Source: Sediminibacterium sp. C3
Lineage (GTDB): Bacteria > Bacteroidota > Bacteroidia > Chitinophagales > Chitinophagaceae
NCBI RefSeq assembly: GCF_000508085.1
Contig: NZ_KI669560.1
Span: forward strand, 2,008,709 to 2,072,708
Direction of reading: 5' to 3'
DNA length: 64,000 nucleotides
This document shows, one piece after another, positions 1 to 64,000 of this stretch; the first letter of the stretch is position 1, and the number at the start of each line of letters is the position of its first letter. The translations under genes and the position numbers were made by a program. A model generated the notes under the pieces. That model was not told the origin of the DNA. It did no database searches and saw nothing but the letters and a program-made list of their open reading frames with translations.

Positions 1-1244
1 ATCCCTCTTGCGCTGTAACATATATCTGCCCCAAGGGATATTACTTTTAGTATATCAAACCCCGTGATGATTTTACCGGCTGCAATCAATCTGATATGTT
101 TTTTCAGCCCCATTTTAGTAAGCGTAGTAGAGACAAAACTCAATGCTTCCATTAAAGGCATACCCACATGATCTGTAAACTCCAATGGAGCTGCACCTGT
201 TCCTCCTTCTGCCCCATCAATAGTAATAAAATCCGGGACAATACCTGTTAGTTTCATTTGCTGACAGATATCAATAAATTCCTGTTTGCTACCAATACAA
301 ATTTTAAAGCCCACCGGCTTACCTCTCGATAATTGTCTTAATGTTTCCAGAAAATATATCAGCCCTTTTGCGTCTGAAAAAGCAGTGTGCGCCGGCGGTG
401 ATACAATGGTAGTATTTACCGGCACATTTCTGATGGAAGCAATTTCAGGGGTGTTTTTTGCAGCAGGTAAAATTCCTCCATGACCGGGTTTGGCTCCCTG
501 AGACAATTTTAATTCTATCATTTTTACTTTTGGGTTGCTGGCATTCTTGCGAAAAAGATCTGCATCAAAATTTCCTACATGATTTCTACATCCGAAATAT
601 CCTGTTCCAATTTGCCAGATTAAGTCGCCTCCTATTAAGTGATAAGGACTAATGCCTCCTTCTCCTGTATTATGGGCAAATCCTCCCAATTGCGCTCCAG
701 CATTTAAAGATTCAATGGCAGTTTTGCTTAAGGCACCAAAACTCATTGCTCCAATATTCAAAATACTGGCATTATAGGGTTGGCGGCATTGTTTATTACC
801 AACGAGTACTCTAGGTGATTTATTCTTTATATGAACTGGATAAATAGAGTGTACCATCCATTCATATCCGACTTGAGTAGGATCTGTCTGCATTCCAAAT
901 GCTACGGTTTGTTTTACATTCTTGGCTCTCTGATATACAATCGATCTTTGCCTTCTATTAAATGGCTTTCCATCGGCATCGGATTCAAAAAAGTATTGGC
1001 GAATCTCCGGACGAATAGATTCAAATATATAGCGCAGGTACCCTAGCAATGGATAGTTGCGAAGAATAGCATGTTTTTTCTGAATTATATTGAAAATAAT
1101 GATGCCCAATAACGGCATACTAATAATAAGCCACCAATAATAAGTGGGATTTAAATAGGCAGATCTTATGATTAGGGTATTGATAACCAAACTGGTTATT
1201 AAAATAGTACCACTAATCGAAATCGATGATTGATTTCGTGACAT
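1..1244 (-). CDS. FMN-binding glutamate synthase family protein (3' part cut off by window edge)
   Basis: Only the first 414 codons are inside the window; the gene continues past base 1. It starts at ATG 1242-1244. The N-terminus has two hydrophobic segments (about residues 5-25 and 33-50), followed by the FMN/glutamate-synthase alpha-barrel, with SILNIGAMSFGALS, the glycine-rich NTGEGG stretch, SQGAKPGHGG and the IDGAEGGTGA motif visible. Stand-alone membrane-anchored GltB-like proteins of about 500 residues are common in Bacteroidota; they resemble the glutamate-forming domain of GOGAT but lack the glutaminase domain, and their reaction is not established. It is transcribed divergently from the Ric operon and has a leader of about 130 nt with hairpins (see 1287-1343). 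Confidence 0.9.
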   Translation of the reverse strand, partial: MSRNQSSISISGTILITSLVINTLIIRSAYLNPTYYWWLIISMPLLGIIIFNIIQKKHAILRNYPLLGYLRYIFESIRPEIRQYFFESDADGKPFNRRQRSIVYQRAKNVKQTVAFGMQTDPTQVGYEWMVHSIYPVHIKNKSPRVLVGNKQCRQPYNASILNIGAMSFGALSKTAIESLNAGAQLGGFAHNTGEGGISPYHLIGGDLIWQIGTGYFGCRNHVGNFDADLFRKNASNPKVKMIELKLSQGAKPGHGGILPAAKNTPEIASIRNVPVNTTIVSPPAHTAFSDAKGLIYFLETLRQLSRGKPVGFKICIGSKQEFIDICQQMKLTGIVPDFITIDGAEGGTGAAPLEFTDHVGMPLMEALSFVSTTLTKMGLKKHIRLIAAGKIITGFDILKVISLGADICYSARG

Positions 1245-1286
1245 GGTGTAATAGAAATTGAAGTGGAATAAAATAGTATAAGTATT

Positions 1287-1343
1287 ACCCCGGGTGATAC
1301 CTACTATTATCAGGCCGGGGTGATCGTACCAAAGGCTTTTGGT
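1287..1343 (-). promoter_or_regulatory. two adjacent hairpins in the leader of the glutamate-synthase-like gene
   Basis: Bases 1287-1293 (ACCCCGG) pair with 1315-1321 (CCGGGGT). Inside that stem TGATA (1295-1299) pairs with TATCA (1308-1312) around an 8-nt loop. Immediately beside it, ACCAAA (1328-1333) pairs with TTTGGT (1338-1343) around GGCT. Neither is followed by a U-tract, so they are not simple terminators. They lie between the -7 element at 1380-1387 and the start codon at 1244, so they would be in the mRNA leader. Regulatory function is inference. Confidence 0.45.
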
Positions 1344-1379
1344 CTGGAGATGCTATATGTACATATTATAATCACTTTG

Positions 1380-1387
1380 CAAAGGTA
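1380..1387 (-). promoter_or_regulatory. -7 element for the glutamate-synthase-like gene
   Basis: On the minus strand the sequence is TACCTTTG, an exact match to the Bacteroidota -7 consensus TAnnTTTG. It predicts a start of transcription near 1373 and a leader of about 130 nt. No clear TTG -33 partner was found. Confidence 0.5.
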
Positions 1388-1443
1388 AGTAACTGTTTTG
1401 AATTCCCCCCTCTTTGTCTGTTAAATGTCATTTGTACAACAAT

Positions 1444-1463
1444 AAAGGTATTTAAATACTTTT
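1444..1463 (+). promoter_or_regulatory. 20-bp near-perfect palindrome, candidate NsrR/Rrf2 operator
   Basis: AAAGGTATTTAAATACTTTT is an inverted repeat with nine of ten half-site pairs complementary. The ATTTAAAT core with flanking AT-rich arms resembles the known NsrR operator type. It stands upstream of an operon whose last gene is an Rrf2-family regulator with three conserved cysteines, so autoregulation is a reasonable inference. Confidence 0.5.
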
Positions 1464-1479
1464 ATTGTTCAAAAACAAT
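1464..1479 (+). promoter_or_regulatory. 16-bp palindrome, candidate CRP/FNR-type site
   Basis: ATTGTT-CAAA-AACAAT has perfect 6-bp arms around a 4-nt spacer, the geometry of CRP/FNR-family sites. It directly abuts the 20-bp palindrome on the left and touches the -7 element on the right, so a bound protein would cover the promoter core. The identity of the regulator is unknown. Confidence 0.4.
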
Positions 1480-1486
1480 ACCTTTG
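1479..1486 (+). promoter_or_regulatory. -7 element of the Ric operon
   Basis: TACCTTTG matches the Bacteroidota -7 consensus TAnnTTTG exactly. Transcription would begin near 1493, which argues against the TTG start at 1484 and for the ATG at 1517. Confidence 0.6.
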
Positions 1487-1516
1487 AAGTATTCAATCAC
1501 TTTTAAAACAAATCAT

Positions 1517-2497
1517 ATGTATCCAGAAACAGAAAATATTTTAGATGTAACAGTATTGGAACCCAAACAAAAGCATCCAACCATATTTGTCAGGTTTGAT
1601 ATGCTTGAACCGGGGGAACACTTAACCATTCACAATGATCATGATCCTAAACCTTTGTACTATCAGTTATTGGGAGAAAGAGGAAATGTATTTATATGGG
1701 AGTATCTAGAAGAAGGCCCTGAATGGTGGAAGGTTAAAATTACCAGAAGAGATGAAGGCGCAACCGAAGAGTCAGTAGGTCAGCTGGCTGCCAATGATAT
1801 CCGCAAAGCACAGATATTTAAAAAATACGGAATCGACTTTTGTTGTGGAGGGAAAAAATCGGTTAAGGAAGCATGTAAAGCCAAGGGGATTGATGTTACA
1901 AAAGTAGAAAAGGAATTACAGGATGCTGATAAGAATAAAGCTGCCAATTTGGGTTCAAGACCTATTGATTTTACTAAATGGAACCTAGATTTTCTGATTG
2001 ATTATATTGTGAATACACACCATAATTATGTAAAAACCAGTTTGCCAGAAATCATTGGTTTCTCTGAAAAAGTATTCAGGGTTCATGGAAAAAGGCACGA
2101 GGAATTGTTTCAGATTAATGAACTTATAAAAGCAATTAATGCTGAATTGACCTCGCATTTATTAAAGGAAGAGAAAGTGCTGTTTCCTTATATAAAGAAA
2201 CTGGTTTCTCAGCAAAATGAAGAAATACAGCCCTTCTCCGAAAATTTTGGATCGGTGCAAAGTCCTATTGCTATGATGGAGATGGAGCATGAAGAAGTTG
2301 GGAATCATTTAGCAACGATTAGATCACTTACCAAAAACTATTTATTACCTGCTGATGCCTGCAATAGTTATGGAATTCTGTACAAATTCCTTGAGGAATT
2401 TGAAGAAGATCTGCACATGCATATTCACTTGGAGAATAATATTTTATTTCCCAAAGCATTGGATTTGGAGTCCAAACTAAAACAGGATCAATGCTAA
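1517..2497 (+). CDS. ric: iron-sulfur cluster repair di-iron protein Ric/ScdA/YtfE with N-terminal DUF2249 domain
   Basis: 326 residues. Residues about 8-77 form a DUF2249 domain. Residues about 86-133 are the ScdA N-terminal (DUF542) domain with the paired Cys109-Cys110 (DFCCGG). Residues about 155-315 are a hemerythrin-like helical bundle with His/Glu ligands (H168/H169, H194, H214, E218, H258, H300, H304). Ric proteins repair Fe-S clusters damaged by nitric oxide or oxidants in the cytoplasm. ATG 1517 is preferred because the in-frame TTG at 1484 overlaps the promoter. The gene overlaps the next by 7 nt, indicating translational coupling. The DUF2249 fusion is an addition to the usual 220-residue Ric. 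Confidence 0.9.
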   Translation: MYPETENILDVTVLEPKQKHPTIFVRFDMLEPGEHLTIHNDHDPKPLYYQLLGERGNVFIWEYLEEGPEWWKVKITRRDEGATEESVGQLAANDIRKAQIFKKYGIDFCCGGKKSVKEACKAKGIDVTKVEKELQDADKNKAANLGSRPIDFTKWNLDFLIDYIVNTHHNYVKTSLPEIIGFSEKVFRVHGKRHEELFQINELIKAINAELTSHLLKEEKVLFPYIKKLVSQQNEEIQPFSENFGSVQSPIAMMEMEHEEVGNHLATIRSLTKNYLLPADACNSYGILYKFLEEFEEDLHMHIHLENNILFPKALDLESKLKQDQC

Positions 2498-3291
2498 TTA
2501 ATGCCAATACCAGATTGTCTGTTATTTTAAAAGAGAGGCCGGATGCGCTGGAAGCCATTGTTAGTATTTCTCCCAAGTTTCAGAAACTTAGAAATCCAAT
2601 CTTGAGAAAAATAATGGCTTCCAGGACTACTATACAGATGGCCGCAAGTATTGGGAACTGCAGGGTTGAAGACTTTTATTTGCAATTGTCGGCCTTTGGT
2701 TTTCAGTCGGTAAATAATGACAACACAAATGAGCCTGCTGAGTCCAGGCCTTTGTACATGCAATCCATTGGAAACTATGAGATAATTGATTTTGATGTTA
2801 GGCCCATACTGGAACAGGGTAATGATCCTCTTAAATCTATAATGAATAAGATAATAGAGATTCAATCTACTCAGGTTCTTAGGATTATCAACAGTTTTAG
2901 GCCTACCCCACTGATGCAATTACTATCTGATAAAGGATTTGAATCTTATGCAGAAAGAATAGCGGATGATGTATTTCATATCTATTTTCACCAAGCCGAA
3001 AAAGCAAATGCCCCTATATTTAAAGAGTACGAGGAGTCAGTAGAATCGTGGGACAAAGTATGGGATGAGTTTCAAAATAATTTAGTGGAAATTGACGTGA
3101 GAAATTTGGAAATGCCAGGCCCGATGGAAGCAATTCTCTCTGCTTTGCAAACACTTGAAAAAGGGAAAGCTTTATATGTATACCATAAACGGGTTCCGCT
3201 ATATTTATTACCTGAATTGGCTGAAATGAGTTTTAGGGTTTCTATTAATAAGCTCTCTGAATCTGATATACGTTTGTTAATTTATAAATGA
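2491..3291 (+). CDS. DUF1858 + DUF2249 protein of the nitrosative-stress operon
   Basis: 266 residues. The first 60 or so (LSVILKERPDALEAIVSISP...) look like a DUF1858 helical domain. Two DUF2249-like units follow, the first at about residues 95-165 (IDFDVRPI...) and the second at about residues 198-266 (IDVRNLEMPGPME...). DUF2249 is a small SirA-like alpha/beta fold found beside Ric and nitric-oxide-related genes; its biochemical role is unsettled. No signal peptide is seen, so it is probably cytoplasmic. The start overlaps the end of ric, and the following gene begins 4 nt after the stop. Confidence 0.75.
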   Translation: MLINANTRLSVILKERPDALEAIVSISPKFQKLRNPILRKIMASRTTIQMAASIGNCRVEDFYLQLSAFGFQSVNNDNTNEPAESRPLYMQSIGNYEIIDFDVRPILEQGNDPLKSIMNKIIEIQSTQVLRIINSFRPTPLMQLLSDKGFESYAERIADDVFHIYFHQAEKANAPIFKEYEESVESWDKVWDEFQNNLVEIDVRNLEMPGPMEAILSALQTLEKGKALYVYHKRVPLYLLPELAEMSFRVSINKLSESDIRLLIYK

Positions 3292-3295
3292 ATAA

Positions 3296-4600
3296 ATGTC
3301 TGTAGTTAATCATACTCCACTTACTAAAACAACTCACTGGAAAGTAGTGATTCCTTTCTATGGTTATGGTGCTATTGCACTTTTGGTAAGTACAGTACTG
3401 CTTCTTTTATCTGCGAATAACTTACTGAATCATTATTTTTCCCCCGGTAATCTTGCTATTACACATTTGATGGCACTTGGATGGGGCACTATGATGATTT
3501 TAGGAGCGAGTCATCAGTTGATTCCCGTTTTAATTGAATCTGAATTATATAGTATTAAACTGGCAATGGTAACATTTTTGCTTGCAGGGATTGGTATTCC
3601 TTTATTGGTAGTTGGATTTTACGAGTTTAATATGGGAGCTCCTGCTAAATGGGGCGGAAGATTGATTGTTCTATCGGTAATAGTTTATCTATATAATTTG
3701 TATAAAAGTATTAAGAACAGCCAAAAGGAAAATGTACACGTCCTTTTTTTGTTTACAGCAACCGCCTGGTTGCTGGTTACCTCTGCTTTAGGCCTCATGC
3801 TGGTTTATAATTTTTCCTTTCCCTTATTTCAAAAGAATTCGGTTGATTATTTACCCTTGCATGCACATGTTGGAATTGTTGGATGGTTCCTGCTGACCAT
3901 TATTGGGGTTGGATCAAAGCTGATTCCCATGTTTTTGATTTCAAAATACTTCAATAGCAACCTGCTTTGGCGTATTTATGGGTTAATCAATACCGGACTA
4001 ATACTGTTTGTTTTACTTTTTTTGTATTCAGAATCCTTGCTCTACTTATTTATTCCCGTTGTATGTATTTTTTCGGGAATTGTGTTGTTTATTATTTATT
4101 GTTATAAATCATATAAACAAAGGATAAAGTTGAAAGTAGATGAACCCATGAAAATTTCTTTGGTTGCCATTCTGCTTAATTTATTTCCCGTTTTATTTCT
4201 AATTATCATAATAGTTCATGCTACATTTACCAATACCGTTAGTTTTTCAGTAGTAATGGGATACGGATTTGTCATTTTCTTTGGTTGGATTACAGCAATC
4301 ATTTTTGGAATGACATTTAAAACACTGCCATTTATTGTCTGGAACAAAGTATTTCAATATAAGAATCAAATAACTGTAACAATAAATCCCAAAGACCTGT
4401 ATAGTAAGTTAATTTACAAATGGATGATATTTTTTTACTGGACGGGTTTTTCAATTTTCTTAATAGGATTATTGATGAATAATGTCTTACTGATTTCTTA
4501 TGGAGCTGGTTTATTGGTTATAGCTGCGCTGTTTTATGGTTGGAATATTATACGTCTAATTCTTTTTAAAGCACCTCTTGATGAATATAATAACCAATAA
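3296..4600 (+). CDS. multi-spanning membrane protein with heme-copper-oxidase/NnrS-like histidine motifs
   Basis: 434 residues, about 12 predicted membrane helices. Conserved-looking histidines sit in membrane segments: THLMALGWGTMM, SHQLIPV and LPLHAHVGIVGWF. These resemble the subunit-I-like proteins and NnrS family members that accompany nitric-oxide genes. The complete set of heme-copper oxidase ligands is not obvious, so nitric oxide reductase activity cannot be claimed. NnrS is a heme-containing membrane protein that relieves nitrosative stress, and the operon context fits that role. The gene sits tightly between the DUF2249 and DUF59 genes. Confidence 0.65.
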   Translation: MSVVNHTPLTKTTHWKVVIPFYGYGAIALLVSTVLLLLSANNLLNHYFSPGNLAITHLMALGWGTMMILGASHQLIPVLIESELYSIKLAMVTFLLAGIGIPLLVVGFYEFNMGAPAKWGGRLIVLSVIVYLYNLYKSIKNSQKENVHVLFLFTATAWLLVTSALGLMLVYNFSFPLFQKNSVDYLPLHAHVGIVGWFLLTIIGVGSKLIPMFLISKYFNSNLLWRIYGLINTGLILFVLLFLYSESLLYLFIPVVCIFSGIVLFIIYCYKSYKQRIKLKVDEPMKISLVAILLNLFPVLFLIIIIVHATFTNTVSFSVVMGYGFVIFFGWITAIIFGMTFKTLPFIVWNKVFQYKNQITVTINPKDLYSKLIYKWMIFFYWTGFSIFLIGLLMNNVLLISYGAGLLVIAALFYGWNIIRLILFKAPLDEYNNQ

Positions 4601-4907
4601 CAATGCCATGTGTTCCTTCGCAATTGATGTTTTGCGTAGCGTAGAAGATCCTGAAATTGGCTTAAATATTATTGATTTGGGATTGGTTTATCAGATTGAT
4701 TTTGATGAAGAGAGCAAAAAGATATTTTGTACCATGACGCTCACTACCCAGTTTTGTCCAATGGGGGAATCTATATTGAATACAGTTAAGCTTTCTTTGG
4801 AAAAGTTTTTTTCAGACTTTACAGCTGAAGTATATTTAACCTTTGAACCTTCCTGGAATAGTGATCGAATCAGTGAGATGGGTAGAATATTTTTAAATAG
4901 AAAATAG
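4581..4907 (+). CDS. MIP18/DUF59 family (SufT/PaaD-like) protein
   Basis: About 108 residues. The DPEIGLNIIDLGLVY motif and the TTQFCPMGESI segment with its conserved cysteine are typical of the MIP18/DUF59 family, which helps assemble or deliver Fe-S clusters. The first ATG (4581) overlaps the upstream gene by 20 nt. A second in-frame ATG at 4608, just after the upstream stop, would give a shorter protein beginning MCSFAIDV and is equally possible. Its place in the Ric operon suggests a role in Fe-S cluster recovery after nitric-oxide damage (inference). Confidence 0.8.
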   Translation: MNIITNNNAMCSFAIDVLRSVEDPEIGLNIIDLGLVYQIDFDEESKKIFCTMTLTTQFCPMGESILNTVKLSLEKFFSDFTAEVYLTFEPSWNSDRISEMGRIFLNRK

Positions 4908-5339
4908 ATGTTAAGTATTACCTGCAAAACTGCTATCAAAGCCACTATTTATCTGGCTTCAAAATTAGACTCAGAACAAAAAGCAAGTATTAAAGAAATT
5001 GCTGAATACATAGATGCCAGTGAGCATACGGTTGGGAAAATGTTGCAGACACTGGTTAAAGAGAATATTATCAAGAGTGCCAAGGGACCATCTGGCGGTT
5101 TTTATATTACAGCCAATCAAACCCAGTTGTCAGTTTTGAAAATTGTGCTTGCTATTGATGGTGAAGATCGGTTCAATGAATGTGGGCTTGGCCTGAGCAA
5201 ATGCTCCTCAACTCACCCCTGCCCTATTCACAATGATTATAAAATAGTCAGGGATGGATTTAAAAAGATTTGTGTTCAGAATAAAATTGCAGATTTATGC
5301 GTCCCCTTTAATAAAGGCATCGCATTTTTAATGGGTTGA
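4908..5339 (+). CDS. Rrf2 family transcriptional regulator, NsrR-like
   Basis: 143 residues. An N-terminal winged helix-turn-helix (residues about 1-75, with ASIKEIAEYIDASEHTVGKMLQTL and GPSGGF) is followed by a loop holding three cysteines, ECGLGLSKC...HPCPIH (Cys92, Cys98, Cys104). This matches the Fe-S cluster ligands of the NsrR/IscR type. NsrR senses nitric oxide through its cluster. The ATG begins right after the stop of the upstream gene, so it is the last gene of the operon and probably autoregulates it through the palindrome at 1444-1463 (inference). Its 3' end overlaps the convergent sulfatase gene by 12 nt. Confidence 0.85.
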   Translation: MLSITCKTAIKATIYLASKLDSEQKASIKEIAEYIDASEHTVGKMLQTLVKENIIKSAKGPSGGFYITANQTQLSVLKIVLAIDGEDRFNECGLGLSKCSSTHPCPIHNDYKIVRDGFKKICVQNKIADLCVPFNKGIAFLMG

Positions 5340-6851
5340 TTCAGTAAATATTTTTTCTGCTTCATTGTCTTCGTATACTTTAATTAATTGCAGCAATTGC
5401 TTTTTCAGTTTCTCTGTAATTTTCTCGTATCCTTTCTGCCCATATATATTCTTCATTTCTCTGGGATCTTTCTCTAAATCAAATAATTCCCATCCTTCCA
5501 CTCTGGTATAAAACCGGATCAATTTATACCTGCCTGTACTAATGCCAAAATGTGGGGAAACAGCGTGTTCGCCATTTTCATAATAATGGTAATACATGGC
5601 ATCCCTCCCCTTTTTCTGATTCCTGTTTACCAATGGCAAAAAGGATTTTCCCTGCATATCAGTGGGTACTTGAATTTTTGCTGCATCTAAAATGGTAGGT
5701 GCAATATCCAGGTTCATGACCAACTGTTCATTGATGCTTCCGGCAGGAATAATCCCCGGATAGCGCATGACCATTGGGGTACGAAAAGATTCCTCATACA
5801 TGAATCGCTTATCGAACCATCCGTGTTCGCCCATATAAAATCCCTGATCACTCACGTAAATAACGATGGTGTTTTTGGTTAATTGATGATTGTCTAGATA
5901 AGCAAGTGTACGACCGATATTTCTGTCTAATGAGGCAGCCGTTGCCAGATAGTCCTGCATGTATCGCTGGTACTTCCATTCCGTTAATGCCTTACCGGTT
6001 AAATTTCTTTGTTTCAGGTCGCTGTTTACTGAATCGTAGAATTCCATATACGCTTTCCGCTGAACCGGATTCATCCTTTTTATGGATAACTCCTTTTCTT
6101 CTTCTGCTTTGTTTTCAAACATTTTTAAGTCGTATCCCATTCGCATCGTTTTGTCGATGGTCATATCCTGCACCGCAGCAGCAGCCCTTGTTTCATAACT
6201 ATCGTAAAAATTTTCGGGCAATGGAAATTGGGTTTTGGTGAAAAGTCTTAAATCACGGGTATCGGGCATCCAGGTTCGATGGGTGTTTTTATGTCCGATT
6301 ACCAGGCAAAATGGTTTTGCCGTATCCCTTTTATTTAACCATTCTTCCGCCACATCTTCTACCACATCTGATGCATAGCCCTCGATTCTTTTTCTTTCAC
6401 CATTCATCATTATAAAATCAGGATTGTAATAACTACCCTGACCAGGCAAAACCTGCCAAAAACTAAATCCTTCCGGGTTCGACTGCAGATGCCATTTCCC
6501 AATCCAAGCGGTTTGGTAACCTACTTTACCTAACTCTTTAATAAAGGAATTCTGTGCTCCATTGAAATTGGCACTTATATTGTCTTTGAATCCATTCTTA
6601 TGGCTGTATTTGCCGGTTAAAATCACGGCTCTGCTTGGGCCACAAATACTATTCGTAACATATGCTTTGTTAAACCGAACTCCCTCTTTTGCTATACGGT
6701 CAATATTGGGGGTTTGCATAAATTTGCCGCCATAGGCACTAATGGTTTGATAAGCATGGTCATCGGAAACGATAATAACAATATTGGGGCGCTGTGCAGC
6801 CAACCCAAACTGGTTCATTAAAAGGAAAAGCAGCAGCCAATATTTTTTCAT
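5328..6851 (-). CDS. secreted sulfatase (S1 family, formylglycine type)
   Basis: 507 residues. A signal peptide (MKKYWLLLFLLMNQFGLAAQ) precedes the alkaline-phosphatase-fold sulfatase domain. Metal-binding PNIVIIVSDDHAYQ and the Cys70-Gly-Pro-Ser-Arg (CxPSR) motif are present; the cysteine is converted to formylglycine by a maturase. YVSDQGFYMGEHGWFDKR supplies further active-site residues. The protein should act in the periplasm or outside the cell on sulfated glycans, but the substrate cannot be read. It starts 9 nt after the YhcH-type gene, likely in one transcript. Confidence 0.9.
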   Translation of the reverse strand: MKKYWLLLFLLMNQFGLAAQRPNIVIIVSDDHAYQTISAYGGKFMQTPNIDRIAKEGVRFNKAYVTNSICGPSRAVILTGKYSHKNGFKDNISANFNGAQNSFIKELGKVGYQTAWIGKWHLQSNPEGFSFWQVLPGQGSYYNPDFIMMNGERKRIEGYASDVVEDVAEEWLNKRDTAKPFCLVIGHKNTHRTWMPDTRDLRLFTKTQFPLPENFYDSYETRAAAAVQDMTIDKTMRMGYDLKMFENKAEEEKELSIKRMNPVQRKAYMEFYDSVNSDLKQRNLTGKALTEWKYQRYMQDYLATAASLDRNIGRTLAYLDNHQLTKNTIVIYVSDQGFYMGEHGWFDKRFMYEESFRTPMVMRYPGIIPAGSINEQLVMNLDIAPTILDAAKIQVPTDMQGKSFLPLVNRNQKKGRDAMYYHYYENGEHAVSPHFGISTGRYKLIRFYTRVEGWELFDLEKDPREMKNIYGQKGYEKITEKLKKQLLQLIKVYEDNEAEKIFTESTH

Positions 6852-6860
6852 ATCAACAAG

Positions 6861-7313
6861 TTAAACCAGCACTTTAACTACCATTTTCCTGATTATGCCA
6901 TCCCCAATCATGGGTGCATGCACATCTTCCGGAAAATAAATGGCAAAATGTCCAGCCTTTAAATTAAAAAAGATTTCGGGGGAATCCTCATAAAACAGCA
7001 CATCTTTTTCCGGACTGTATTCTCCTCTTGGGTTTAAACAGTTGTTGCGTGATTTCCATCCAACTTTCTCCATGCCCTCAAACACTATTTGAATATCTAT
7101 GTAACGATTATGACATTCGAAATAATCAGTGGATTCCTTTTCACTTACCAATGATTCCTGAATTACGATGGCACGGATATTCTCTCCTTCCCATTGGGTT
7201 TCCCCAACAGGCATTTCATCTATCTTGCAAGCTGCAATGAATGCCATCGCTTTCTCAAACCTTGGATGCAGTTTTTGGTATTTTATCATTTGTGCTACTG
7301 AATCTACAATCAT
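6861..7313 (-). CDS. YhcH/YjgK/YiaL family protein (DUF386)
   Basis: 150 residues, full length for the family. Features include FECHNRYIDIQIVFEG and HFAIYFPEDVHAPMIGDG, which supply the metal-binding residues of this cupin-like fold. Family members occur with sialic-acid, uronate or beta-galactoside catabolism genes, and some may act as sugar isomerases or anomerases. Here it sits between a T9SS-type surface protein (4 nt upstream) and a sulfatase (9 nt downstream), suggesting a role in glycan use. Confidence 0.85.
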   Translation of the reverse strand: MIVDSVAQMIKYQKLHPRFEKAMAFIAACKIDEMPVGETQWEGENIRAIVIQESLVSEKESTDYFECHNRYIDIQIVFEGMEKVGWKSRNNCLNPRGEYSPEKDVLFYEDSPEIFFNLKAGHFAIYFPEDVHAPMIGDGIIRKMVVKVLV

Positions 7314-7317
7314 ATAG

Positions 7318-9246
7318 TTATCTTATTAAGTATAAACTTCCCGATAAAAGGGGTTCACCATTCCCTCTGTTAATAATAAAATAATACACACCGGTTGGAA
7401 CTTCTTTGCCGTTCAGCTTCCCGTTCCAGCCCCTGAAATAGGGCTTGGTCTGAAATACAACCTGTCCGTATCTGTTAAATACACTAACAGAACCATTGGG
7501 ATAGGTTTCCAGTCCGGGGATAATCCATTCGTCGTGTATTCCATCTCCATTGGGTGAAAAGGAATTGGGGGGATTGATGCTGGCTAAAACCCTTACCAAT
7601 GTGGTATCTGATTCTGAAGTACATCCATTCATTCCATAGGCTGTTAAAGTGTATTGCTGGGTACTGAAAGGACTTACCAATGGCGTTAATGAATTCGGAG
7701 GCATTAAATTGACCAATGGTTGCCAGGTAAATCCATTGTACTGTCCATCAATTTTACCCAATAAGGCAGTACTGTTTCCCTGCATAATTGTTTTGTCGGG
7801 ACCCGCATCCACTTGCGGGGGTTTAATAACCTGAACTGGAATGTTAAGGGTATCTGTGCAAGCTTGTACATTTTTTATGATTACCTGATATTGAGTTGTA
7901 TCAACTGGCTTTACCCAGAGCGAAGATCCACTATGAATGCTTGCTCTGCTATTATTGTACCAATCCTGTGTTGTGCCTCCAATGGCTGTGAGCAAGGTAC
8001 TGTCACCCAGACAAATAACAGTATTGCCGGTGAAGCTTGCGTTTATGGCATTGAATGCTGTAACCCTAACAGTATCTGTGGATGAACATCCATTGGAAGT
8101 GGTAACCTTCACAATATACCTGCCGGTATCCGATCTGTTTACTGCTGCTAATTGAGGATTTTTCTCCGTTGAGCTGAAATTGTTTGGCCCTGTCCAGAGA
8201 TACGATAAATTGGATCCGGAACCGGAAGCAGCAGCAAAATTCACCGCTCCTCCAAAACATTGGTTAATCACCTGGTTCCCAATTTGGGGAGCCTGTGAAT
8301 TAATTTGAATGGTAATCGGCAGTGAAGCGGTCTGACAGGAAACAACGCCTGAATAAACAGATTCACTGGCCAACAACCGGTATTGAAAATTCCCGACATT
8401 CGTTGGTGTTCTGTTGAAATTGGTTTGATTGGCATTGCTCAGATTGTTCCAGCTGATTCCTGCATTGTTACTGATTTGCCATTGATACACCGGGTTGTTG
8501 TATCCCTGTCCTACTTCCATAGAAAGTAACATGGGATTCTGTTCGTTAAAACATACTGTTTTATTAAAAGTATTCACCCCATCAATTTTGGCTGACATGG
8601 TTGGGCCACAGGGTCTGAAAGTGATATCATCAATTGCCAGATCATTGCCACATCCGGCACCTGCGTTGCTGGTGATTTTCAATACTACGCTGTTGGTATT
8701 TAAAGGAGGCTTGAAAAGGAAACCAAACTGTTTAAAACTTAGAACACTGGTTTCATTGATATTCCCGGTACTATAGGTTTCCAAAACGTTACCATTACTG
8801 GTTTCTATTGTAAAAGTTAAATTGGGCTTTGTGCCATTGCCACCGCAGCTGGTAGGTTTTAAAACATTGGCTACCCAGGCGCCAAATTCATAAGTGGTAT
8901 TACCACATAATCCTGTAATGGTTTCTACATAAAAAACACTGGGGGCATTGGTTGCATTAATGAGCATCATTTTCCCCTCTTCGTCACCCGTATGGTCTCT
9001 GGTTATGTCATGCCAGGTATTGGTAAAGCACCCCAATGCAGAACTGACTATGGAATAGTTGCCGTCATTCGGGCAGGAATTAGCAACATAACCCAGGTTG
9101 GTGATACCCGGTTGCAGTGGGCCCGTCGGATTGTTTTTATTTCCAAAACTAATATTTACAACAGGATTACCCAGACTGCCTGTACATAATTGTGCAGTAA
9201 TCTCTGTAACAAAAAACGGAAGAATAATTAAGAATAAATATTTCAC
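7318..9246 (-). CDS. large secreted protein with Ig/PKD-like repeats and type IX secretion C-terminal domain
   Basis: 642 residues from a GTG start. A signal peptide (MKYLFLIILPFFVTEITAQ) is followed by a carbohydrate-binding-like beta domain (about 20-210), then Ig/PKD-like repeats with paired cysteines. The C-terminal segment, SFSPNGDGIHDEWIIPGLETY and beyond, is the gliding-motility-associated/CHU_C C-terminal domain recognised by the type IX secretion system. The protein is expected on the cell surface or released. It lies upstream of the YhcH-type and sulfatase genes, so it may bind a polysaccharide (inference). Confidence 0.88.
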   Translation of the reverse strand: MKYLFLIILPFFVTEITAQLCTGSLGNPVVNISFGNKNNPTGPLQPGITNLGYVANSCPNDGNYSIVSSALGCFTNTWHDITRDHTGDEEGKMMLINATNAPSVFYVETITGLCGNTTYEFGAWVANVLKPTSCGGNGTKPNLTFTIETSNGNVLETYSTGNINETSVLSFKQFGFLFKPPLNTNSVVLKITSNAGAGCGNDLAIDDITFRPCGPTMSAKIDGVNTFNKTVCFNEQNPMLLSMEVGQGYNNPVYQWQISNNAGISWNNLSNANQTNFNRTPTNVGNFQYRLLASESVYSGVVSCQTASLPITIQINSQAPQIGNQVINQCFGGAVNFAAASGSGSNLSYLWTGPNNFSSTEKNPQLAAVNRSDTGRYIVKVTTSNGCSSTDTVRVTAFNAINASFTGNTVICLGDSTLLTAIGGTTQDWYNNSRASIHSGSSLWVKPVDTTQYQVIIKNVQACTDTLNIPVQVIKPPQVDAGPDKTIMQGNSTALLGKIDGQYNGFTWQPLVNLMPPNSLTPLVSPFSTQQYTLTAYGMNGCTSESDTTLVRVLASINPPNSFSPNGDGIHDEWIIPGLETYPNGSVSVFNRYGQVVFQTKPYFRGWNGKLNGKEVPTGVYYFIINRGNGEPLLSGSLYLIR

Positions 9247-9280
9247 TTGCTTGCTTCGGTCTGTAAATTACAGAATCTGC

Positions 9281-11398
9281 TTAACTATTTTCTGTGGCTT
9301 CCTCAATTTTTGCTACTGCAATCAAATCGGTTAAATCAACATTTATTGGAAGTGCGCCTATTTGAACGATTGCTCTTTTTCCCCTTATCTCTTTTACTTC
9401 TCCAACCTGATAGTTTTTTTTGAGTTTAACCAAAGAGCCGGGCTCAATTTCTGTGTTTAATTCCCTGTACTTTTTATCTACTTTTTTGGCAAGCTTATTT
9501 ACTACAATGGTTTCTTTTTGTTTGAAGAGCAGGTTTTGCAGATTTTTAACTACTTCATTTTTGTTCTCCGTTTTTTTCCAATCCAGCACAATTTGTTTGA
9601 GCTTGCGCTCCATGTCTTTCAGATACTGTAATCGCTCTTCAGTAATTTTATTCTGGTTCTTTAGTAATTCAACCTGTTGCAGGTGTTTTTCTTTATTCAT
9701 TACCTGCTCCATTTCTCTTTTCAACTTTTCATTTTCTTTCAGAAGCCTGTGTAGTTCTTTTTTCTCTTTTTCCAATTGTTGCAGATCCTGTTCCGTTCTG
9801 TTTAGCAATCTATCCAGCTTAAAATGGTCTTCTTCTACCAGCTTTCTTGCCCTGTTGATTAAATGCTTGGGAAGCCCAATTCTTTCAGCAATTGCAAATG
9901 TGTAAGAACTCCCAGGTTTACCTATAATCAATTTATACATTGGTTGCAGGTTCACTTCATCAAATTGCATGGCACCATTCAAAATTCCCTGCGTGTGGTT
10001 GGCCATCACTTTCAAATTTAAATAGTGAGTTGTAACCACACCGAATGAATGTTTTCTGCCCAATTCTTCCATAATTACTTCAGCAAAAGCACCTCCTAAA
10101 TTAGGATCAGATCCGCTTCCCAGTTCATCAATGAAAAACAAGGTTTTCCCATTGGCATTCTCCATGAAATGCTTCATATGCATTAAGTGGCTAGAATAGG
10201 TACTTAACTCAAATTGCAAACTTTGTGTATCGCCAATATGAATGTATAATTGTTTAAAAATCCCCATTACAGAATCGGGATGAACAGGCACCAGTAATCC
10301 GCTCTGAACCATCAGTTGATTCAGTCCAATGGTTTTCATGGTCACTGTTTTACCACCGGCATTTGGCCCGCTGATTACCAGAATTCGGTTTTTATCATCC
10401 AGGTGAATATTAACCGGGATGGTTTTTTTACCGGCTGTCTTATTATACAAGAACAACAATGGATGATAGGCTTCTATTAATTGCACCACTGCTTTATCCA
10501 ATACGGTAGGCATATGGGCATTCATTTCTATGGCCAGTTTAGCCTTTGCTCTTACAAAATCAAATTCCCCGATAATTTGCAAATACTGCTGCAGCAAAGG
10601 AGCATATACCGATAATTGAGCGGTTAAAGCCCTTAATATTTTTTGAACTTCTTTTGCTTCTTCATTTTCCAGTGCAAAAACATCGTTATTAAGCTCAATG
10701 GTTTCCTCGGGTTCAATAAATGCTGTTTTGCGGCTATCACTTTCACCGTGTAAAATCCCCTTAACCTGTCTTTTGTATTCAGAGAAAACAGCCACCACTC
10801 TTCTGCCATTGCTGAAACTTTCTTCAATATCTGCAGTGTACCCGGCTTTGGCCATTTTCTGGACCATTTTTTCAAACACCCTCCTCAGCTCATTTCGCTT
10901 CTTATATAAATTCAACCTGATTTTCTGCAATTCAGGGGATGCATTGTCTAATACAACACCTGACTCATCCAGTACTTCATTGATGGCAATGACAATATTT
11001 TTTTCATAATAACTGTCCTGTAACACCATGGTTAAAGCCGGATAAGCCATTCTTCTTTCATTGTCGAACCAACGAAAAATAGTGCCCATACTTTCAGTAA
11101 GTCGCTTAATCATCATCCACTGCTCTCCGGTTAAAAGGGCTCCCGGAATGGATAATAGTTTTATATCCTTACTGATATTGGCTGTAAAATCGGCCGGAAA
11201 ATATTGCTGTTGCTGTATGATTAATTTGTATTCAAAAGCCTGTCTCAGTTCTCTGTCAATAAATTCTTTGCGGGTATGAATCCTAAGATGTGCTGTCTTA
11301 TTTTTAGAATAGTCTGTATGGCAAAATCCCGACAATGTCTCTTTCACTTTGTCAAATTCCAATTGAGTCAACGCCGATTCCGGGTACAAACGCATCAT
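9281..11398 (-). CDS. mutS2: MutS2 family ATPase lacking the C-terminal Smr nuclease domain
   Basis: 705 residues. The MutS clamp/lever core is followed by the ATPase with Walker A GPNAGGKT and Walker B TLFFIDELGSGSDP, then a long charged coiled coil (about residues 500-620) and a small beta-rich domain (GSLVKLKKNYQVGEVKEIRGKRA). The protein stops where canonical MutS2 (about 780 residues) would continue into the Smr domain. MutS2 suppresses homologous recombination or acts in ribosome rescue; without Smr the nuclease step is missing. It follows the membrane-protein gene by 38 nt. Confidence 0.88.
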   Translation of the reverse strand: MMRLYPESALTQLEFDKVKETLSGFCHTDYSKNKTAHLRIHTRKEFIDRELRQAFEYKLIIQQQQYFPADFTANISKDIKLLSIPGALLTGEQWMMIKRLTESMGTIFRWFDNERRMAYPALTMVLQDSYYEKNIVIAINEVLDESGVVLDNASPELQKIRLNLYKKRNELRRVFEKMVQKMAKAGYTADIEESFSNGRRVVAVFSEYKRQVKGILHGESDSRKTAFIEPEETIELNNDVFALENEEAKEVQKILRALTAQLSVYAPLLQQYLQIIGEFDFVRAKAKLAIEMNAHMPTVLDKAVVQLIEAYHPLLFLYNKTAGKKTIPVNIHLDDKNRILVISGPNAGGKTVTMKTIGLNQLMVQSGLLVPVHPDSVMGIFKQLYIHIGDTQSLQFELSTYSSHLMHMKHFMENANGKTLFFIDELGSGSDPNLGGAFAEVIMEELGRKHSFGVVTTHYLNLKVMANHTQGILNGAMQFDEVNLQPMYKLIIGKPGSSYTFAIAERIGLPKHLINRARKLVEEDHFKLDRLLNRTEQDLQQLEKEKKELHRLLKENEKLKREMEQVMNKEKHLQQVELLKNQNKITEERLQYLKDMERKLKQIVLDWKKTENKNEVVKNLQNLLFKQKETIVVNKLAKKVDKKYRELNTEIEPGSLVKLKKNYQVGEVKEIRGKRAIVQIGALPINVDLTDLIAVAKIEEATENS

Positions 11399-11436
11399 AT
11401 TAGCCTTATTGAGAGCGCAAAGTTACATAGCGTCTT

Positions 11437-11946
11437 TCAATTAATGGGAATAACTCGGAATGGGCTGTTTTTGTTTGGCAGGAAATAAAACGGTAAGGGA
11501 ATAAAAATAAAAGCAATCTGAAGCAGCAGTTGTGCTCCCAGAATTACATAAGTGGCCATGGTTGCTTCCATCCAGAGCTTATTTTCCGGTAAATCAAAAA
11601 TGGGAGTACCTCTGTCCGGAGAAGAGGGTTGAATTACCTGGTAGGTAAACATAAGGGCAATCAGTAAAAAAATGGAAAGTGCCACATGCAGAAAGTTAAC
11701 CAATACATGGCCCTTGTCCTGATCGCGCATGAAACGGTGCATTAAGTAAGGAATCAGAAAAATAGGAATATGGAAAATTAAAATATTGGTGCTCAAAATA
11801 AATGGAACCGAAACCCCGAAATAAGGATCAATGCTGAGCGCATCATAGAAGTGATATAGCACAAAAAAGAGCAACAGTGGCATAGCCAGTAGTAGCGACT
11901 CTATGCGCAGAGACATATACTTCCAAAATTGGGACTGAAAGCTCAT
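11437..11946 (-). CDS. membrane protein of unknown function, four helices
   Basis: 169 residues, four predicted transmembrane helices (about 16-35, 45-67, 84-105, 128-152). I do not recognise a family. The N-terminus MSFQSQFWKYMSLRIESLL is cytosolic-looking, and a proline/acidic loop (QPSSPDRGTPIFDLPENKLW) separates helices 3 and 4. It is upstream of mutS2 and divergent from msrA. No functional inference is possible beyond membrane location. Confidence 0.7.
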   Translation of the reverse strand: MSFQSQFWKYMSLRIESLLLAMPLLLFFVLYHFYDALSIDPYFGVSVPFILSTNILIFHIPIFLIPYLMHRFMRDQDKGHVLVNFLHVALSIFLLIALMFTYQVIQPSSPDRGTPIFDLPENKLWMEATMATYVILGAQLLLQIAFIFIPLPFYFLPNKNSPFRVIPIN

Positions 11947-12070
11947 AATAGGTTACGGTATCACAAATTTATCTTAAAATATCATTTTCTACTTATTAAG
12001 CGTTTAAATATCCTTGTTTCGTATGTAATGGTGAAGGAATTCAACAAAAATACCAAGCTGTTTGTAGTTA

Positions 12071-12084
12071 TTATCTGTAGATAA
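12071..12084. promoter_or_regulatory. 14-bp palindrome just upstream of msrA
   Basis: TTATCTGTAGATAA has perfect 6-bp arms around a 2-nt centre and ends 9 nt before the msrA start codon. It could be an operator or a leader hairpin. The identity of any regulator is unknown. Confidence 0.3.
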
Positions 12085-12093
12085 ATCAACAAT

Positions 12094-12750
12094 ATGAAAA
12101 AGACCTATTTATTCCTGACCTTTCTTTCTGCCTGGATAGTTGCCTGTGCTTTTACGGAAGATGGAAATCTGGTTACTGAAAATAAGACACCCAAAATGAA
12201 TAGTATGAATGCAAAATTAGATACAGCCACATTTGGCGAAGGATGTTTCTGGTGTACGGAAGCTTTTTTTCAACGATTAAAGGGAGTAAAAGAAGTCATC
12301 AGCGGATACGGCGGAGGTTTTGTTGAAAATCCAACTTATGAGCAGGTCTGTGATAAAAATACCGGACATATTGAATTGGCCAGAATTGTTTTTGACCCTG
12401 CTATCATTACCTATGATGAATTATTAGAAGTATTCTGGAAAACCCATGACCCAACCACCTGGGATCAGCAAGGGAACGATATTGGCCCACAATACAGATC
12501 GGCCATTTATTATCATAATACAGAACAAAAGGAAAAAGCAGAAAAATATAAAGCAGCTTTGGATAAAAGCGGAGCCTGGGCAAATCCAATTGTTACCATC
12601 ATTGAGCCTTTCAAAAATTTTTATCCGGCTGAAAACTACCATCAAAATTATTATAACAACAATAAGAATCAGGGATATTGCAGATTTGTCATTGCTCCCA
12701 AACTGGAGAAATTCGAAAAGGTATTTAAAGACAAATTGATAAAGCAATAG
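12094..12750 (+). CDS. msrA: lipoprotein peptide-methionine (S)-S-oxide reductase MsrA
   Basis: 218 residues. A lipobox ending at Cys18 (AWIVAC) indicates export and lipid anchoring. The catalytic motif GCFWC (nucleophile Cys51) follows a linker, then the canonical SGYGGG, Asp/Glu and QYRSAIYYH segments. MsrA reduces methionine-S-sulfoxide in oxidised proteins, here outside the cytoplasm. No MsrB domain is fused and no recycling cysteine pair is obvious at the C-terminus (it ends VFKDKLIKQ). Followed 30 nt later by the M1 peptidase signal-peptide start. Confidence 0.92.
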   Translation: MKKTYLFLTFLSAWIVACAFTEDGNLVTENKTPKMNSMNAKLDTATFGEGCFWCTEAFFQRLKGVKEVISGYGGGFVENPTYEQVCDKNTGHIELARIVFDPAIITYDELLEVFWKTHDPTTWDQQGNDIGPQYRSAIYYHNTEQKEKAEKYKAALDKSGAWANPIVTIIEPFKNFYPAENYHQNYYNNNKNQGYCRFVIAPKLEKFEKVFKDKLIKQ

Positions 12751-12780
12751 TCAAAATATATAAAATGCTACTTTTAGCAA

Positions 12781-14480
12781 ATGAAACTCCTTCGTTTGTT
12801 ATCAGTTAGTTTATCCCTTTTGTTGGCGCTGAAGAGTCAGGCTCAAAAAAACCGTCTGCGGCTTTTTCCAGGGCAGATACGCTCCGGGGTAGTATTACAC
12901 CAGAACGGTCTTGGTGGAATCTCCTGCATTATGATATCAGGGTGCAACCCGACATAGCTGCACAGACCATTAAGGGCGCGGTAAGCATTCGGTTCAAAGC
13001 ACTGAAAAAACCACAAAAGATGCAGGTGGATTTGCAGCAACCTTTGAAAATTGACAGTATTGTTTGGCAGAAAGGAAAAAAGGAAAAACTCATTTTCCAA
13101 CGTTCCGGCAATGTGGCCATGGTAACCATGCCTGCCACTTTAAATGCAGGTATGGAGGGATTGCTAACGGTTTACTATCAAGGTGTACCAAGGGCAGCCG
13201 TGAGAGCTCCCTGGGACGGAGGAATCAGCTGGTCAAAAGATGAACTGGGAAATCCGTTTGTGGCCACTTCCTGTCAGGGACTGGGAGCCAGCGTATGGTG
13301 GCCTTGTAAGGATCATCAATACGATGAACCGGAACAGGGAGTAACCATTGGTGTAAGAGTTCCTGATACGCTAATGAATGTTTCCAATGGGAAATTAATA
13401 GAGACCATCCAGCACAAAGATGCTACTAAAACATGGGTATGGCAGGTTAAATTGCCGATTAACAATTATAGCGTAAGCATGAATATTGGAAAATATGTGC
13501 AGTTCAAAGACAGCTATAACGGTGAGGGGGGCAGATTAGATCTTACTTATTTTGTATTGCCACAAAATCTGGCAGGTGCCAAAAAACAATTCGAGCAGGT
13601 TAAACCCATGATCAAGTGTTTTGAAAACTGGTTCGGCCCCTATCCTTTTTATGCGGATGGGTTTAAACTGGTTGAGGTACCTTATCTGGGTATGGAACAC
13701 CAGAGCAATGTAGCATATGGAAATAAATACCAGAATGGCTATTTAGGAAGGGATTTGTCTGGAACTGGCTGGGGGCTTAAATGGGATTTCATTATTATTC
13801 ACGAAAGCGGACACGAATGGTTTGGTAACAATATCACTTCTGTAGATATTGCTGATATGTGGATACATGAAGGGTTTACCAATTATTCTGAAACCTTATT
13901 TACCGAATGCATGGATGGCAAAGAGGCAGGGAATGCTTATAACAAAGGAGCAAGAAGAAATATTAAAAATGATAAACCCATACTGGGTGTTTACAATGTA
14001 CACAATACAGGTAGTGGTGATATGTATCCCAAAGCATCTGCCATGATTCATTCTATTAGAATGTCTATGAACAATGATGAAAAATTCAGACAATTGTTAA
14101 GACATTTAAATAAGCGCTTTTTTCACAAGCAGGTAACCACTGCTATGGTTGAAAAAGAAATGTCTGCGTATGCAGGGTACAATTTAAAAGCTGTTTTCAA
14201 ACAATATTTAAGTACAACCCAGGTACCCGAATTCCAGTACCAGTTATCTGCTGATGGAAAACATTTAAAATACCGTTACGCTAATGCTATTCCTGACTTT
14301 AACTTACAATTACCTATTACAGCAGGGAATGAAACCTTAGTTTTGAAGCCGAAAGTAAACCAATGGCAATCAATTCAACTAACCCAGAAACAGGCTTTAG
14401 GTTTAGAGCTGGAGAAATTGGCTGATTATTTTTATATCGTGGTAAACGGACGCAAAGAAGCTCAGATTAAAATGAATTAG
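12781..14480 (+). pseudogene. secreted M1 family metallopeptidase, signal peptide and body in different frames (A7 tract)
   Basis: ATG 12781 encodes a clear signal peptide (MKLLRLLSVSLSLLLALKSQAQ) but this frame stops near 12957. The frame offset by -1 carries a full M1 peptidase: SRADTLRGSITPERSWWNLL begins the mature protein, GMEHQSN is the substrate-anchoring motif, HESGHEWFG (HExxH) and the downstream WIHEGFTNYSE glutamate form the zinc site. The two frames meet at A7 (12845-12851); one more A would fuse them. In the zero frame the tract reads A AAA AAC, a -1 slippery heptamer type. A 512-residue reading from GTG 12942 would lack a signal. It may be an indel, a sequencing error or recoding. 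Confidence 0.85.
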
Positions 14481-14485
14481 GGTAA

Positions 14486-15976
14486 ATGGGAACCATTAGA
14501 AAACAAACCATCATTTCCAGCTTTCTGGTATATATAGGGTTCTTTATTGGAGCCATTAATATGTATATCTATACCAAGGATGGTTCCTTTACGCTGGAGC
14601 AATTTGCCCTTACCCGTATATTTTTCGACTTTGCACAAAACATGTATGCTTTTGGTGCTTTGGGGGTGATTCCCGTGATTTATAAGTTTTACCCTTATTA
14701 CAAGGACAACCTGGAGAAGCACAGAATTGACTTGATGACCTGGGGAATGCTGGCAGCTTTCATTGGATTTATACTGGTATTAACTGCAGGATGGTATTTC
14801 AGGCCTTTTTTTGAATCTCAGTTCATTGAGAAATCCAAACTCATAGTTGACTACTATTACTGGATGTTTCCCTTTGCTTTGGGAATGTTGTTTTTCTCTG
14901 TACTGGAAGGTTTCTGCTGGGCTTTGCAACAAACCGTATTCTCTAATTTTTTAAAGGAAACCGGACTCAGAATCATCACGAGTATTTTCATTGCGCTCTA
15001 TTATTTCAAGTTGATTTCATTTGAGTCCTTTGTATATTTCTTTGCTTTTTTATACCTGATTATTTTCCTGATTCTACTCAGTTATTTATACTATACCCGT
15101 CAGCTACATTTCCCTACAACCATCAGCAGGGTTACCAGAAAATTCTGGAAAAAAATGTTGGGAATGCAGGTGTTAATATACAGTGGAACTGTGATTGCAT
15201 CCATTGCTGCAACCATTGATAGTTTCATTATTGCCAAGTTTCAGGGTCTGGCTGTGGTTGGTGTTTTCGGGTTGGCTCAATATGCGGCGAATCTGATACA
15301 GGTTCCTCAGCGAAGCATACAGGCCATTTCTGCAGGCGTTTTGTCCCGTGCCTGGAAAGACAAGGATATGAATGAAATCAAGCGGATTTACAAACGCTCC
15401 TGTATCAATTTATTAATCATGGCCCTGTTTATATTTGGCAATCTTTGGCTGAATGTAGCAGATGGCATGCGGGTGCTGCATATTCAACGGGAATACGAAG
15501 CCGGCATTGCTACGATTTTTATTTTAGGTATGGTCAGAATCATTGATGCAGGAACAGGCTTGAATGCAATGGTGATTAATACATCCACTTACTGGCGTTT
15601 TGATTTTATCAGTGGTGTAATTTTACTGGCTTTCCGTTTGCCGCTAACCTATTATTTAATTATGCATTACGGAATCATTGGTTCTGCTTTTGCTGAATTG
15701 TTTGCGTATAGCTTATATAATTTTATTCGCTTCGAGTTTCTACGCCGTAAATTCCGGATGCAGCCATTTGATCATAAAACCCTATTGGCACTTTTATCTG
15801 CAGCCATTTCTTTCGGCATCCCCTTCTTTATTTTCCAGGACAGGGAGGGATGGATTCCCATTTTTTTAAGAAGCATTCTTTTCTCGGGATTATTTATTTT
15901 TTCTGTATTTAAATTGGCTTTAACACCAGATGCGGGCCAACTATATCACAATTTTATGAAGCGCTTTGCTAAGTAA
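14486..15976 (+). CDS. Wzx-like flippase / polysaccharide biosynthesis protein (MOP superfamily)
   Basis: 496 residues with about 12-14 predicted transmembrane helices. The N-terminal GTIRKQTIISSFLVYIGFFIGAIN pattern and overall layout match the oligosaccharidyl-lipid flippase/MATE-like (MOP) superfamily. Such proteins move lipid-linked glycans across the inner membrane. No glycosyltransferase cluster is nearby, so the cargo is unknown. It starts 5 nt after the stop of the M1 peptidase frame, so the two may share a transcript. Confidence 0.82.
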   Translation: MGTIRKQTIISSFLVYIGFFIGAINMYIYTKDGSFTLEQFALTRIFFDFAQNMYAFGALGVIPVIYKFYPYYKDNLEKHRIDLMTWGMLAAFIGFILVLTAGWYFRPFFESQFIEKSKLIVDYYYWMFPFALGMLFFSVLEGFCWALQQTVFSNFLKETGLRIITSIFIALYYFKLISFESFVYFFAFLYLIIFLILLSYLYYTRQLHFPTTISRVTRKFWKKMLGMQVLIYSGTVIASIAATIDSFIIAKFQGLAVVGVFGLAQYAANLIQVPQRSIQAISAGVLSRAWKDKDMNEIKRIYKRSCINLLIMALFIFGNLWLNVADGMRVLHIQREYEAGIATIFILGMVRIIDAGTGLNAMVINTSTYWRFDFISGVILLAFRLPLTYYLIMHYGIIGSAFAELFAYSLYNFIRFEFLRRKFRMQPFDHKTLLALLSAAISFGIPFFIFQDREGWIPIFLRSILFSGLFIFSVFKLALTPDAGQLYHNFMKRFAK

Positions 15977-16003
15977 TAACAGAGCCGAAGTCTAAGTTTT
16001 AAT

Positions 16004-16702
16004 TTAACGCATTCTGCCGCCGCCTCTGAATTTGGGATTCCAGTATTTGTCGTTTAAATCGGATATGGTTACACCTTGAGAAGTAGAAGCGTGTAAAAAT
16101 TTATTGTTCTGCATATAAACTCCAACATGCGAAATCCCTCTGCCACCGGTATTAAAAAAAACCAGGTCGCCTTCCTGTAGTTCATCAATGGGAATAGGTT
16201 GCATGATATTGAATTGCTCCTGAGAAGTTCTGGGTAATTGAATATTGTAAATTTCCTTCATGATGACCTGAGTGAAAGCAGAGCAATCAATGCAGTTCAT
16301 GGTGCTGCCCCCAATGCAATAACGGGTACCCCACCATTTATCCATCAACTCAAGCAAGGGAATATTCGTTAATTCTTCCGCAGGCATATCCATTACAATG
16401 GCATATTTTAATTGTAACCAGCTGGCTTTTTCCAACTCGGCTTTGGTTGGTGGATTCCCATTGCCGCTGTTATTGGTTTTATTTTTTGTGGTTGTGGCAG
16501 AACTGGAAGTTTTGTGTTTGGTGGTAGTTACAGTACCCAGTGTCACTTCAATTCCATTGATAAATTCCCTTTTTTCTGTTCCGTATACTTTTGTAACCGT
16601 TTTTTGAGTTGAATTGTCTTTATTTACGAGGTTTCTTACTGTATTACAGCTACTCATCATCAGCACTGCCACCAATAAATTAATATATAATTTACGCTTC
16701 AT
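16004..16702 (-). CDS. C40 family (NlpC/P60) peptidase lipoprotein
   Basis: 232 residues. The lipobox ends at Cys19 (LMMSSC). A Ser/Thr/Lys/Asn-rich linker (about 55-85) leads to the NlpC/P60 domain with catalytic Cys140 (NCIDCSAF), His192 (GISHVGVYM) and a further His204. These papain-like enzymes cleave peptidoglycan stem peptides. It should sit in the inner leaflet of the outer membrane or in the periplasm. Convergent with the flippase gene and divergent from dnaE. Confidence 0.9.
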   Translation of the reverse strand: MKRKLYINLLVAVLMMSSCNTVRNLVNKDNSTQKTVTKVYGTEKREFINGIEVTLGTVTTTKHKTSSSATTTKNKTNNSGNGNPPTKAELEKASWLQLKYAIVMDMPAEELTNIPLLELMDKWWGTRYCIGGSTMNCIDCSAFTQVIMKEIYNIQLPRTSQEQFNIMQPIPIDELQEGDLVFFNTGGRGISHVGVYMQNNKFLHASTSQGVTISDLNDKYWNPKFRGGGRMR

Positions 16703-16796
16703 ATGGGCTGCAATTTACTGGGTTTATCCTAATGTGGAAAATTGACACTTTGTAATGGGGTGGCAAAGGCCGAACTTTGTAGACTATTTTCTTTCT

Positions 16797-19700
16797 ATGG
16801 CCCAATTTTCACACTTACATGTACATACCCAATATTCCTTACTGGATGGCGCTGCTCCAATAGATGAACTCTACAAAAAAGCCGCTGCCCACCAAATGCC
16901 CGCCCTTGCCATAACCGATCATGGCAATATGTTCGGTGCTTTTGATTTTGTAAGCCAGGCCTGGAAAAATACTAAAGTGATTGGAAAGGATGCCAACGGA
17001 AAAGACATTACCACACCAGTAGTAAAACCAATTGTAGGCTGTGAGTTTTATGTAGTGAAAGACAGACATATCAAAACATTCACTAAAGAATCAAAAGACA
17101 ATAGATTTCACCAGGTTTTGCTGGCAAAGAATGCCACAGGATACCAGAATTTGGTGAAGCTTACTTCACTAGGCTATATAGAGGGTATGTACAGCAAGTA
17201 CCCAAGAATTGATAAAGAACTTATTGAAAAATACCACGAAGGATTAATTGCCACTACCTGTTGTATTGGCGCCTATGTGCCTCAAACCATTTTGCATCAG
17301 TCCGAAGAAAATGCAGAAAAGGAATTTAAATGGTGGCTCGATTTATTTGGTGAGGATTATTATATTGAAATTCAGCGACACGATATCAAAGAACAGGAAT
17401 TGATTAATCAGACCCTGTTAAAATTTGCGAAGAAATACAATGTGCCGGTTATTGCTACCAATGATAGTCACTATGTTGAGAAGGATGATGCCAATGCGCA
17501 TGATATTTTATTGTGCATTAATACGGGTGAAAAGCAAAGCACTCCAGGGTTTGATGATTTTGTGAATGATGAGGTACAGATAAAAAACCGAAGATTCAAG
17601 TTTCCCAACGATCAGTTTTATTTTAAGACACCGGATGAAATGGCTAAGCTGTTTCATGATATTCCGGAATCTTTGGATAATACCAACCAGATTGTTGACA
17701 AGGTAGAGGTTTTAAATCTAAAGAAAGACATACTCCTCCCTGCCTTCCCTATTCCCAAAGAGTTTCAAATACATGCAGATGCCAACCTGAACCAGTGGGA
17801 GTTGTTGAAACACCTTACGTATGAGGGCGCCAAAATCCGATACAATGAAATTACACCAGAAATACAGGAACGTATCGATTTTGAATTGTTTACCATTAAA
17901 ACCATGGGATTCGCTGGCTACTTCCTGATTGTTAGTGATTTCATTAAGGCTGGCAGAGACATGGGGGTTTTCATTGGACCCGGTCGTGGTTCAGCTGCCG
18001 GATCCGTGGTTGCCTACTGCATTGGCATTACCAATATTGATCCCATTAAATACAATCTGCTTTTTGAGCGTTTCCTGAATCCGGATCGTAAAAGCATGCC
18101 CGATATTGATACGGATTTTGATGATGAAGGAAGACAGAAAGTCATTGATTATGTGGTACAGAAATATGGCAAGAGTCAGGTAGCTCAGATTGTTACTTAT
18201 GGTACCATGGCGGCTAAAATGAGCATCAAAGACGTTGCCCGTGTGCTGGATCTTCCACTTTCAGAAAGTAATTTATTGGCCAAGCTGGTTCCGGATAAGC
18301 CTGGCACCGAATTGGGCCGCGTATTGAAAGCCCCAATTACGGTTAAGGAAGGTCCTAAATCACTGGAAGAGAAAGAAGGTTACCAGCAGGAAGACATTGA
18401 CAATGTAAAGAAGCTTCGTGAAATTTATAATGGATCCGATTTAAGGGCACAGGTCTTAAAGGAAGCCGAAAGACTGGAAGGCTCTGTTAGAAATACAGGT
18501 ATACATGCTGCAGGTATCATCATTGCCCCCAAAGACCTGACAGATTTGATTCCGGTTGCTACCGCCAAGGATTCGGATTTGTGGGTAACACAGATTGAAG
18601 GAAGTATTATTGAAGATGCAGGTGTAATTAAAATGGACTTTCTGGGCTTAAAAACCCTCTCTATTTTGAAGACGGCTCTTGAGTTGATACAATTAAACCA
18701 TGGCGTAACCATCGACCTTGATAATATTCCACTCGATGATGAAAAGACATTCCAGTTATACCAAAGCGGTCAGACCAATGGGACATTCCAGTTTGAAAGT
18801 GTGGGTATGCAAAAATACCTGCGAGAACTGAAGCCGGATAAGTTTGATGATTTAATTGCCATGAACGCCCTGTATCGCCCTGGACCTATTGCCTATATCC
18901 CAAATTTCATTGCACGAAAACATGGAAGAGAAGCCATAAGCTATGATATTGAAGAAATGAAGGAATACCTGAGTGATACCTATGGTATTACTGTGTATCA
19001 GGAACAGGTAATGTTGCTGAGTCAAAGCCTTGCAGGTTTCTCTAAAGGCGATGCGGATGTGTTGCGTAAAGCCATGGGAAAAAAGCAGAAATCGGTGCTG
19101 GATAAAATGAAAGCACAGTTTGTTGAAGGGGCAAAGGCCAAAGGTCATCCTGCAGATAAGCTGGAAAAGATCTGGACCGACTGGGAAGCATTTGCACAAT
19201 ATGCATTCAACAAATCACACTCTACCTGTTATGCATTTGTGGCATATCAAACGGCCTATTTAAAAGCTCACTACCCCGCCGAATATATGTCTGCGGTGTT
19301 GAATCACCAGGGCAATATTGAAAAAATCACTTTCTTCATGGAAGAGTGTAAGCGAATGGGCATAAACGTACTAGGACCTGATATAAATGAATCTCTTAAA
19401 GGATTTGCGGTGAATGCCAAAGGAGAAATTCGCTTTGGATTGGGTGGATTAAAAGGCGTTGGTGAAATGGCAGTAGAAGCTATTATTGCAGAACGCCAGA
19501 AGAACGGTCCTTATCAGGATGTGTATGATTTTGTTCAAAGGGTGCTTCAAAAATCGGTCAATAAAAAGTCACTGGAAAGTCTTGTGTATTCTGGTGCATT
19601 TGATTGTTTTCCTGAATTGCACAGAGCGCAATATTTTAAAATGGCCGATGGTGAAAGATTAACCGGGTTGGAAAAAATTGTGAATTACGGTCAGGTACAA

Positions 19701-20471
19701 CAGAGCTTAAGCACGGGGACCTCCAATACTTTATTCGGAGACCTCCCGACTGCGATGCATGTTCCCAAGCCCAAGATAGCTCCCTGCGAGCCCTGGACAC
19801 TAACGGAGTTGCTGAATTATGAAAAGGAAGTAACGGGCATGTTCATGAGTGGCCACCCCTTAGATCATTTCAGATTTGAATTGAAGCACTATGAAATTAC
19901 AGGAATTGCCGATTTTAACGAAGCCAGGGACGCGTTAACCGAAGGGGTTAGTCTGAATAAAATGTATCGGGTAGCAGGCTTAGTAACAGATGTACAACAC
20001 AGGGTTACCAAGACAGGTAAAAACTTTGGTTCTTTTGTGATTGAAGATTATAGTGGTAAAACAGAGTTTACATTATGGAGTGAAGACTATATACGGTTCA
20101 AGGATTACTTGGAAAAAGGACAGAATATTCTACTTAACGGAAGTTTCCGAAACCGGTTTAATCAACCCAATGTATTTGAATTCAAAATATCGAGTATGTC
20201 ATTACTCGAGACGGTAAAACAGGTATTGACCCGATCAGTGGAAATCAATATGCATCCTTCGGCAATTACCCCTGCCATGGTTCAGTTTATTGAGGAAAAC
20301 CTGCGAAAGTTTCCCGGCAAGAGTACCCTGAAAATCAATATTTTCGAACCCAAGGAAAACCTGAAAATCAGTATGTATACTATTGAAAAGGGCTTTCAGA
20401 TGAACGAAGAAATGGCAGGATACTTGATGGACAATTTAGATATTGACGTGAAAGTCGGCTTGGTTGGTTAA
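16797..20471 (+). CDS. dnaE: DNA polymerase III subunit alpha
   Basis: 1224 residues from ATG 16797 (MAQFSHLHVHTQYSLLDG), which places the PHP domain at the very N-terminus as usual; the in-frame ATG at 16755 would add 14 unlikely residues. The catalytic palm shows GPGRGSAAGS and the acidic PDIDTDFDDEGR triad. Thumb, fingers, tandem helix-hairpin-helix (IRFGLGGLKGVGEMA) and an OB-fold (KMYRVAGLVTDVQHRVTKTGK) follow. It is the replicative polymerase. Followed by trxA after 127 nt. Confidence 0.97.
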   Translation: MAQFSHLHVHTQYSLLDGAAPIDELYKKAAAHQMPALAITDHGNMFGAFDFVSQAWKNTKVIGKDANGKDITTPVVKPIVGCEFYVVKDRHIKTFTKESKDNRFHQVLLAKNATGYQNLVKLTSLGYIEGMYSKYPRIDKELIEKYHEGLIATTCCIGAYVPQTILHQSEENAEKEFKWWLDLFGEDYYIEIQRHDIKEQELINQTLLKFAKKYNVPVIATNDSHYVEKDDANAHDILLCINTGEKQSTPGFDDFVNDEVQIKNRRFKFPNDQFYFKTPDEMAKLFHDIPESLDNTNQIVDKVEVLNLKKDILLPAFPIPKEFQIHADANLNQWELLKHLTYEGAKIRYNEITPEIQERIDFELFTIKTMGFAGYFLIVSDFIKAGRDMGVFIGPGRGSAAGSVVAYCIGITNIDPIKYNLLFERFLNPDRKSMPDIDTDFDDEGRQKVIDYVVQKYGKSQVAQIVTYGTMAAKMSIKDVARVLDLPLSESNLLAKLVPDKPGTELGRVLKAPITVKEGPKSLEEKEGYQQEDIDNVKKLREIYNGSDLRAQVLKEAERLEGSVRNTGIHAAGIIIAPKDLTDLIPVATAKDSDLWVTQIEGSIIEDAGVIKMDFLGLKTLSILKTALELIQLNHGVTIDLDNIPLDDEKTFQLYQSGQTNGTFQFESVGMQKYLRELKPDKFDDLIAMNALYRPGPIAYIPNFIARKHGREAISYDIEEMKEYLSDTYGITVYQEQVMLLSQSLAGFSKGDADVLRKAMGKKQKSVLDKMKAQFVEGAKAKGHPADKLEKIWTDWEAFAQYAFNKSHSTCYAFVAYQTAYLKAHYPAEYMSAVLNHQGNIEKITFFMEECKRMGINVLGPDINESLKGFAVNAKGEIRFGLGGLKGVGEMAVEAIIAERQKNGPYQDVYDFVQRVLQKSVNKKSLESLVYSGAFDCFPELHRAQYFKMADGERLTGLEKIVNYGQVQQSLSTGTSNTLFGDLPTAMHVPKPKIAPCEPWTLTELLNYEKEVTGMFMSGHPLDHFRFELKHYEITGIADFNEARDALTEGVSLNKMYRVAGLVTDVQHRVTKTGKNFGSFVIEDYSGKTEFTLWSEDYIRFKDYLEKGQNILLNGSFRNRFNQPNVFEFKISSMSLLETVKQVLTRSVEINMHPSAITPAMVQFIEENLRKFPGKSTLKINIFEPKENLKISMYTIEKGFQMNEEMAGYLMDNLDIDVKVGLVG

Positions 20472-20564
20472 GTTCCGGACTGACCCATTGTCAGCAGCTG
20501 CCAGCCAAAACAACTAAATAACATTGGTGGAAAAGTCAAAGGGGCAGTCAAAAGCCTTTGGATG

Positions 20565-20572
20565 TAAATTTG
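20565..20572 (+). promoter_or_regulatory. -7 element upstream of trxA
   Basis: TAAATTTG matches TAnnTTTG exactly, 26 nt before the trxA start. No TTG at the usual -33 spacing. A short inverted repeat (CTGAC-CCATT-GTCAG) lies earlier in the same gap, near 20479-20493. Confidence 0.45.
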
Positions 20573-20598
20573 ATGAATAACGATATAAAATTTAAACT

Positions 20599-20916
20599 AT
20601 GGCATTAGAATTAACAGACGCGAATTTTCAGTCGACTGTTTTAGACAGCGATAAATTAACAGTGGTAGACTTTTGGGCAGAATGGTGTGGACCTTGTCGT
20701 GCAATTGGACCAGTTATTGAAGAATTGTCTAAGGAATATGAAGGTAAAATCAATGTTGGTAAAGTAAACGTAGACCATAATCCTAATTTGAGTGTGAACT
20801 ATGGTATTACTTCAATTCCTGCTATTCTTTTTATTAAGGGTGGACAAATTGTAGACAAGCAAATTGGTGCTGTTCCGAAATCTGTTTTAGACAAAAAAAT
20901 TCAGGCTCATATGTAG
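20599..20916 (+). CDS. trxA: thioredoxin
   Basis: 105 residues, the normal length. The WCGPC active site has Cys30 and Cys33 (FWAEWCGPCR), and the cis-proline is in SIPAILF. It is a cytosolic disulfide reductase supplying electrons to ribonucleotide reductase, methionine sulfoxide reductases and peroxiredoxins. It has its own likely promoter and is followed 45 nt later by a nucleoside transporter. Confidence 0.96.
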   Translation: MALELTDANFQSTVLDSDKLTVVDFWAEWCGPCRAIGPVIEELSKEYEGKINVGKVNVDHNPNLSVNYGITSIPAILFIKGGQIVDKQIGAVPKSVLDKKIQAHM

Positions 20917-20961
20917 TAATCCGTATCTTTCAAACCTAATCTGAATACTAAGTAATTGTAT

Positions 20962-22191
20962 ATGGAAAGGTTTCAAGGATTTATAGGGATTATTTTGATC
21001 TTGGGTATTGCTTTTTTATTCTCTAATAACAAGCGTAGAATTAACTACAGACTGGTTTTTAGCGGAATTCTGTTACAGATTTTTATTGCTGTAATGGTAT
21101 TGAAAGTTCCACCGGTTACCCGATTTTTTCAATTATTGGGGCACGGAATGGAAAAGATTGAAAGGTTTGCGCGTGAAGGCGTTGCATTTGTATACAATGG
21201 CGTTATGGTTAATGCACCAGATGGTGTAAAAAACTTTAGTCAGGGTGGATTTGTATTTGCCTTCAGCGTTACTGCTACTATTATATTGGTTTGTGTACTG
21301 GTAGCCATCTTATATCATTTTGGGGTAATGCAGTTTATTGTATCTGTTATTGCCAAAGCCATGAATTTTATCATGCGCGTAAGCGGAGCCGAAGCACTCA
21401 GTAATGTTGCTTCGGCTTTTGTGGGTCAGGTAGAAGCCCAGGTAATGATTAGACCCTACCTGAATACCATGACCAAAAGTGAATTGCTGGCCAGTATGAG
21501 TGGAAGTCTGGCCTGTATTGCCGGTGGTATTCTGATTGTATATGCCAATATGGGTGCCAAGGCAGAATACCTGTTGACTGCCAGTTTAATGGCAGCACCC
21601 GGAGCCCTGGTGATTTCAAAAATTGTATTTCCAGAAACTGAAGAATCCCAAACCATGGGAAAAGTAAAACTGGAAGTAAAAAGTCCTTACAGTAATATCA
21701 TCGATGCTATCTCTCATGGGGCAAGTGATGGAATGAAAATAGCTGTGAATGTAATTGCCATGTTGATTGGGTTTATTGCCCTAATCGCATTAATTAATTA
21801 TTTAATTGGAATGATTGTGCCTGGTGTAACGTTGGATGTAATCTTCAGTAAAATATTTTATCCTATGACCTGGGCAATGGGGGTACCTCAGGTGGATGTG
21901 GCCAATGCAGCTTCTTTATTGGGTCAGAAATTAACCATCAATGAATTTGTGGCTTTTAATAATTTAACATCCAAAACCATCCCGATTGTCTCAGAAAAAG
22001 GCTTATTAATTGTAAGTATTGCCATTTGTGGTTTTGCCAACTTCAGTAGTGTGGGAATGCAAATTGGCGGAATCGGGGAATTGGCGCCAACCAGAAGAGC
22101 TGATTTGGCTAAACTGGGATTAAGGGCTTTATTGTGCGGAACACTTGCCTCCTATCTGTCTGCAACAATTGCGGGCATTCTGATGTTTTAA
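20962..22191 (+). CDS. concentrative nucleoside transporter (NupC/CNT family)
   Basis: 409 residues from ATG 20962 (MERFQGFIGIILILGIAFLF); the upstream in-frame TTG adds only two residues. The CNT layout is visible: N-terminal helices, the Na/H-coupled core with GQVEAQVMIRPYLNTMTKSEL and GGIGELAPTRRADLAKLG near the C-terminus. It imports nucleosides with a sodium or proton gradient across the inner membrane. 30 nt before mqnE. Confidence 0.92.
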   Translation: MERFQGFIGIILILGIAFLFSNNKRRINYRLVFSGILLQIFIAVMVLKVPPVTRFFQLLGHGMEKIERFAREGVAFVYNGVMVNAPDGVKNFSQGGFVFAFSVTATIILVCVLVAILYHFGVMQFIVSVIAKAMNFIMRVSGAEALSNVASAFVGQVEAQVMIRPYLNTMTKSELLASMSGSLACIAGGILIVYANMGAKAEYLLTASLMAAPGALVISKIVFPETEESQTMGKVKLEVKSPYSNIIDAISHGASDGMKIAVNVIAMLIGFIALIALINYLIGMIVPGVTLDVIFSKIFYPMTWAMGVPQVDVANAASLLGQKLTINEFVAFNNLTSKTIPIVSEKGLLIVSIAICGFANFSSVGMQIGGIGELAPTRRADLAKLGLRALLCGTLASYLSATIAGILMF

Positions 22192-22221
22192 AGGTGTAAT
22201 TTTGCACAAAATCTGGGAGAA

Positions 22222-23376
22222 ATGAATACAGCCGCAGTGAAGGTATTGGTTGACGCCGAAAAAGACCAACAGTTACAATCCATCGGATATAAAATATTGA
22301 ATCAGGAACGCATTTCTTTTGACGAAGGCGTATCCTTATTTGAGAAAGCTTCACTTTCCTACGTGGGCGCTTTAGCCAACTTGGTAAGAGAGAGCAAGCA
22401 CGGTAACAAAACCTATTTTAACAGGAACTTTCATATTGAGCCAACCAATGTTTGTGTATTCTCCTGCGCTTTTTGTTCTTATTCTAAATTGTATGCGCAC
22501 AGAGAAGAAGGTTGGGAACTAAGTATTGATCAAATGATGCACATTGTAAAAAGTTACGATGGCAAGCCTGTTACAGAAGTACATATTGTGGGTGGCGTTC
22601 ATCCTAAAATGAATATGGATTTCTTTCTTGAATTGTTAAGAAGCATCAAAGCGCACAGACCCGATTTACATATCAAGGCTTTCACTCCCGTTGAACTGGA
22701 TTATATGTTCCGTAAGGCCAAAGTATCTGTTGAAGAAGGAATGCGAATGGCGCATGAAGCAGGTCTGGATTCACTTCCAGGCGGAGGCGCTGAAATTTTT
22801 CATCCAGATATTCGTACAAAAATTTGTGCAGATAAAGTGGATGCAGATGGATGGCTGGCGATTCACAAAGCGGCCCATCAGTTAGGTATGCATAGTAATG
22901 CCACGCTATTGTACGGTCATATTGAGTCTTACTGGCATCGCATTGATCATATGGATCGTTTGCGCAGGTTGCAGGATGAAACAGGTGGCTTCAACACATT
23001 CATTCCTTTGAAGTTTCGCAATAAAGACAATGATATGCAGCATGTAGCTGAAAGTACCATTGTTGAAGACATGAAAATGTACGCGGTTTCAAGATTGTAT
23101 CTGGACAATTTCTCTCACTTGAAAGCTTATTGGCCAATGCTGGGCAGAAAAAATGCACAGTTGACTTTGTCTTTTGGTGTAAACGATATTGATGGAACGA
23201 TTGACGATACCACAAAAATCTACTCCATGGCCGGAAGTGAAGAACAAACACCAACCATGAGCACAGCAGATTTGGTTGCCTTAATCAAACAGGTAAAACG
23301 TCAGCCGGTTGAACGTGGTACTTTATACAATGAAATCAAGGATTACAGCGAAGCAACTTTAGAGACTTTACATTAG
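22222..23376 (+). CDS. mqnE: aminofutalosine synthase MqnE (radical SAM)
   Basis: 384 residues. The radical-SAM cluster motif CVFSCAFC (CxxxCxxC) follows FNRNFHIEPTNV; VHIVGGVHPK and GLDSLPGGGAEIF are typical of MqnE as opposed to MqnC. It converts 3-(1-carboxyvinyloxy)benzoate and SAM to aminofutalosine in the futalosine route to menaquinone. None of the other mqn genes is in this window, so the pathway is dispersed. The gene is close to the CNT gene upstream. Confidence 0.92.
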   Translation: MNTAAVKVLVDAEKDQQLQSIGYKILNQERISFDEGVSLFEKASLSYVGALANLVRESKHGNKTYFNRNFHIEPTNVCVFSCAFCSYSKLYAHREEGWELSIDQMMHIVKSYDGKPVTEVHIVGGVHPKMNMDFFLELLRSIKAHRPDLHIKAFTPVELDYMFRKAKVSVEEGMRMAHEAGLDSLPGGGAEIFHPDIRTKICADKVDADGWLAIHKAAHQLGMHSNATLLYGHIESYWHRIDHMDRLRRLQDETGGFNTFIPLKFRNKDNDMQHVAESTIVEDMKMYAVSRLYLDNFSHLKAYWPMLGRKNAQLTLSFGVNDIDGTIDDTTKIYSMAGSEEQTPTMSTADLVALIKQVKRQPVERGTLYNEIKDYSEATLETLH

Positions 23377-23381
23377 TTTAA

Positions 23382-23747
23382 TTAGTTGTTAAAGCTTCCG
23401 AAATGCCAAAGTATCCCTGAAGGATCATGAACAAAGCATTCTGTTCCCCAGTCGAGGGATTTTGGAGCAACAATTTTTACTTGGGGGTATTTTTCCGTCA
23501 GACCTAATGATTGAAGGTTTTCCCAAAAGGCTGCAACATTCTCTACTTCAACAAAAACCATTGTATTGTCTACCCAGTCTTTCACATAGGCGTTCTGTAA
23601 GTAAAAAGAAATACCCTTAAAGTGAAAAACACTTAAAAGCTCATTAATTCTGTTTTCAGTAAATCCCAATTCCGCATAAAATGCCCGGCTCAAATCAAAA
23701 TCTTTTGCGCCTATAAATGGTCGGATAGAAATAGGGTTATCATTCAT
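23382..23747 (-). CDS. VOC/glyoxalase-like family protein
   Basis: 121 residues. The beta-alpha-beta-beta-beta halves of the VOC fold are visible (IRPFIGAKDFDLSRAFYAELGF, then VFVEVENVAAFW and HDPSGILWHFGSF). Specific function is not readable; relatives include bleomycin resistance proteins and glyoxalases. Starts 3 nt after the small unknown gene. Confidence 0.8.
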   Translation of the reverse strand: MNDNPISIRPFIGAKDFDLSRAFYAELGFTENRINELLSVFHFKGISFYLQNAYVKDWVDNTMVFVEVENVAAFWENLQSLGLTEKYPQVKIVAPKSLDWGTECFVHDPSGILWHFGSFNN

Positions 23748-23750
23748 GAT

Positions 23751-23999
23751 TTAACTTTTTTCAATATTACAAACTGCTTCCAGATGGAATGAGCCTTCTT
23801 GTTGATGCATTTGTTTTCTGAAGCTAGCCAATTCTTCCTGAAGTCTTTTAATTTTTGTTTCCCTGAATTTAATCTCCTCTTCAGAAGAAAATACACTGAT
23901 TTTATTCTCGTGAAAAGTGATTTTTATTTGAAGCATTTGTTCAATCAGTGCTGCAGTTTCTGCAGCACTGAATTGGCCTTGTATTAAGTTTATTTGCAT
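23751..23999 (-). CDS. small conserved-looking protein of unknown function with coiled coil
   Basis: 82 residues. The first half (MQINLIQGQFSAAETAALIEQML) is alpha-helical; the middle (about 42-68, EEEIKFRETKIKRLQEELASFRKQM) is a charged coiled coil. No signal peptide or metal motif is seen. It lies in a tight leftward series between isocitrate dehydrogenase (38 nt upstream) and the VOC gene (3 nt downstream). I do not recognise the family. Confidence 0.6.
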   Translation of the reverse strand: MQINLIQGQFSAAETAALIEQMLQIKITFHENKISVFSSEEEIKFRETKIKRLQEELASFRKQMHQQEGSFHLEAVCNIEKS

Positions 24000-24037
24000 A
24001 CAATTATATGATTTAACGATTTTACTTGAGTTTGAAT

Positions 24038-25474
24038 TTATTGCCCTTGCCCCAATGAAAATGCTTGTTTTCCGTCAAAAGCATAGAGATTCTCTGTTTT
24101 GATAATATCTATCCCATTTTCGTTCGCAGCCATTAAAAGGGAAGGTATTGCTGACTTTGACATTTGATTGCCATCAATCGGTTTAAATCTACATCTCCAG
24201 TGGTCTGTGCAAAAAGTTTCAGGAAAACCATCCGGCCAAACTTTAATGCCTCTATTGGTTATCATACTAAGTTGAATCTCTTTTTTATAAATGCTTTTTA
24301 GTTGTTGTGCAAGCTCATTGGCATCATGACCATTCCAGTGTACAAATACATCCACACCTTCAAGCGTTTTTACAGCGGGCGATCTTCTCTTATATTTGGG
24401 CAGGGAAAGCGCTGCATTATTGGCATAATTTACTGGCTGGAAGATAGACGGGGTTTTTCCCAGATTGGCAATTACGGCTGCTGCAAATGCTTTGGTTCCT
24501 ACTTTTTCTTTACTGATACCCTCTTTATAAATGTCATAAGTATGAATGCCGTCTTCCAGTGTTTTTAACCAGGCATTTTGTACTTTTTCTGCAATGGCGG
24601 TTTGGCCAATATGGTTTAGCATCATAATGGCTCCTTGCAATAAACCAGACGGATTGGCTACATCCTGCCCTGCCCTTCTGGGTGCAGATCCATGAATAGC
24701 TTCAAACATGGCACATGATTCACCAATATTGGCTGAGCCGGCAAGTCCTACCGATCCGGTTATTTGTGCGGCTACATCACTGAGTACATCACCATATAAA
24801 TTGGGCATTACAATTACATCAAATGCTTCCGGACTGTCTGCCATTTTTGCTGCACCTATATCAATAATCCAATGTTCATTTTCTATTTCTGGATATTCAC
24901 TGGCAATTTCGTCAAACACTTTGTGGAACAGACCATCTGTCTGCTTCATGATATTGTCTTTGGTGAAGCAGGTTACTTTTTTGCGATTCTGTTGTTTTGC
25001 ATATTCAAATGCATAACGGATAATCTTTTCACAGCCTGGTCTGCTAATCAGTTTTAAACACTGAACTACTTCATCTGTTTGCTGGTGTTCAATACCTGCA
25101 TAAAGGTCTTCCTCATTTTCCCGGATAATAACTATGTCCATTACCGGGTGTTTGGTGCTTATAAAAGGGTGTAAACTTCTGCATGGCCTCACATTCGAAT
25201 AAAGGCCAAGGAATTTTCTTGTGGTTACATTTAAGCTTTTGTAACCCCCTCCCTGAGGGGTGGTGATAGGTGCTTTCAGGAATATTTTATTTTTGCGGAT
25301 AATATCCCAGGATTCTGCAGCAATGCCTGCTGAATTACCTGCCAGATATACTTTTTCACCTACTTCAATTTCTTCAATTTGCAGTTCTGCTCCTGCTGCA
25401 AGAATGATTGATAATGTGGCATCCATTATTTCAGGACCAATGCCATCGCCCTTTGCTACCGTAATTGTTGTCAT
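24038..25474 (-). CDS. icd: NADP-dependent isocitrate dehydrogenase with C-terminal extension
   Basis: 478 residues. The beta-decarboxylating dehydrogenase core shows GDGIGPEI, the substrate-binding SLNVTTRKFLGLYSNVRP region, ENEEDLYAGIEH and the metal-binding DVLSDVAAQITG. A further 130 or so residues (from about 345) form a separate small domain ending LYAFDGKQAFSLGQGQ, as in the Thermus-type enzyme. It catalyses isocitrate to 2-oxoglutarate in the TCA cycle, with aconitase elsewhere in the window (57525). Cofactor preference is inferred from the family. Confidence 0.88.
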   Translation of the reverse strand: MTTITVAKGDGIGPEIMDATLSIILAAGAELQIEEIEVGEKVYLAGNSAGIAAESWDIIRKNKIFLKAPITTPQGGGYKSLNVTTRKFLGLYSNVRPCRSLHPFISTKHPVMDIVIIRENEEDLYAGIEHQQTDEVVQCLKLISRPGCEKIIRYAFEYAKQQNRKKVTCFTKDNIMKQTDGLFHKVFDEIASEYPEIENEHWIIDIGAAKMADSPEAFDVIVMPNLYGDVLSDVAAQITGSVGLAGSANIGESCAMFEAIHGSAPRRAGQDVANPSGLLQGAIMMLNHIGQTAIAEKVQNAWLKTLEDGIHTYDIYKEGISKEKVGTKAFAAAVIANLGKTPSIFQPVNYANNAALSLPKYKRRSPAVKTLEGVDVFVHWNGHDANELAQQLKSIYKKEIQLSMITNRGIKVWPDGFPETFCTDHWRCRFKPIDGNQMSKSAIPSLLMAANENGIDIIKTENLYAFDGKQAFSLGQGQ

Positions 25475-25574
25475 AAAATGATTTTACGGAGCAAAATTGG
25501 TGAGTTTGTACGAATAGATTTTATTTATCTATTTGATGGTAAGTATAAATAAAATTTATGATTAACTAATGTAA

Positions 25575-27005
25575 CTAACATTCACTCAGACCAAGTGGTA
25601 CCTGAATGGCCAAACCTCCATCAGCTGTTTCCTTGTATTTGCTGTTCATGTCTAATGCAGTATTCCACATAGTAGCAATTACTTTGTCTAAACTCACCAG
25701 TGCAAAATCCGGAGTGCTTTGTAAAGCTAGTTGTGATGCAGTTATGGCTTTAATGGCGCCCATCGTATTGCGTTCTATGCAGGGGATCTGAACCAATCCT
25801 CCAATGGGATCACAGGTTAATCCCAGATGATGTTCCATGGCAATTTCAGCGGCCATTAATGCCTGTTGCTGGGTTCCGCCCATACATTCAGTTAAAGCGC
25901 CTGCGGCCATTGCAGATGATACCCCAATTTCGGCCTGACAGCCTCCCATGGCCGCTGAAATGGTAGCTCCCTTTTTAAAAATGGATCCAATTTCAGAGGC
26001 AGTTAGTAAAAACTGAATGATTTTGTCTTCCTTATTGCCATCACAGAAAGCAATAAAATACAATAATACCGCAGGAATTACTCCTGCTGCGCCATTGGTA
26101 GGTGCGGTAACAACTCTGCCAAAAGATGCATTTTCTTCATTTACAGCCAGCGCAAAACAACTTACCCAATCCAGTATATAATTGAAAGCCTGACCCCCAT
26201 TCTGTATGGCATTTAACCATTCATCAAATGACTGATACGGATGCCCTTTCATTAATTTTTTGTTCAGTTCAAAAGCTCTTCTTCTTACCTGTAATCCACC
26301 GGGAAGCTCTCCTTTGGTATGACAACCCCTATAAATACAATCCCGCATAGTATGCCAGATTTGTATTACACCTTTCTTGGTTTCAGCTTCTGTTCTCCAA
26401 ACGTGTTCATTTTCAAGTACCATTTCATGAATGGACATCCCTGTTTTTCTACACCAGTGCAATATATCGGCTGCATTATTGGTGGGGAAAGGAAGTTCAA
26501 CCGTTGCTTTACTGGCCCCTGCTTCTTCTCCTTCTTTTACCACAAATCCCCCACCTACAGAGTAATAGGTTTCGCTTATTTCCTTGCCGTCTTCAAATTC
26601 AATTAAAAAGGTCAATCCATTTGGATGATAAGGAAGGGATTCGCTTGTAAGAAACAAAAGATTATCTTTATACGAAAATGGAATCCTATAGTTGCCTCCC
26701 AGCATCAACTGGTGCTCGGATTTAATTTTTTCAATGGTAAAATGTATGCTGTTCACATCAACAGTTACCGGATCTGCTGCGATAAGTCCCATTAAAACGG
26801 CAATATCTGTACCGTGCCCCTTGCCTGTTTTAGCCAGAGAACCATATAACAAAACGGTGATGGATTTTACCGTGTGTAAATTTGATTTTTCATGAATCGT
26901 TTCAAGGCAACGTAATGCAGCTCTCCACGGACCTAATGTATGAGAACTGGAAGGGCCAACCCCTATTTTAAACATGTCAAATACTGAAATTGCTTCGTGT
27001 GGCAT
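25575..27005 (-). CDS. sdaA: L-serine ammonia-lyase (single-chain, Fe-S)
   Basis: 476 residues, full length for the single-chain form. Starts with [20 protein letters not shown], the beta-domain signature. The alpha domain supplies 4Fe-4S cysteines in [17 protein letters not shown] and PCIERN. It deaminates L-serine to pyruvate and ammonia. It is divergent from the serine hydrolase gene, with only 39 nt between the start codons, which hold an inverted repeat. Confidence 0.94.
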
Positions 27006-27019
27006 GTTGTAAAGTTAAT

Positions 27020-27043
27020 TATCAAATTTCATTAAGTTTGATA
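27020..27043. promoter_or_regulatory. inverted repeat between divergent sdaA and serine hydrolase genes
   Basis: TATCAAA (27020-27026) and TTTGATA (27037-27043) form perfect 7-bp arms around 10 nt. The repeat fills most of the 39-nt gap between the two start codons. It could be a shared operator (inference). TAAGTTTG within it (27033-27040) also matches the TAnnTTTG -7 consensus, pointing at the rightward gene. Confidence 0.4.
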
Positions 27044-27044
27044 A

Positions 27045-28271
27045 ATGAAGCATCTCTTTTTGTTAATTCTGCTTATTGTTCCGGGGTTAAATACCACTTC
27101 GTTTGCGCAAAATTTTGATGCGATTAACCCAATTCCTAGTATTCTACAAAATCACCCTGAATTCTTTAAAAGAATTAATAATAACCCAGATAGCTTTCGG
27201 GTTCAGATTGTGTACACACAGATTAACAGAAATAAAGAGAACAAACCCTCTTTTAAAGAATTCAGTTATCGGGTAAATAAGCAGGAATATTTTTATCCGG
27301 CCAGCACTGTTAAAATGCCAATTGCCTTTCTGGCGCTTGAAAAAATTAATGAGCTGGCTATTCCGGGTTTAACCATGAATAGCATCATGATCACAGACAG
27401 CGCTTCTGAAGCGCAGGATGTTGTTTACAATCAGCCCAATGCCATGGATGGCATACCCACAATTGCCAACTATATCAAGCAGATATTTCTGGTTAGCGAC
27501 AATGATGCGTTCAACCGGTTGTATGAATTCCTGGGGCCTGATTATATTCAACAAAAACTAAAGTCAAAAGGATATCCAGATGCCATTATCCGTCATCGTC
27601 TTCAGGTGAACAAGACTCTGGAGCAGCAACTCAGAACTAACCCGGTTAAATTTTACGATACATCCGGTAATCTTATATATGAACAACCCGCACAGACAAG
27701 CAAGGGGCAATTTGCTGCAACACCATTTGAATTGGGTAAGGGTTACATGAAAGGAGGCAAACTGGTTGAATCACCTTTTTCTTTTTTAAACAAGAACAGG
27801 GTATATCTGCAAGACCTTCATCATATGCTTCAATCTGTCATTTTTCCGGAACGCACAAAAAAGAAGAATCGTTTCAGACTTACTGAAAAAGACTATGCTT
27901 TTGTGAAAAAGTACATGCAGATTTATCCTGGTGAATCTGATTCACCAGCCTACGATACCAGTTATTATTACGATACCTACTGCAAATTTTTATTACAGGG
28001 TTCCGAGCGAAAGACCCTTTTTCCACAGGTGAAAATGTATAATAAAGTGGGTGATGCTTACGGTTTTTTATTGGATGTAGCTTATATAGTAGACGAAAAG
28101 AATCAGGTTGAATTCATGCTGAGTGCCGTTATTTCCTGTAATACTGATGGCGTTTTCAATGACGACAAATATGAATATGATTCCCTTGGCTTCCCCTTTA
28201 TGCGTGATCTGGGAATTGCTGTTTACAACCATGAGTTAATGCGAAAAGGGAAATTGCCAATAATTAAGTAA
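27045..28271 (+). CDS. secreted class A beta-lactamase-like serine hydrolase
   Basis: 408 residues. A signal peptide (MKHLFLLILLIVPGLNTTSFAQ) precedes a penicillin-recognising serine-hydrolase fold: the Ser87-x-x-Lys90 motif (YPASTVKMP) and Ser151-Asp-Asn153 (LVSDNDAF) are visible. The third box is less clear (possibly VKMYNKVGDAYGF), so beta-lactamase activity is uncertain; many such Bacteroidota proteins have unknown substrates. The start codon is only 5 nt downstream of a -7-like element, so the mRNA may be nearly leaderless. Confidence 0.82.
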   Translation: MKHLFLLILLIVPGLNTTSFAQNFDAINPIPSILQNHPEFFKRINNNPDSFRVQIVYTQINRNKENKPSFKEFSYRVNKQEYFYPASTVKMPIAFLALEKINELAIPGLTMNSIMITDSASEAQDVVYNQPNAMDGIPTIANYIKQIFLVSDNDAFNRLYEFLGPDYIQQKLKSKGYPDAIIRHRLQVNKTLEQQLRTNPVKFYDTSGNLIYEQPAQTSKGQFAATPFELGKGYMKGGKLVESPFSFLNKNRVYLQDLHHMLQSVIFPERTKKKNRFRLTEKDYAFVKKYMQIYPGESDSPAYDTSYYYDTYCKFLLQGSERKTLFPQVKMYNKVGDAYGFLLDVAYIVDEKNQVEFMLSAVISCNTDGVFNDDKYEYDSLGFPFMRDLGIAVYNHELMRKGKLPIIK

Positions 28272-28294
28272 ATTGTTGGCTTAAACTTTTATGA

Positions 28295-29485
28295 ATGGAA
28301 TTGTCTTCTTTATTGAATCGTTTTAGTGAACCAGAAACCTTAAAAATGGCCAAATTAGGCCGCGAGTTACGTGCAAAAGGGATTGATGTAATTGATTTGA
28401 GTTTAGGTGAACCCGATTTTGATACACCCCAACATATTAAGGATGCTGCTATAAAAGCCATTAATGATAACTGGAGTCATTATACCCCGGTGCCTGGTTT
28501 TTTAGATTTACGGGAAGCAGTCTGTACTAAGCTAAAAAGAGATAATAATCTTTCATACACACCAGAACAGATAGTGGTTTCTACAGGTGCAAAACAAAGT
28601 CTGGCCAATGCTATACTTGCACTGGTTGATGAAGACGATGAGGTAATTATTCCCACCCCCTACTGGGTAACTTATTCCGAGTTGGTAAAAATTGCCAGAG
28701 GGAAAGTAGTAGAAATCAGAACCAGCGTATCCAATAAATTCAAAGCAACACCTGAAGAAGTGGCAGCTGCCATCACACCGAAAACAAAAGTTTTTATGTT
28801 TTCTTCTCCGTGCAATCCTTCCGGCGCAGTGTACAGTAATGAAGAGTTGGCTGCTTTGGTAGCTGTTTTTGAAAAGCATCCACAGATTACGATTCTCTCG
28901 GATGAAATTTATGAGTATATCAATTTTGTTGGCAAGCATGAAAGTATTGCACAGTTTGATAGCATCAAAGACCGAGTGGTAGTTATTAATGGATTGAGTA
29001 AAGGCTTTGCCATGACGGGATGGAGACTGGGGTATACCGCTTCCGCAACACCTATTGCAAAAGCTTTTGAGAAACTTCAGGGACAGTTTACCAGTGGCAC
29101 GTCCTCTATTACGCAAAAAGCAGCCGTAGCAGCACTTACCGGGAATTTGCAACCCTCGCTTGATATGACTGCTGAGTTTACCAGACGTAGAACCAAAACA
29201 CTGGAATTGGTAAATGCAATACCAGGCTTTACCTGTTTTGCACCAGAAGGTGCATTTTATGTTTTTCCTGATGTGAGCTACTATTTTGGTAAATCGAATG
29301 GAACAGAAACAATTACAAATGCAGCTGATTTCAGTATGTATTTATTGAATACGGCCCATGTAAGTTCTGTGATGGGCGACGCATTCGGAGAACCCAAATG
29401 TGTTCGTTTTTCTTTTGCCAACAGTATGGAAAACATTGAAAAGGCCTGGGGAAGAATTGCAGAAGCACTTAAAAAATTATCTTAA
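28295..29485 (+). CDS. PLP-dependent aminotransferase (aspartate aminotransferase family, class I)
   Basis: 396 residues. SLGEPDFDTP near the N-terminus, SPCNPSGAVYSNEELAAL, SDEIYEYINF and the Schiff-base lysine segment NGLSKGFAMTGWRLGY identify a class I fold-type I aminotransferase, closest to aspartate aminotransferases. Donor and acceptor are not certain from sequence. It starts 23 nt after the serine hydrolase gene. Confidence 0.93.
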   Translation: MELSSLLNRFSEPETLKMAKLGRELRAKGIDVIDLSLGEPDFDTPQHIKDAAIKAINDNWSHYTPVPGFLDLREAVCTKLKRDNNLSYTPEQIVVSTGAKQSLANAILALVDEDDEVIIPTPYWVTYSELVKIARGKVVEIRTSVSNKFKATPEEVAAAITPKTKVFMFSSPCNPSGAVYSNEELAALVAVFEKHPQITILSDEIYEYINFVGKHESIAQFDSIKDRVVVINGLSKGFAMTGWRLGYTASATPIAKAFEKLQGQFTSGTSSITQKAAVAALTGNLQPSLDMTAEFTRRRTKTLELVNAIPGFTCFAPEGAFYVFPDVSYYFGKSNGTETITNAADFSMYLLNTAHVSSVMGDAFGEPKCVRFSFANSMENIEKAWGRIAEALKKLS

Positions 29486-29498
29486 GATTTTGTTTAAT

Positions 29499-29526
29499 AA
29501 AAAGGCTGGTAATTTACCAGCCTTTT
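29499..29526. terminator. bidirectional terminator between aminotransferase and M14 genes
   Basis: AAAAGGCTGGTAA and TTACCAGCCTTTT form a strong stem with a very short loop, with A and T runs on the outsides. It lies between convergent genes and can serve both strands. Confidence 0.85.
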
Positions 29527-29545
29527 CTAATTATTAATGAACCAT

Positions 29546-31279
29546 CTATTTCGTTCTGCTTGCTATTCCCCCCTTTTTGCTATCTACTGAAATGGTGTAA
29601 TTCCCTTTCCCTTCCAATATCCATTTAACTTTTACGGTTCCTAAACCCGGGATATTCTCAACTTCTATGGTAGAAGGATTCATTTTTTGAATCGTAGAAA
29701 TATTTAAATCTGTATCATTCATAACCATACCTGCCAATACTTTTGCATTGGTATTGATATTAATGTAATCAGGTCGTTCAATTTTATTTTTGATATCCTG
29801 ACTGCTATGTGTTGGCATAAGTCTTTCATTCGATATGGTTGCTGTAACTTCTATCAAGCCATTGCCTAAATCTTTTTCTTTTATATCTGCAATAGTTAAT
29901 TTAGGTGTATGATAACTATGATAAATAGTGAATGCCATATTTCTATGTGCATCGCTTTCCAATAAAAATCCTGGATGCGCTCTTCCGAAATTCTTTTTAA
30001 ATCCGCCTATTTCTACTTTGCCATATTGGGGATGGTCGTATTCTTTCCAATCCACAAAGCCATCTTTAAACAATAAATACCTGTCAAAATTATAAGAGCT
30101 ATTGTCAAACGGACTTCTGGTACTCTCTTTCATAAACATTAAATATGGAGTCCATAATTCATTGGAATAGGTATAAATCCCTCTGCCGGCATAGAACCAG
30201 TCTAGTTCTCCCCCATAGGCAGAATACAAATCTTTATAAACCACCAGGTATTTATATCCCGGCATTAATTCTTCCCCTTTTTTGGCAATTGCATCATAAA
30301 TAGCTACATCCTGCGAATTATATGTGCCAATATCAGCAGAAGCTCCCGGCCCTCTCAGAATCATTCCACCCGCATTATGATAGGATTGTGCAGCTGCAAT
30401 ATTGGGATGCTTCATCACAAATTCCATAATGGCTCTGTTCTCAGGTATTGAGAAAGGATATTTGTATGCGCCGTTTTGAATATAATTAGGTTGCCATCCC
30501 CAGCCCCAGTCTCTATTGGGATCGTATTCAAAAGCGTATCCATCTTCATTTACTTTGCCATCTCCATCATTGTCAATTCCCTCCATGCCCAGTAATTCAA
30601 AATCTCCCTGTTCATCTGGTCCGGCAAGTATCATATTTCTGGGATCTTTCGGATCTATTTTATATCTGCCATGAATAGATTTTCTACGCATCATGGTAAT
30701 ATGCCCATCTCCATCTAAATCGTCATACCAATCTTCATTTACCAATCCATCTCCATCATTGTCCACTGGTTTAACCCCGGATCTTGGTGAACTGGAAGTA
30801 TTGGGTTGATGCATATAACTATCTCTTCCATCCGGGTTTATACTAGGGACTATATAAAAAACTTTATCTGCAAGTAATTCCTGAATGAATTTGGTATCTG
30901 CAAAACTTTCCGATAAATACCAGGCTGTATACAAAGCAAATTCTGCTCCTTGTATTTCATTTGAGTGAATATTTCCGTCAATATACATGCCCGGCTTATT
31001 TAACTCATTTCCCTTTTTAAAATCTGTAATGGTTAAACACCATAAGTCTCGTCCTGCATATGATTTTCCGAGACTTGTTAATTTTACCAGTTCGGGATAA
31101 GCAGCGGCAATTTTTTTGCATAGTGCAGTAATACCGGCATGATCATAATAGCGGTTCCAGGTTGCCTGAACTTTTGGATTCACAGGGGTACCTGCAGCCT
31201 TAAAAACCTGATTGGGATCTTGTGCATTTACTGTTGCACATAGTAAAAATGGAATTGTATATAAAAGTATTTTTTTCAT
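29546..31279 (-). CDS. secreted M14 family zinc carboxypeptidase
   Basis: 577 residues from ATG 31277-31279 (MKKILLYTIPFLLCATVNAQ signal); an upstream in-frame start adds 15 residues of no use. The zinc ligands are intact: GNIHSNEIQGAE (His105, Glu108) and SYHNAGG. A Glu in TYSNELW is the catalytic candidate. Two Asp-rich inserts (DNDGDGLVNEDWYDDLDGDGH and GIDNDGDGKVNEDG) look like calcium-binding loops. It should act in the periplasm or outside the cell. The second M14 homologue lies immediately upstream in the same direction. Confidence 0.9.
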   Translation of the reverse strand: MKKILLYTIPFLLCATVNAQDPNQVFKAAGTPVNPKVQATWNRYYDHAGITALCKKIAAAYPELVKLTSLGKSYAGRDLWCLTITDFKKGNELNKPGMYIDGNIHSNEIQGAEFALYTAWYLSESFADTKFIQELLADKVFYIVPSINPDGRDSYMHQPNTSSSPRSGVKPVDNDGDGLVNEDWYDDLDGDGHITMMRRKSIHGRYKIDPKDPRNMILAGPDEQGDFELLGMEGIDNDGDGKVNEDGYAFEYDPNRDWGWGWQPNYIQNGAYKYPFSIPENRAIMEFVMKHPNIAAAQSYHNAGGMILRGPGASADIGTYNSQDVAIYDAIAKKGEELMPGYKYLVVYKDLYSAYGGELDWFYAGRGIYTYSNELWTPYLMFMKESTRSPFDNSSYNFDRYLLFKDGFVDWKEYDHPQYGKVEIGGFKKNFGRAHPGFLLESDAHRNMAFTIYHSYHTPKLTIADIKEKDLGNGLIEVTATISNERLMPTHSSQDIKNKIERPDYININTNAKVLAGMVMNDTDLNISTIQKMNPSTIEVENIPGLGTVKVKWILEGKGNYTISVDSKKGGIASRTK

Positions 31280-31289
31280 TGGAGTTGTT

Positions 31290-32864
31290 TTATTGTAGTG
31301 AAATTGTTTTTTTAGCAACACCAATTGACGGAGCCCCGGCTTCTACTGAAATGTCTCCGTTACCTTTCACAATCCAGCTAAATTTCTGCATTGTATTAGG
31401 ATCCATGTTGTTGATTAATTCTAATTTTTTACCTCCAATTAACTGTTGCTTATCGTTCAATTGAATGGCAACTTTCAGTCTTTTTACAAAATAATTTCTA
31501 TCTGCAAATTTACTATGCGTAGGTAAGAGTCCATTATTAATAACTTCAATGGAAATTTTAGTTAATCCATTTCCCAGCTTTTCAGCACTTACTTTTTGAA
31601 TATTAACCTGTGCTCTAAGTTGTGCCATTTTAATTAGGAAATCTGTGTGCTTTTGTGCAATACTTTCTACTAATTGATAAGGAGGGTTAATCATTACAAA
31701 TGGATCAATACCTCCTACTTCTACCAATTGCTCCGGATAATCCGGATGCGTAATAGTTTTCCATTCATTAAAATGAGAGAGACCTTGTTGGGCACTCCAT
31801 CTTAAGTAATTGGCTGTTGGATCTTCAACGCTCAATGCCTTTTCCTTTTTAGATGTATCTGGTTTTGCTTTAGGTGTCCACCATCCGGGAGTACTAAAAC
31901 TGTATCTGCCGTAATGCTGGTAAGCCCAACTTAAAAAATCGCCTCCTTCTGCATTTGTTTTAGGAGCGTCTTTGGTTCCCGTGATTTTATTGTAAAGATC
32001 ACTAACAACAGTGGTTGTTTTATCCTCGTTATAACTTAAATTATTTAAACTACTAAAGCATACCACTGTATGCACATTAAATGCATCATAAAGGAAATCC
32101 AAAATTGCTCTGGTTTCAATTTCACTGGCTGGAAACTCACCGGCTCCAGGGGCGAAAGTCTTATGTTTATATGTAAGGTTTTTATTAAAATGTATCCCCC
32201 CGTTTCCATCTTCATTTAGAGATCCATCCTTGTCGTTATCAATGCCTTCTGAAAAAAGAAGGTATTTTCCTTTTTCACCTTTCGATAAATCTGCTTTAAT
32301 TAATACCCGTGGATCATCCGGATGAACTTTGTATATTCCCACAGGGCTTTCTACTCTTATTTGAGTGATTTTTCCATTTCCATCTAAATCTTCAAATCCG
32401 TCTTCGTTTAATCGACCATCTCTATCATCGTCTGTCTGGCTGCTGTTGCCTAGTTTTTCAACAACTATTTTATCATGATAAGCAGACATTGCATCTGGGC
32501 TCATATTGGGAAACAGATAATAAGTATGTGTTGATAGAAGTTGCTGAATACTGTCTTTGTTAATTTGTTTCAGTATTTTTTCTGCAAATTGAATCACTAG
32601 TTCAGTTCCAATAAGATGATTGCCTTCTACCCCACCCACAACGGCAATTGCCGGCTTGTTCTCTGTTTTACCAGAGCCCAGGGTCATTACCCAGATATCT
32701 TTACCACCTGCTGTTTTGGCAAGTGATTGTAAGTTTACCCATTGTGGATGTGATTTTGCAAGTTGGGTCAAACGATTGTTTTGTTCGGTTAGTGTTGGAT
32801 ATTTTTGAGCATTTGCCTTACCGTAAATACAAAGGCAACTGACAATCCAAAAGAGTTTTTTCAT
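31290..32864 (-). CDS. secreted M14 carboxypeptidase homologue, catalytic residues replaced (probable pseudoenzyme)
   Basis: 524 residues from ATG 32862-32864, with signal peptide MKKLFWIVSCLCIYGKANAQ. The layout matches the downstream M14 gene, including two Asp-rich loops (DDDRDGRLNEDG, DNDKDGSLNEDG). At the zinc motif, where the neighbour has G-N-I-H-S-N-E, this protein has GGVEGNH (Glu80, His83), so the HxxE order is reversed. The distal His is replaced (CFSSLNNL), and the catalytic-Glu region reads YSFSTPGWW. It is probably inactive and may bind peptide or assist its neighbour (inference). 10 nt separate the two genes. Confidence 0.85.
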   Translation of the reverse strand: MKKLFWIVSCLCIYGKANAQKYPTLTEQNNRLTQLAKSHPQWVNLQSLAKTAGGKDIWVMTLGSGKTENKPAIAVVGGVEGNHLIGTELVIQFAEKILKQINKDSIQQLLSTHTYYLFPNMSPDAMSAYHDKIVVEKLGNSSQTDDDRDGRLNEDGFEDLDGNGKITQIRVESPVGIYKVHPDDPRVLIKADLSKGEKGKYLLFSEGIDNDKDGSLNEDGNGGIHFNKNLTYKHKTFAPGAGEFPASEIETRAILDFLYDAFNVHTVVCFSSLNNLSYNEDKTTTVVSDLYNKITGTKDAPKTNAEGGDFLSWAYQHYGRYSFSTPGWWTPKAKPDTSKKEKALSVEDPTANYLRWSAQQGLSHFNEWKTITHPDYPEQLVEVGGIDPFVMINPPYQLVESIAQKHTDFLIKMAQLRAQVNIQKVSAEKLGNGLTKISIEVINNGLLPTHSKFADRNYFVKRLKVAIQLNDKQQLIGGKKLELINNMDPNTMQKFSWIVKGNGDISVEAGAPSIGVAKKTISLQ

Positions 32865-32960
32865 GTGCAATCTTTAGTTACTAAATATAGTGGAATTCAC
32901 CTTTTTCTTATCATTTTATGTATGAATGGCTTGTACCTTCGTGATTCAATTTTAGGTACG

Positions 32961-33914
32961 ATGGATCCAATTAAAGCCGAGATGTTTGTAAACAGGCTTA
33001 CAAAGGTTTTTAAACACAAAAGCAAACTAGCTAGAAGGCAGCAGGTTTCCTGTTACCGCGTGTACGATCATGACCTGCCTGAGTTCCCCTTCAGCATTGA
33101 ATTGTACGAGGATCAGTTGTATATAGCTGAATATTTGCGAAAACATGGAATGGAGGACGAAGAACATGAAACATGGATGCAGGAGTGCAGACAAATGATT
33201 GCTACTGTTATTGGAATTCCCGAAGAGCGAATGCATTTTAAGCTTCGGAAAAGGATGAGTCATAAAGACGAACAGTACGAAAAGATTAATGAAGAAAAAG
33301 AATACCATACGGTACTGGAAGACGGATTGAAATTTCTGGTTAACCTAAAAGATTATTTAGATACCGGACTTTTTCTGGATCATCGTATTACCCGTAAAAT
33401 GGTAAGAAACAGTTGCAAAGACAAGCGAGTACTGAACCTTTTTTGTTATACCGGATCCTTTTCAGTGTATGCCGCGGCAGGCGGGGCTTCCAGTGTTACT
33501 TCTGTAGATCTCTCTAAAACTTACCTGTCATGGGCAGAAGATAATATGGTAATTAATCTCTTTAAAAATAAGAGTGCTTATCAGTTCGTGCATGCAGATG
33601 TAAAACAGTATTTAAAAACATTGCAGCCCAATAGCTTTGATTTGGTCATCATGGATCCACCTACTTTCAGCAATAGTAAACGGATGAAAGATATATTGGA
33701 TATCCAAAGAGACCATGCAGAATTAATCAATGATGTACTCTATGCTTTATCTCCAGGAGGTCAGTTGTATTTCAGTACCAATTTCGTCCGATTCCAGATA
33801 GATCTTGAAGCAATAAACGCTTCCTCTGTTAAAGACATAACCAAAGCTACTACCCCATTTGACTTTGAAGGAAAATTAAAGAGATGGTGTTATTTAATCA
33901 CTAAGGCTATTTAA
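32961..33914 (+). CDS. class I SAM-dependent methyltransferase, RlmK/RlmI-like
   Basis: 317 residues from ATG 32961; the longer in-frame reading upstream overlaps the divergent M14 gene. An RNA-binding-type N-terminal part (KVFKHKSKLARRQQVSCYRVYDHDLPEFPF) leads to LFLDHR, the SAM-binding NLFCYTGSFSVYAAAGGA and the catalytic VIMDPPTFSNS motif. This matches the 23S rRNA methyltransferase group (RlmK C-terminal domain of RlmKL, or RlmI). The precise nucleotide target is not determined. Convergent with coaE. Confidence 0.85.
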   Translation: MDPIKAEMFVNRLTKVFKHKSKLARRQQVSCYRVYDHDLPEFPFSIELYEDQLYIAEYLRKHGMEDEEHETWMQECRQMIATVIGIPEERMHFKLRKRMSHKDEQYEKINEEKEYHTVLEDGLKFLVNLKDYLDTGLFLDHRITRKMVRNSCKDKRVLNLFCYTGSFSVYAAAGGASSVTSVDLSKTYLSWAEDNMVINLFKNKSAYQFVHADVKQYLKTLQPNSFDLVIMDPPTFSNSKRMKDILDIQRDHAELINDVLYALSPGGQLYFSTNFVRFQIDLEAINASSVKDITKATTPFDFEGKLKRWCYLITKAI

Positions 33915-33942
33915 TTTTTCAAAAGCTTGATTACAAATAAAA

Positions 33943-34521
33943 TTATTGACTCAATTCTTCGTGTATTTTCAGAATTTGGGGGAGTAAAAGCGACTGCTCA
34001 TCATTCTGGATTACATAGTCGCAAAGTTTCATTTTAAGAGACTGACTAATTTGATGTTGCATTCGCGAAATAACCTCTTCTCTGCTGAGCCCGTCCCTTT
34101 GCATCACTCTTTGAATCCTGAGTGCATCTGGTGCATACACGCCAATTATTTTATCCATACCTTCTGCGGAGCCAGCTTCAAAAAACAGGGCTGCTTCTTT
34201 TATGACGTATGGAGCCTTTTGTTGTGAGGCCCATATTTTACCCGCTTCAATAGTAGCTGGATGAACAATGGAATTCAGGACTTGTAATTGAAAAGGGTCA
34301 TTAAAAACTACATTGGCAATAAATGTTCGATTTAATCCGCGCTCATTGTAAGATTCATTCCCAAATGCACTGATTATTTGAGATTTTACTTGATCATTTT
34401 CCTGCATGATTTTTTTGGCTAGCGCATCTGCATCCAGTATGGGGATACCGAGATTTGCAAAAATTTTTGCAACCACCGATTTGCCACTTCCAATTCCACC
34501 TGTTAATCCTATACTGAGCAT
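33943..34521 (-). CDS. coaE: dephospho-CoA kinase
   Basis: 192 residues, normal length. The P-loop GLTGGIGSGKS and the substrate-binding DADALAKKI are present. It carries out the last step of coenzyme A synthesis in the cytoplasm. A terminator-like hairpin with its U-tract runs directly into the start codon (34522-34552), so expression from the yajC side may be limited by attenuation. Confidence 0.96.
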   Translation of the reverse strand: MLSIGLTGGIGSGKSVVAKIFANLGIPILDADALAKKIMQENDQVKSQIISAFGNESYNERGLNRTFIANVVFNDPFQLQVLNSIVHPATIEAGKIWASQQKAPYVIKEAALFFEAGSAEGMDKIIGVYAPDALRIQRVMQRDGLSREEVISRMQHQISQSLKMKLCDYVIQNDEQSLLLPQILKIHEELSQ

Positions 34522-34552
34522 AAAAAAGTCCTACAACTGAATTGCAGGACTT
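34522..34552 (-). terminator. intrinsic terminator/attenuator abutting the coaE start codon
   Basis: On the minus strand, an 11-bp stem with one mismatch (arms 34526-34536 and 34542-34552) is followed by a run of six T and then the coaE ATG at once. It lies between yajC and coaE, which are otherwise in the same direction. Confidence 0.7.
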
Positions 34553-34596
34553 AAAATTAAGGTTTAACCTGTATGGGTTCTCCTAATAAGGCATTA

Positions 34597-34935
34597 TTAT
34601 TTTTTATCTTCTGTAGTTGCTTTGTTAATAGCAGCAGTCCACTCCATGCTCAAGGCAGATTTTTCAATCTTAAGGTAACTCCCTGGAGTAACTTCCAATT
34701 GTAAAGTACCGTCTTCGTTGATTTTGTTAACTACTCCGTGAATACCTGCAATGGTTACAATTTTATCACCTTTCTGAAGATTATCAATAAATTTCTTTTG
34801 CTCTTTTGCTTTTTTAGCCTGTGGTCTAATCATGAATAACCAAAAAACAAGAATGATGGCACCCATCATAATCAATTGCACTGTACCACCCTGTTTTGGG
34901 TCGGCTGCTAAAAGGGGTAACGCGTTTAATAACAT
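34597..34935 (-). CDS. yajC: preprotein translocase subunit YajC
   Basis: 112 residues. One N-terminal membrane helix (QLIMMGAIILVFWLFMIRPQ) and the family motif MIRPQAKKAKEQ followed by a small soluble beta domain (VTIAGIHGVVNKINEDGTLQLEV) mark YajC, the small partner of SecDF in Sec translocation. secDF itself is at 43600. It follows nusB by 36 nt. Confidence 0.95.
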   Translation of the reverse strand: MLLNALPLLAADPKQGGTVQLIMMGAIILVFWLFMIRPQAKKAKEQKKFIDNLQKGDKIVTIAGIHGVVNKINEDGTLQLEVTPGSYLKIEKSALSMEWTAAINKATTEDKK

Positions 34936-34971
34936 AAAATATCTGTTTAAATGATTTGCAAATAAAAGGAA

Positions 34972-35892
34972 TTACTTGAAACTAATTTTCTGGATTTTAC
35001 CTTCAGCTACTAATTCTTTGTGAATATTATCCAGGATACCGTTCACGAACTGACCACTTTGTGGAGTACTGTATTCTTTGGCCAGATCAATATATTCGTT
35101 GATGGTTACTTTGGTTGGAATGGTTTCAAAATACAATAATTCACATAAGCCCATGCGCATTAATACCATGTCTAACTGGGCAATTCTTTCTGCATCCCAG
35201 TTTTTCAATTTTGGCTTAATAAGCTCAGCACAGTAATCTTTTTTCTCAATGGCAGTTTTCAGGAGCGTCCTTGCGAATTCCCACTTATCCGGGCTCATGA
35301 TTTCATTGAACTTTATAGATTTGGGTTTTTGAATAAAAGTTAATACAAGCTGCTCCATCATTTCGGCATCATCATCCCAATTATTAAAATATTCTTCTAT
35401 GTGAGAGATGAATAAATCATTGGGCAACATCAACTCACTGAATATAATTTTAATAATTTCCCTTTCTTTAGATTTTTCCCTACTTTCCTCGCCAATATAG
35501 GCAGTATAAACAGGGTGAGCTGTTAACTGCTGAAAAATCTGTGCAACAAGGGTTTTATCCAACATTTTTTCCGGATGATCCTGCTCCAGACAAATCTGGT
35601 AACCCTTGTTTTCAAGCAGGTTCCAGATAAAATCATTACCTGCAATTTTAATGTTTACGTTTAAGTCTTCCTGGCTGGGTAAATTTTTGGAAGCTCTTTT
35701 TTGAGCACTTACTTCTGCATATCTGGCAACTTCTGCAATAAAGTAAACCAGGTAAACAAAAAGCTCCCGGCTTTTGTCCATTTGTTTTTCTAATGTCTGT
35801 ACGGGATTTTTAAACGAATTATTGGCATCCGCGGCTTCCATCATATAGAGCAATTGCATCACTTTAACGCGGATATTTCTTCTACTGATCAT
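34972..35892 (-). CDS. nusB: transcription antitermination factor NusB (long Bacteroidota form)
   Basis: 306 residues, about twice the length of E. coli NusB. The extra N-terminal half (from MISRRNIRVKVMQLLYMME) precedes a canonical C-terminal NusB domain (EFARTLLKTAI... through TKVTINEYIDLAKEYSTPQSGQFVNGILDNI). NusB takes part in antitermination on rRNA operons. It is first in a leftward nusB-yajC-coaE group. Confidence 0.9.
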   Translation of the reverse strand: MISRRNIRVKVMQLLYMMEAADANNSFKNPVQTLEKQMDKSRELFVYLVYFIAEVARYAEVSAQKRASKNLPSQEDLNVNIKIAGNDFIWNLLENKGYQICLEQDHPEKMLDKTLVAQIFQQLTAHPVYTAYIGEESREKSKEREIIKIIFSELMLPNDLFISHIEEYFNNWDDDAEMMEQLVLTFIQKPKSIKFNEIMSPDKWEFARTLLKTAIEKKDYCAELIKPKLKNWDAERIAQLDMVLMRMGLCELLYFETIPTKVTINEYIDLAKEYSTPQSGQFVNGILDNIHKELVAEGKIQKISFK

Positions 35893-36063
35893 TCAATAAG
35901 AGCTTTTAAAACGCTGCAAAGCTAAGCTTTTTTGCCTATCCCGCCTGCATAAAAGCAACAAAGTGCAATTTTGGCATATTGGCACTTAATAATCAGACTA
36001 ATTTTGATGGTTTCTGACAACAATTGGACTGATTTGTAAGAAACTTAGAGCCAGACTGAAAAA

Positions 36064-36094
36064 TTGACTTATTTAAGGAAATGGCATAATTATG
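36064..36094 (+). promoter_or_regulatory. candidate promoter of groESL
   Basis: TTG at 36064-36066 and TAATTATG at 36087-36094 (one mismatch to TAnnTTTG) are separated by 20 nt, the usual Bacteroidota spacing. No CIRCE element (TTAGCACTC-N9-GAGTGCTAA) was seen upstream, so HrcA control is not supported. Confidence 0.4.
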
Positions 36095-36141
36095 GTTTAT
36101 TCAGATTAAAATTTTAAACAACTAACCAAAATTTATAACGT

Positions 36142-36423
36142 ATGGCTAAGAAAATCAACGTTACTCCTCTGCACGACAGAGTTCTTGTAAAGCCTGCTGC
36201 TGCTGAAGAAAAAACAGCTGGTGGAATCATTATCCCTGATACTGCAAAAGAGAAACCACAACGTGGTGTAATTGTTGCTGCCGGAAAAGGTAAAGCGGAT
36301 GAGCCTATGACCGTAAAAGTAGGTGATACTGTATTGTATGGAAAATACGCTGGTACAGAAGTTCAAATTGAAGGACAGGATTTACTGATCATGAGAGAAA
36401 GTGATCTTTTGGCTATTCTTTAA
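36142..36423 (+). CDS. groES: co-chaperonin GroES
   Basis: 93 residues, normal length. [31 protein letters not shown] is the classic GroES N-terminal pattern with the mobile loop. It caps GroEL in the cytoplasm. groEL follows after 33 nt. Confidence 0.98.
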
Positions 36424-36456
36424 TTCTAAACATTCTTAAAAAAACAAATAACAAAT

Positions 36457-38091
36457 ATGGCTAAGCAAATTTATTTTGACATCGAGGCTAGAAATAAAAT
36501 GAAAAAAGGCGTTGACACTTTGGCCAACGCTGTAAAAGTTACTTTAGGACCTAAGGGTCGTAACGTAGTTATCGAGAAGAAATTTGGTGCACCTTCTGTA
36601 ACAAAAGATGGTGTTTCTGTTGCAAAAGAAATTGAACTGGAAGACGCTATTGAGAACATGGGTGCTCAAATGGTAAAAGAAGTAGCTTCTAAAACTGCGG
36701 ATATTGCAGGTGATGGTACTACTACCGCTACTGTATTGGCACAGGCTATCATCAGCGAAGGTTTAAAGAACGTAGCTGCTGGTGCGAATCCAATGGATTT
36801 AAAGCGTGGTATAGATAAAGCGGTTGCTAAAGTGGTTGATAGCTTAAGAGCCCAGTCTCAGACAGTTGGAAATGATACTAAAAAGATTGAGCAGGTTGCT
36901 ACTATTTCTGCAAATAGTGACAATGAAATTGGTAAGTTGATTGCAACTGCAATGGCTAAAGTAGGTAAAGAAGGGGTTATTACTGTAGAAGAAGCAAAAG
37001 GTACTGATACAACTGTAGACGTTGTAGAAGGTATGCAGTTCGATCGTGGTTATATCTCTCCTTACTTTGTAACCAACAGCGAGAAGATGGAAGCTGAAAT
37101 GCAGAATCCATACATCCTGATTTACGACAAGAAAATCAGTGCAATGAAGGATATCCTTCATATTTTGGAGAAAGTAGCGCAAACAGGTCGTCCTTTGGTT
37201 ATTATTGCTGAAGACCTAGAAGGTGAAGCATTGGCTACATTAGTAGTTAACAAATTACGTGGTACCATTAAAGTAGCTGCTGTAAAAGCGCCAGGTTTCG
37301 GTGACCGCAGAAAAGAAATGTTAACTGATATTGCTACTTTAACAGCAGGTACTGTAATCAGCGAAGAGCAAGGTTTTAAATTAGAGAACGCAGACTTGAC
37401 TTATTTAGGTCAGGCGGCTTCTATTACCATTGACAAAGACAACACCATTGTTGTTGGAGGTAAGGGTAAGAAAGCAGACATTGCTGCTAGAGTTAATCAG
37501 ATTAAAGCACAAATTGAAAATACAACTTCAGATTACGACCGTGAAAAATTACAGGAGCGTTTAGCTAAATTAAGCGGTGGTGTTGCTGTATTATACGTTG
37601 GTGCTGCAACTGAAGTTGAAATGAAAGAAAAGAAAGATCGTGTAGACGATGCTTTACATGCAACCAGAGCAGCTGTTGAAGAAGGTATTGTACCTGGTGG
37701 TGGTGTTGCTTATATCCGTGCAGTTGAAAGTCTTGAGAAATTAAAAGGTGCCAACGAAGACGAAGCAACTGGTATCCAGATTGTAAAAAGAGCTATTGAA
37801 GAACCATTACGCCAGATTGTGGTAAATAGTGGTATCGAAGGTTCTATCGTGGTTCAGAAAATCAAGGAAGGTAAAGCGGACTTTGGATTTAATGCCCGTA
37901 CAGAAGTTTATGAGAACTTATTTAAGGCTGGTGTAATTGATCCTACTAAAGTATCTCGTGTGGCATTGGAAAATGCTGCTTCAATTGCTGCGATGTTATT
38001 AACTACAGAGTGTGTAATTGCTGATAAGCCAAAACCTGAAGCTCCTCATGCGCACGGTGGTGCTCCTGATATGGGCGGCATGGGTTACTAA
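36457..38091 (+). CDS. groEL: chaperonin GroEL
   Basis: 544 residues. The nucleotide-binding [11 protein letters not shown] motif, the apical domain, and the Gly/Met-rich tail [11 protein letters not shown] are all present. It folds proteins together with GroES. A terminator follows at 38110-38138. Confidence 0.98.
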
Positions 38092-38109
38092 TATTTTGAG
38101 TTAAAGCAT

Positions 38110-38138
38110 AAAAAAGTCCCGGTTTCCGGACTTTTTTT
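38110..38138. terminator. terminator after groEL, also at the end of the response regulator gene
   Basis: AAAAAAGTC and CCGG pair with CCGG and GACTTTTTTT around a short TTT loop. The run of T follows on the plus strand, and the stop codon of the convergent response regulator lies inside it. Confidence 0.8.
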
Positions 38139-38781
38139 ATATCCATCGATTGTCAGTAGCCATTTTTACTGCGCTCATTTTGTTGTTGACCTGCATTTTT
38201 TTATAAATATTGTCAATATGCTTCCTCACGGTACCTTCACTGATAAAATACATATCTGCAATTTGTTTGTAGACATAGCCATCTTTAACCGCTTTCAGTA
38301 ATTCCAATTCTCGTTTGGTTAATAAATTAGGAGCCATTTCTTCCGGTGATTTATAGGTCTCTTTTATATGATAAAGTGCTTTTAAGGCAATTCCTGCAGA
38401 CATAGCTGCTCCCCCTTCCAGGATGTTTTTAATGGATTGTTGAATGATATGGGCCTGCTCGTCTTTTAATAAATAACCGGATGCTCCAGCCAGGATCGCT
38501 TTAAAAATCTTTTCGTCGTCGTCAAATGTGGTTATAATAAGAATTCTGGCATCCGGGTACTGATTTTTTATTAAAGTTGTTGTTTTGATTCCGTCCATTA
38601 AGGGCATTTCAATATCCATCAGAATTATATCTGTTGGACTACTGGAATATTTATCAATAAAATCTTCTCCATTGGTTGCAACAAATGCCAGCTCAAATTC
38701 GGTGAATCCCGCTAACTTGTTCTGTATTAATTTTAATTCGAAAGGATTGTCTTCTGCAATTGAAACGGTAATTTTTTCCAT
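38137..38781 (-). CDS. LuxR/NarL-type response regulator
   Basis: 214 residues. The receiver domain has acidic AEDN and phospho-acceptor Asp56 (LMDIEMPLMDG); the LuxR helix-turn-helix is ELELLKAVKDGYVYKQIADMYFISEGTVRKHI. It is the partner of the upstream histidine kinase. An 18-bp palindrome lies 48 nt upstream (38829-38846) and may be its own binding site. Confidence 0.92.
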   Translation of the reverse strand: MEKITVSIAEDNPFELKLIQNKLAGFTEFELAFVATNGEDFIDKYSSSPTDIILMDIEMPLMDGIKTTTLIKNQYPDARILIITTFDDDEKIFKAILAGASGYLLKDEQAHIIQQSIKNILEGGAAMSAGIALKALYHIKETYKSPEEMAPNLLTKRELELLKAVKDGYVYKQIADMYFISEGTVRKHIDNIYKKMQVNNKMSAVKMATDNRWI

Positions 38782-38828
38782 AAGAATGCTCTTGTTTACA
38801 AAATACCCTTATTAAATTAAGATTTCCG

Positions 38829-38846
38829 ATACGGATTTATTCGTAT
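38829..38846. promoter_or_regulatory. 18-bp palindrome, copy 1 (between kinase and response regulator)
   Basis: ATACGGATTTATTCGTAT; the arms ATACG and CGTAT are complementary. A near-identical copy is at 40600-40617. Proposed binding site for the response regulator (inference). Confidence 0.55.
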
Positions 38847-38865
38847 TTATTTGATATGGGGCCAA

Positions 38866-40543
38866 TTATAAGGAGAATTTTACCGTTATTATAGTACCCA
38901 TTCCTGATTCGGATTCAATGATAAACTCCCCCCCTATTTCCTGTATATTCTGCCTCATATTCGCAAGGCCAAATCCATTGCTGACCTTGTTTTGATCAAA
39001 CCCCTTTCCATTATCCCTGATAACTATAATCAAATGATTATTTTCTGTTTGAATAGATACTTTTACAAAAGAAGTGTTTGAATGTTTAATTGCGTTGTTG
39101 GTAGCCTCCTGAATAACCCGGAATAAATTGGTTGCCTGTTTGGAAGTTAATATACTCTCCTCATTCTCAATAATTGTAATACCAAGTTTTACCTCATTGA
39201 TTTTCAAATAATATTCTCGAAGTTTTACTATCCATTCATCCAGTTTTACCGATGGCTTATTAATCAACCAAACGGTTCTTCTTAATTCAATTATTGTGTC
39301 ATTTAAAAGACTTTGCAAATTTTTTACCTGTTGATCTTCATTGGGAATGCTTTGAACTGCATTATTGATATAGGTTAAATTGGCACCGATATTATCATGT
39401 AAGTCTCTTGAAATTCTAAGCCGGTCGTTCTGTAAAGTATTTTGTGCTTCTAATTTTAACTTCTCCTCTTTCAATCTTCTGGATCTGTAAAAGTAATAAG
39501 TAAAAATGCTAACGATAGCCAATAAAGACCCGATTAACAATATGGTAAGTTGTTGTTTTGCATTTTTATTTTCTTGTTGTAATAATTGATTGTCTTTTTC
39601 AGCTGTTTCATATTTCACATATAAATCGGCGATATTTTTTTGTGTGTTGCTATTGTAAAGACTGTCTTTTAGGGTAATATGTTCCTGGTAAAGGGCTAAT
39701 GCTTTTTTGTAATCATTAAGACGGGCATAAATAGCAGATAATCTCCTGTAATTCTCCGATAACAAGTCTTTGTAATTAAAAGATCGGGCAATACTGTCGC
39801 TTAAGTTTAAATAAGCAATCGCTTTCTTGAAATCATTTTTTGTTTCATACATCAGGGCTAAGTCTGAACTTTGAATAGCAACTCCGAACTGATTTTTATT
39901 TTTCAAATATTTCCAATGAACGGATCCCCAGTTCTTCTGCTTTCTTAAAATCATTTTTATTTAAAGAGGCACTGGCTATATAACTGTAAGAATAGGCCAT
40001 GCCTAATGAGTCATTGAATTTTACTCTGGTTTTTAGAGATTGTGTATAAAAGTCAATTGCTTTGTCAAAATCATTTTGAAATTCATATACAACGCCCCAC
40101 TCATTTAATACGGTTGCCAAAGTACTTTCGTCTTTCAGTTCTCTGAATATTTTATCTGCTTTGGCATAGGTTTCAATGGCTTGAGGGAACATTTTTATTT
40201 TTCGGTAAAGTTTTGCCTGATCAATAAAAACAAAGCCTAGTTCTCTTTTAAAATTGCCTTTTTGAAGTATTTGAACTGCTTCATTATAGTCTTTTGCAGC
40301 CAAGTCATAATTTCCTTTAAAATAATGAGCCTTTCCTCTAATACTGGTAAACACCCCTTTCCAGGACACTGTAGAATTGATATTGGGAAGAATACTGTCA
40401 CAAAATTCAACGCATTTTGAAAAATTGCTGGTAGATAAACTATCTGCTTTTTTTACCAGAAGTTCCCATGGTTCAGCACCCTTGCTTGAACTACAGATAA
40501 ATACACCCATCATTAGGAATGCTACTCTAAATAATCCCTTCAT
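38866..40543 (-). pseudogene. TPR-containing sensor histidine kinase, split by a frameshift
   Basis: The first frame (ATG 40543 to stop 39896) has a signal peptide and TPR repeats up to GIRSLEIFEK. The second frame, overlapping it at 39896-39954, continues with the matching next TPR (NKNQFGVAIQSSDLALMYETKNDFKKAI), a transmembrane helix (TILLIGSLLAIVSIFTYYFY), a HisKA_3 dimerisation domain (RISRDLHDNIGANLTYI) and HATPase (NGKGFDQNKV...GFGLANM). Repeat spacing shows one protein. The break is in the A-rich GAAAAATAAAAATC. It signals to the response regulator at 38137. May be decay, a sequencing error or a variable site. Confidence 0.88.
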
Positions 40544-40572
40544 ACACTGATTTAAAATACTTTTAAGTTCCT

Positions 40573-40581
40573 GGGGGGGGG
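40573..40581 (+). repeat. G9 homopolymer between kinase and divergent lipoprotein gene
   Basis: Nine consecutive G in an AT-rich gap, flanked by inverted TTTTAAG (40561-40567) and CTTAAAA (40582-40588). About 30 nt upstream of the kinase start on the minus strand. Such tracts are slippage-prone. Confidence 0.7.
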
Positions 40582-40599
40582 CTTAAAATCTTATTGAAA

Positions 40600-40617
40600 A
40601 TACGGATTAATTCGTAT
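40600..40617. promoter_or_regulatory. 18-bp palindrome, copy 2 (divergent kinase/lipoprotein promoter region)
   Basis: ATACGGATTAATTCGTAT, differing from copy 1 at a single base. It is 57 nt upstream of the kinase start and 44 nt upstream of the lipoprotein start, so it could control both. Confidence 0.55.
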
Positions 40618-40661
40618 TGGACAAGGTTGTATTAGGGAGGAATTTTAGGTAAAAATCAACT

Positions 40662-41839
40662 ATGTCAAACTTATTTCTTAACCTGAAAGGAAATAGACTT
40701 CTAATAATGGCAGTCATGGCTGTGATTTGCGCTCAGCTTGTATCCTGTAAAAAAGCACTTCAAAATCGGATGCCGAAAATAGTGTTGAATACTGGGAAAT
40801 TGTTCAGAATTTTCCTCAGGATAAAACCTTTGAAATCAATTCCTTAGCCGGACATAACAGTGAAATTGTTTATGCTACGTCTGGTCATAGGGTAACCAAT
40901 AACTCTAGTACTTTCAACAATCAGTTTCAGGGAAGTTTTTATTTTAAACAAGCTTCGGGCTGGATGGTAAATCAGGTTAACAATATTGCTCCGGTAATTA
41001 TTAAAGAATGGAATGGCGCATTGTACGGTATCAGGGAAAAAAGAACCATCCGGACAACTTTACCTGTAGTGGATTGGGAGCACACGTATATTCTCTTTAA
41101 ATGGGAAAACGGAAATTATATCAATTTGGATACCCTGGAATACACCAATGCCAATCTGATTAATAAAGCTTCTTTGGGCACCCTATCTCTGTGGGTGAAT
41201 CAGAACAAGTTGCACATGGTATCAATTGCTACCAATGTGGCCATCTGGGAAGTAGTCAACAATCAACTGGTTAAGAAGTCAGAGGAATTACCGGTGCAAC
41301 CCACTTCGCTGGTGGCAACCGATAACAATGATATCAGTTTTACACAGGTGCGACAGTTAATTATCAGCCCAACCAGAACCCGATACATCATTACCGGATA
41401 CTATTACAATGGAGCTGCTTTTACTCAGGGGAAAACCTACGAATTTATTGTAGAAGAGGATACGGGATTTTCCAACAAGGAAGCCAGTGTTTATAGGGCT
41501 GTAAAAGGAAATGTCTGGGGAATTGGCTTTCAGGGTAATAAACTCAAAAACCTTGACAACAATGCCGTACTTTCCGGATTAAGCACCGGTAGAATATTTC
41601 GCTCATCTCCTATCGTGACAAATAATGGGAAATTGTATATCATGTTAGGGACAGAAAAAGCACCGGAGTCCTGTGCAGGATTGGCTGTTTTTGATGGTGC
41701 CAATATCAGGGAGATGGAATTTAAACTGCCGCCGGTACTGGATCCCTGTTCAATTCTTAGTGCGGCTACTGAGTACAATGGCAAAACTTATCTCCTCCTG
41801 CTAAATAGAGGTCAATATGTGATTGTAAAGAATAAATAA
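40662..41839 (+). pseudogene. secreted lipoprotein of unknown function, frameshifted after the lipobox
   Basis: ATG 40662 encodes a lipoprotein signal (lipobox LVSC, Cys29), then AAA AAA in an A6 tract (40749-40754). That frame soon ends. In the frame offset by -1, one open stretch runs from just after the tract (STSKSDAENSVEYWEIVQNF) to 41839; adding one A would join them. The body of about 365 residues has recurring W/Y/G beta-strand patterns (WVNQNKLHMVSIATNVAIWEV, GKLYIMLGTE, GKTYLLLLNRG) like a beta-propeller. I do not recognise the family. The gene is divergent from the kinase and shares the palindrome. Confidence 0.75.
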
Positions 41840-41871
41840 CAAGCTGCTTATTGGGTCAAGGGATTGGGTAG

Positions 41872-42609
41872 TTACGATCTAAGGAGGTAACTACAGAATC
41901 CTTTGGCTATTAAATATTGTGCTATACCGTAAGTGGCCATTACCCAAACGCCAAGAAAAGGATCTTTAAAGGCAAAAATATTTACCGCCAGCATCATATC
42001 AGAGAGTACAAAAAATGCTGCCCCGGGTGCAAAAAAATATTTACCCCAGTATTCAGTCTCTTTCACAGCCATGGTCATAAAAGCAAAAATTGCCATAGCG
42101 GTAATTACAAACATGTATAAGTATACGGGAATCAATAAATCACCCAGGTTGTCCATTATAATATACATAACATCGGTTCCAAGATGAAATACAAATGCAC
42201 CCAGTAAAAAAGGATACAGCGCATTTTTTCTCCTGAATGGCTGAATCTGGTTAAATAGATAACAATAACTAATATGAGCGGTCATAAAGGAAACCATCCC
42301 AGCTATAAAAAGTCCCTGACCTTCAAACATCAGAAACAGATCTCCGGCCCAGGAAGCTGCAAATGCCAGGATAACAATCGATTTATTTATGGGCCTGGTA
42401 GATAGCGGATTGCCATTAGGATCGGTCTTTGGTATTAGTGTCTGCTGATGAAACGGGGCTTTAAGGGCGCCGTACAAATATATCAGCAGTAGCGGCATGA
42501 GTAAAGGCTTCGTGAATTTGGAGGCCAAATTCCATTCTAACCCTAAAAAAATACAATGAATCATCAATACAAGCAGATAGTATGGCGCGGCAATTTTCCT
42601 GAAATTCAT
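41872..42609 (-). CDS. YhhN family membrane protein (lysoplasmalogenase-like)
   Basis: 245 residues with about eight predicted helices. The family pattern is visible: KPLLMPLLLIYLYGAL, ASWAGDLFLMFEGQGLFIAGMVSFMTAHISYCYLF and FVLSDMMLA, with conserved aspartates in the membrane. TMEM86/YhhN enzymes hydrolyse lysoplasmalogen vinyl-ether bonds; here substrate and activity are inferred. Confidence 0.85.
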   Translation of the reverse strand: MNFRKIAAPYYLLVLMIHCIFLGLEWNLASKFTKPLLMPLLLIYLYGALKAPFHQQTLIPKTDPNGNPLSTRPINKSIVILAFAASWAGDLFLMFEGQGLFIAGMVSFMTAHISYCYLFNQIQPFRRKNALYPFLLGAFVFHLGTDVMYIIMDNLGDLLIPVYLYMFVITAMAIFAFMTMAVKETEYWGKYFFAPGAAFFVLSDMMLAVNIFAFKDPFLGVWVMATYGIAQYLIAKGFCSYLLRS

Positions 42610-42710
42610 TGCATATAATTTTAATACAAAATAGGTAGATTTTCAGTACCAGAAAAGTGGAGAACTTCTACTCAAAATTCCTTGAACCTGCTTACATTCG
42701 CGGGATGCAA

Positions 42711-43052
42711 ATGGACGATGAGACATTTTTTGCCTTTTGGCAGGAAAACAGTGAGAAGGAAAAAAGCAGCCGGAAAGCCTTTATGCTGGGCTTGTCTTCC
42801 GGGTTTGCTATTGGCGTATTAGTCATTACCGTTATTCTTTCGGGCTGGTATCAGCGGGCTACCATGGAAGCCAACAGCAAAATGAGCGCATTTGTACTTT
42901 TTATGGCCATTCTGGGTTTATCCGTTTTTATCGCTTTTGCTTACAGAAAATTTAAATGGGAAATGAATGATCAGCGCTATCAGGAAATAGCAGCTAAAAA
43001 AAGAAAAATAAAGAACAATGATGCAGCCAACCAGCAAGGAACTGCGTCTTAA
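42711..43052 (+). CDS. small membrane protein of unknown function
   Basis: About 113 residues from ATG 42711 (MDDETFFAFWQEN). An alternative GTG start at 42657 would add 18 residues, and ATG 42705 adds two. A -7-like TACATTCG (42693-42700) supports the shorter form. Two transmembrane helices (SSGFAIGVLVITVILSGW and MSAFVLFMAILGLSVFIAFAY) and a basic C-terminus. Family not recognised. Ends 10 nt before the FKBP start. Confidence 0.6.
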   Translation: MDDETFFAFWQENSEKEKSSRKAFMLGLSSGFAIGVLVITVILSGWYQRATMEANSKMSAFVLFMAILGLSVFIAFAYRKFKWEMNDQRYQEIAAKKRKIKNNDAANQQGTAS

Positions 43053-43062
43053 AAGACAAAAA

Positions 43063-43533
43063 ATGAGCATGAGAAGCAAATTGATCGTATTAGGTTTTAT
43101 GGCTATTTTAGCCATTTCTGCCATTTCCTGTGGTAAAACAGGGGATTCCGGCTGCACACCAGTTCCAGTTGCCAATGAAAAAGCTGCAATGGTTAAGTTC
43201 TGCACCGATAATAATATTACTTATACAGAACATCCCAGTGGCCTACTTTATCAGATTATGATACCCGGATCAGGGGCAGCTTTGGATGCTACCTCAATTG
43301 TAGATGCCATTTACACAGGTAAATTTTTGAATGGGGTTACTTTTGAAGCAAATGCTACACCCGCCAGATTTGGATTAAATCAGGTAATTGAAGGCTGGAG
43401 AATAGGTATTCCTTTGGTCAAGAGAGGGGGCAAAATAAGGCTGATAATTCCATCTGCCTTAGCTTATTCCTGTGTTGGCAAAGGCTCAATTCCCCCTAAT
43501 ACCCCTCTTTACTTTGAGGTTACTGTGAATTAA
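43063..43533 (+). CDS. FKBP-type peptidyl-prolyl isomerase lipoprotein
   Basis: 156 residues from ATG 43063 (MSMRSKLIVLGFMAILAISAISC, lipobox Cys23); an earlier in-frame start overlaps the upstream gene. The FKBP domain shows SGLLYQIMIPGSG, GVTFEANATPARFGLNQVIEGW and IRLIIPSALAYSCVGKGSIPPNTPLYFEVTV. It should assist folding of exported proteins, which suits its place just before secDF. Confidence 0.88.
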   Translation: MSMRSKLIVLGFMAILAISAISCGKTGDSGCTPVPVANEKAAMVKFCTDNNITYTEHPSGLLYQIMIPGSGAALDATSIVDAIYTGKFLNGVTFEANATPARFGLNQVIEGWRIGIPLVKRGGKIRLIIPSALAYSCVGKGSIPPNTPLYFEVTVN

Positions 43534-43546
43534 TCTCTCATTCCCC

Positions 43547-43554
43547 TATCTTTG
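43547..43554 (+). promoter_or_regulatory. -7 element upstream of secDF
   Basis: TATCTTTG matches TAnnTTTG exactly, 46 nt before the secDF start. A small CCTGA-AAAAA-TCAGG hairpin (43559-43573) lies in the leader. Confidence 0.5.
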
Positions 43555-43599
43555 CCAACCTGAAAAAATCAGGATAAAACTTCGTAAACCGTTACTAAT

Positions 43600-46500
43600 A
43601 TGCAACTGAAAGGTTTAGTGCGTTTTTTTGCAATTGCACTTACGCTAATTTGTCTTTACCAGTTATCATTCACATGGTTCGTAAAAAGCCATGAGTCTGA
43701 GATGGAAAAGAAAGCCACTGAATGGGTTAAAAAGTTCCCAACTCCGGAACAACAATATCCCGGCAACAAAGAATTACAGGCAGCTTATGCTGATTCTTTG
43801 GAAGAATTGAAAAAAACAAGATTGTTCCGTTTGCTCGACAGCACCAAAGACACCAAGCTTGCTTTTGGTTTAACTACGTACCGTAGTGCCAAAGAAAAAG
43901 AATTAATGCTAGGATTGGATCTTCAGGGTGGTATGAGTGTAACCATGGAAGTAGGTCTGGACGGATTAATCAAGTCTTTGAGCAATTATTCTAAAGATGC
44001 CAATTTCAATAAAGCTTTGGATGCAGCTGTTGAAAGAAAAGCCAATAGTGGTGCTGATTTGATTACTTTGTTTTTAGAAGAGTTTAAAAAAGTTAGCCCT
44101 GATGGTAAACTGGCTCCACTATTTTCTGCAAAGAGTGCCAATGCTATTAAGATTGAAGATTCCAATGCTAAAGTTGAAAACTATCTGCGCAAGCAAGCAG
44201 AAGCGGCTTTCAATAACACATATAGAATTTTAAGAACGAGAATTGATCGTTTCGGGGTTTCATCTAACAATATCAACCCTGATCCTGCCAAAGGAAGAAT
44301 CAATATTGAATTGGCAGGTGTGAACGATAAGGATCGTGTAAGAAACTACTTACAGTCTACCGCTAACCTTCAGTTTTTTGAAGTGTATACCTGGGAGAAT
44401 AAAGATGTTCAGGCAGGGATTGTAGCTGCCGACAAAGCAGTTCAGGATTACCTGAACGGAACCACTCTTACTACTCCAAAAACAGATACAGCTGCTGCCG
44501 CTACTGTTAAAGCTGACACAGCTAAAACAGCAACCATTTCTTCCCTTGCAGGTAAAGCAACTGCTAAAGTGGACTCTACAGCTTTAAAAGCCAACGAGAA
44601 TCCAATTTTACGTCTGATGCAGATGACTCAGCCTTATCAGGCGGAGAATGGTCGTCCTGTATTTCCTGCTGCATTAGGATATATTCAGTCTAAAGACACC
44701 GGTACTTTGAACGATTACCTTGCTTTGGAATCTGTTAAAACCAAATTCCCTTCCAATCTTGTTTTCATGTATGGTAAGGCGGAATTGGACGATCCAAAAG
44801 CCAAAGATATTTTGATGCTTTATGCTATCAAAACACTGGACAACGGTCAGGCAGAATTGGAAGGTGATAGAATTGCCAGCGCTTCTCAGGATTATGATGA
44901 GCGTGGAAGAATTGCCATCAAAATGAATATGGACAAAGTGGGTTCCAATATCTGGGCGAAAATGACTACCAGAAATGTGGGTAAACCTCTTGCCATTGTT
45001 TTGGATAATTTTGTTTACTCTGCTCCTAATGTAAATGATCCAATTACTACAGGTAATTCACAGATCAGTGGTAACTATACCATTAAAGAAGCACAGGATT
45101 TATCTGAAATTCTGGAGAGCGGTAAATTGCCAGCTCCTGCTAAGATTGTTCAGAGCCAGACAGTAGGGCCAACTTTGGGTAGCGAGTCTATCAAAGGTGG
45201 TGCATTATCTTTCGGTATCTCTTTCTTAGTGATTTTCGCTTTGATGTTGTTATACTTTAATACGGGTGGATGGGTTGCCAATATCGCTTTGATATTAAAC
45301 TTACTGTTTACCATTGGAGTTTTAAGCGCATTAGGCTTTACTTTAACCGCACCAGGTATTGCCGGTTTGGTATTAACCATCGGTATGGCTGTGGATACCA
45401 ACGTAATTATTTTTGAACGTATCAAGGAAGAAATTGCAAAGGGTAAAAACTACTCCGCTGCGGTAAATGAAGGATATAAGCGTTCTTTGGCTCCGGTATT
45501 GGATGGTCATATCACCAGCTTATTAACCGCGATTATTTTGGCTTACTTTGGATTAGGACCAGTTCTAGGTTTTGCAACTACACAAATCATCGGTATTCTT
45601 TTGTCTTTATTCTGTGGTATCCTGATTTCTCGTTTGATTTCTGACTGGTACACCAACAAAAACAGACATTTTGAATACTTTACCAATATTTCAAAAGTAA
45701 TTTTCAACCATACCAATTTCAAATTCATTGAATACAGAAAGTATGCTTATGTATTATCTGCAATCATATTTGTTTTAGGAGTTGGTTCATTCTTCAATGG
45801 TTTTGATGAAGGGGTTGAATTTGCCGGTGGTAGAAGTTATACGGTGAAATTTGATAAAGCGGTAGATCCTGAAGTAATCAGAGAAGACCTGAAAGCAGTT
45901 TTCGGCGAAGCTCCGATTATTAAAACCGTTGACGTTAAAAATCAGGTAAACATTACTACTTCCTTTAAAATTAAAGAAACAGGTAATAATGTGGATGCTG
46001 AGGTTGAAAGAACTTTATATGAAGGATTGAAGAAGCATTTACCTGCAGGAACCAGCTTTGATACTTTCGAGAACACATACAAGCAAAGTTCTCAGACAGT
46101 ATTGCCTACCATTTCTGATGATCTGAAGGCAGGTGCTACCAAGGCAACCTTACTGGCTGTTTTTGTAATCTGTATGTACATCTTCATCCGTTTCCGTGAC
46201 TGGAGATATTCTCTGGGTTCCATCGTAGCATTGATGCACGACGTATTTGTAACCTTGATTGTATTCAGTTACCTGAAGAATTTCGTTCCATTCCCATTAG
46301 AGATTGACCAGCACTTTATTGCTGCTATTCTTACGGTAATTGGTTTCTCAATGAACGATACGGTAATTGTATATGACCGTATCAGAGAAGACAGTGCTTT
46401 AATGAAAAATGTAGATAACGGAACTATTATCAACAGAGCTATCAACGAAACATTAAGTCGTACTATCATGACTTCTGTTACTGTATTCCTAACCATCCTG

Positions 46501-46659
46501 ATTCTATTTATCTTCGGTGGTGAAGTAACCAGAGGTTTTGCTTTCGCTATGTTGATTGGTGTTGCTACCGGTGTATACTCATCCGTATTTGTTGCAGCTC
46601 CTATCCTTGTAGATTTTGGAGGTGGAAGAGCGCTTGGTTCAAAATCAAAAACCAAATAG
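43600..46659 (+). CDS. secDF: fused SecDF protein translocase
   Basis: 1019 residues with SecD and SecF joined in one chain, as in Bacteroidota. The SecD half has an N-terminal helix, a large periplasmic P1 domain and LGLDLQGGMSVTM; the membrane core shows GLVLTIGMAVDTNVIIFERIKEE. The SecF half has VEFAGGRSYTVKFDKA and IAAILTVIGFSMNDTVIVYDRIRE. SecDF uses the proton gradient to pull proteins through SecYEG. A strong terminator follows. Confidence 0.97.
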   Translation: MQLKGLVRFFAIALTLICLYQLSFTWFVKSHESEMEKKATEWVKKFPTPEQQYPGNKELQAAYADSLEELKKTRLFRLLDSTKDTKLAFGLTTYRSAKEKELMLGLDLQGGMSVTMEVGLDGLIKSLSNYSKDANFNKALDAAVERKANSGADLITLFLEEFKKVSPDGKLAPLFSAKSANAIKIEDSNAKVENYLRKQAEAAFNNTYRILRTRIDRFGVSSNNINPDPAKGRINIELAGVNDKDRVRNYLQSTANLQFFEVYTWENKDVQAGIVAADKAVQDYLNGTTLTTPKTDTAAAATVKADTAKTATISSLAGKATAKVDSTALKANENPILRLMQMTQPYQAENGRPVFPAALGYIQSKDTGTLNDYLALESVKTKFPSNLVFMYGKAELDDPKAKDILMLYAIKTLDNGQAELEGDRIASASQDYDERGRIAIKMNMDKVGSNIWAKMTTRNVGKPLAIVLDNFVYSAPNVNDPITTGNSQISGNYTIKEAQDLSEILESGKLPAPAKIVQSQTVGPTLGSESIKGGALSFGISFLVIFALMLLYFNTGGWVANIALILNLLFTIGVLSALGFTLTAPGIAGLVLTIGMAVDTNVIIFERIKEEIAKGKNYSAAVNEGYKRSLAPVLDGHITSLLTAIILAYFGLGPVLGFATTQIIGILLSLFCGILISRLISDWYTNKNRHFEYFTNISKVIFNHTNFKFIEYRKYAYVLSAIIFVLGVGSFFNGFDEGVEFAGGRSYTVKFDKAVDPEVIREDLKAVFGEAPIIKTVDVKNQVNITTSFKIKETGNNVDAEVERTLYEGLKKHLPAGTSFDTFENTYKQSSQTVLPTISDDLKAGATKATLLAVFVICMYIFIRFRDWRYSLGSIVALMHDVFVTLIVFSYLKNFVPFPLEIDQHFIAAILTVIGFSMNDTVIVYDRIREDSALMKNVDNGTIINRAINETLSRTIMTSVTVFLTILILFIFGGEVTRGFAFAMLIGVATGVYSSVFVAAPILVDFGGGRALGSKSKTK

Positions 46660-46680
46660 TGCTTAAAAGCCTTATCCATA

Positions 46681-46711
46681 AAAAAGCCCCGAGTAAAACT
46701 CGGGGCTTTTT
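46681..46711. terminator. strong terminator between secDF and the IscA-type gene
   Basis: AAAAAGCCCCGAGT (46681-46694) and ACTCGGGGCTTTTT (46698-46711) form a 14-bp perfect stem with a 3-nt loop, with T run at the end. Confidence 0.95.
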
Positions 46712-46796
46712 ATTTACAATTTTATTAGTTGTTCAATCAAATTTAGGAATTAAATGGGCCTATCAGGTTTAGCTTTTTGCTCCCTCCAAAATTGGA

Positions 46797-47147
46797 TTAC
46801 ACCGCAAATGAAGTTCCGCATCCACAAGTCTTGCTTGCATTGGGGTTGCTGAAAGTAAAACCACGGCTGTTTAATCCTCCCTGCCAGTCTATTTCCATTC
46901 CATACAAATACAATCCATGGCTTTTATTCATGATACAGGGGATTCCCTCAATTTCAAACTGATCGTCTTCTTTTTCTTTCTGGTCAAAACCTAAAACATA
47001 AGTCATTCCGCTGCATCCACCGCCTTTCACTCCTACTCTTAAAAATTGAGTAGTATCAAAGGCGGGTTCATTCATGAGTCTTTTTATTTCTGTAATAGCA
47101 CCTTCAGTAAGTGTTACTGGTATTGTGGCATTCATTGTTGTTTCCAT
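46797..47147 (-). CDS. HesB/IscA family iron-sulfur cluster assembly protein
   Basis: 116 residues. The three conserved cysteines are in GGGCSGMTY and TCGCGTSF near the C-terminus. Such A-type carriers deliver Fe-S clusters to target enzymes. Which member (IscA, SufA or ErpA) cannot be fixed from sequence alone. It has a -7 element at 47165-47172. Confidence 0.94.
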   Translation of the reverse strand: METTMNATIPVTLTEGAITEIKRLMNEPAFDTTQFLRVGVKGGGCSGMTYVLGFDQKEKEDDQFEIEGIPCIMNKSHGLYLYGMEIDWQGGLNSRGFTFSNPNASKTCGCGTSFAV

Positions 47148-47164
47148 ACGCTTCGTTTATTTTA

Positions 47165-47172
47165 CAAAATTA
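47165..47172 (-). promoter_or_regulatory. -7 element of the IscA-type gene
   Basis: On the minus strand TAATTTTG, an exact match to TAnnTTTG, 18 nt before the start codon. Confidence 0.5.
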
Positions 47173-47234
47173 CCAATTTGTCAGAATCCTGTATAGATTG
47201 GATTTACGATACAAGGAATTCCTTGCTCAACCCC

Positions 47235-47242
47235 TACCTTTG
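47235..47242 (+). promoter_or_regulatory. -7 element upstream of the 47259 gene
   Basis: TACCTTTG, an exact match to TAnnTTTG, 17 nt before the start codon. Confidence 0.5.
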
Positions 47243-47258
47243 CAGAAAGTTGTGAAGA

Positions 47259-47759
47259 ATGGATAATTCCATGATGATTACCGTTTTATTGGCTTGTTCA
47301 GTGGCTGCGATGGCTGGTTACCTGATTTATCTTCAACGTAGACTGGTTATTTATGAAAAGCAGCAATCTGCAAGAAACAATAGTCTGCCACTTCAGGCCT
47401 ATGAAAGATTGATCTTGTTAACGGACAGAATCGCCCTTCCTAACCTGATCAGCAGAAACTCTGCAGATGCCATTTCCGCGAGAGAATTATGTGCTTTATA
47501 TACAAAGACTATTAGAGAGGAATTCGATTTTAATGTTACTCAGCAAATGTATATTCAGCCATCATCCTGGAAAGCGGTTAAAAATCTGAAGGAGAAAAAT
47601 CTTCAGATTATCAATCAGCTTACCCAGCAGTTACCCGAGCAGGCATCGGGTCTGGATTTGCAGAAAGCCATTTTGCAGTATTTAATGGCTAATCCAGCCG
47701 CAGCTTTGCATGAATTGGTTGCTGAAGCATTGAGTTATGAAGCAAAACAAGTCTTATAA
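47259..47759 (+). CDS. conserved-looking membrane-anchored protein of unknown function
   Basis: 166 residues. One N-terminal helix (MITVLLACSVAAMAGYLIYL) and a soluble helical domain (YERLILLTDRIALPNLISRN, then TQQMYIQPSSWKAVKNLKEKNLQIINQL). No catalytic motif is seen. It lies 15 nt before the methylmalonyl-CoA mutase gene and likely shares its transcript, although a functional tie is not evident. Confidence 0.7.
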   Translation: MDNSMMITVLLACSVAAMAGYLIYLQRRLVIYEKQQSARNNSLPLQAYERLILLTDRIALPNLISRNSADAISARELCALYTKTIREEFDFNVTQQMYIQPSSWKAVKNLKEKNLQIINQLTQQLPEQASGLDLQKAILQYLMANPAAALHELVAEALSYEAKQVL

Positions 47760-47774
47760 TTTTAATATTGATCT

Positions 47775-49337
47775 ATGACAGATAATAAGAAGACAGACAG
47801 TGGTATTAACATTAAAACTGTTTATACTGCCGAAGATAGCAAGCATCTTTCAGGATTAAATAATCAACCAGGTCAATTCCCCTACACACGTGGTGTTCAG
47901 CCAGATATGTACAGGGGAAAGCTTTGGACCATGCGTCAATATGCCGGTTTCTCCACTGCAGAAGAAAGTAATAAACGTTATCATTACTTATTGAGCCAGG
48001 GTGTAATGGGATTAAGTGTGGCTTTTGATTTACCCACGCAAATTGGATACGACAGCGATCATCCACTGGCAGAGGGTGAAGTTGGAAAAGTAGGGGTTGC
48101 TATTGATAGTCTTGCCGATATGGAATTGTTATTCAAGGGCATTGAACTAGAGAAAGTAAGTACTTCTATGACCATTAATGCCACTGGCTTTATTCTGTTG
48201 GCGATGTATGTTGCTTTGGCAAAGAAGCAGGGAGCCGATTTAACAAAAGTGGCAGGCACTATTCAGAATGATATTTTAAAAGAATATGCTGCACGGGGTA
48301 CTTATATCTATCCGCCCAAACCTTCTATGCGAATCATCACCGATATTTTTGAATGGTGCAGCAAGTCTGTTCCTAAATGGAATACCATTTCAATTTCGGG
48401 TTATCATATTCGTGAAGCAGGCAGTACAGCGGTGCAGGAGATTGCATTTACCTTAAGCAATGGGAAAGCTTATGTGCAGGCTGCACTTGCCAAGGGACTG
48501 GATATAAATGTTTTTGGGAAAAGACTGTCTTTTTTCTTTAATGCACACAATAACCTTTTTGAAGAAGTAGCTAAGTTCAGGGCTGCCAGAAGAATGTGGG
48601 CAACTATTATGAAAGACCTGGGGGCAACGGATAAAAAAGCCATGATGCTTCGCTTTCATACTCAGACAGGTGGTGCTACTTTAACGGCACAACAGCCATT
48701 AAATAATATCAGCAGGGTAACCATTCAAACCCTTGCAGCTGTATTGGGGGGTACTCAAAGTTTACATACCAATGGATACGATGAAGCTTTGAGCTTGCCT
48801 ACTGAGGAAGCGGCCAGAATAGCTTTAAGAACACAGCAAATAGTAGCTTTTGAAAGTGGCGCTCCCGAAACGGTGGATCCACTGGCGGGTAGTTATTTTG
48901 TGGAGTCCCTTACCCATGAAGTAGAACAGAAAGCCTGGGAGCTCATGAACAAAATAGATGCATTGGGAGGCAGTGTAAGTGCTATAGAGGAAGGATTTAT
49001 GCAGGATGAAATAGCCAGAAGTGCTTTTGAATACCAAAGGAATATTGAAAGTGGAGAGAAAATTATTGTTGGGGTTAATAAGTTTACGGTTGATGTGGAA
49101 AGTCCGGTTCCTGGATTCAAAATTGATGATTCCATACGCCAATTACAATCTTCCAGGATTGCAGAACTTAAAGCGAAAAGAGATACAGAAATTGTAAATC
49201 AATGCCTGCAAAATATTAAGCAAGCTGCAGAAGGAACCCAAAATATTATGCCATTTGTATTGGAGGCTGTTGAAGCCTATTGTACACTTGGCGAAATAGC
49301 TGATGTACTTCGCCAAGTGTATGGGGAACACAGATAA
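47775..49337 (+). CDS. methylmalonyl-CoA mutase family large chain, no B12-binding domain
   Basis: 520 residues. The TIM barrel for acyl-CoA binding is clear: [56 protein letters not shown] and [16 protein letters not shown]-type segments. The C-terminal cobalamin-binding domain (DxHxxG) of full mutases is missing, so a separate small B12-binding subunit is probably needed; none is in this window. The family interconverts methylmalonyl-CoA and succinyl-CoA, or related acyl-CoA isomers. Confidence 0.88.
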
Positions 49338-49353
49338 AATCTGTGTTATTCAT

Positions 49354-49791
49354 TTACAATACGGTAATCAATGCAAATATCACTCCTGGTAGCCAAAACA
49401 AAAGGGTAAGTAATACACTTATCCAGAAAGTACTGTTGGTTGCACCCTGGTGCAAATAAACAGCAAGTGGGGGCAACAAAATGGCCAGTATTGCCAATAA
49501 TACTTTGTCATTTGAACCTGTTGCATTAGCCGCATTGGCTTTATACTCCTTCAGGTATTTTTTTACTTCCTTTACTCTTGCCTTCCTCTCAACCCGGGAT
49601 AAGCTTTTAAAATTTGACATGGCATCCGTTACCACAGCATCATCCCAGTTAGGTTGAGTACCTGAAATTTCGGCAGCCATATTTTTATTGGTCTCTTTGT
49701 TACTATTATTACTGATTTCCACGCTTGAAGCATGAATGGAAGAAAAAGAAAAGGAAGCTAAACAAAGGGTGCCTAACAGAATTTTTTTCAT
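49354..49791 (-). CDS. YqaE/Pmp3-type small membrane protein with signal peptide and charged linker
   Basis: 145 residues from ATG 49789-49791 (MKKILLGTLCLASFSFSSIHA). After a signal peptide comes an Asn-rich stretch, then a basic helical linker (SLSRVERKARVKEVKKYLKEYKAN), and at the C-terminus the Pmp3/YqaE two-helix motif (LLAILAILLPPLAVYLHQGATNSTFWISVLLTLLFWLPGVIFAL). Function in envelope or stress is unknown. Confidence 0.8.
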   Translation of the reverse strand: MKKILLGTLCLASFSFSSIHASSVEISNNSNKETNKNMAAEISGTQPNWDDAVVTDAMSNFKSLSRVERKARVKEVKKYLKEYKANAANATGSNDKVLLAILAILLPPLAVYLHQGATNSTFWISVLLTLLFWLPGVIFALITVL

Positions 49792-49906
49792 AAGAATAAG
49801 TTTCAGCAAAAATACAGTTTTGGAACTTTTCGTGCTTAATTAGTTATACAGTTCAGTTTTATTCCTCGTGGTGTTAGCGTATCTTCATTAGCTAATCGTT
49901 AACTGT

Positions 49907-51202
49907 ATGAAAAAAATATGGGTAATTGCCCTGCTTATCTGCGGTACTGCATCCGCACAAAAATCCAATCTCCCGCTTGAGTCTCTTTTTACTGAAGTGA
50001 ATCCGAAAGTGGTTGAATGGAGAAGGTATTTTCATGAATATCCCGAATTGGGTAACCGTGAGTTCAATACTAGTAAAAAGGTAGAAGAAACACTAAATCG
50101 GTTAGGTATCAGCACAAGAAAGGTAGCTAAGACAGGTATAGTTGGTGTATTAAAGGGAGGTAAACCCGGGCCAGTGGTTGCTTTAAGAGCAGATATGGAT
50201 GGATTACCTGTGGAAGAAAGAAATGGACTTCCCTTTGCTTCCAAAGCCAAAGGTGAGTACAATGGTGCAACGGTTCCAGTTATGCATGCCTGTGGACACG
50301 ATTCACATATTGCCATGTTACTGGGCGCAGCCGAAGTATTGAGTAAGATAAGAAGCGATATCAGTGGTACGGTGGTATTTCTTTTCCAACCTGCCGAAGA
50401 AGGACCACCCGGAGATGAAGAAGGTGGCGCTGCACTAATGATTAAGGAAGGTGCAATGGACAATCCAAAAGTGGATGCAGTATTTGGTATTCATATCAAC
50501 TCCAAATATGATTTAGGAAAAATTTATTATAAGCCCGGTGCAACCATGGCATCATCTGATTGGTTTACCATTAAAGTAAAAGGAAAGCAAAGTCATGGAG
50601 CCTATCCATGGAATTCAATTGATCCCATAGTTGTCAGTGCAGAAATTGTACAGGCACTGCAAACCATTGTCAGCAGGAATATTGATATTACACAAGCCCC
50701 GGTAGTAGTTTCGGTGGGTAGAATTCAATCCGGTGTTAGGGCGAATATTATTCCGGAAGAAGCCATGATGGAAGGAACCATCCGTACTTTGGACGGTCAG
50801 GTTCAAAAAACGGTACATGAAAAAATAAAACTGATTGCACAGAAAATTGCTGAAGCAAATGGAACTACAGCAGAAGTAATGATTGATACCAAGACCTTGG
50901 TTACCTACAGTGATCCTGCATTGGTTACTCAGAGTTTATCTTCTCTTCAGAAAGCAGCTGGAGGTTCAGACAATGTGCAACTAACCAATTGGGTAACTGG
51001 TGCAGAAGACTTCTCTTATTTCGGAACCAAAGCCCCCTCCTTTTTCTTTTTCCTGGGGGCCAGAGACCCTAAGTTTTCTTCAGTAGCATCAGCCCCAGAT
51101 CATCATACTCCCGGATTCATGATAAGTGATTCACGTCTGGATGTTGGCGTAAAAGCATTTGTGCATCTTGTTTTGGATTATGCCAAAACAGCAAAAAAAT
51201 AA
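49907..51202 (+). CDS. secreted M20 family amidohydrolase
   Basis: 431 residues. Signal peptide MKKIWVIALLICGTASAQ. The M20 metal site shows MHACGHDSHIAM and the catalytic PAEEGPPGDEEGG; the lid domain has SHGAYPWNSIDPI. Such enzymes (hippurate/N-acyl-amino-acid hydrolases) cleave N-acyl amino acids; the substrate is unknown. It ends 2 nt before the S9 peptidase gene, so the two form a peptide-degrading operon. Confidence 0.92.
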   Translation: MKKIWVIALLICGTASAQKSNLPLESLFTEVNPKVVEWRRYFHEYPELGNREFNTSKKVEETLNRLGISTRKVAKTGIVGVLKGGKPGPVVALRADMDGLPVEERNGLPFASKAKGEYNGATVPVMHACGHDSHIAMLLGAAEVLSKIRSDISGTVVFLFQPAEEGPPGDEEGGAALMIKEGAMDNPKVDAVFGIHINSKYDLGKIYYKPGATMASSDWFTIKVKGKQSHGAYPWNSIDPIVVSAEIVQALQTIVSRNIDITQAPVVVSVGRIQSGVRANIIPEEAMMEGTIRTLDGQVQKTVHEKIKLIAQKIAEANGTTAEVMIDTKTLVTYSDPALVTQSLSSLQKAAGGSDNVQLTNWVTGAEDFSYFGTKAPSFFFFLGARDPKFSSVASAPDHHTPGFMISDSRLDVGVKAFVHLVLDYAKTAKK

Positions 51203-51204
51203 AT

Positions 51205-53115
51205 ATGCGAAAAATTTTCATAGGGCTTCTAGCTTTGGCGTTTCATCAATTGCCTGCCCAGGAAATACTAACCCCTGAGAAACTATGGCAGATTCAACGG
51301 GTCTCTCCCGTAGGTATCAGTAAGGATAAAAATTTTATTGTTTACACAGTTGCCACTCCGGATGTAACCAATAATAAAATGAATCGCAAACGATACAAGA
51401 TTCCTTTATCGGGTGGAAGTCCCGTTGAATTGGCCGCCAATGAAAATATTACCAGCAATGACCGGATCTCTCCGGATGGCAAACATATTTTGTATAGCGA
51501 TGAAGTAAAAATTGACAAAATAGAGGGTAAAGAGTTGTATCCTGATTTGCCCAAATCGGATGCTCAGATTTATACCTCATTGAATTACCGTCACTGGGAT
51601 ACCTGGGAAGATGGCAAATACAGCCATGTTTTTTTTGCGCCCTACCAGAATGGTAAATCAAGTGAGGGAAAAGATATTATGCCTAACGAGCCTTATGATG
51701 CACCCACCAAACCTTTTGGCGGGGATGAAGACTTTGTCTGGCATCCGGACGGCAAGCGTATTGTTTATGTGGCAAAGAAAAAGAAGGGAACAGCATATGC
51801 GGTTAGCACCAATACAGACCTTTATGAGTACAATATTGAAACAGGTGTCACGCAGAATTTAACTGCATTCAATAAGGGATACGATGTATCGCCGCAGTTT
51901 AATGAAGCAGGAACCCTTGCATGGATGCAAATGAAGAGAGATGGATTTGAGGCAGACAAACAGGATCTGGTAGTTCTAGTAAACGGGAAATTCCCGGTAA
52001 ATCTTACTGCTCACAGGGATGATATTCATGTGGAGGGATTTAAATGGAGCGAAGATGGCAAGTTCTTGTTTTTCTGGGCACCCGTTAACGGTACACTTCA
52101 ATTGTTTCAGGTAAATAATACTGGATTAACCAAAATGCTTCCCGTAATTCAACAATTGACCAGTGGTGATTTTGACATTACCGGTATTGTAGCACAAGCA
52201 GAAAATACATTGGTGGTTTCCAGAACGGATATGAACACTGCTGCTGAATTATTTACGCTGAATTTGAAAGACAAATCAATGAAGCAGTTGACGCATGTGA
52301 ATGATGTGTTTTATCAAACCATTGCAAAATGTAAAACAGAAAGAAGATGGGTGCCAACAACGGATGGTAAAAAAATGCTGGTTTGGGTGATTTATCCACC
52401 CAACTTTAATCCTGCTAATAAATATCCTACCCTTTTGTATTGTCAGGGTGGGCCACAAAGTCCATTAACACAGTTTTATTCTTTCCGGTGGAATTTTCAA
52501 TTGATGGCTTCTCAGGGATACATTGTTGTAGCGCCCAACAGAAGGGGTATGCCAGGTCATGGAACAAAATGGAATGAAGACATCAGTAAGGATCATGGCG
52601 GACAGGCTATGAAGGATTATTTGTCGGCTATTGATGCAATCAGTAAAGAATCTTATGTTGATAAAGACAGACTGGGGTGTGTAGGAGCAAGCTATGGCGG
52701 TTACTCTGTATTTATGTTGGCTGGTATACATAACAATCGATTTAAGACCTTTATTTCACATGATGGTATTTTTGATACCAGAAGTATGTACGGAACAACA
52801 GAAGAATTGTGGTTTGTGAATTTTGATTATGGCGGTGCTTATTGGGAAAATAATCCTGCTACCCAAAAAACCTATGGGGTGCAAAATCCAATCAATCATG
52901 TTTCCAAATGGAATACACCTATTATGATTGTTCAGGGGGGAATGGATTTTAGGGTTCCTATAGAACAGGGATTACAGGCATTTCAGGCCGCACAGCTACG
53001 TGGTATTAAAAGCAAATTACTTTATTTGCCAGGTGAGAATCACTGGGTTTCCACTGCTCAGAATGGGCTTGTTTGGCAACGTGAATTCTTCAAATGGTTG
53101 AAGGAAACTTTGTAA
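51205..53115 (+). CDS. secreted S9 family peptidase (prolyl-oligopeptidase/DPP type)
   Basis: 636 residues. Signal peptide (MRKIFIGLLALAFHQLPAQ), an N-terminal beta-propeller-like region, then the alpha/beta-hydrolase domain with nucleophile GASYGGYSVF. YLPGENHWVS supplies the His and QGGMDFRVPIEQ the Asp region. It degrades oligopeptides in the periplasm. The upstream M20 gene would release N-acylated amino acids. A terminator follows at 53133. Confidence 0.92.
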   Translation: MRKIFIGLLALAFHQLPAQEILTPEKLWQIQRVSPVGISKDKNFIVYTVATPDVTNNKMNRKRYKIPLSGGSPVELAANENITSNDRISPDGKHILYSDEVKIDKIEGKELYPDLPKSDAQIYTSLNYRHWDTWEDGKYSHVFFAPYQNGKSSEGKDIMPNEPYDAPTKPFGGDEDFVWHPDGKRIVYVAKKKKGTAYAVSTNTDLYEYNIETGVTQNLTAFNKGYDVSPQFNEAGTLAWMQMKRDGFEADKQDLVVLVNGKFPVNLTAHRDDIHVEGFKWSEDGKFLFFWAPVNGTLQLFQVNNTGLTKMLPVIQQLTSGDFDITGIVAQAENTLVVSRTDMNTAAELFTLNLKDKSMKQLTHVNDVFYQTIAKCKTERRWVPTTDGKKMLVWVIYPPNFNPANKYPTLLYCQGGPQSPLTQFYSFRWNFQLMASQGYIVVAPNRRGMPGHGTKWNEDISKDHGGQAMKDYLSAIDAISKESYVDKDRLGCVGASYGGYSVFMLAGIHNNRFKTFISHDGIFDTRSMYGTTEELWFVNFDYGGAYWENNPATQKTYGVQNPINHVSKWNTPIMIVQGGMDFRVPIEQGLQAFQAAQLRGIKSKLLYLPGENHWVSTAQNGLVWQREFFKWLKETL

Positions 53116-53132
53116 ACTACTTTCAGTAATAT

Positions 53133-53162
53133 AAAAAGGCGAATCATTCGATTCGCCTTTTT
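53133..53162. terminator. terminator between S9 peptidase and yggS
   Basis: AAAAAGGCGAATC (53133-53145) and GATTCGCCTTTTT (53150-53162) form a perfect 13-bp stem around ATTC, between convergent genes. Confidence 0.95.
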
Positions 53163-53836
53163 TATTTAGTATAATTTCTGGCCCCAAACAGCATACTGCC
53201 AATTCTAACCATAGTACTCCCCTCTTTAATGGCAATGGTATAATCTCCGCTCATGCCCATGGATAAAATTGGATTGGCCCCTGAATGTTCCTTAATCATG
53301 GATTGATATTTCTGTAATAACTGACTCAGATAGCGGAACTCATTTTGAATCACTCCGGAGTCTTCTGTAAAAGAAGCCATGCCCATGAATCCATGAATTT
53401 GAATATTCGGTAAAGATGATATTGTATCTAAAATTTCAACAAGTTCCCCTTCATCTAAACCGAATTTTGTTTCTTCTTTAGCAATATAAATTTGTAATAA
53501 ACAAGGAATTACTCTATTGCATTTTGCTGCTTGCTTGTTAATCTCCCTTAGTAGTTTTAAACTATCCACCCCATGAATCAAATGAACAAAAGGGGCTATG
53601 TATTTTACCTTGTTCGATTGCAAATGACCAATAAAATGCCACCGGATATCCTTGGGCAAAGCACCTGCTTTATCTACCAATTCCTGCACATAATTTTCAC
53701 CAAAATCCCTTTGTCCTAATTCATAAAGGGCTAAAATATCTTCGTTGGGTTTGGTTTTGCTCACAGCCACCAATGTAGTGTCTGTGAGCAAAAATTGATC
53801 AATAATTTCTTTGTATGCAACTGTGTTTACTGACAT
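53162..53836 (-). CDS. YggS family PLP-binding protein
   Basis: 224 residues from ATG 53834-53836 (MSVNTVAYKEII); an in-frame GTG at 53857 would add seven residues. LVAVSKTKP carries the PLP lysine, and DFGENYVQEL, WHFIGHLQSNKVK and SMGMSGDYTIAI are hallmarks of the fold-type III family that maintains PLP homeostasis. Directly after the acyl-CoA dehydrogenase gene. Confidence 0.93.
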   Translation of the reverse strand: MSVNTVAYKEIIDQFLLTDTTLVAVSKTKPNEDILALYELGQRDFGENYVQELVDKAGALPKDIRWHFIGHLQSNKVKYIAPFVHLIHGVDSLKLLREINKQAAKCNRVIPCLLQIYIAKEETKFGLDEGELVEILDTISSLPNIQIHGFMGMASFTEDSGVIQNEFRYLSQLLQKYQSMIKEHSGANPILSMGMSGDYTIAIKEGSTMVRIGSMLFGARNYTK

Positions 53837-53861
53837 TGATACATCATTATTAATCACCCGA

Positions 53862-55016
53862 TTATTTTAAAATACTTCTGCTGATTACAATTCTTTGTAC
53901 TTCGCTGGTTCCTTCGTAAATCTGTGTGATTTTGGCGTCACGCATTAAACGTTCAACATGGTACTCTTTTACAAAACCATACCCTCCATGAATCTGAACA
54001 GCTTCGGTGGTAACCCACATAGCGGCTTCACTGGCATACACTTTAGCCATAGAAGAACTCAATGTATAATCTATTCCATTGTCTTTTTCCCAGGCTGCTT
54101 TTAAGCAAAGCAAACGTGCTGCTTCAATTCTGGTAGCCATATCAGCCAATTTAAACTGGATTGCTTGATGGTGCATAATTTCTTTACCAAAAGCTTTTCT
54201 TTGCTTACTATAAGCCAAAGCCAACTCATAAGCTCCGCTGGCAATACCCAATGCCTGGGATGCAATACCGATTCGACCGCCGGCTAATGTTTTCATGGCA
54301 AATTTAAATCCAAATCCATCTTCGCCTATGCGGTTTTCCTTAGGCACTTTTACATCGTTGAACAGAATGGTATGGGTATCACTACCTCTGATACCTAATT
54401 TATTTTCCTTGGCAGCAACAGTAACACCAGGCCAGTTTTTCTCAACTATAAATGCATTGATTCCTTTGCTTCCCTTAGCAGGGTCTGTTTGAGCAATTAC
54501 CAGGTAAACGGAAGCCGTAGAACCATTGGTAATCCAGTTCTTGGTTCCATTCAGTAAATAATGGTCTCCCTTGTCTTCAGCAGTTGTTTGCTGACTGGTT
54601 GCATCACTACCAGCTTCAGGCTCACTCAGCAAAAACGCACCAATATAAAGCGAATCATCTTTTCTTCCCTGTGCCAAAGGCGTTAAATATTTTTTCTTCT
54701 GCTCCTCATTTCCAAATGTTTCCAATCCCCAGCACACTAAACTGTTGTTCACACTCATGCTCACACTAGTACTAGCGTCTACCTTACTAATTTCTTCCAT
54801 AGCAAGCACGTAACTTAATGTATCCATTCCTGCACCACCGTATTCAGGACTTACCATCATACCCATAAAGCCTAATTCCGCTAATTTCATTACTTGTTCG
54901 TAAGGGTATTTCTGGTGTTCGTCTCTCTCAATAACACCTGGTTTACATTCATTCTGGGCAAAGTCTCTTGCCGCTTTCTGTATCATCAAATGTTCTTCGC
55001 TCAACTGGAATTGCAT
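53862..55016 (-). CDS. acyl-CoA dehydrogenase
   Basis: 384 residues from ATG 55014-55016 (MQFQLSEEHLMIQKAARDFA); a longer in-frame reading upstream lacks support. FAD-binding and catalytic segments include LLSEPEAGSDA, TKNWITNGS, VQIHGGYGFVKEYHVERL and the C-terminal IYEGTSEVQR with the base region. It acts in fatty or amino-acid-derived acyl-CoA oxidation. A -7 element is at 55036-55043. Confidence 0.95.
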   Translation of the reverse strand: MQFQLSEEHLMIQKAARDFAQNECKPGVIERDEHQKYPYEQVMKLAELGFMGMMVSPEYGGAGMDTLSYVLAMEEISKVDASTSVSMSVNNSLVCWGLETFGNEEQKKKYLTPLAQGRKDDSLYIGAFLLSEPEAGSDATSQQTTAEDKGDHYLLNGTKNWITNGSTASVYLVIAQTDPAKGSKGINAFIVEKNWPGVTVAAKENKLGIRGSDTHTILFNDVKVPKENRIGEDGFGFKFAMKTLAGGRIGIASQALGIASGAYELALAYSKQRKAFGKEIMHHQAIQFKLADMATRIEAARLLCLKAAWEKDNGIDYTLSSSMAKVYASEAAMWVTTEAVQIHGGYGFVKEYHVERLMRDAKITQIYEGTSEVQRIVISRSILK

Positions 55017-55035
55017 GGTTTTAAATTTTATGCCG

Positions 55036-55043
55036 CAAAAATA
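55036..55043 (-). promoter_or_regulatory. -7 element of the acyl-CoA dehydrogenase gene
   Basis: On the minus strand TATTTTTG, an exact TAnnTTTG match, 19 nt upstream of the chosen start. Confidence 0.45.
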
Positions 55044-55083
55044 AGCTAACAAGCGTTAGGTTGTACTTTGTTGTTGAAAAAAA

Positions 55084-56148
55084 TTACTTCTTGTTTTTTT
55101 TGGTAAACAAGTTATTGCTGCAGGAAAACAGGCCTTCCTTATTTTTAGTGTCCAGATTGAGATACTTGCCACTCAATACACTCTGTCCCATATAAGCAGG
55201 GTTATCTCCCCTTCCTAAAGGCCAGGGCCCCACGGTATCTTGAATTTCAATTGCAGCAATCTGCGCAAGGGTTAATGCAAAATCAGAGCAATTATAATGG
55301 CTAAGGTGATATTGATTAGAAATATTATGGTCAATATATTCCAATATCTGTTCAAACTGGGCCTTGCTTACCATTTTACCGAGTAGTTGATCCCAATCAT
55401 GAAAAGAATCATCTTTAATGACTGATTTTGCTTTGGGCGCAATTGGATTTACCGGTATTAGAAGTCCAGATTCTGGATAAAATCCAAATGTTTTATTAAC
55501 GGCTGATTGGTCTTCATTGTATTTGATTAAACTAATAAAGGAATGTCCTACTTCACCTAAACCGGTATTGGTCTTTTTTTGTCCGGCAATGGGTTGTTTA
55601 ATCAAAATTAGTAGAGCATAATGGCTGGCTACCTTATTGTCTAAAAAAGCATCCACAATACTGAATGGATCAATGGGTTCAGATTCAATTTCTTCAGAAG
55701 GTTTAAGTGTCCGTTGGTTAATATGTGCCTGAATCATTATTTCCAGAATCTCATCACTAATAATACTTTCAGCCTCTGCTCTGGCATAGTTGACCTGGTA
55801 ACTGAATTGAGAAATAAATCTTTTACCCCGCTTTTTATAATTATAGGTGGCTTCAATTTCCCCTGCTTTGTGAAAACAAGACATGGACCCTGTAAAATTG
55901 TTGTACCGAGCCAGAACAATAGCTATATTATTATACAAGTGCGACAATAAGGTATCACTCTCTGTTGTGTTTTTTAACTGTAATCCTTTATGTAAAGCAA
56001 TTAATGCTTTTTGAGATTGTCCTGAAGCTATGTAGCGGTCGCTTTCTTCCAGCGCCCGGATAATTTCAATATTCGGTAGTAGTTGCGCATTTAACCCCTC
56101 TGTAAAAAACAATAAACTCCAACCCAGCAATATCAGTAATCGCCGCAT
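55084..56148 (-). CDS. secreted protein of unknown function with possible papain-like His/Cys domain
   Basis: 354 residues. Signal peptide (MRRLLILLGWSLLFFTEGLNAQ), TPR-like helices (about 30-110), then a domain with EVGHSFISLIKYN and HLSHYNCSDFALTLAQIA. A histidine followed later by a cysteine in such contexts recalls permuted NlpC/P60 or related papain-fold enzymes, but I cannot name the family. No further motif supports a catalytic claim. Confidence 0.6.
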   Translation of the reverse strand: MRRLLILLGWSLLFFTEGLNAQLLPNIEIIRALEESDRYIASGQSQKALIALHKGLQLKNTTESDTLLSHLYNNIAIVLARYNNFTGSMSCFHKAGEIEATYNYKKRGKRFISQFSYQVNYARAEAESIISDEILEIMIQAHINQRTLKPSEEIESEPIDPFSIVDAFLDNKVASHYALLILIKQPIAGQKKTNTGLGEVGHSFISLIKYNEDQSAVNKTFGFYPESGLLIPVNPIAPKAKSVIKDDSFHDWDQLLGKMVSKAQFEQILEYIDHNISNQYHLSHYNCSDFALTLAQIAAIEIQDTVGPWPLGRGDNPAYMGQSVLSGKYLNLDTKNKEGLFSCSNNLFTKKNKK

Positions 56149-56168
56149 AACTTATGATGATTTACATG

Positions 56169-56986
56169 TTAAAAATATTTTTTATGAAGGTTGAACAAAA
56201 TCTCTCTGCCAATTGGGGTCATACCTTTGGTGGTGTCTTGTAAAAAATGTCTTTTAAAAGCCACGATTGCTGCACTGGTATCTTTTATATCATATCCTAC
56301 AATTCTCAGGCCAGTTATATGATCAAAACTAGCAGGGACTGAATCTCTTTTCTCATCATACCAGTATCCGAACCCTTTTTCAGCCAGCAACTTCCAGGGA
56401 AATCTCCAGTTAGGATCATTCTTACGGGTAGGTGCAATGTCTCCGTGTCCTATAAAATTGGCGGTTGGTATTGCGTAGTCTTTTTTAGTTTACCAAGTAC
56501 AACCAATAAACTGTTGATTTGTGCTTCTTCAAAATATTCAAATCCATTGTTGTCCAGTTCAATCCCAATAGATGCAGAGTTCATGTCTAACTGATTTCCC
56601 CATCTGCTCACACCTGCGTGCTGACCTCTGAAATAATCATTTAGCATCTGGTACACTTTGCCATCACTGCCAATTACATAATGCGCACTCACCGCTGTTC
56701 TGGGCAGCGTGAAGGTTTTTAAGGTTTGTTCTGTGGAATGCTGTGCGGTATGATGAATAATTACATAACTGGGTTTCCTAATCCCAAAATTGGTGGTTCC
56801 CACCCAATAAGGCGACGGAGGAATGGTATCAGATAAAAGGCTGGCTGGAGGGATGGCACCAATTTTACCGAGATAGTTTTTAACCTGTTTTTTATATACT
56901 TTATTAGTGGATCGGTAAGGATGTGAATTACAGGCAAATCCTATAATGGCTAGTAAAGCAGTTAAAAAATAAATTCCTTTTTTCAT
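56169..56986 (-). pseudogene. N-acetylmuramoyl-L-alanine amidase lipoprotein, frameshifted in an A6 tract
   Basis: The first frame (ATG 56986 to stop at 56450) begins with a lipoprotein signal (lipobox FAC, Cys19) and an Amidase_2 domain: YVIIHHTAQHS, SAHYVIGSDGKVYQM and NSASIGIELDNNG. It breaks at the T6/A6 tract at 56481-56486. The following frame carries the missing end of the domain, DYAIPTANFIGHGDIAPTRKNDPNWRFPW, and runs to 56169. One extra A would unite them into about 272 residues. The enzyme would cleave peptidoglycan. May be decay or a sequencing error. Confidence 0.88.
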
Positions 56987-57020
56987 AATCTGGATTATTT
57001 AACTAAGTTATTCATTCGCA

Positions 57021-57347
57021 TTAATCGTATTTGGTTTTTTTCTCCGGTTGATAGGCAAGTTGCTCCTTTAAAGATCCAGCACTGGGATTATTGGTAATAG
57101 AAACTGCTACCTGAAACAATACTATCAGGGCTACAATAGATCCGATTAATTCTTCCCAAAGTATCCAGTATCCCCAGAACCGATACACTTTTGCTTTAGT
57201 TGGATGTGCCGATTCAAAAATCACGGTAACTTTTTGCCCTGGCTGATAAGCAATCAATGGATAATGAGCTTCAACGCGATATTGATGAATTCCGATGGAA
57301 TAAAATGCCATGGGAATGTTTTTCCCACTGGCAGAGTCCTGAACCAA
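57021..57347 (-). CDS. DUF3592-like membrane protein, start unclear
   Basis: The frame from TTG 57345-57347 gives 108 residues, but the same frame extends upstream without a stop to about 57485 and encodes a membrane helix (LTRSLIILYLIIFGSYILW) and QPDFFDGEKSPATIQLVQDSASGK. No ATG, GTG or TTG is in frame before 57347, so the true start may be non-standard or the gene may be damaged. A second helix (WEELIGSIVALIVLFQVAVSI) follows. YQPGQKVTVIFESAHPTKAKVYRFWGYW resembles DUF3592 proteins. It lies after the aconitase terminator. Confidence 0.55.
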   Translation of the reverse strand: MVQDSASGKNIPMAFYSIGIHQYRVEAHYPLIAYQPGQKVTVIFESAHPTKAKVYRFWGYWILWEELIGSIVALIVLFQVAVSITNNPSAGSLKEQLAYQPEKKTKYD

Positions 57348-57475
57348 TTGAATGGTTGCCGGAGATTTTTCTCCGTCAAAAAAATCTGGCTGTCTTGTCC
57401 AGAGAATATAAGAACCAAAAATGATCAGGTATAATATGATTAATGATCGGGTCAGAACACAAAATAATAATTGAA

Positions 57476-57506
57476 TAAAAAAGTCCCACTGAAACTCAGT
57501 GGGACT
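57476..57506 (-). terminator. terminator of the aconitase gene
   Basis: GTCCCACTGA (57483-57492) and TCAGTGGGAC (57496-57505) make a 10-bp perfect stem; a T run follows on the minus strand. Confidence 0.92.
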
Positions 57507-57524
57507 CGGGTATTTTTTCCGGAA

Positions 57525-59795
57525 TTAGTTGCCGGCTACTTGTTTGCGAATAATATTCAACGCGCCACCTGCTTTGAACCACTCAATTTGCTGTGCGTTG
57601 TAAGTATGATTCACAACAATTGAATCCACTGATCCGTCCTTGTGTTGTAAAACAACTGTCAATGACTTACCTGGAGCAAATTCGGTAAGACCCTCAATGC
57701 TGATGGTATCATCTTCCTGAATTTTATCGTAATCGGCTTTATCATTGAAGGTTAAAGCCAGCATACCTTGCTTCTTCAGGTTGGTTTCGTGAATACGGGC
57801 AAAGGATTTAACTAAGATGGCACGAACGCCTAAATGGCGTGGCTCCATTGCTGCATGTTCTCTGGAACTACCTTCTCCATAGTTTTCATCACCTACCACT
57901 ATAGAGCCAATTCCTGCTGCTTTATAAGCTCTTTGTGTAGCAGGAACAGGGCCATATTCACCAGTCAATTGATTCTTTACATTGTCTGTTTTTTCATTAA
58001 AGAAGTTCACAGCACCAATCAACATATTATTGGAAATATTGTCTAAGTGTCCACGGAATTTTAACCATGGACCTGCCATAGAAATATGGTCGGTCGTACA
58101 TTTACCTTTCGCCTTAATCAACAGTTTTAATCCCTTTAGATCCGTTCCTTCCCATGCTGCAAATGGATCAAGCAATTGTAAACGTTTGCTGGTAGGGTCT
58201 ACCTGTACATTTACCTTGCTTCCATCTTCTGCAGGTGCCTGATATCCGGCATCTTCAACTGCAAATCCCTTGGCAGGTAATTCCATGCCAGTGGGTTCAT
58301 CCAGTTTTACCTGCTCACCCTTATCGTTGGTTAAAGTATCGGTGATTGGGTTGAAAGTTAAGTCACCCGCAATGGCTAAAGCAGTTACCAATTCAGGGCT
58401 CGCAACAAAGGCAAGGGTGTTAGGGTTACCATCCGCACGCTTGGCAAAGTTTCTGTTGAAGCTGTGTACAATGGTATTGCGTTCTTGCTTCTCAGCACCC
58501 ATTCTGTCCCACATTCCAATACAAGGACCACAGGCATTGGCAAATACGGTAGCGCCAATTTTATCAAATACTTCAAGGAAGCCATCACGTTCAATGGTAT
58601 AACGTACCTGCTCACTTCCTGGCGTAATAGTGTATTGTGCTTTGGGCGTTAAACCTTTTTCAGCTACCTGCTTGGCAAGACTTACTGCTCTGCTAATGTC
58701 TTCGTAAGAACTATTGGTACAGCTACCAATTAAACCCACTTCCACTTTCGTAGGCCAGCCATTGGCTGCTGCCATTTCTTTCATCTTGGAAATAGGCGTT
58801 GCCAAATCCGGAGTGAAAGGCCCGTTTAAATGGGGTTCTAATTCGCTTAAATTGATTTCAATAACCTGATCAAAATACTTTTCTGGTTCTGCATAAACTT
58901 CAGGGTCAGCATTCAAATAAGCTTTTACGCCATCCGCCATTTGCGCCACTTCTTCTCTTCCGGTCGCTTTCAAGTAACGGCTTATGCTTTCATCGTATCC
59001 GAATGTTGAAGTAGTGGCACCAATTTCGGCTCCCATATTACAAATGGTACCTTTGCCGGTACAGCTCATGGCTGCAGCACCTTCACCAAAATATTCCACA
59101 ATAGCACCCGTTCCACCTTTTACGGTTAAGATACCGGCTACTTTTAAAATAACGTCTTTGGGAGCAGTCCAACCGCTTAATTTACCGGTAAGTTTAATGC
59201 CGATTAGTTTAGGCCATTTCAATTCCCATGGCAATCCTGCCATTACATCACAGGCATCTGCGCCACCCACACCTACAGCAACCATGCCTAATCCACCGGC
59301 ATTTACTGTATGTGAGTCGGTTCCAATCATCATACCACCTGGGAATGCATAGTTTTCCAATACAACCTGATGAATAATACCCGCTCCTGGTTTCCAAAAG
59401 CCAATTCCATATTTGTTAGACACAGAAGCCAGGAAATCATATACTTCCTTACTTTCTGCATTTGCTACTTCAAGGTCTTTTTTGGCTTCGTTTCTAGCAG
59501 TGATTAAGTGGTCACAATGCACCGTAGAAGGTACGGCAGCTTTTGGACGTCCGGCCTGCATGAATTGCAACAAAGCCATCTGTGCGGTTGCATCCTGCAT
59601 TGCCACACGATCAGGGGCAAAATCTACATAACTTTTACCCCTTTCAAAATTACTCAGTTGCTGATCTGCATGTAAATGGGCAAAAAGAATTTTTTCGGAC
59701 AAGGTAAGTGGTCTGCCTAAGGTTTTTCTTGCATTATCTACTTTGGCAGGCATTTCTGCGTACACTTTTTTGATCATGTCTATGTCAAAAGCCAT
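57525..59795 (-). CDS. acnA: aconitate hydratase
   Basis: 756 residues from ATG 59793-59795 ([16 protein letters not shown]). The 4Fe-4S cysteines are in [14 protein letters not shown] and [11 protein letters not shown]; the substrate-binding swivel domain includes [22 protein letters not shown]. It interconverts citrate and isocitrate, feeding the isocitrate dehydrogenase at 24038. It has a promoter at 59838 and its own terminator. Confidence 0.95.
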
Positions 59796-59837
59796 AAAGT
59801 GATGTTTTTTATGAGATGAATCTATTTCTAAGCCTCG

Positions 59838-59845
59838 CAAATTTA
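59838..59845 (-). promoter_or_regulatory. -7 element of the aconitase gene
   Basis: On the minus strand TAAATTTG, an exact TAnnTTTG match, with a TTG 22 nt upstream (complement of 59868-59870). Leader of about 36 nt. Confidence 0.55.
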
Positions 59846-59900
59846 CATCATTTCAGCTGTAGGCTATCAAAGGAATGCGAATAAATTTGCAAGGAAATGA

Positions 59901-59908
59901 TAATTTTG
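59901..59908 (+). promoter_or_regulatory. -7 element of the PspC-like gene
   Basis: TAATTTTG, an exact TAnnTTTG match, 16 nt before ATG 59924. Confidence 0.5.
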
Positions 59909-59923
59909 TACGTAATTTCAATT

Positions 59924-60166
59924 ATGGTAAAAAAATGGATTACAATGGATAAAATCAGAGAATTCCTGGAACTGCAGGCTTTTGGAGTTTGTTCTTCTAT
60001 AGGTGAAAAGCTGGGCATTGCATCCACCAGAATCAGAATGTGGTTTATTTATATCTCCTTTCTGACGATGGGCTCCCCTATTATTTTGTACATGATTCTA
60101 GCATTCTGGAAAAACATCAAAAACTATGTTTTTGCAGCTAAGCGAAATCCTTTGAAATACTATTAG
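59924..60166 (+). CDS. PspC domain-like small membrane protein
   Basis: 80 residues from ATG 59924 (MVKKWITMDKIREFLELQ); an in-frame earlier start overlaps the -7 element. The PspC-like core is AFGVCSSIGEKLGIASTRIRMWFIYISFLTMGSPIILYMILAFW with one or two helices. PspC relatives act in envelope stress responses, but no psp genes are near. Divergent from aconitase, convergent with the beta-barrel gene. Confidence 0.7.
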   Translation: MVKKWITMDKIREFLELQAFGVCSSIGEKLGIASTRIRMWFIYISFLTMGSPIILYMILAFWKNIKNYVFAAKRNPLKYY

Positions 60167-60179
60167 TGTTATTTGCCTT

Positions 60180-60834
60180 TTATTTCAGCAAATAGTTTAT
60201 ACCAAAACTCAGATTGTTTAGCGGTGCATTAAAGAACCCTGCACTGAAATTTACACCACTGGTTTTTGAGAGGACACCCGTATTGTCTTTTGTTGAACTG
60301 TATGAGTAATTTATATCCGCAAAACTAGTGTTGGGTTGTAAATTAACCACCAATCTTTCAGTTATTTGATAGCTAAGAACCGGAGCAATACCCAGGTTCA
60401 TTCCATAAGAATTGGTTCTTAATGGGTTGGACACCAATTTCTGGGTATTGGTTTGAATGTTGAAACCGCCTCCGAAACTTAGTCCTATAAAGAGTTTTTT
60501 GGCAAGTTCTTTAAAGCGGACTTGCCGATATCCTACATTAAACCCATTACCCACATTTGATACTTCTTGATTGTTGTTGAGATTTTTGAAGTTACTGTAA
60601 TTATACCCCAGACTAAAAAAGTTAAAATATTCTTTTTGTTAAAACGGCCATAGCCAAAACCAAGACCCAAAAAAGATTGTTCTGTTGATTGGTAAAATTG
60701 GGTTGGCTTTTGCTTGAATTTGGGCTTAATATAATTGAGCCATTAACTAATTGCTGATTTACAGAACCAAATTGCGCTTTTAATAACCCACTACATAAAG
60801 AGAGGGAGAGCGTTAGCAGCAGAGTTTTTTTCAT
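60180..60834 (-). pseudogene. outer-membrane beta-barrel protein with two homopolymer frameshifts
   Basis: ATG 60834 starts a signal peptide (MKKTLLLTLSLSLCSGLLKAQ) and runs to QQNNLF. There an A6/T6 tract (60669-60674) shifts it. One more T restores GLGFGYGRFNK; a second break at the A5/T5 tract (60633-60637) needs one more A to give KEYFNFFSLGYNYSNFK, after which the remaining frame (from 60554) continues through GNGFNVGYRQVRF and alternating barrel strands (FIGLSFGGGFNIQTN, APVLSYQITERLVVNLQP, LSFGINYLLK). The combined protein of about 217 residues looks like a small porin-like beta-barrel. Two independent breaks in one short gene. Confidence 0.82.
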
Positions 60835-60905
60835 ATTGATTTTTAATCAAAAATGAATATTCCCCCTGAAACTATTGCACTCTGAAATGTTAATTTAAGT
60901 GGTAA

Positions 60906-62570
60906 TTACCCTTTCTTTACTTCTTTAGCCCAGGCATCTTTCAGCGTAACCGTTCTGTTAAAGACCAGTTTGGCTGGATTGCTGTCAGGATCCTGTACAA
61001 AATACCCCTTACGCAAAAACTGGAAAGCCTGACCTGAAGGGTCATTTGCCAATGCTGGTTCAGCATAAGCACCTGAAATGATTTGCAAAGAATCCGGGTT
61101 GATATGGTCTTTGAAATCGCCTTCAGCATTAGCCACATCTTCCACTTTAAACAAGCGGTCGTATAATCTAACTTCCGCCTGGATGGCATGTGCTGCGCTA
61201 ACCCAATGCAGGGTTCCTTTTACGTGTATGCCAGAACTGTCTGATCCACTTTTACTCTCTGGTATATATGTGCAATGAAGCGCCATTATATTTCCCTGAT
61301 CATCTTTAATAACCTCCTCGCATTTGATAATATAGGCACTTTTTAGTCGAACCATCTGACCGGGTGCCAGTCTGAAATATTTCTTTGGTGGATTTTCCAT
61401 GAAATCTTCGCGCTCAATCCATAATTCTTTACTGAACGGAACTGTTCTTACGCCACCATTGGGATTTTCCGGGTTGTTTTCACTGGTTAATGCTTCAGAC
61501 GCCTGAGTATAGTTGGTAATGATTACTTTAATGGGATCAAAAACCACCATTCTTCTTAATGCAGTTTTGTTGAGTTCTTCCCTGACACAAAACTCCAGCA
61601 AACCCACATCAATCAGGTTGTCTCTTTTAGCAACTCCTATTCTGTCACAGAACTCACGAATGGCTGCTGCAGGATATCCTCTTCTTCTCATCCCGCTGAT
61701 GGTACTCATGCGCGGGTCGTCCCAGCCATGTACTATTTTTTCATTTACCAGTTGCAATAATTTTCTCTTGCTCATGACCGTATAAGTCATGTTTAAACGC
61801 GCAAATTCATATTGTTTGGAAGGGAATGTATTTAAATTTTCAATACACCAATCATACAAAGGACGATGCGGAACAAATTCCAATGTGCAAATGGAATGTG
61901 TTATTTTTTCAATGGAATCACTTTGTCCATGTGCAAAATCGTACATGGGGTAAATGCACCATTTGTCTCCGGTTCTGTGATGCTTTGCATGTTTAATTCT
62001 ATAAATAATAGGATCTCTGAGCAACATATTGGGAGATTCCATGTCAATTTTCGCTCTCAATACTTTTGCTCCATCCGGAAATTCTCCGGCTTTCATGGCT
62101 TCGAACAAAGTCCTGTTTTCAGCGGGTGTTCTTTCAGCATATATATTTCTGATTCCCGGTGTTGTAGGTGTACCTTTTTGCGCAGCAATTTCTTCACTCG
62201 TACTATCGTCTACATAAGCAAGTCCTTTATCAATCAGCTGCAATGCCATTGCATAGAGTTGATCAAAATAGTCGGAAGCATATAGTTCAAGCGCCCAGTT
62301 AAATCCTAGCCACTTTACATCATTCTTTATGCTCTCCACATATTCTGTATCTTCTGTAACGGGATTGGTATCGTCGAATCTTAAATTGGTGCTACCACCA
62401 TATTTAAGTGCAAGACCAAAATTTAGTACAATGCTCTTCGCATGTCCAATATGCAGGTATCCGTTTGGCTCTGGCGGGAAACGGGTAGTAATTGATTGGT
62501 GTTTTCCGCTGGCTAAATCCGCTTCAATAATTTCTTCAATAAAATTCAAACTCTTCTCTTCGCTGCTCAT
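60906..62570 (-). CDS. glnS: glutamine--tRNA ligase
   Basis: 554 residues. [16 protein letters not shown] is the HIGH motif and [11 protein letters not shown] the KMSKS motif; the anticodon-binding beta-barrels follow (about 345-554). Class I synthetase charging tRNA-Gln, so the organism does not depend only on GatCAB for Gln-tRNA. The next gene starts 17 nt downstream. Confidence 0.96.
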
Positions 62571-62587
62571 TCCGTATTTTTTCTTAA

Positions 62588-63109
62588 TTATTTTCCTATT
62601 TCAACACTATCGAAAAAAGCCTGCGCATCAGCTGCTTTGGCTTCCTTGTTACTGGAGTAATACAATACCTGATGTAAAACAGGCCCCATAAAGAAAATAT
62701 AACCAAAAGCTTTTTTCCCTTTTAAGTTCTCATCTGAGGAGTTCGCTCCGTCAATTTCAATATAAAGACTGTTCTTGTCCTTGAATTTGGTGATCATGTC
62801 TTTATTGATATTTGCCCCAGCCATCTGACTGGACATGCCTGCTTTTAGTTGTTCCCAAAATCCATCACCCATCATTTCAATGGGATCTCCCATTAAACCC
62901 ATGGCACTTAAATCAAATACCAAAGCACCGTAAGATTTTGTGCTGTCCTTATCTGTTGCAAAAAAAATGGTAGCACCATTGGCTGATCTTTCTGCCGGTT
63001 TTGTAGGGAATACAACGGTTACTTTTTCAGATAATTTTTGAGGAACATTTTGTCCGTTCGCTATTTGCACAGAAGCAAAAGCGATGAATGCAAGTATCAA
63101 TTTTTTCAT
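62588..63109 (-). CDS. secreted protein of unknown function
   Basis: 173 residues. Signal peptide ([20 protein letters not shown]), then a mixed alpha/beta domain with [32 protein letters not shown] and [23 protein letters not shown]. No family is recognised. It lies between hutH (3 nt) and glnS (17 nt) in one leftward series. Confidence 0.7.
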
Positions 63110-63112
63110 AAT

Positions 63113-64000
63113 CTAGAGTTTCCCGGTTTCGTAACGGGCGATAAAATTAATTGAATTTACCATGTCTGTATGCAAAATTCTGTCTGCATCATTAAAAGGC
63201 ACTATTTCTCTGAACTCTTTCATTATAGATTCTAGTATCGGAGAACTGCTGGAGGGTCTTCTGAAATCCAGGGCCTGTGCTGCTGTCATTAATTCTATGC
63301 CCAATACTTTTTCTACATTTTGAAGCAAACGGAAGCATTTGGTTGCTGCATTTGCCCCCATACTTACATGGTCTTCCTGATTATTAGAACTGGAAATACT
63401 ATCAATCGACGACGGGGTACACAGTTGCTTATTCTCGCTTACAATGCCAGCCGCAGTGTATTGGGGAATCATAAACCCTGAGTTCAATCCTGCATTCTTC
63501 ACTAAAAACAGTGGCAGGTTCCGCTGCCCAGAAATCAACTGATAGGTTCTTCTTTCTGAAATGCTGGCAATTTCACTCATGGCGATACATAGATAATCCA
63601 GATTGATAGCCAGGGGCTGTCCATGAAAATTCCCCCCGCTTAAAATTAGGTCGAGATCGGGAAATACGTTTGGATTGTCTGTAACCGAATTCACTTCTTG
63701 CATAAATACGGCAAGAATATGTTTGAATGCATCTTTACTAGCCCCGTGTACTTGCGGAATACAACGGAATGAATAAGGATCTTGAACCTGAGATTTGGTT
63801 TGCTGCGATATCGTGCTTCCTACTAAGTATTTTCTAATTTGCTGCGCAGTTTTTATTTGACCCTGATGGCCTCTAATCGCATGAATGGCTTCGTGAAAGG
63901 GTTCCATAACGCAATCAAATGCATCTATGGACAGTGCTGCAATCAGGTCGGCCATTTTCAATAAATGCTCAGCTTTTTTTAAGCAATACAAGCCATAGGC
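63113..64000 (-). CDS. hutH: histidine ammonia-lyase, C-terminal part (5' end outside window)
   Basis: 296 codons, in frame to the last base. SVTDNPNVFPDLDLILSGGNFHGQP, LSGQRNLPLFL-type and QYTAAGIVSENKQLCTPSSIDSISSSNNQEDHVSMGANAA are family motifs. The MIO-forming Ala-Ser-Gly segment is upstream, outside the window. It deaminates histidine to urocanate. No other hut gene is visible on this side. Confidence 0.93.
   Translation of the reverse strand, partial: AYGLYCLKKAEHLLKMADLIAALSIDAFDCVMEPFHEAIHAIRGHQGQIKTAQQIRKYLVGSTISQQTKSQVQDPYSFRCIPQVHGASKDAFKHILAVFMQEVNSVTDNPNVFPDLDLILSGGNFHGQPLAINLDYLCIAMSEIASISERRTYQLISGQRNLPLFLVKNAGLNSGFMIPQYTAAGIVSENKQLCTPSSIDSISSSNNQEDHVSMGANAATKCFRLLQNVEKVLGIELMTAAQALDFRRPSSSSPILESIMKEFREIVPFNDADRILHTDMVNSINFIARYETGKL

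Follow-up and report, generated by a model that had tools for sequence, protein, structure and literature searches.

The promoter of an operon that begins with ric, the gene for an iron-sulphur cluster repair di-iron protein, raises the question of how many regulators read it and which they are. It lies in a 64-kb window (64,000 nucleotides, the whole stretch of DNA that was analysed) from a genome of the Chitinophagaceae near Sediminibacterium salmoneum, represented here by locus L174, whose Rrf2 protein is 95% identical to that of the window. The original prediction placed an NsrR-like palindrome and a CRP/FNR-like palindrome side by side in front of a -7 box and proposed dual control by NO and by oxygen or redox state. 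The genes of the operon are closely packed between 1517 and 5339, and the divergent gene encodes a glutamate-synthase-domain protein. The features are listed below by position in the window.

1438..1469, no strand: operator palindrome as extended in the window's genome, 32 bp, 15/16 pairs
1441..1466, no strand: predicted Rrf2 operator core AATAAAgGTATTTAAATACTTTTATT (type A), 26-bp palindrome, 12/13 pairs
1464..1479, no strand: CRP/FNR-like palindrome of the original prediction, not conserved, taken as fortuitous
1479..1486, + strand: -7 box TACCTTTG, assigned by sequence, published register, and conserved spacing
1517..2497, + strand: ric, iron-sulphur cluster repair di-iron protein with DUF2249, ScdA_N, and hemerythrin domains (all three by Pfam; TIGR03652 over cut-off)
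2491..3291, + strand: DUF1858 + DUF2249 protein (domain search)
3296..4600, + strand: membrane protein with multiple spans, remotely similar to haem-copper oxidase subunit I / NnrS (Pfam matches of orthologues)
4608..4907, + strand: FeS_assembly_P (DUF59/MIP18-type) protein (start taken to be 4608; family search run from 4602)
4908..5339, + strand: Rrf2 protein, clade A, with helix ASEHTVGK, C92-x6-C99-x5-C105-x2-H108, and K7 (PF02082 over cut-off)

The last gene of the operon was confirmed to encode an Rrf2 protein, which scored 75.8 bits against PF02082 (cut-off 30). The three cysteines ascribed to it were found as the triad C92-x6-C99-x5-C105, but the protein has six in total (6, 92, 99, 105, 122, and 131). 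For the membrane protein at 3296..4600 no Pfam match was obtained up to E 0.001; among eight orthologues scanned, four match COX1 (best E 6.8e-08) and one matches NnrS (E 2.2e-04), and a search of solved structures for a haem-copper or NnrS identity gave no match up to E 0.01. At loci L059-L064, L068, L070, and L078, extra DUF2249-like repeats stand before the repair domain, so that ric is matched in two or three pieces, and the operator lies approximately 330-590 bp before the matched ric start.

Both predicted palindromes are present in the letters. The 20-bp palindrome AAAGGTATTTAAATACTTTT at 1444-1463 pairs at 9 of 10 positions, although it is the inner part of a 26-bp palindrome rather than a separate unit, and ATTGTTCAAAAACAAT at 1464-1479 is a 6-4-6 palindrome with perfect arms. 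Counted separately, neither stands out in 64 kb of such composition. Palindromes of 20 bp with at least 9/10 pairs occur six times in the window, against a mean of 3.2 and a largest count of 9 in 200 dinucleotide shuffles, and perfect 6-4-6 palindromes occur 32 times, against 24.7 in dinucleotide shuffles. The 271-bp intergenic region holds two of the latter, at 1328 and 1464; when this region was shuffled 2000 times, at least one appeared in 14% of the cases. The longer palindromes at 1441-1466 (26 bp) and 1438-1469 (32 bp) each occur once in the window, where 0.08 and 0.01, respectively, were expected from dinucleotide shuffles. The outer right arm ATTGTT (1464-1469) pairs with AACAAT (1438-1443); the border drawn at 1463/1464 cuts through this palindrome, and the 16-bp CRP/FNR-like palindrome takes its left arm, ATTGTT, from the operator's outer arm. 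There is one operator upstream of the ric operon, not two sites. Its conserved form, taken from the sites of relatives, is AATAAAAGTA-N6-TACTTTTATT, and the pairs beyond 26 bp are mostly unconserved (none or one extra in 44 of 61 distinct sequences). A terminator hairpin was looked for and none was found; moreover, the inner bases of the palindrome are non-complementary in many relatives.

The -7 box TACCTTTG stands exactly where it had been placed, at 1479-1486, and matches the house-keeping -7 box of Bacteroidota; TAnnTTTG follows the operator within 24 bp in 54 of the 61 distinct sequences. With the published register of this box at -12 to -5 (PMC9723704), transcription would start at approximately 1491 and the operator would cover approximately -50 to -25. 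The -33 place of the ric promoter carries no TTTG. The positions after the -7 box are weakly conserved in relatives (an A/T-rich stretch, up to 0.99 bits), and AAGTATTCAATCACTT at 1487-1502, directly behind the box, resembles half an operator with three mismatches to the core and was considered as a possible second operator.

The proposal that an NsrR-like repressor on 1444-1463 and a separate CRP/FNR-type protein on 1464-1479 together confer dual control draws on the perfect 6-4-6 palindrome adjoining the -7 box and on the CRP/FNR-type proteins encoded in the genome (three HTH_Crp_2 and four cNMP_binding places over cut-off). Against it, the second site is at background level in relatives and broken in the nearest of them. 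At the placement seen in the window, three or fewer mismatches in 12 positions were found in 1 of 66 named loci (L174, two mismatches), against 13 of 528 control placements, and the corresponding stretch in L174, the nearest named relative, is ATTGTTcaaaAAGTAT: the operator there is perfect and the second arm reads AAGTAT. Across the ric loci the pattern has no mismatch only in the window, three in 3 sites, and four to seven in 46. Places with three or fewer mismatches make up approximately 1.9% of the background and 3/49, or 6%, of the sites other than that of the window, a slight excess caused by shifted placements that take their left arm from the TTTATT of the operator itself. Of the two predicted motifs, only the Rrf2-type operator is conserved in front of the orthologous operon. 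The genome-wide search suggested for both motifs likewise returned a single good match for the operator; the CRP/FNR-like pattern has its sole exact copy in the window and lies at 48 places with at most one mismatch, against 23 for the reversed control. Further points against the two-regulator model are that 6-4-6 palindromes are not enriched, that the left arm of the site belongs to the Rrf2 operator, that the 13 bp separating the operator from the -7 box are poorly conserved, and that a CRP/FNR-like site would sit at approximately -28 to -12, on the promoter itself. CRP/FNR control of the ric operon, conceivable in principle given the CRP/FNR-type proteins of the genome, is thus not supported, no conserved site being present here, and dual NO and oxygen/redox control is the most improbable of the explanations considered. 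Correcting that proposal spares experimenters the pursuit of a nonexistent site.

Conservation of the remaining operator was followed in samples of 294 genomes from a larger family and 395 genomes from a larger phylum. Two forms of the core were distinguished. Type A, AAAAGTA, is found before ric operons that end in a clade-A Rrf2 gene, and type B, AAAAGA[C/T/G], immediately precedes clade-B rrf2 genes and also stands in front of ric in other lineages, a globin gene, nos-kind c-type cytochrome genes, and others; the genes other than ric and rrf2 were identified by reading the sequences. Exact AATAAAAG-N10-CTTTTATT sites, 73 in number, occur in 60 of the 294 family genomes (reversed control, 17), and exact sites occur in 22 of the 395 genomes of the phylum sample, where the AAAAGTA...TACTTTT core (or its TG variant) is confined to the window's family and type-B cores also occur in other families. 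A generic B-like pattern tried on L172 matched at chance level.

A ric match at E up to 1e-40 was obtained in 172 of the 294 family genomes. Among 90 ric loci, 49 carry the operator (at most two mismatches, at least 20 symmetric positions, within 900 bp upstream), and 50 distinct type-A sites were kept from the same loci using the type-A consensus (at most three mismatches, 650 bp). TAnnTTTG or a near form follows these 50 sites at 11-15 bp in 37 (exactly 13 bp in 20) and at 3-5 bp in 4, and is lacking in 9; the bases in between are poorly conserved. A second scan, anchored on Rrf2 and run on named genome contigs with the clade-A alignment, confirmed 161 loci; among the 80 of these that were compared, 66 have the type-A operator (at most two mismatches), with TAnnTTTG at 11-15 bp in 53, at 3 bp in 3, and nowhere within the scanned span in 10. 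Of the 14 loci without the operator, 13 are cut by a contig end that falls within the operon or no more than 75 bp upstream of ric. Locus L248 is a genuine exception: it has a clade-A Rrf2 gene with nnrS-like and DUF59 genes, but its 12.4 kb contain no ric gene and no type-A site (at most two mismatches). The ric-anchored and Rrf2-anchored counts overlap, some of the sampled genomes being the same contigs as named loci. Conservation of the operator columns is partly circular, since resemblance to the consensus was the criterion for picking sites; neither the -7 spacing nor the Rrf2-anchored search depends on that criterion. In one genome of the sample (G279), a cupin gene (L143:3426-3704, - strand) on a contig other than that of ric has the operator, a 12-bp spacer, and TACCTTTG upstream, and looks like a type-A target in trans. 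At L145, a type-A site with one mismatch is followed by a DUF488-like gene and genes for membrane proteins.

The window's own genome has the operator at one place with one mismatch; the other two of the three places found with up to three mismatches have three each, and the reversed control gave nine. The 16-bp core AAGTATTTAAATACTT, tried as a genome-wide motif, gave little signal (79 places with at most three mismatches, against 65 in the reversed control). The information of the operator is carried by its outer arms, AATAAAAG...CTTTTATT, not by the 16-bp core. Three Rrf2 places exceed the Pfam cut-off in this genome, namely that of the window, a clade-B gene in a norC-norB-rrf2 operon, and one split over two reading frames. 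This last place (G000:C4:2411875-2412271; loci L165, L166, and L170) consists of pieces of 51 and 89 aa and is either frameshifted or an assembly error. The norC promoter (L169:10384-10409) carries, directly before norC, a degenerate type-B-like palindrome, ATTAAAGATATTTTTGTCCTTAATTA, with the box TATTTTTG inside it; this palindrome was spotted by eye, the pattern scan at up to three mismatches having missed it. From the distribution of its sites, the clade-A Rrf2 of the window's genome is predicted to be a one-operon, self-controlled regulator.

The two operator cores follow the two clades of the regulator. An operator could be assigned to 53 of 72 distinct Rrf2 proteins; all 22 with an xHT recognition helix have type A, all 30 with an F/Y helix have type B, without cross-over (22:0 and 30:0), and one protein of unclassified helix has type B. 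The other 19 have no scored operator in the locus DNA compared, and four of these are T-helix proteins: L054, L057, and L058, whose sites are weaker, together with L164, which is the window's own protein in a short locus that excludes the promoter. In a tree of 71 Rrf2 proteins, from which one of fewer than 130 residues was excluded and in which the window's protein was labelled type A by hand for the same reason of its short locus, each operator type needs one change, and the split is supported at 98/94. The match between helix and operator falls on this one split and therefore represents one evolutionary event, not many. Among the 59 ric loci of L050-L109 that could be scored, having enough upstream DNA, 21 have both a T-helix Rrf2 gene and a type-A operator, 35 have neither, 3 have an operator without Rrf2, and none has Rrf2 without an operator. 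The three are L083 and L086, where Rrf2 is missing from the locus DNA compared (L086 is cut by the contig end), and L074, whose site is probably spurious. The Fisher values (3.7e-15 and 3.9e-13) overstate the evidence, the related sequences not being independent.

One conserved palindrome thus occupies a fixed place before the -7 box, is linked to clade-A Rrf2, and has a core that matches the recognition helix. Such a pattern would also be expected if the palindrome belonged to another, unlinked regulator and had merely been inherited with the operon, for linkage within one operon can give correlation without binding, and the helix-operator match is carried by a single tree split. That explanation is very improbable, given that two related operators follow two Rrf2 clades across different gene contexts, that rrf2B genes standing alone lie directly behind their own operator, and that the long-branched Rrf2 protein of L092, 41% identical to that of the window and with helix ANEHTTGK, keeps the type-A core. 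Judged from these comparisons, the operator at 1441-1466 is very probably that of the operon's own Rrf2 protein, the product of its last gene. The broader expectation of the original prediction, that the promoter of this NO and Fe-S-damage operon, which ends in an Rrf2 gene, is overlapped by an Rrf2-type operator, has held.

The ric operon is probably controlled by an autoregulated, NO-labile Fe-S repressor, the clade-A Rrf2 protein, acting on 1441-1466 at approximately -50 to -25. We infer physical binding, a bound cluster, NO as the signal, and repression in preference to activation. A cluster-loaded Rrf2 dimer would sit over approximately -50 to -25, covering the place of the -33 element, and would keep RNA polymerase off the -7 box TACCTTTG. 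NO, or other damage, would destroy the Fe-S cluster and the protein would let go; the repair operon would then be made, and newly made Rrf2 would close the loop. The sister clade-B protein in the norC-norB operon would act through a related operator of its own. An activator could likewise use a palindrome centred near -37, in which case the dimer would replace the missing -33 element in a class II arrangement and its apo or nitrosylated form would recruit polymerase. The lack of TTTG at the -33 place, the constant spacing of most sites (mode 13 bp), and the activation of suf by IscR from type 2 sites (PMC5411485) are consistent with this, yet the norC promoter of the same genome holds its -7 box inside the operator, and at some promoters 2-5 bp separate the operator from the -7 box, a poor fit for an activator. 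Repression is favoured for these two reasons, the variation in spacing (3-5 bp in 4 of 50) fits steric blocking, and activation is considered unlikely.

The repressor proposed here most likely works like NsrR or IscR, and by the tests made it is a member of neither. The protein of the window scored 28.9 bits against the NsrR model NF008240 (cut-off 182) and 42.2 bits against the IscR model TIGR02010 (cut-off 207.55). Like NsrR of Escherichia coli and Streptomyces coelicolor, it is an Rrf2 protein with three cysteines; in several bacteria NsrR is the repressor of ric/ytfE and of further NO genes (PMC9268430), and in S. coelicolor it is autoregulated (PMC4861436). The clade-A operator differs from the NsrR consensus gATGyAT-N5-ATrCATc (PMC1274295). 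In the alignment to S. coelicolor NsrR, C92, C99, and C105 fall on its three cysteines, and H108, three residues after the third cysteine, falls on an arginine. Residue 7, placed beside the aligned pair of NsrR residue 9 and query residue 8, stands at the position of Asp8, which with the three cysteines ligates the NsrR cluster (PMC5411485). This residue is lysine in 22 and glutamine in 4 of 26 clade-A proteins, and glutamate in 44 of 45 classed clade-B proteins. The D8A variant of S. coelicolor NsrR stayed NO-sensitive, so that NO sensing is still compatible with the loss of Asp8 (PMC5411485). The label 'NsrR-like' therefore suits the role, which the gene content fits, but not membership, the operator departing from the NsrR consensus and the ligand pattern being IscR-like.

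The pattern C-x6-C-x5-C-x2-H was found in 71 of 72 Rrf2 proteins from both clades and in every one of 77 clade-A proteins from the named loci (3 of the 80 were excluded). Its third cysteine and the histidine after x2 correspond to Cys104 and His107 of [2Fe-2S] IscR from E. coli, whose ligands are Cys92, Cys98, Cys104, and His107 (PMC5411485), whereas the first spacing differs from the C-x5-C-x5-C-x2-H of IscR, and the clade-A gene is not beside isc or suf. The closest solved structure by sequence is that of RsrR, the [2Fe-2S] redox sensor of Streptomyces venezuelae (6y45; E 1.6e-09 with the clade-A profile), which also recognizes a long inverted repeat, 11-3-11 (PMC5015018); unlike the clade-A protein, with its predicted NO and Fe-S repair targets, RsrR targets NAD(P)H and glutamine genes, and the residues around the cluster differ in the aligned sequence. 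Rrf2 genes next to clade II nosZ on metagenome scaffolds of Flavobacteria type (PMC6264515) are probably clade B, since genes for nos-kind c-type cytochromes stand behind type-B operators at L152 and L155 by sequence reading; the text consulted reports the genes and no operator. HcpR is an NO regulator from the same phylum, Bacteroidota (PMC13370916), but it belongs to the CRP/FNR family and uses another site. A literature search by title and abstract found no description of the operator or of a Bacteroidota Rrf2 NO regulon, which is weak evidence of absence, subscription papers lying mostly outside the search.

Few NO regulators of Bacteroidota have been studied well, HcpR being an example from the literature (PMC13370916), and the analysis supplies a concrete predicted operator, regulator, and target list that are directly testable. 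A natural paralogue pair whose operator core and recognition helix have changed in step is useful for studies of how Rrf2 proteins choose their DNA. For the family as a whole, a tentative interpretation, put forward as a possibility, is that NO defence in the Chitinophagaceae has been divided between a pair of paralogous Fe-S Rrf2 regulators. These would share a 26-bp operator differing by an insulating two-base change, AAAAGTA for the repair operon and AAAAGA[C/T/G] for NO removal (norCB, the globin gene, and nos-type genes, which adjoin clade-B rrf2 as ric does in some loci), read by a changed helix (EHTVGK versus PxHFxAK). In the repair branch, the lysine or glutamine at the NsrR Asp8 position and the IscR-like histidine would mean that the cluster is ligated differently, and the signal for this regulator might be Fe-S damage and not NO as such.
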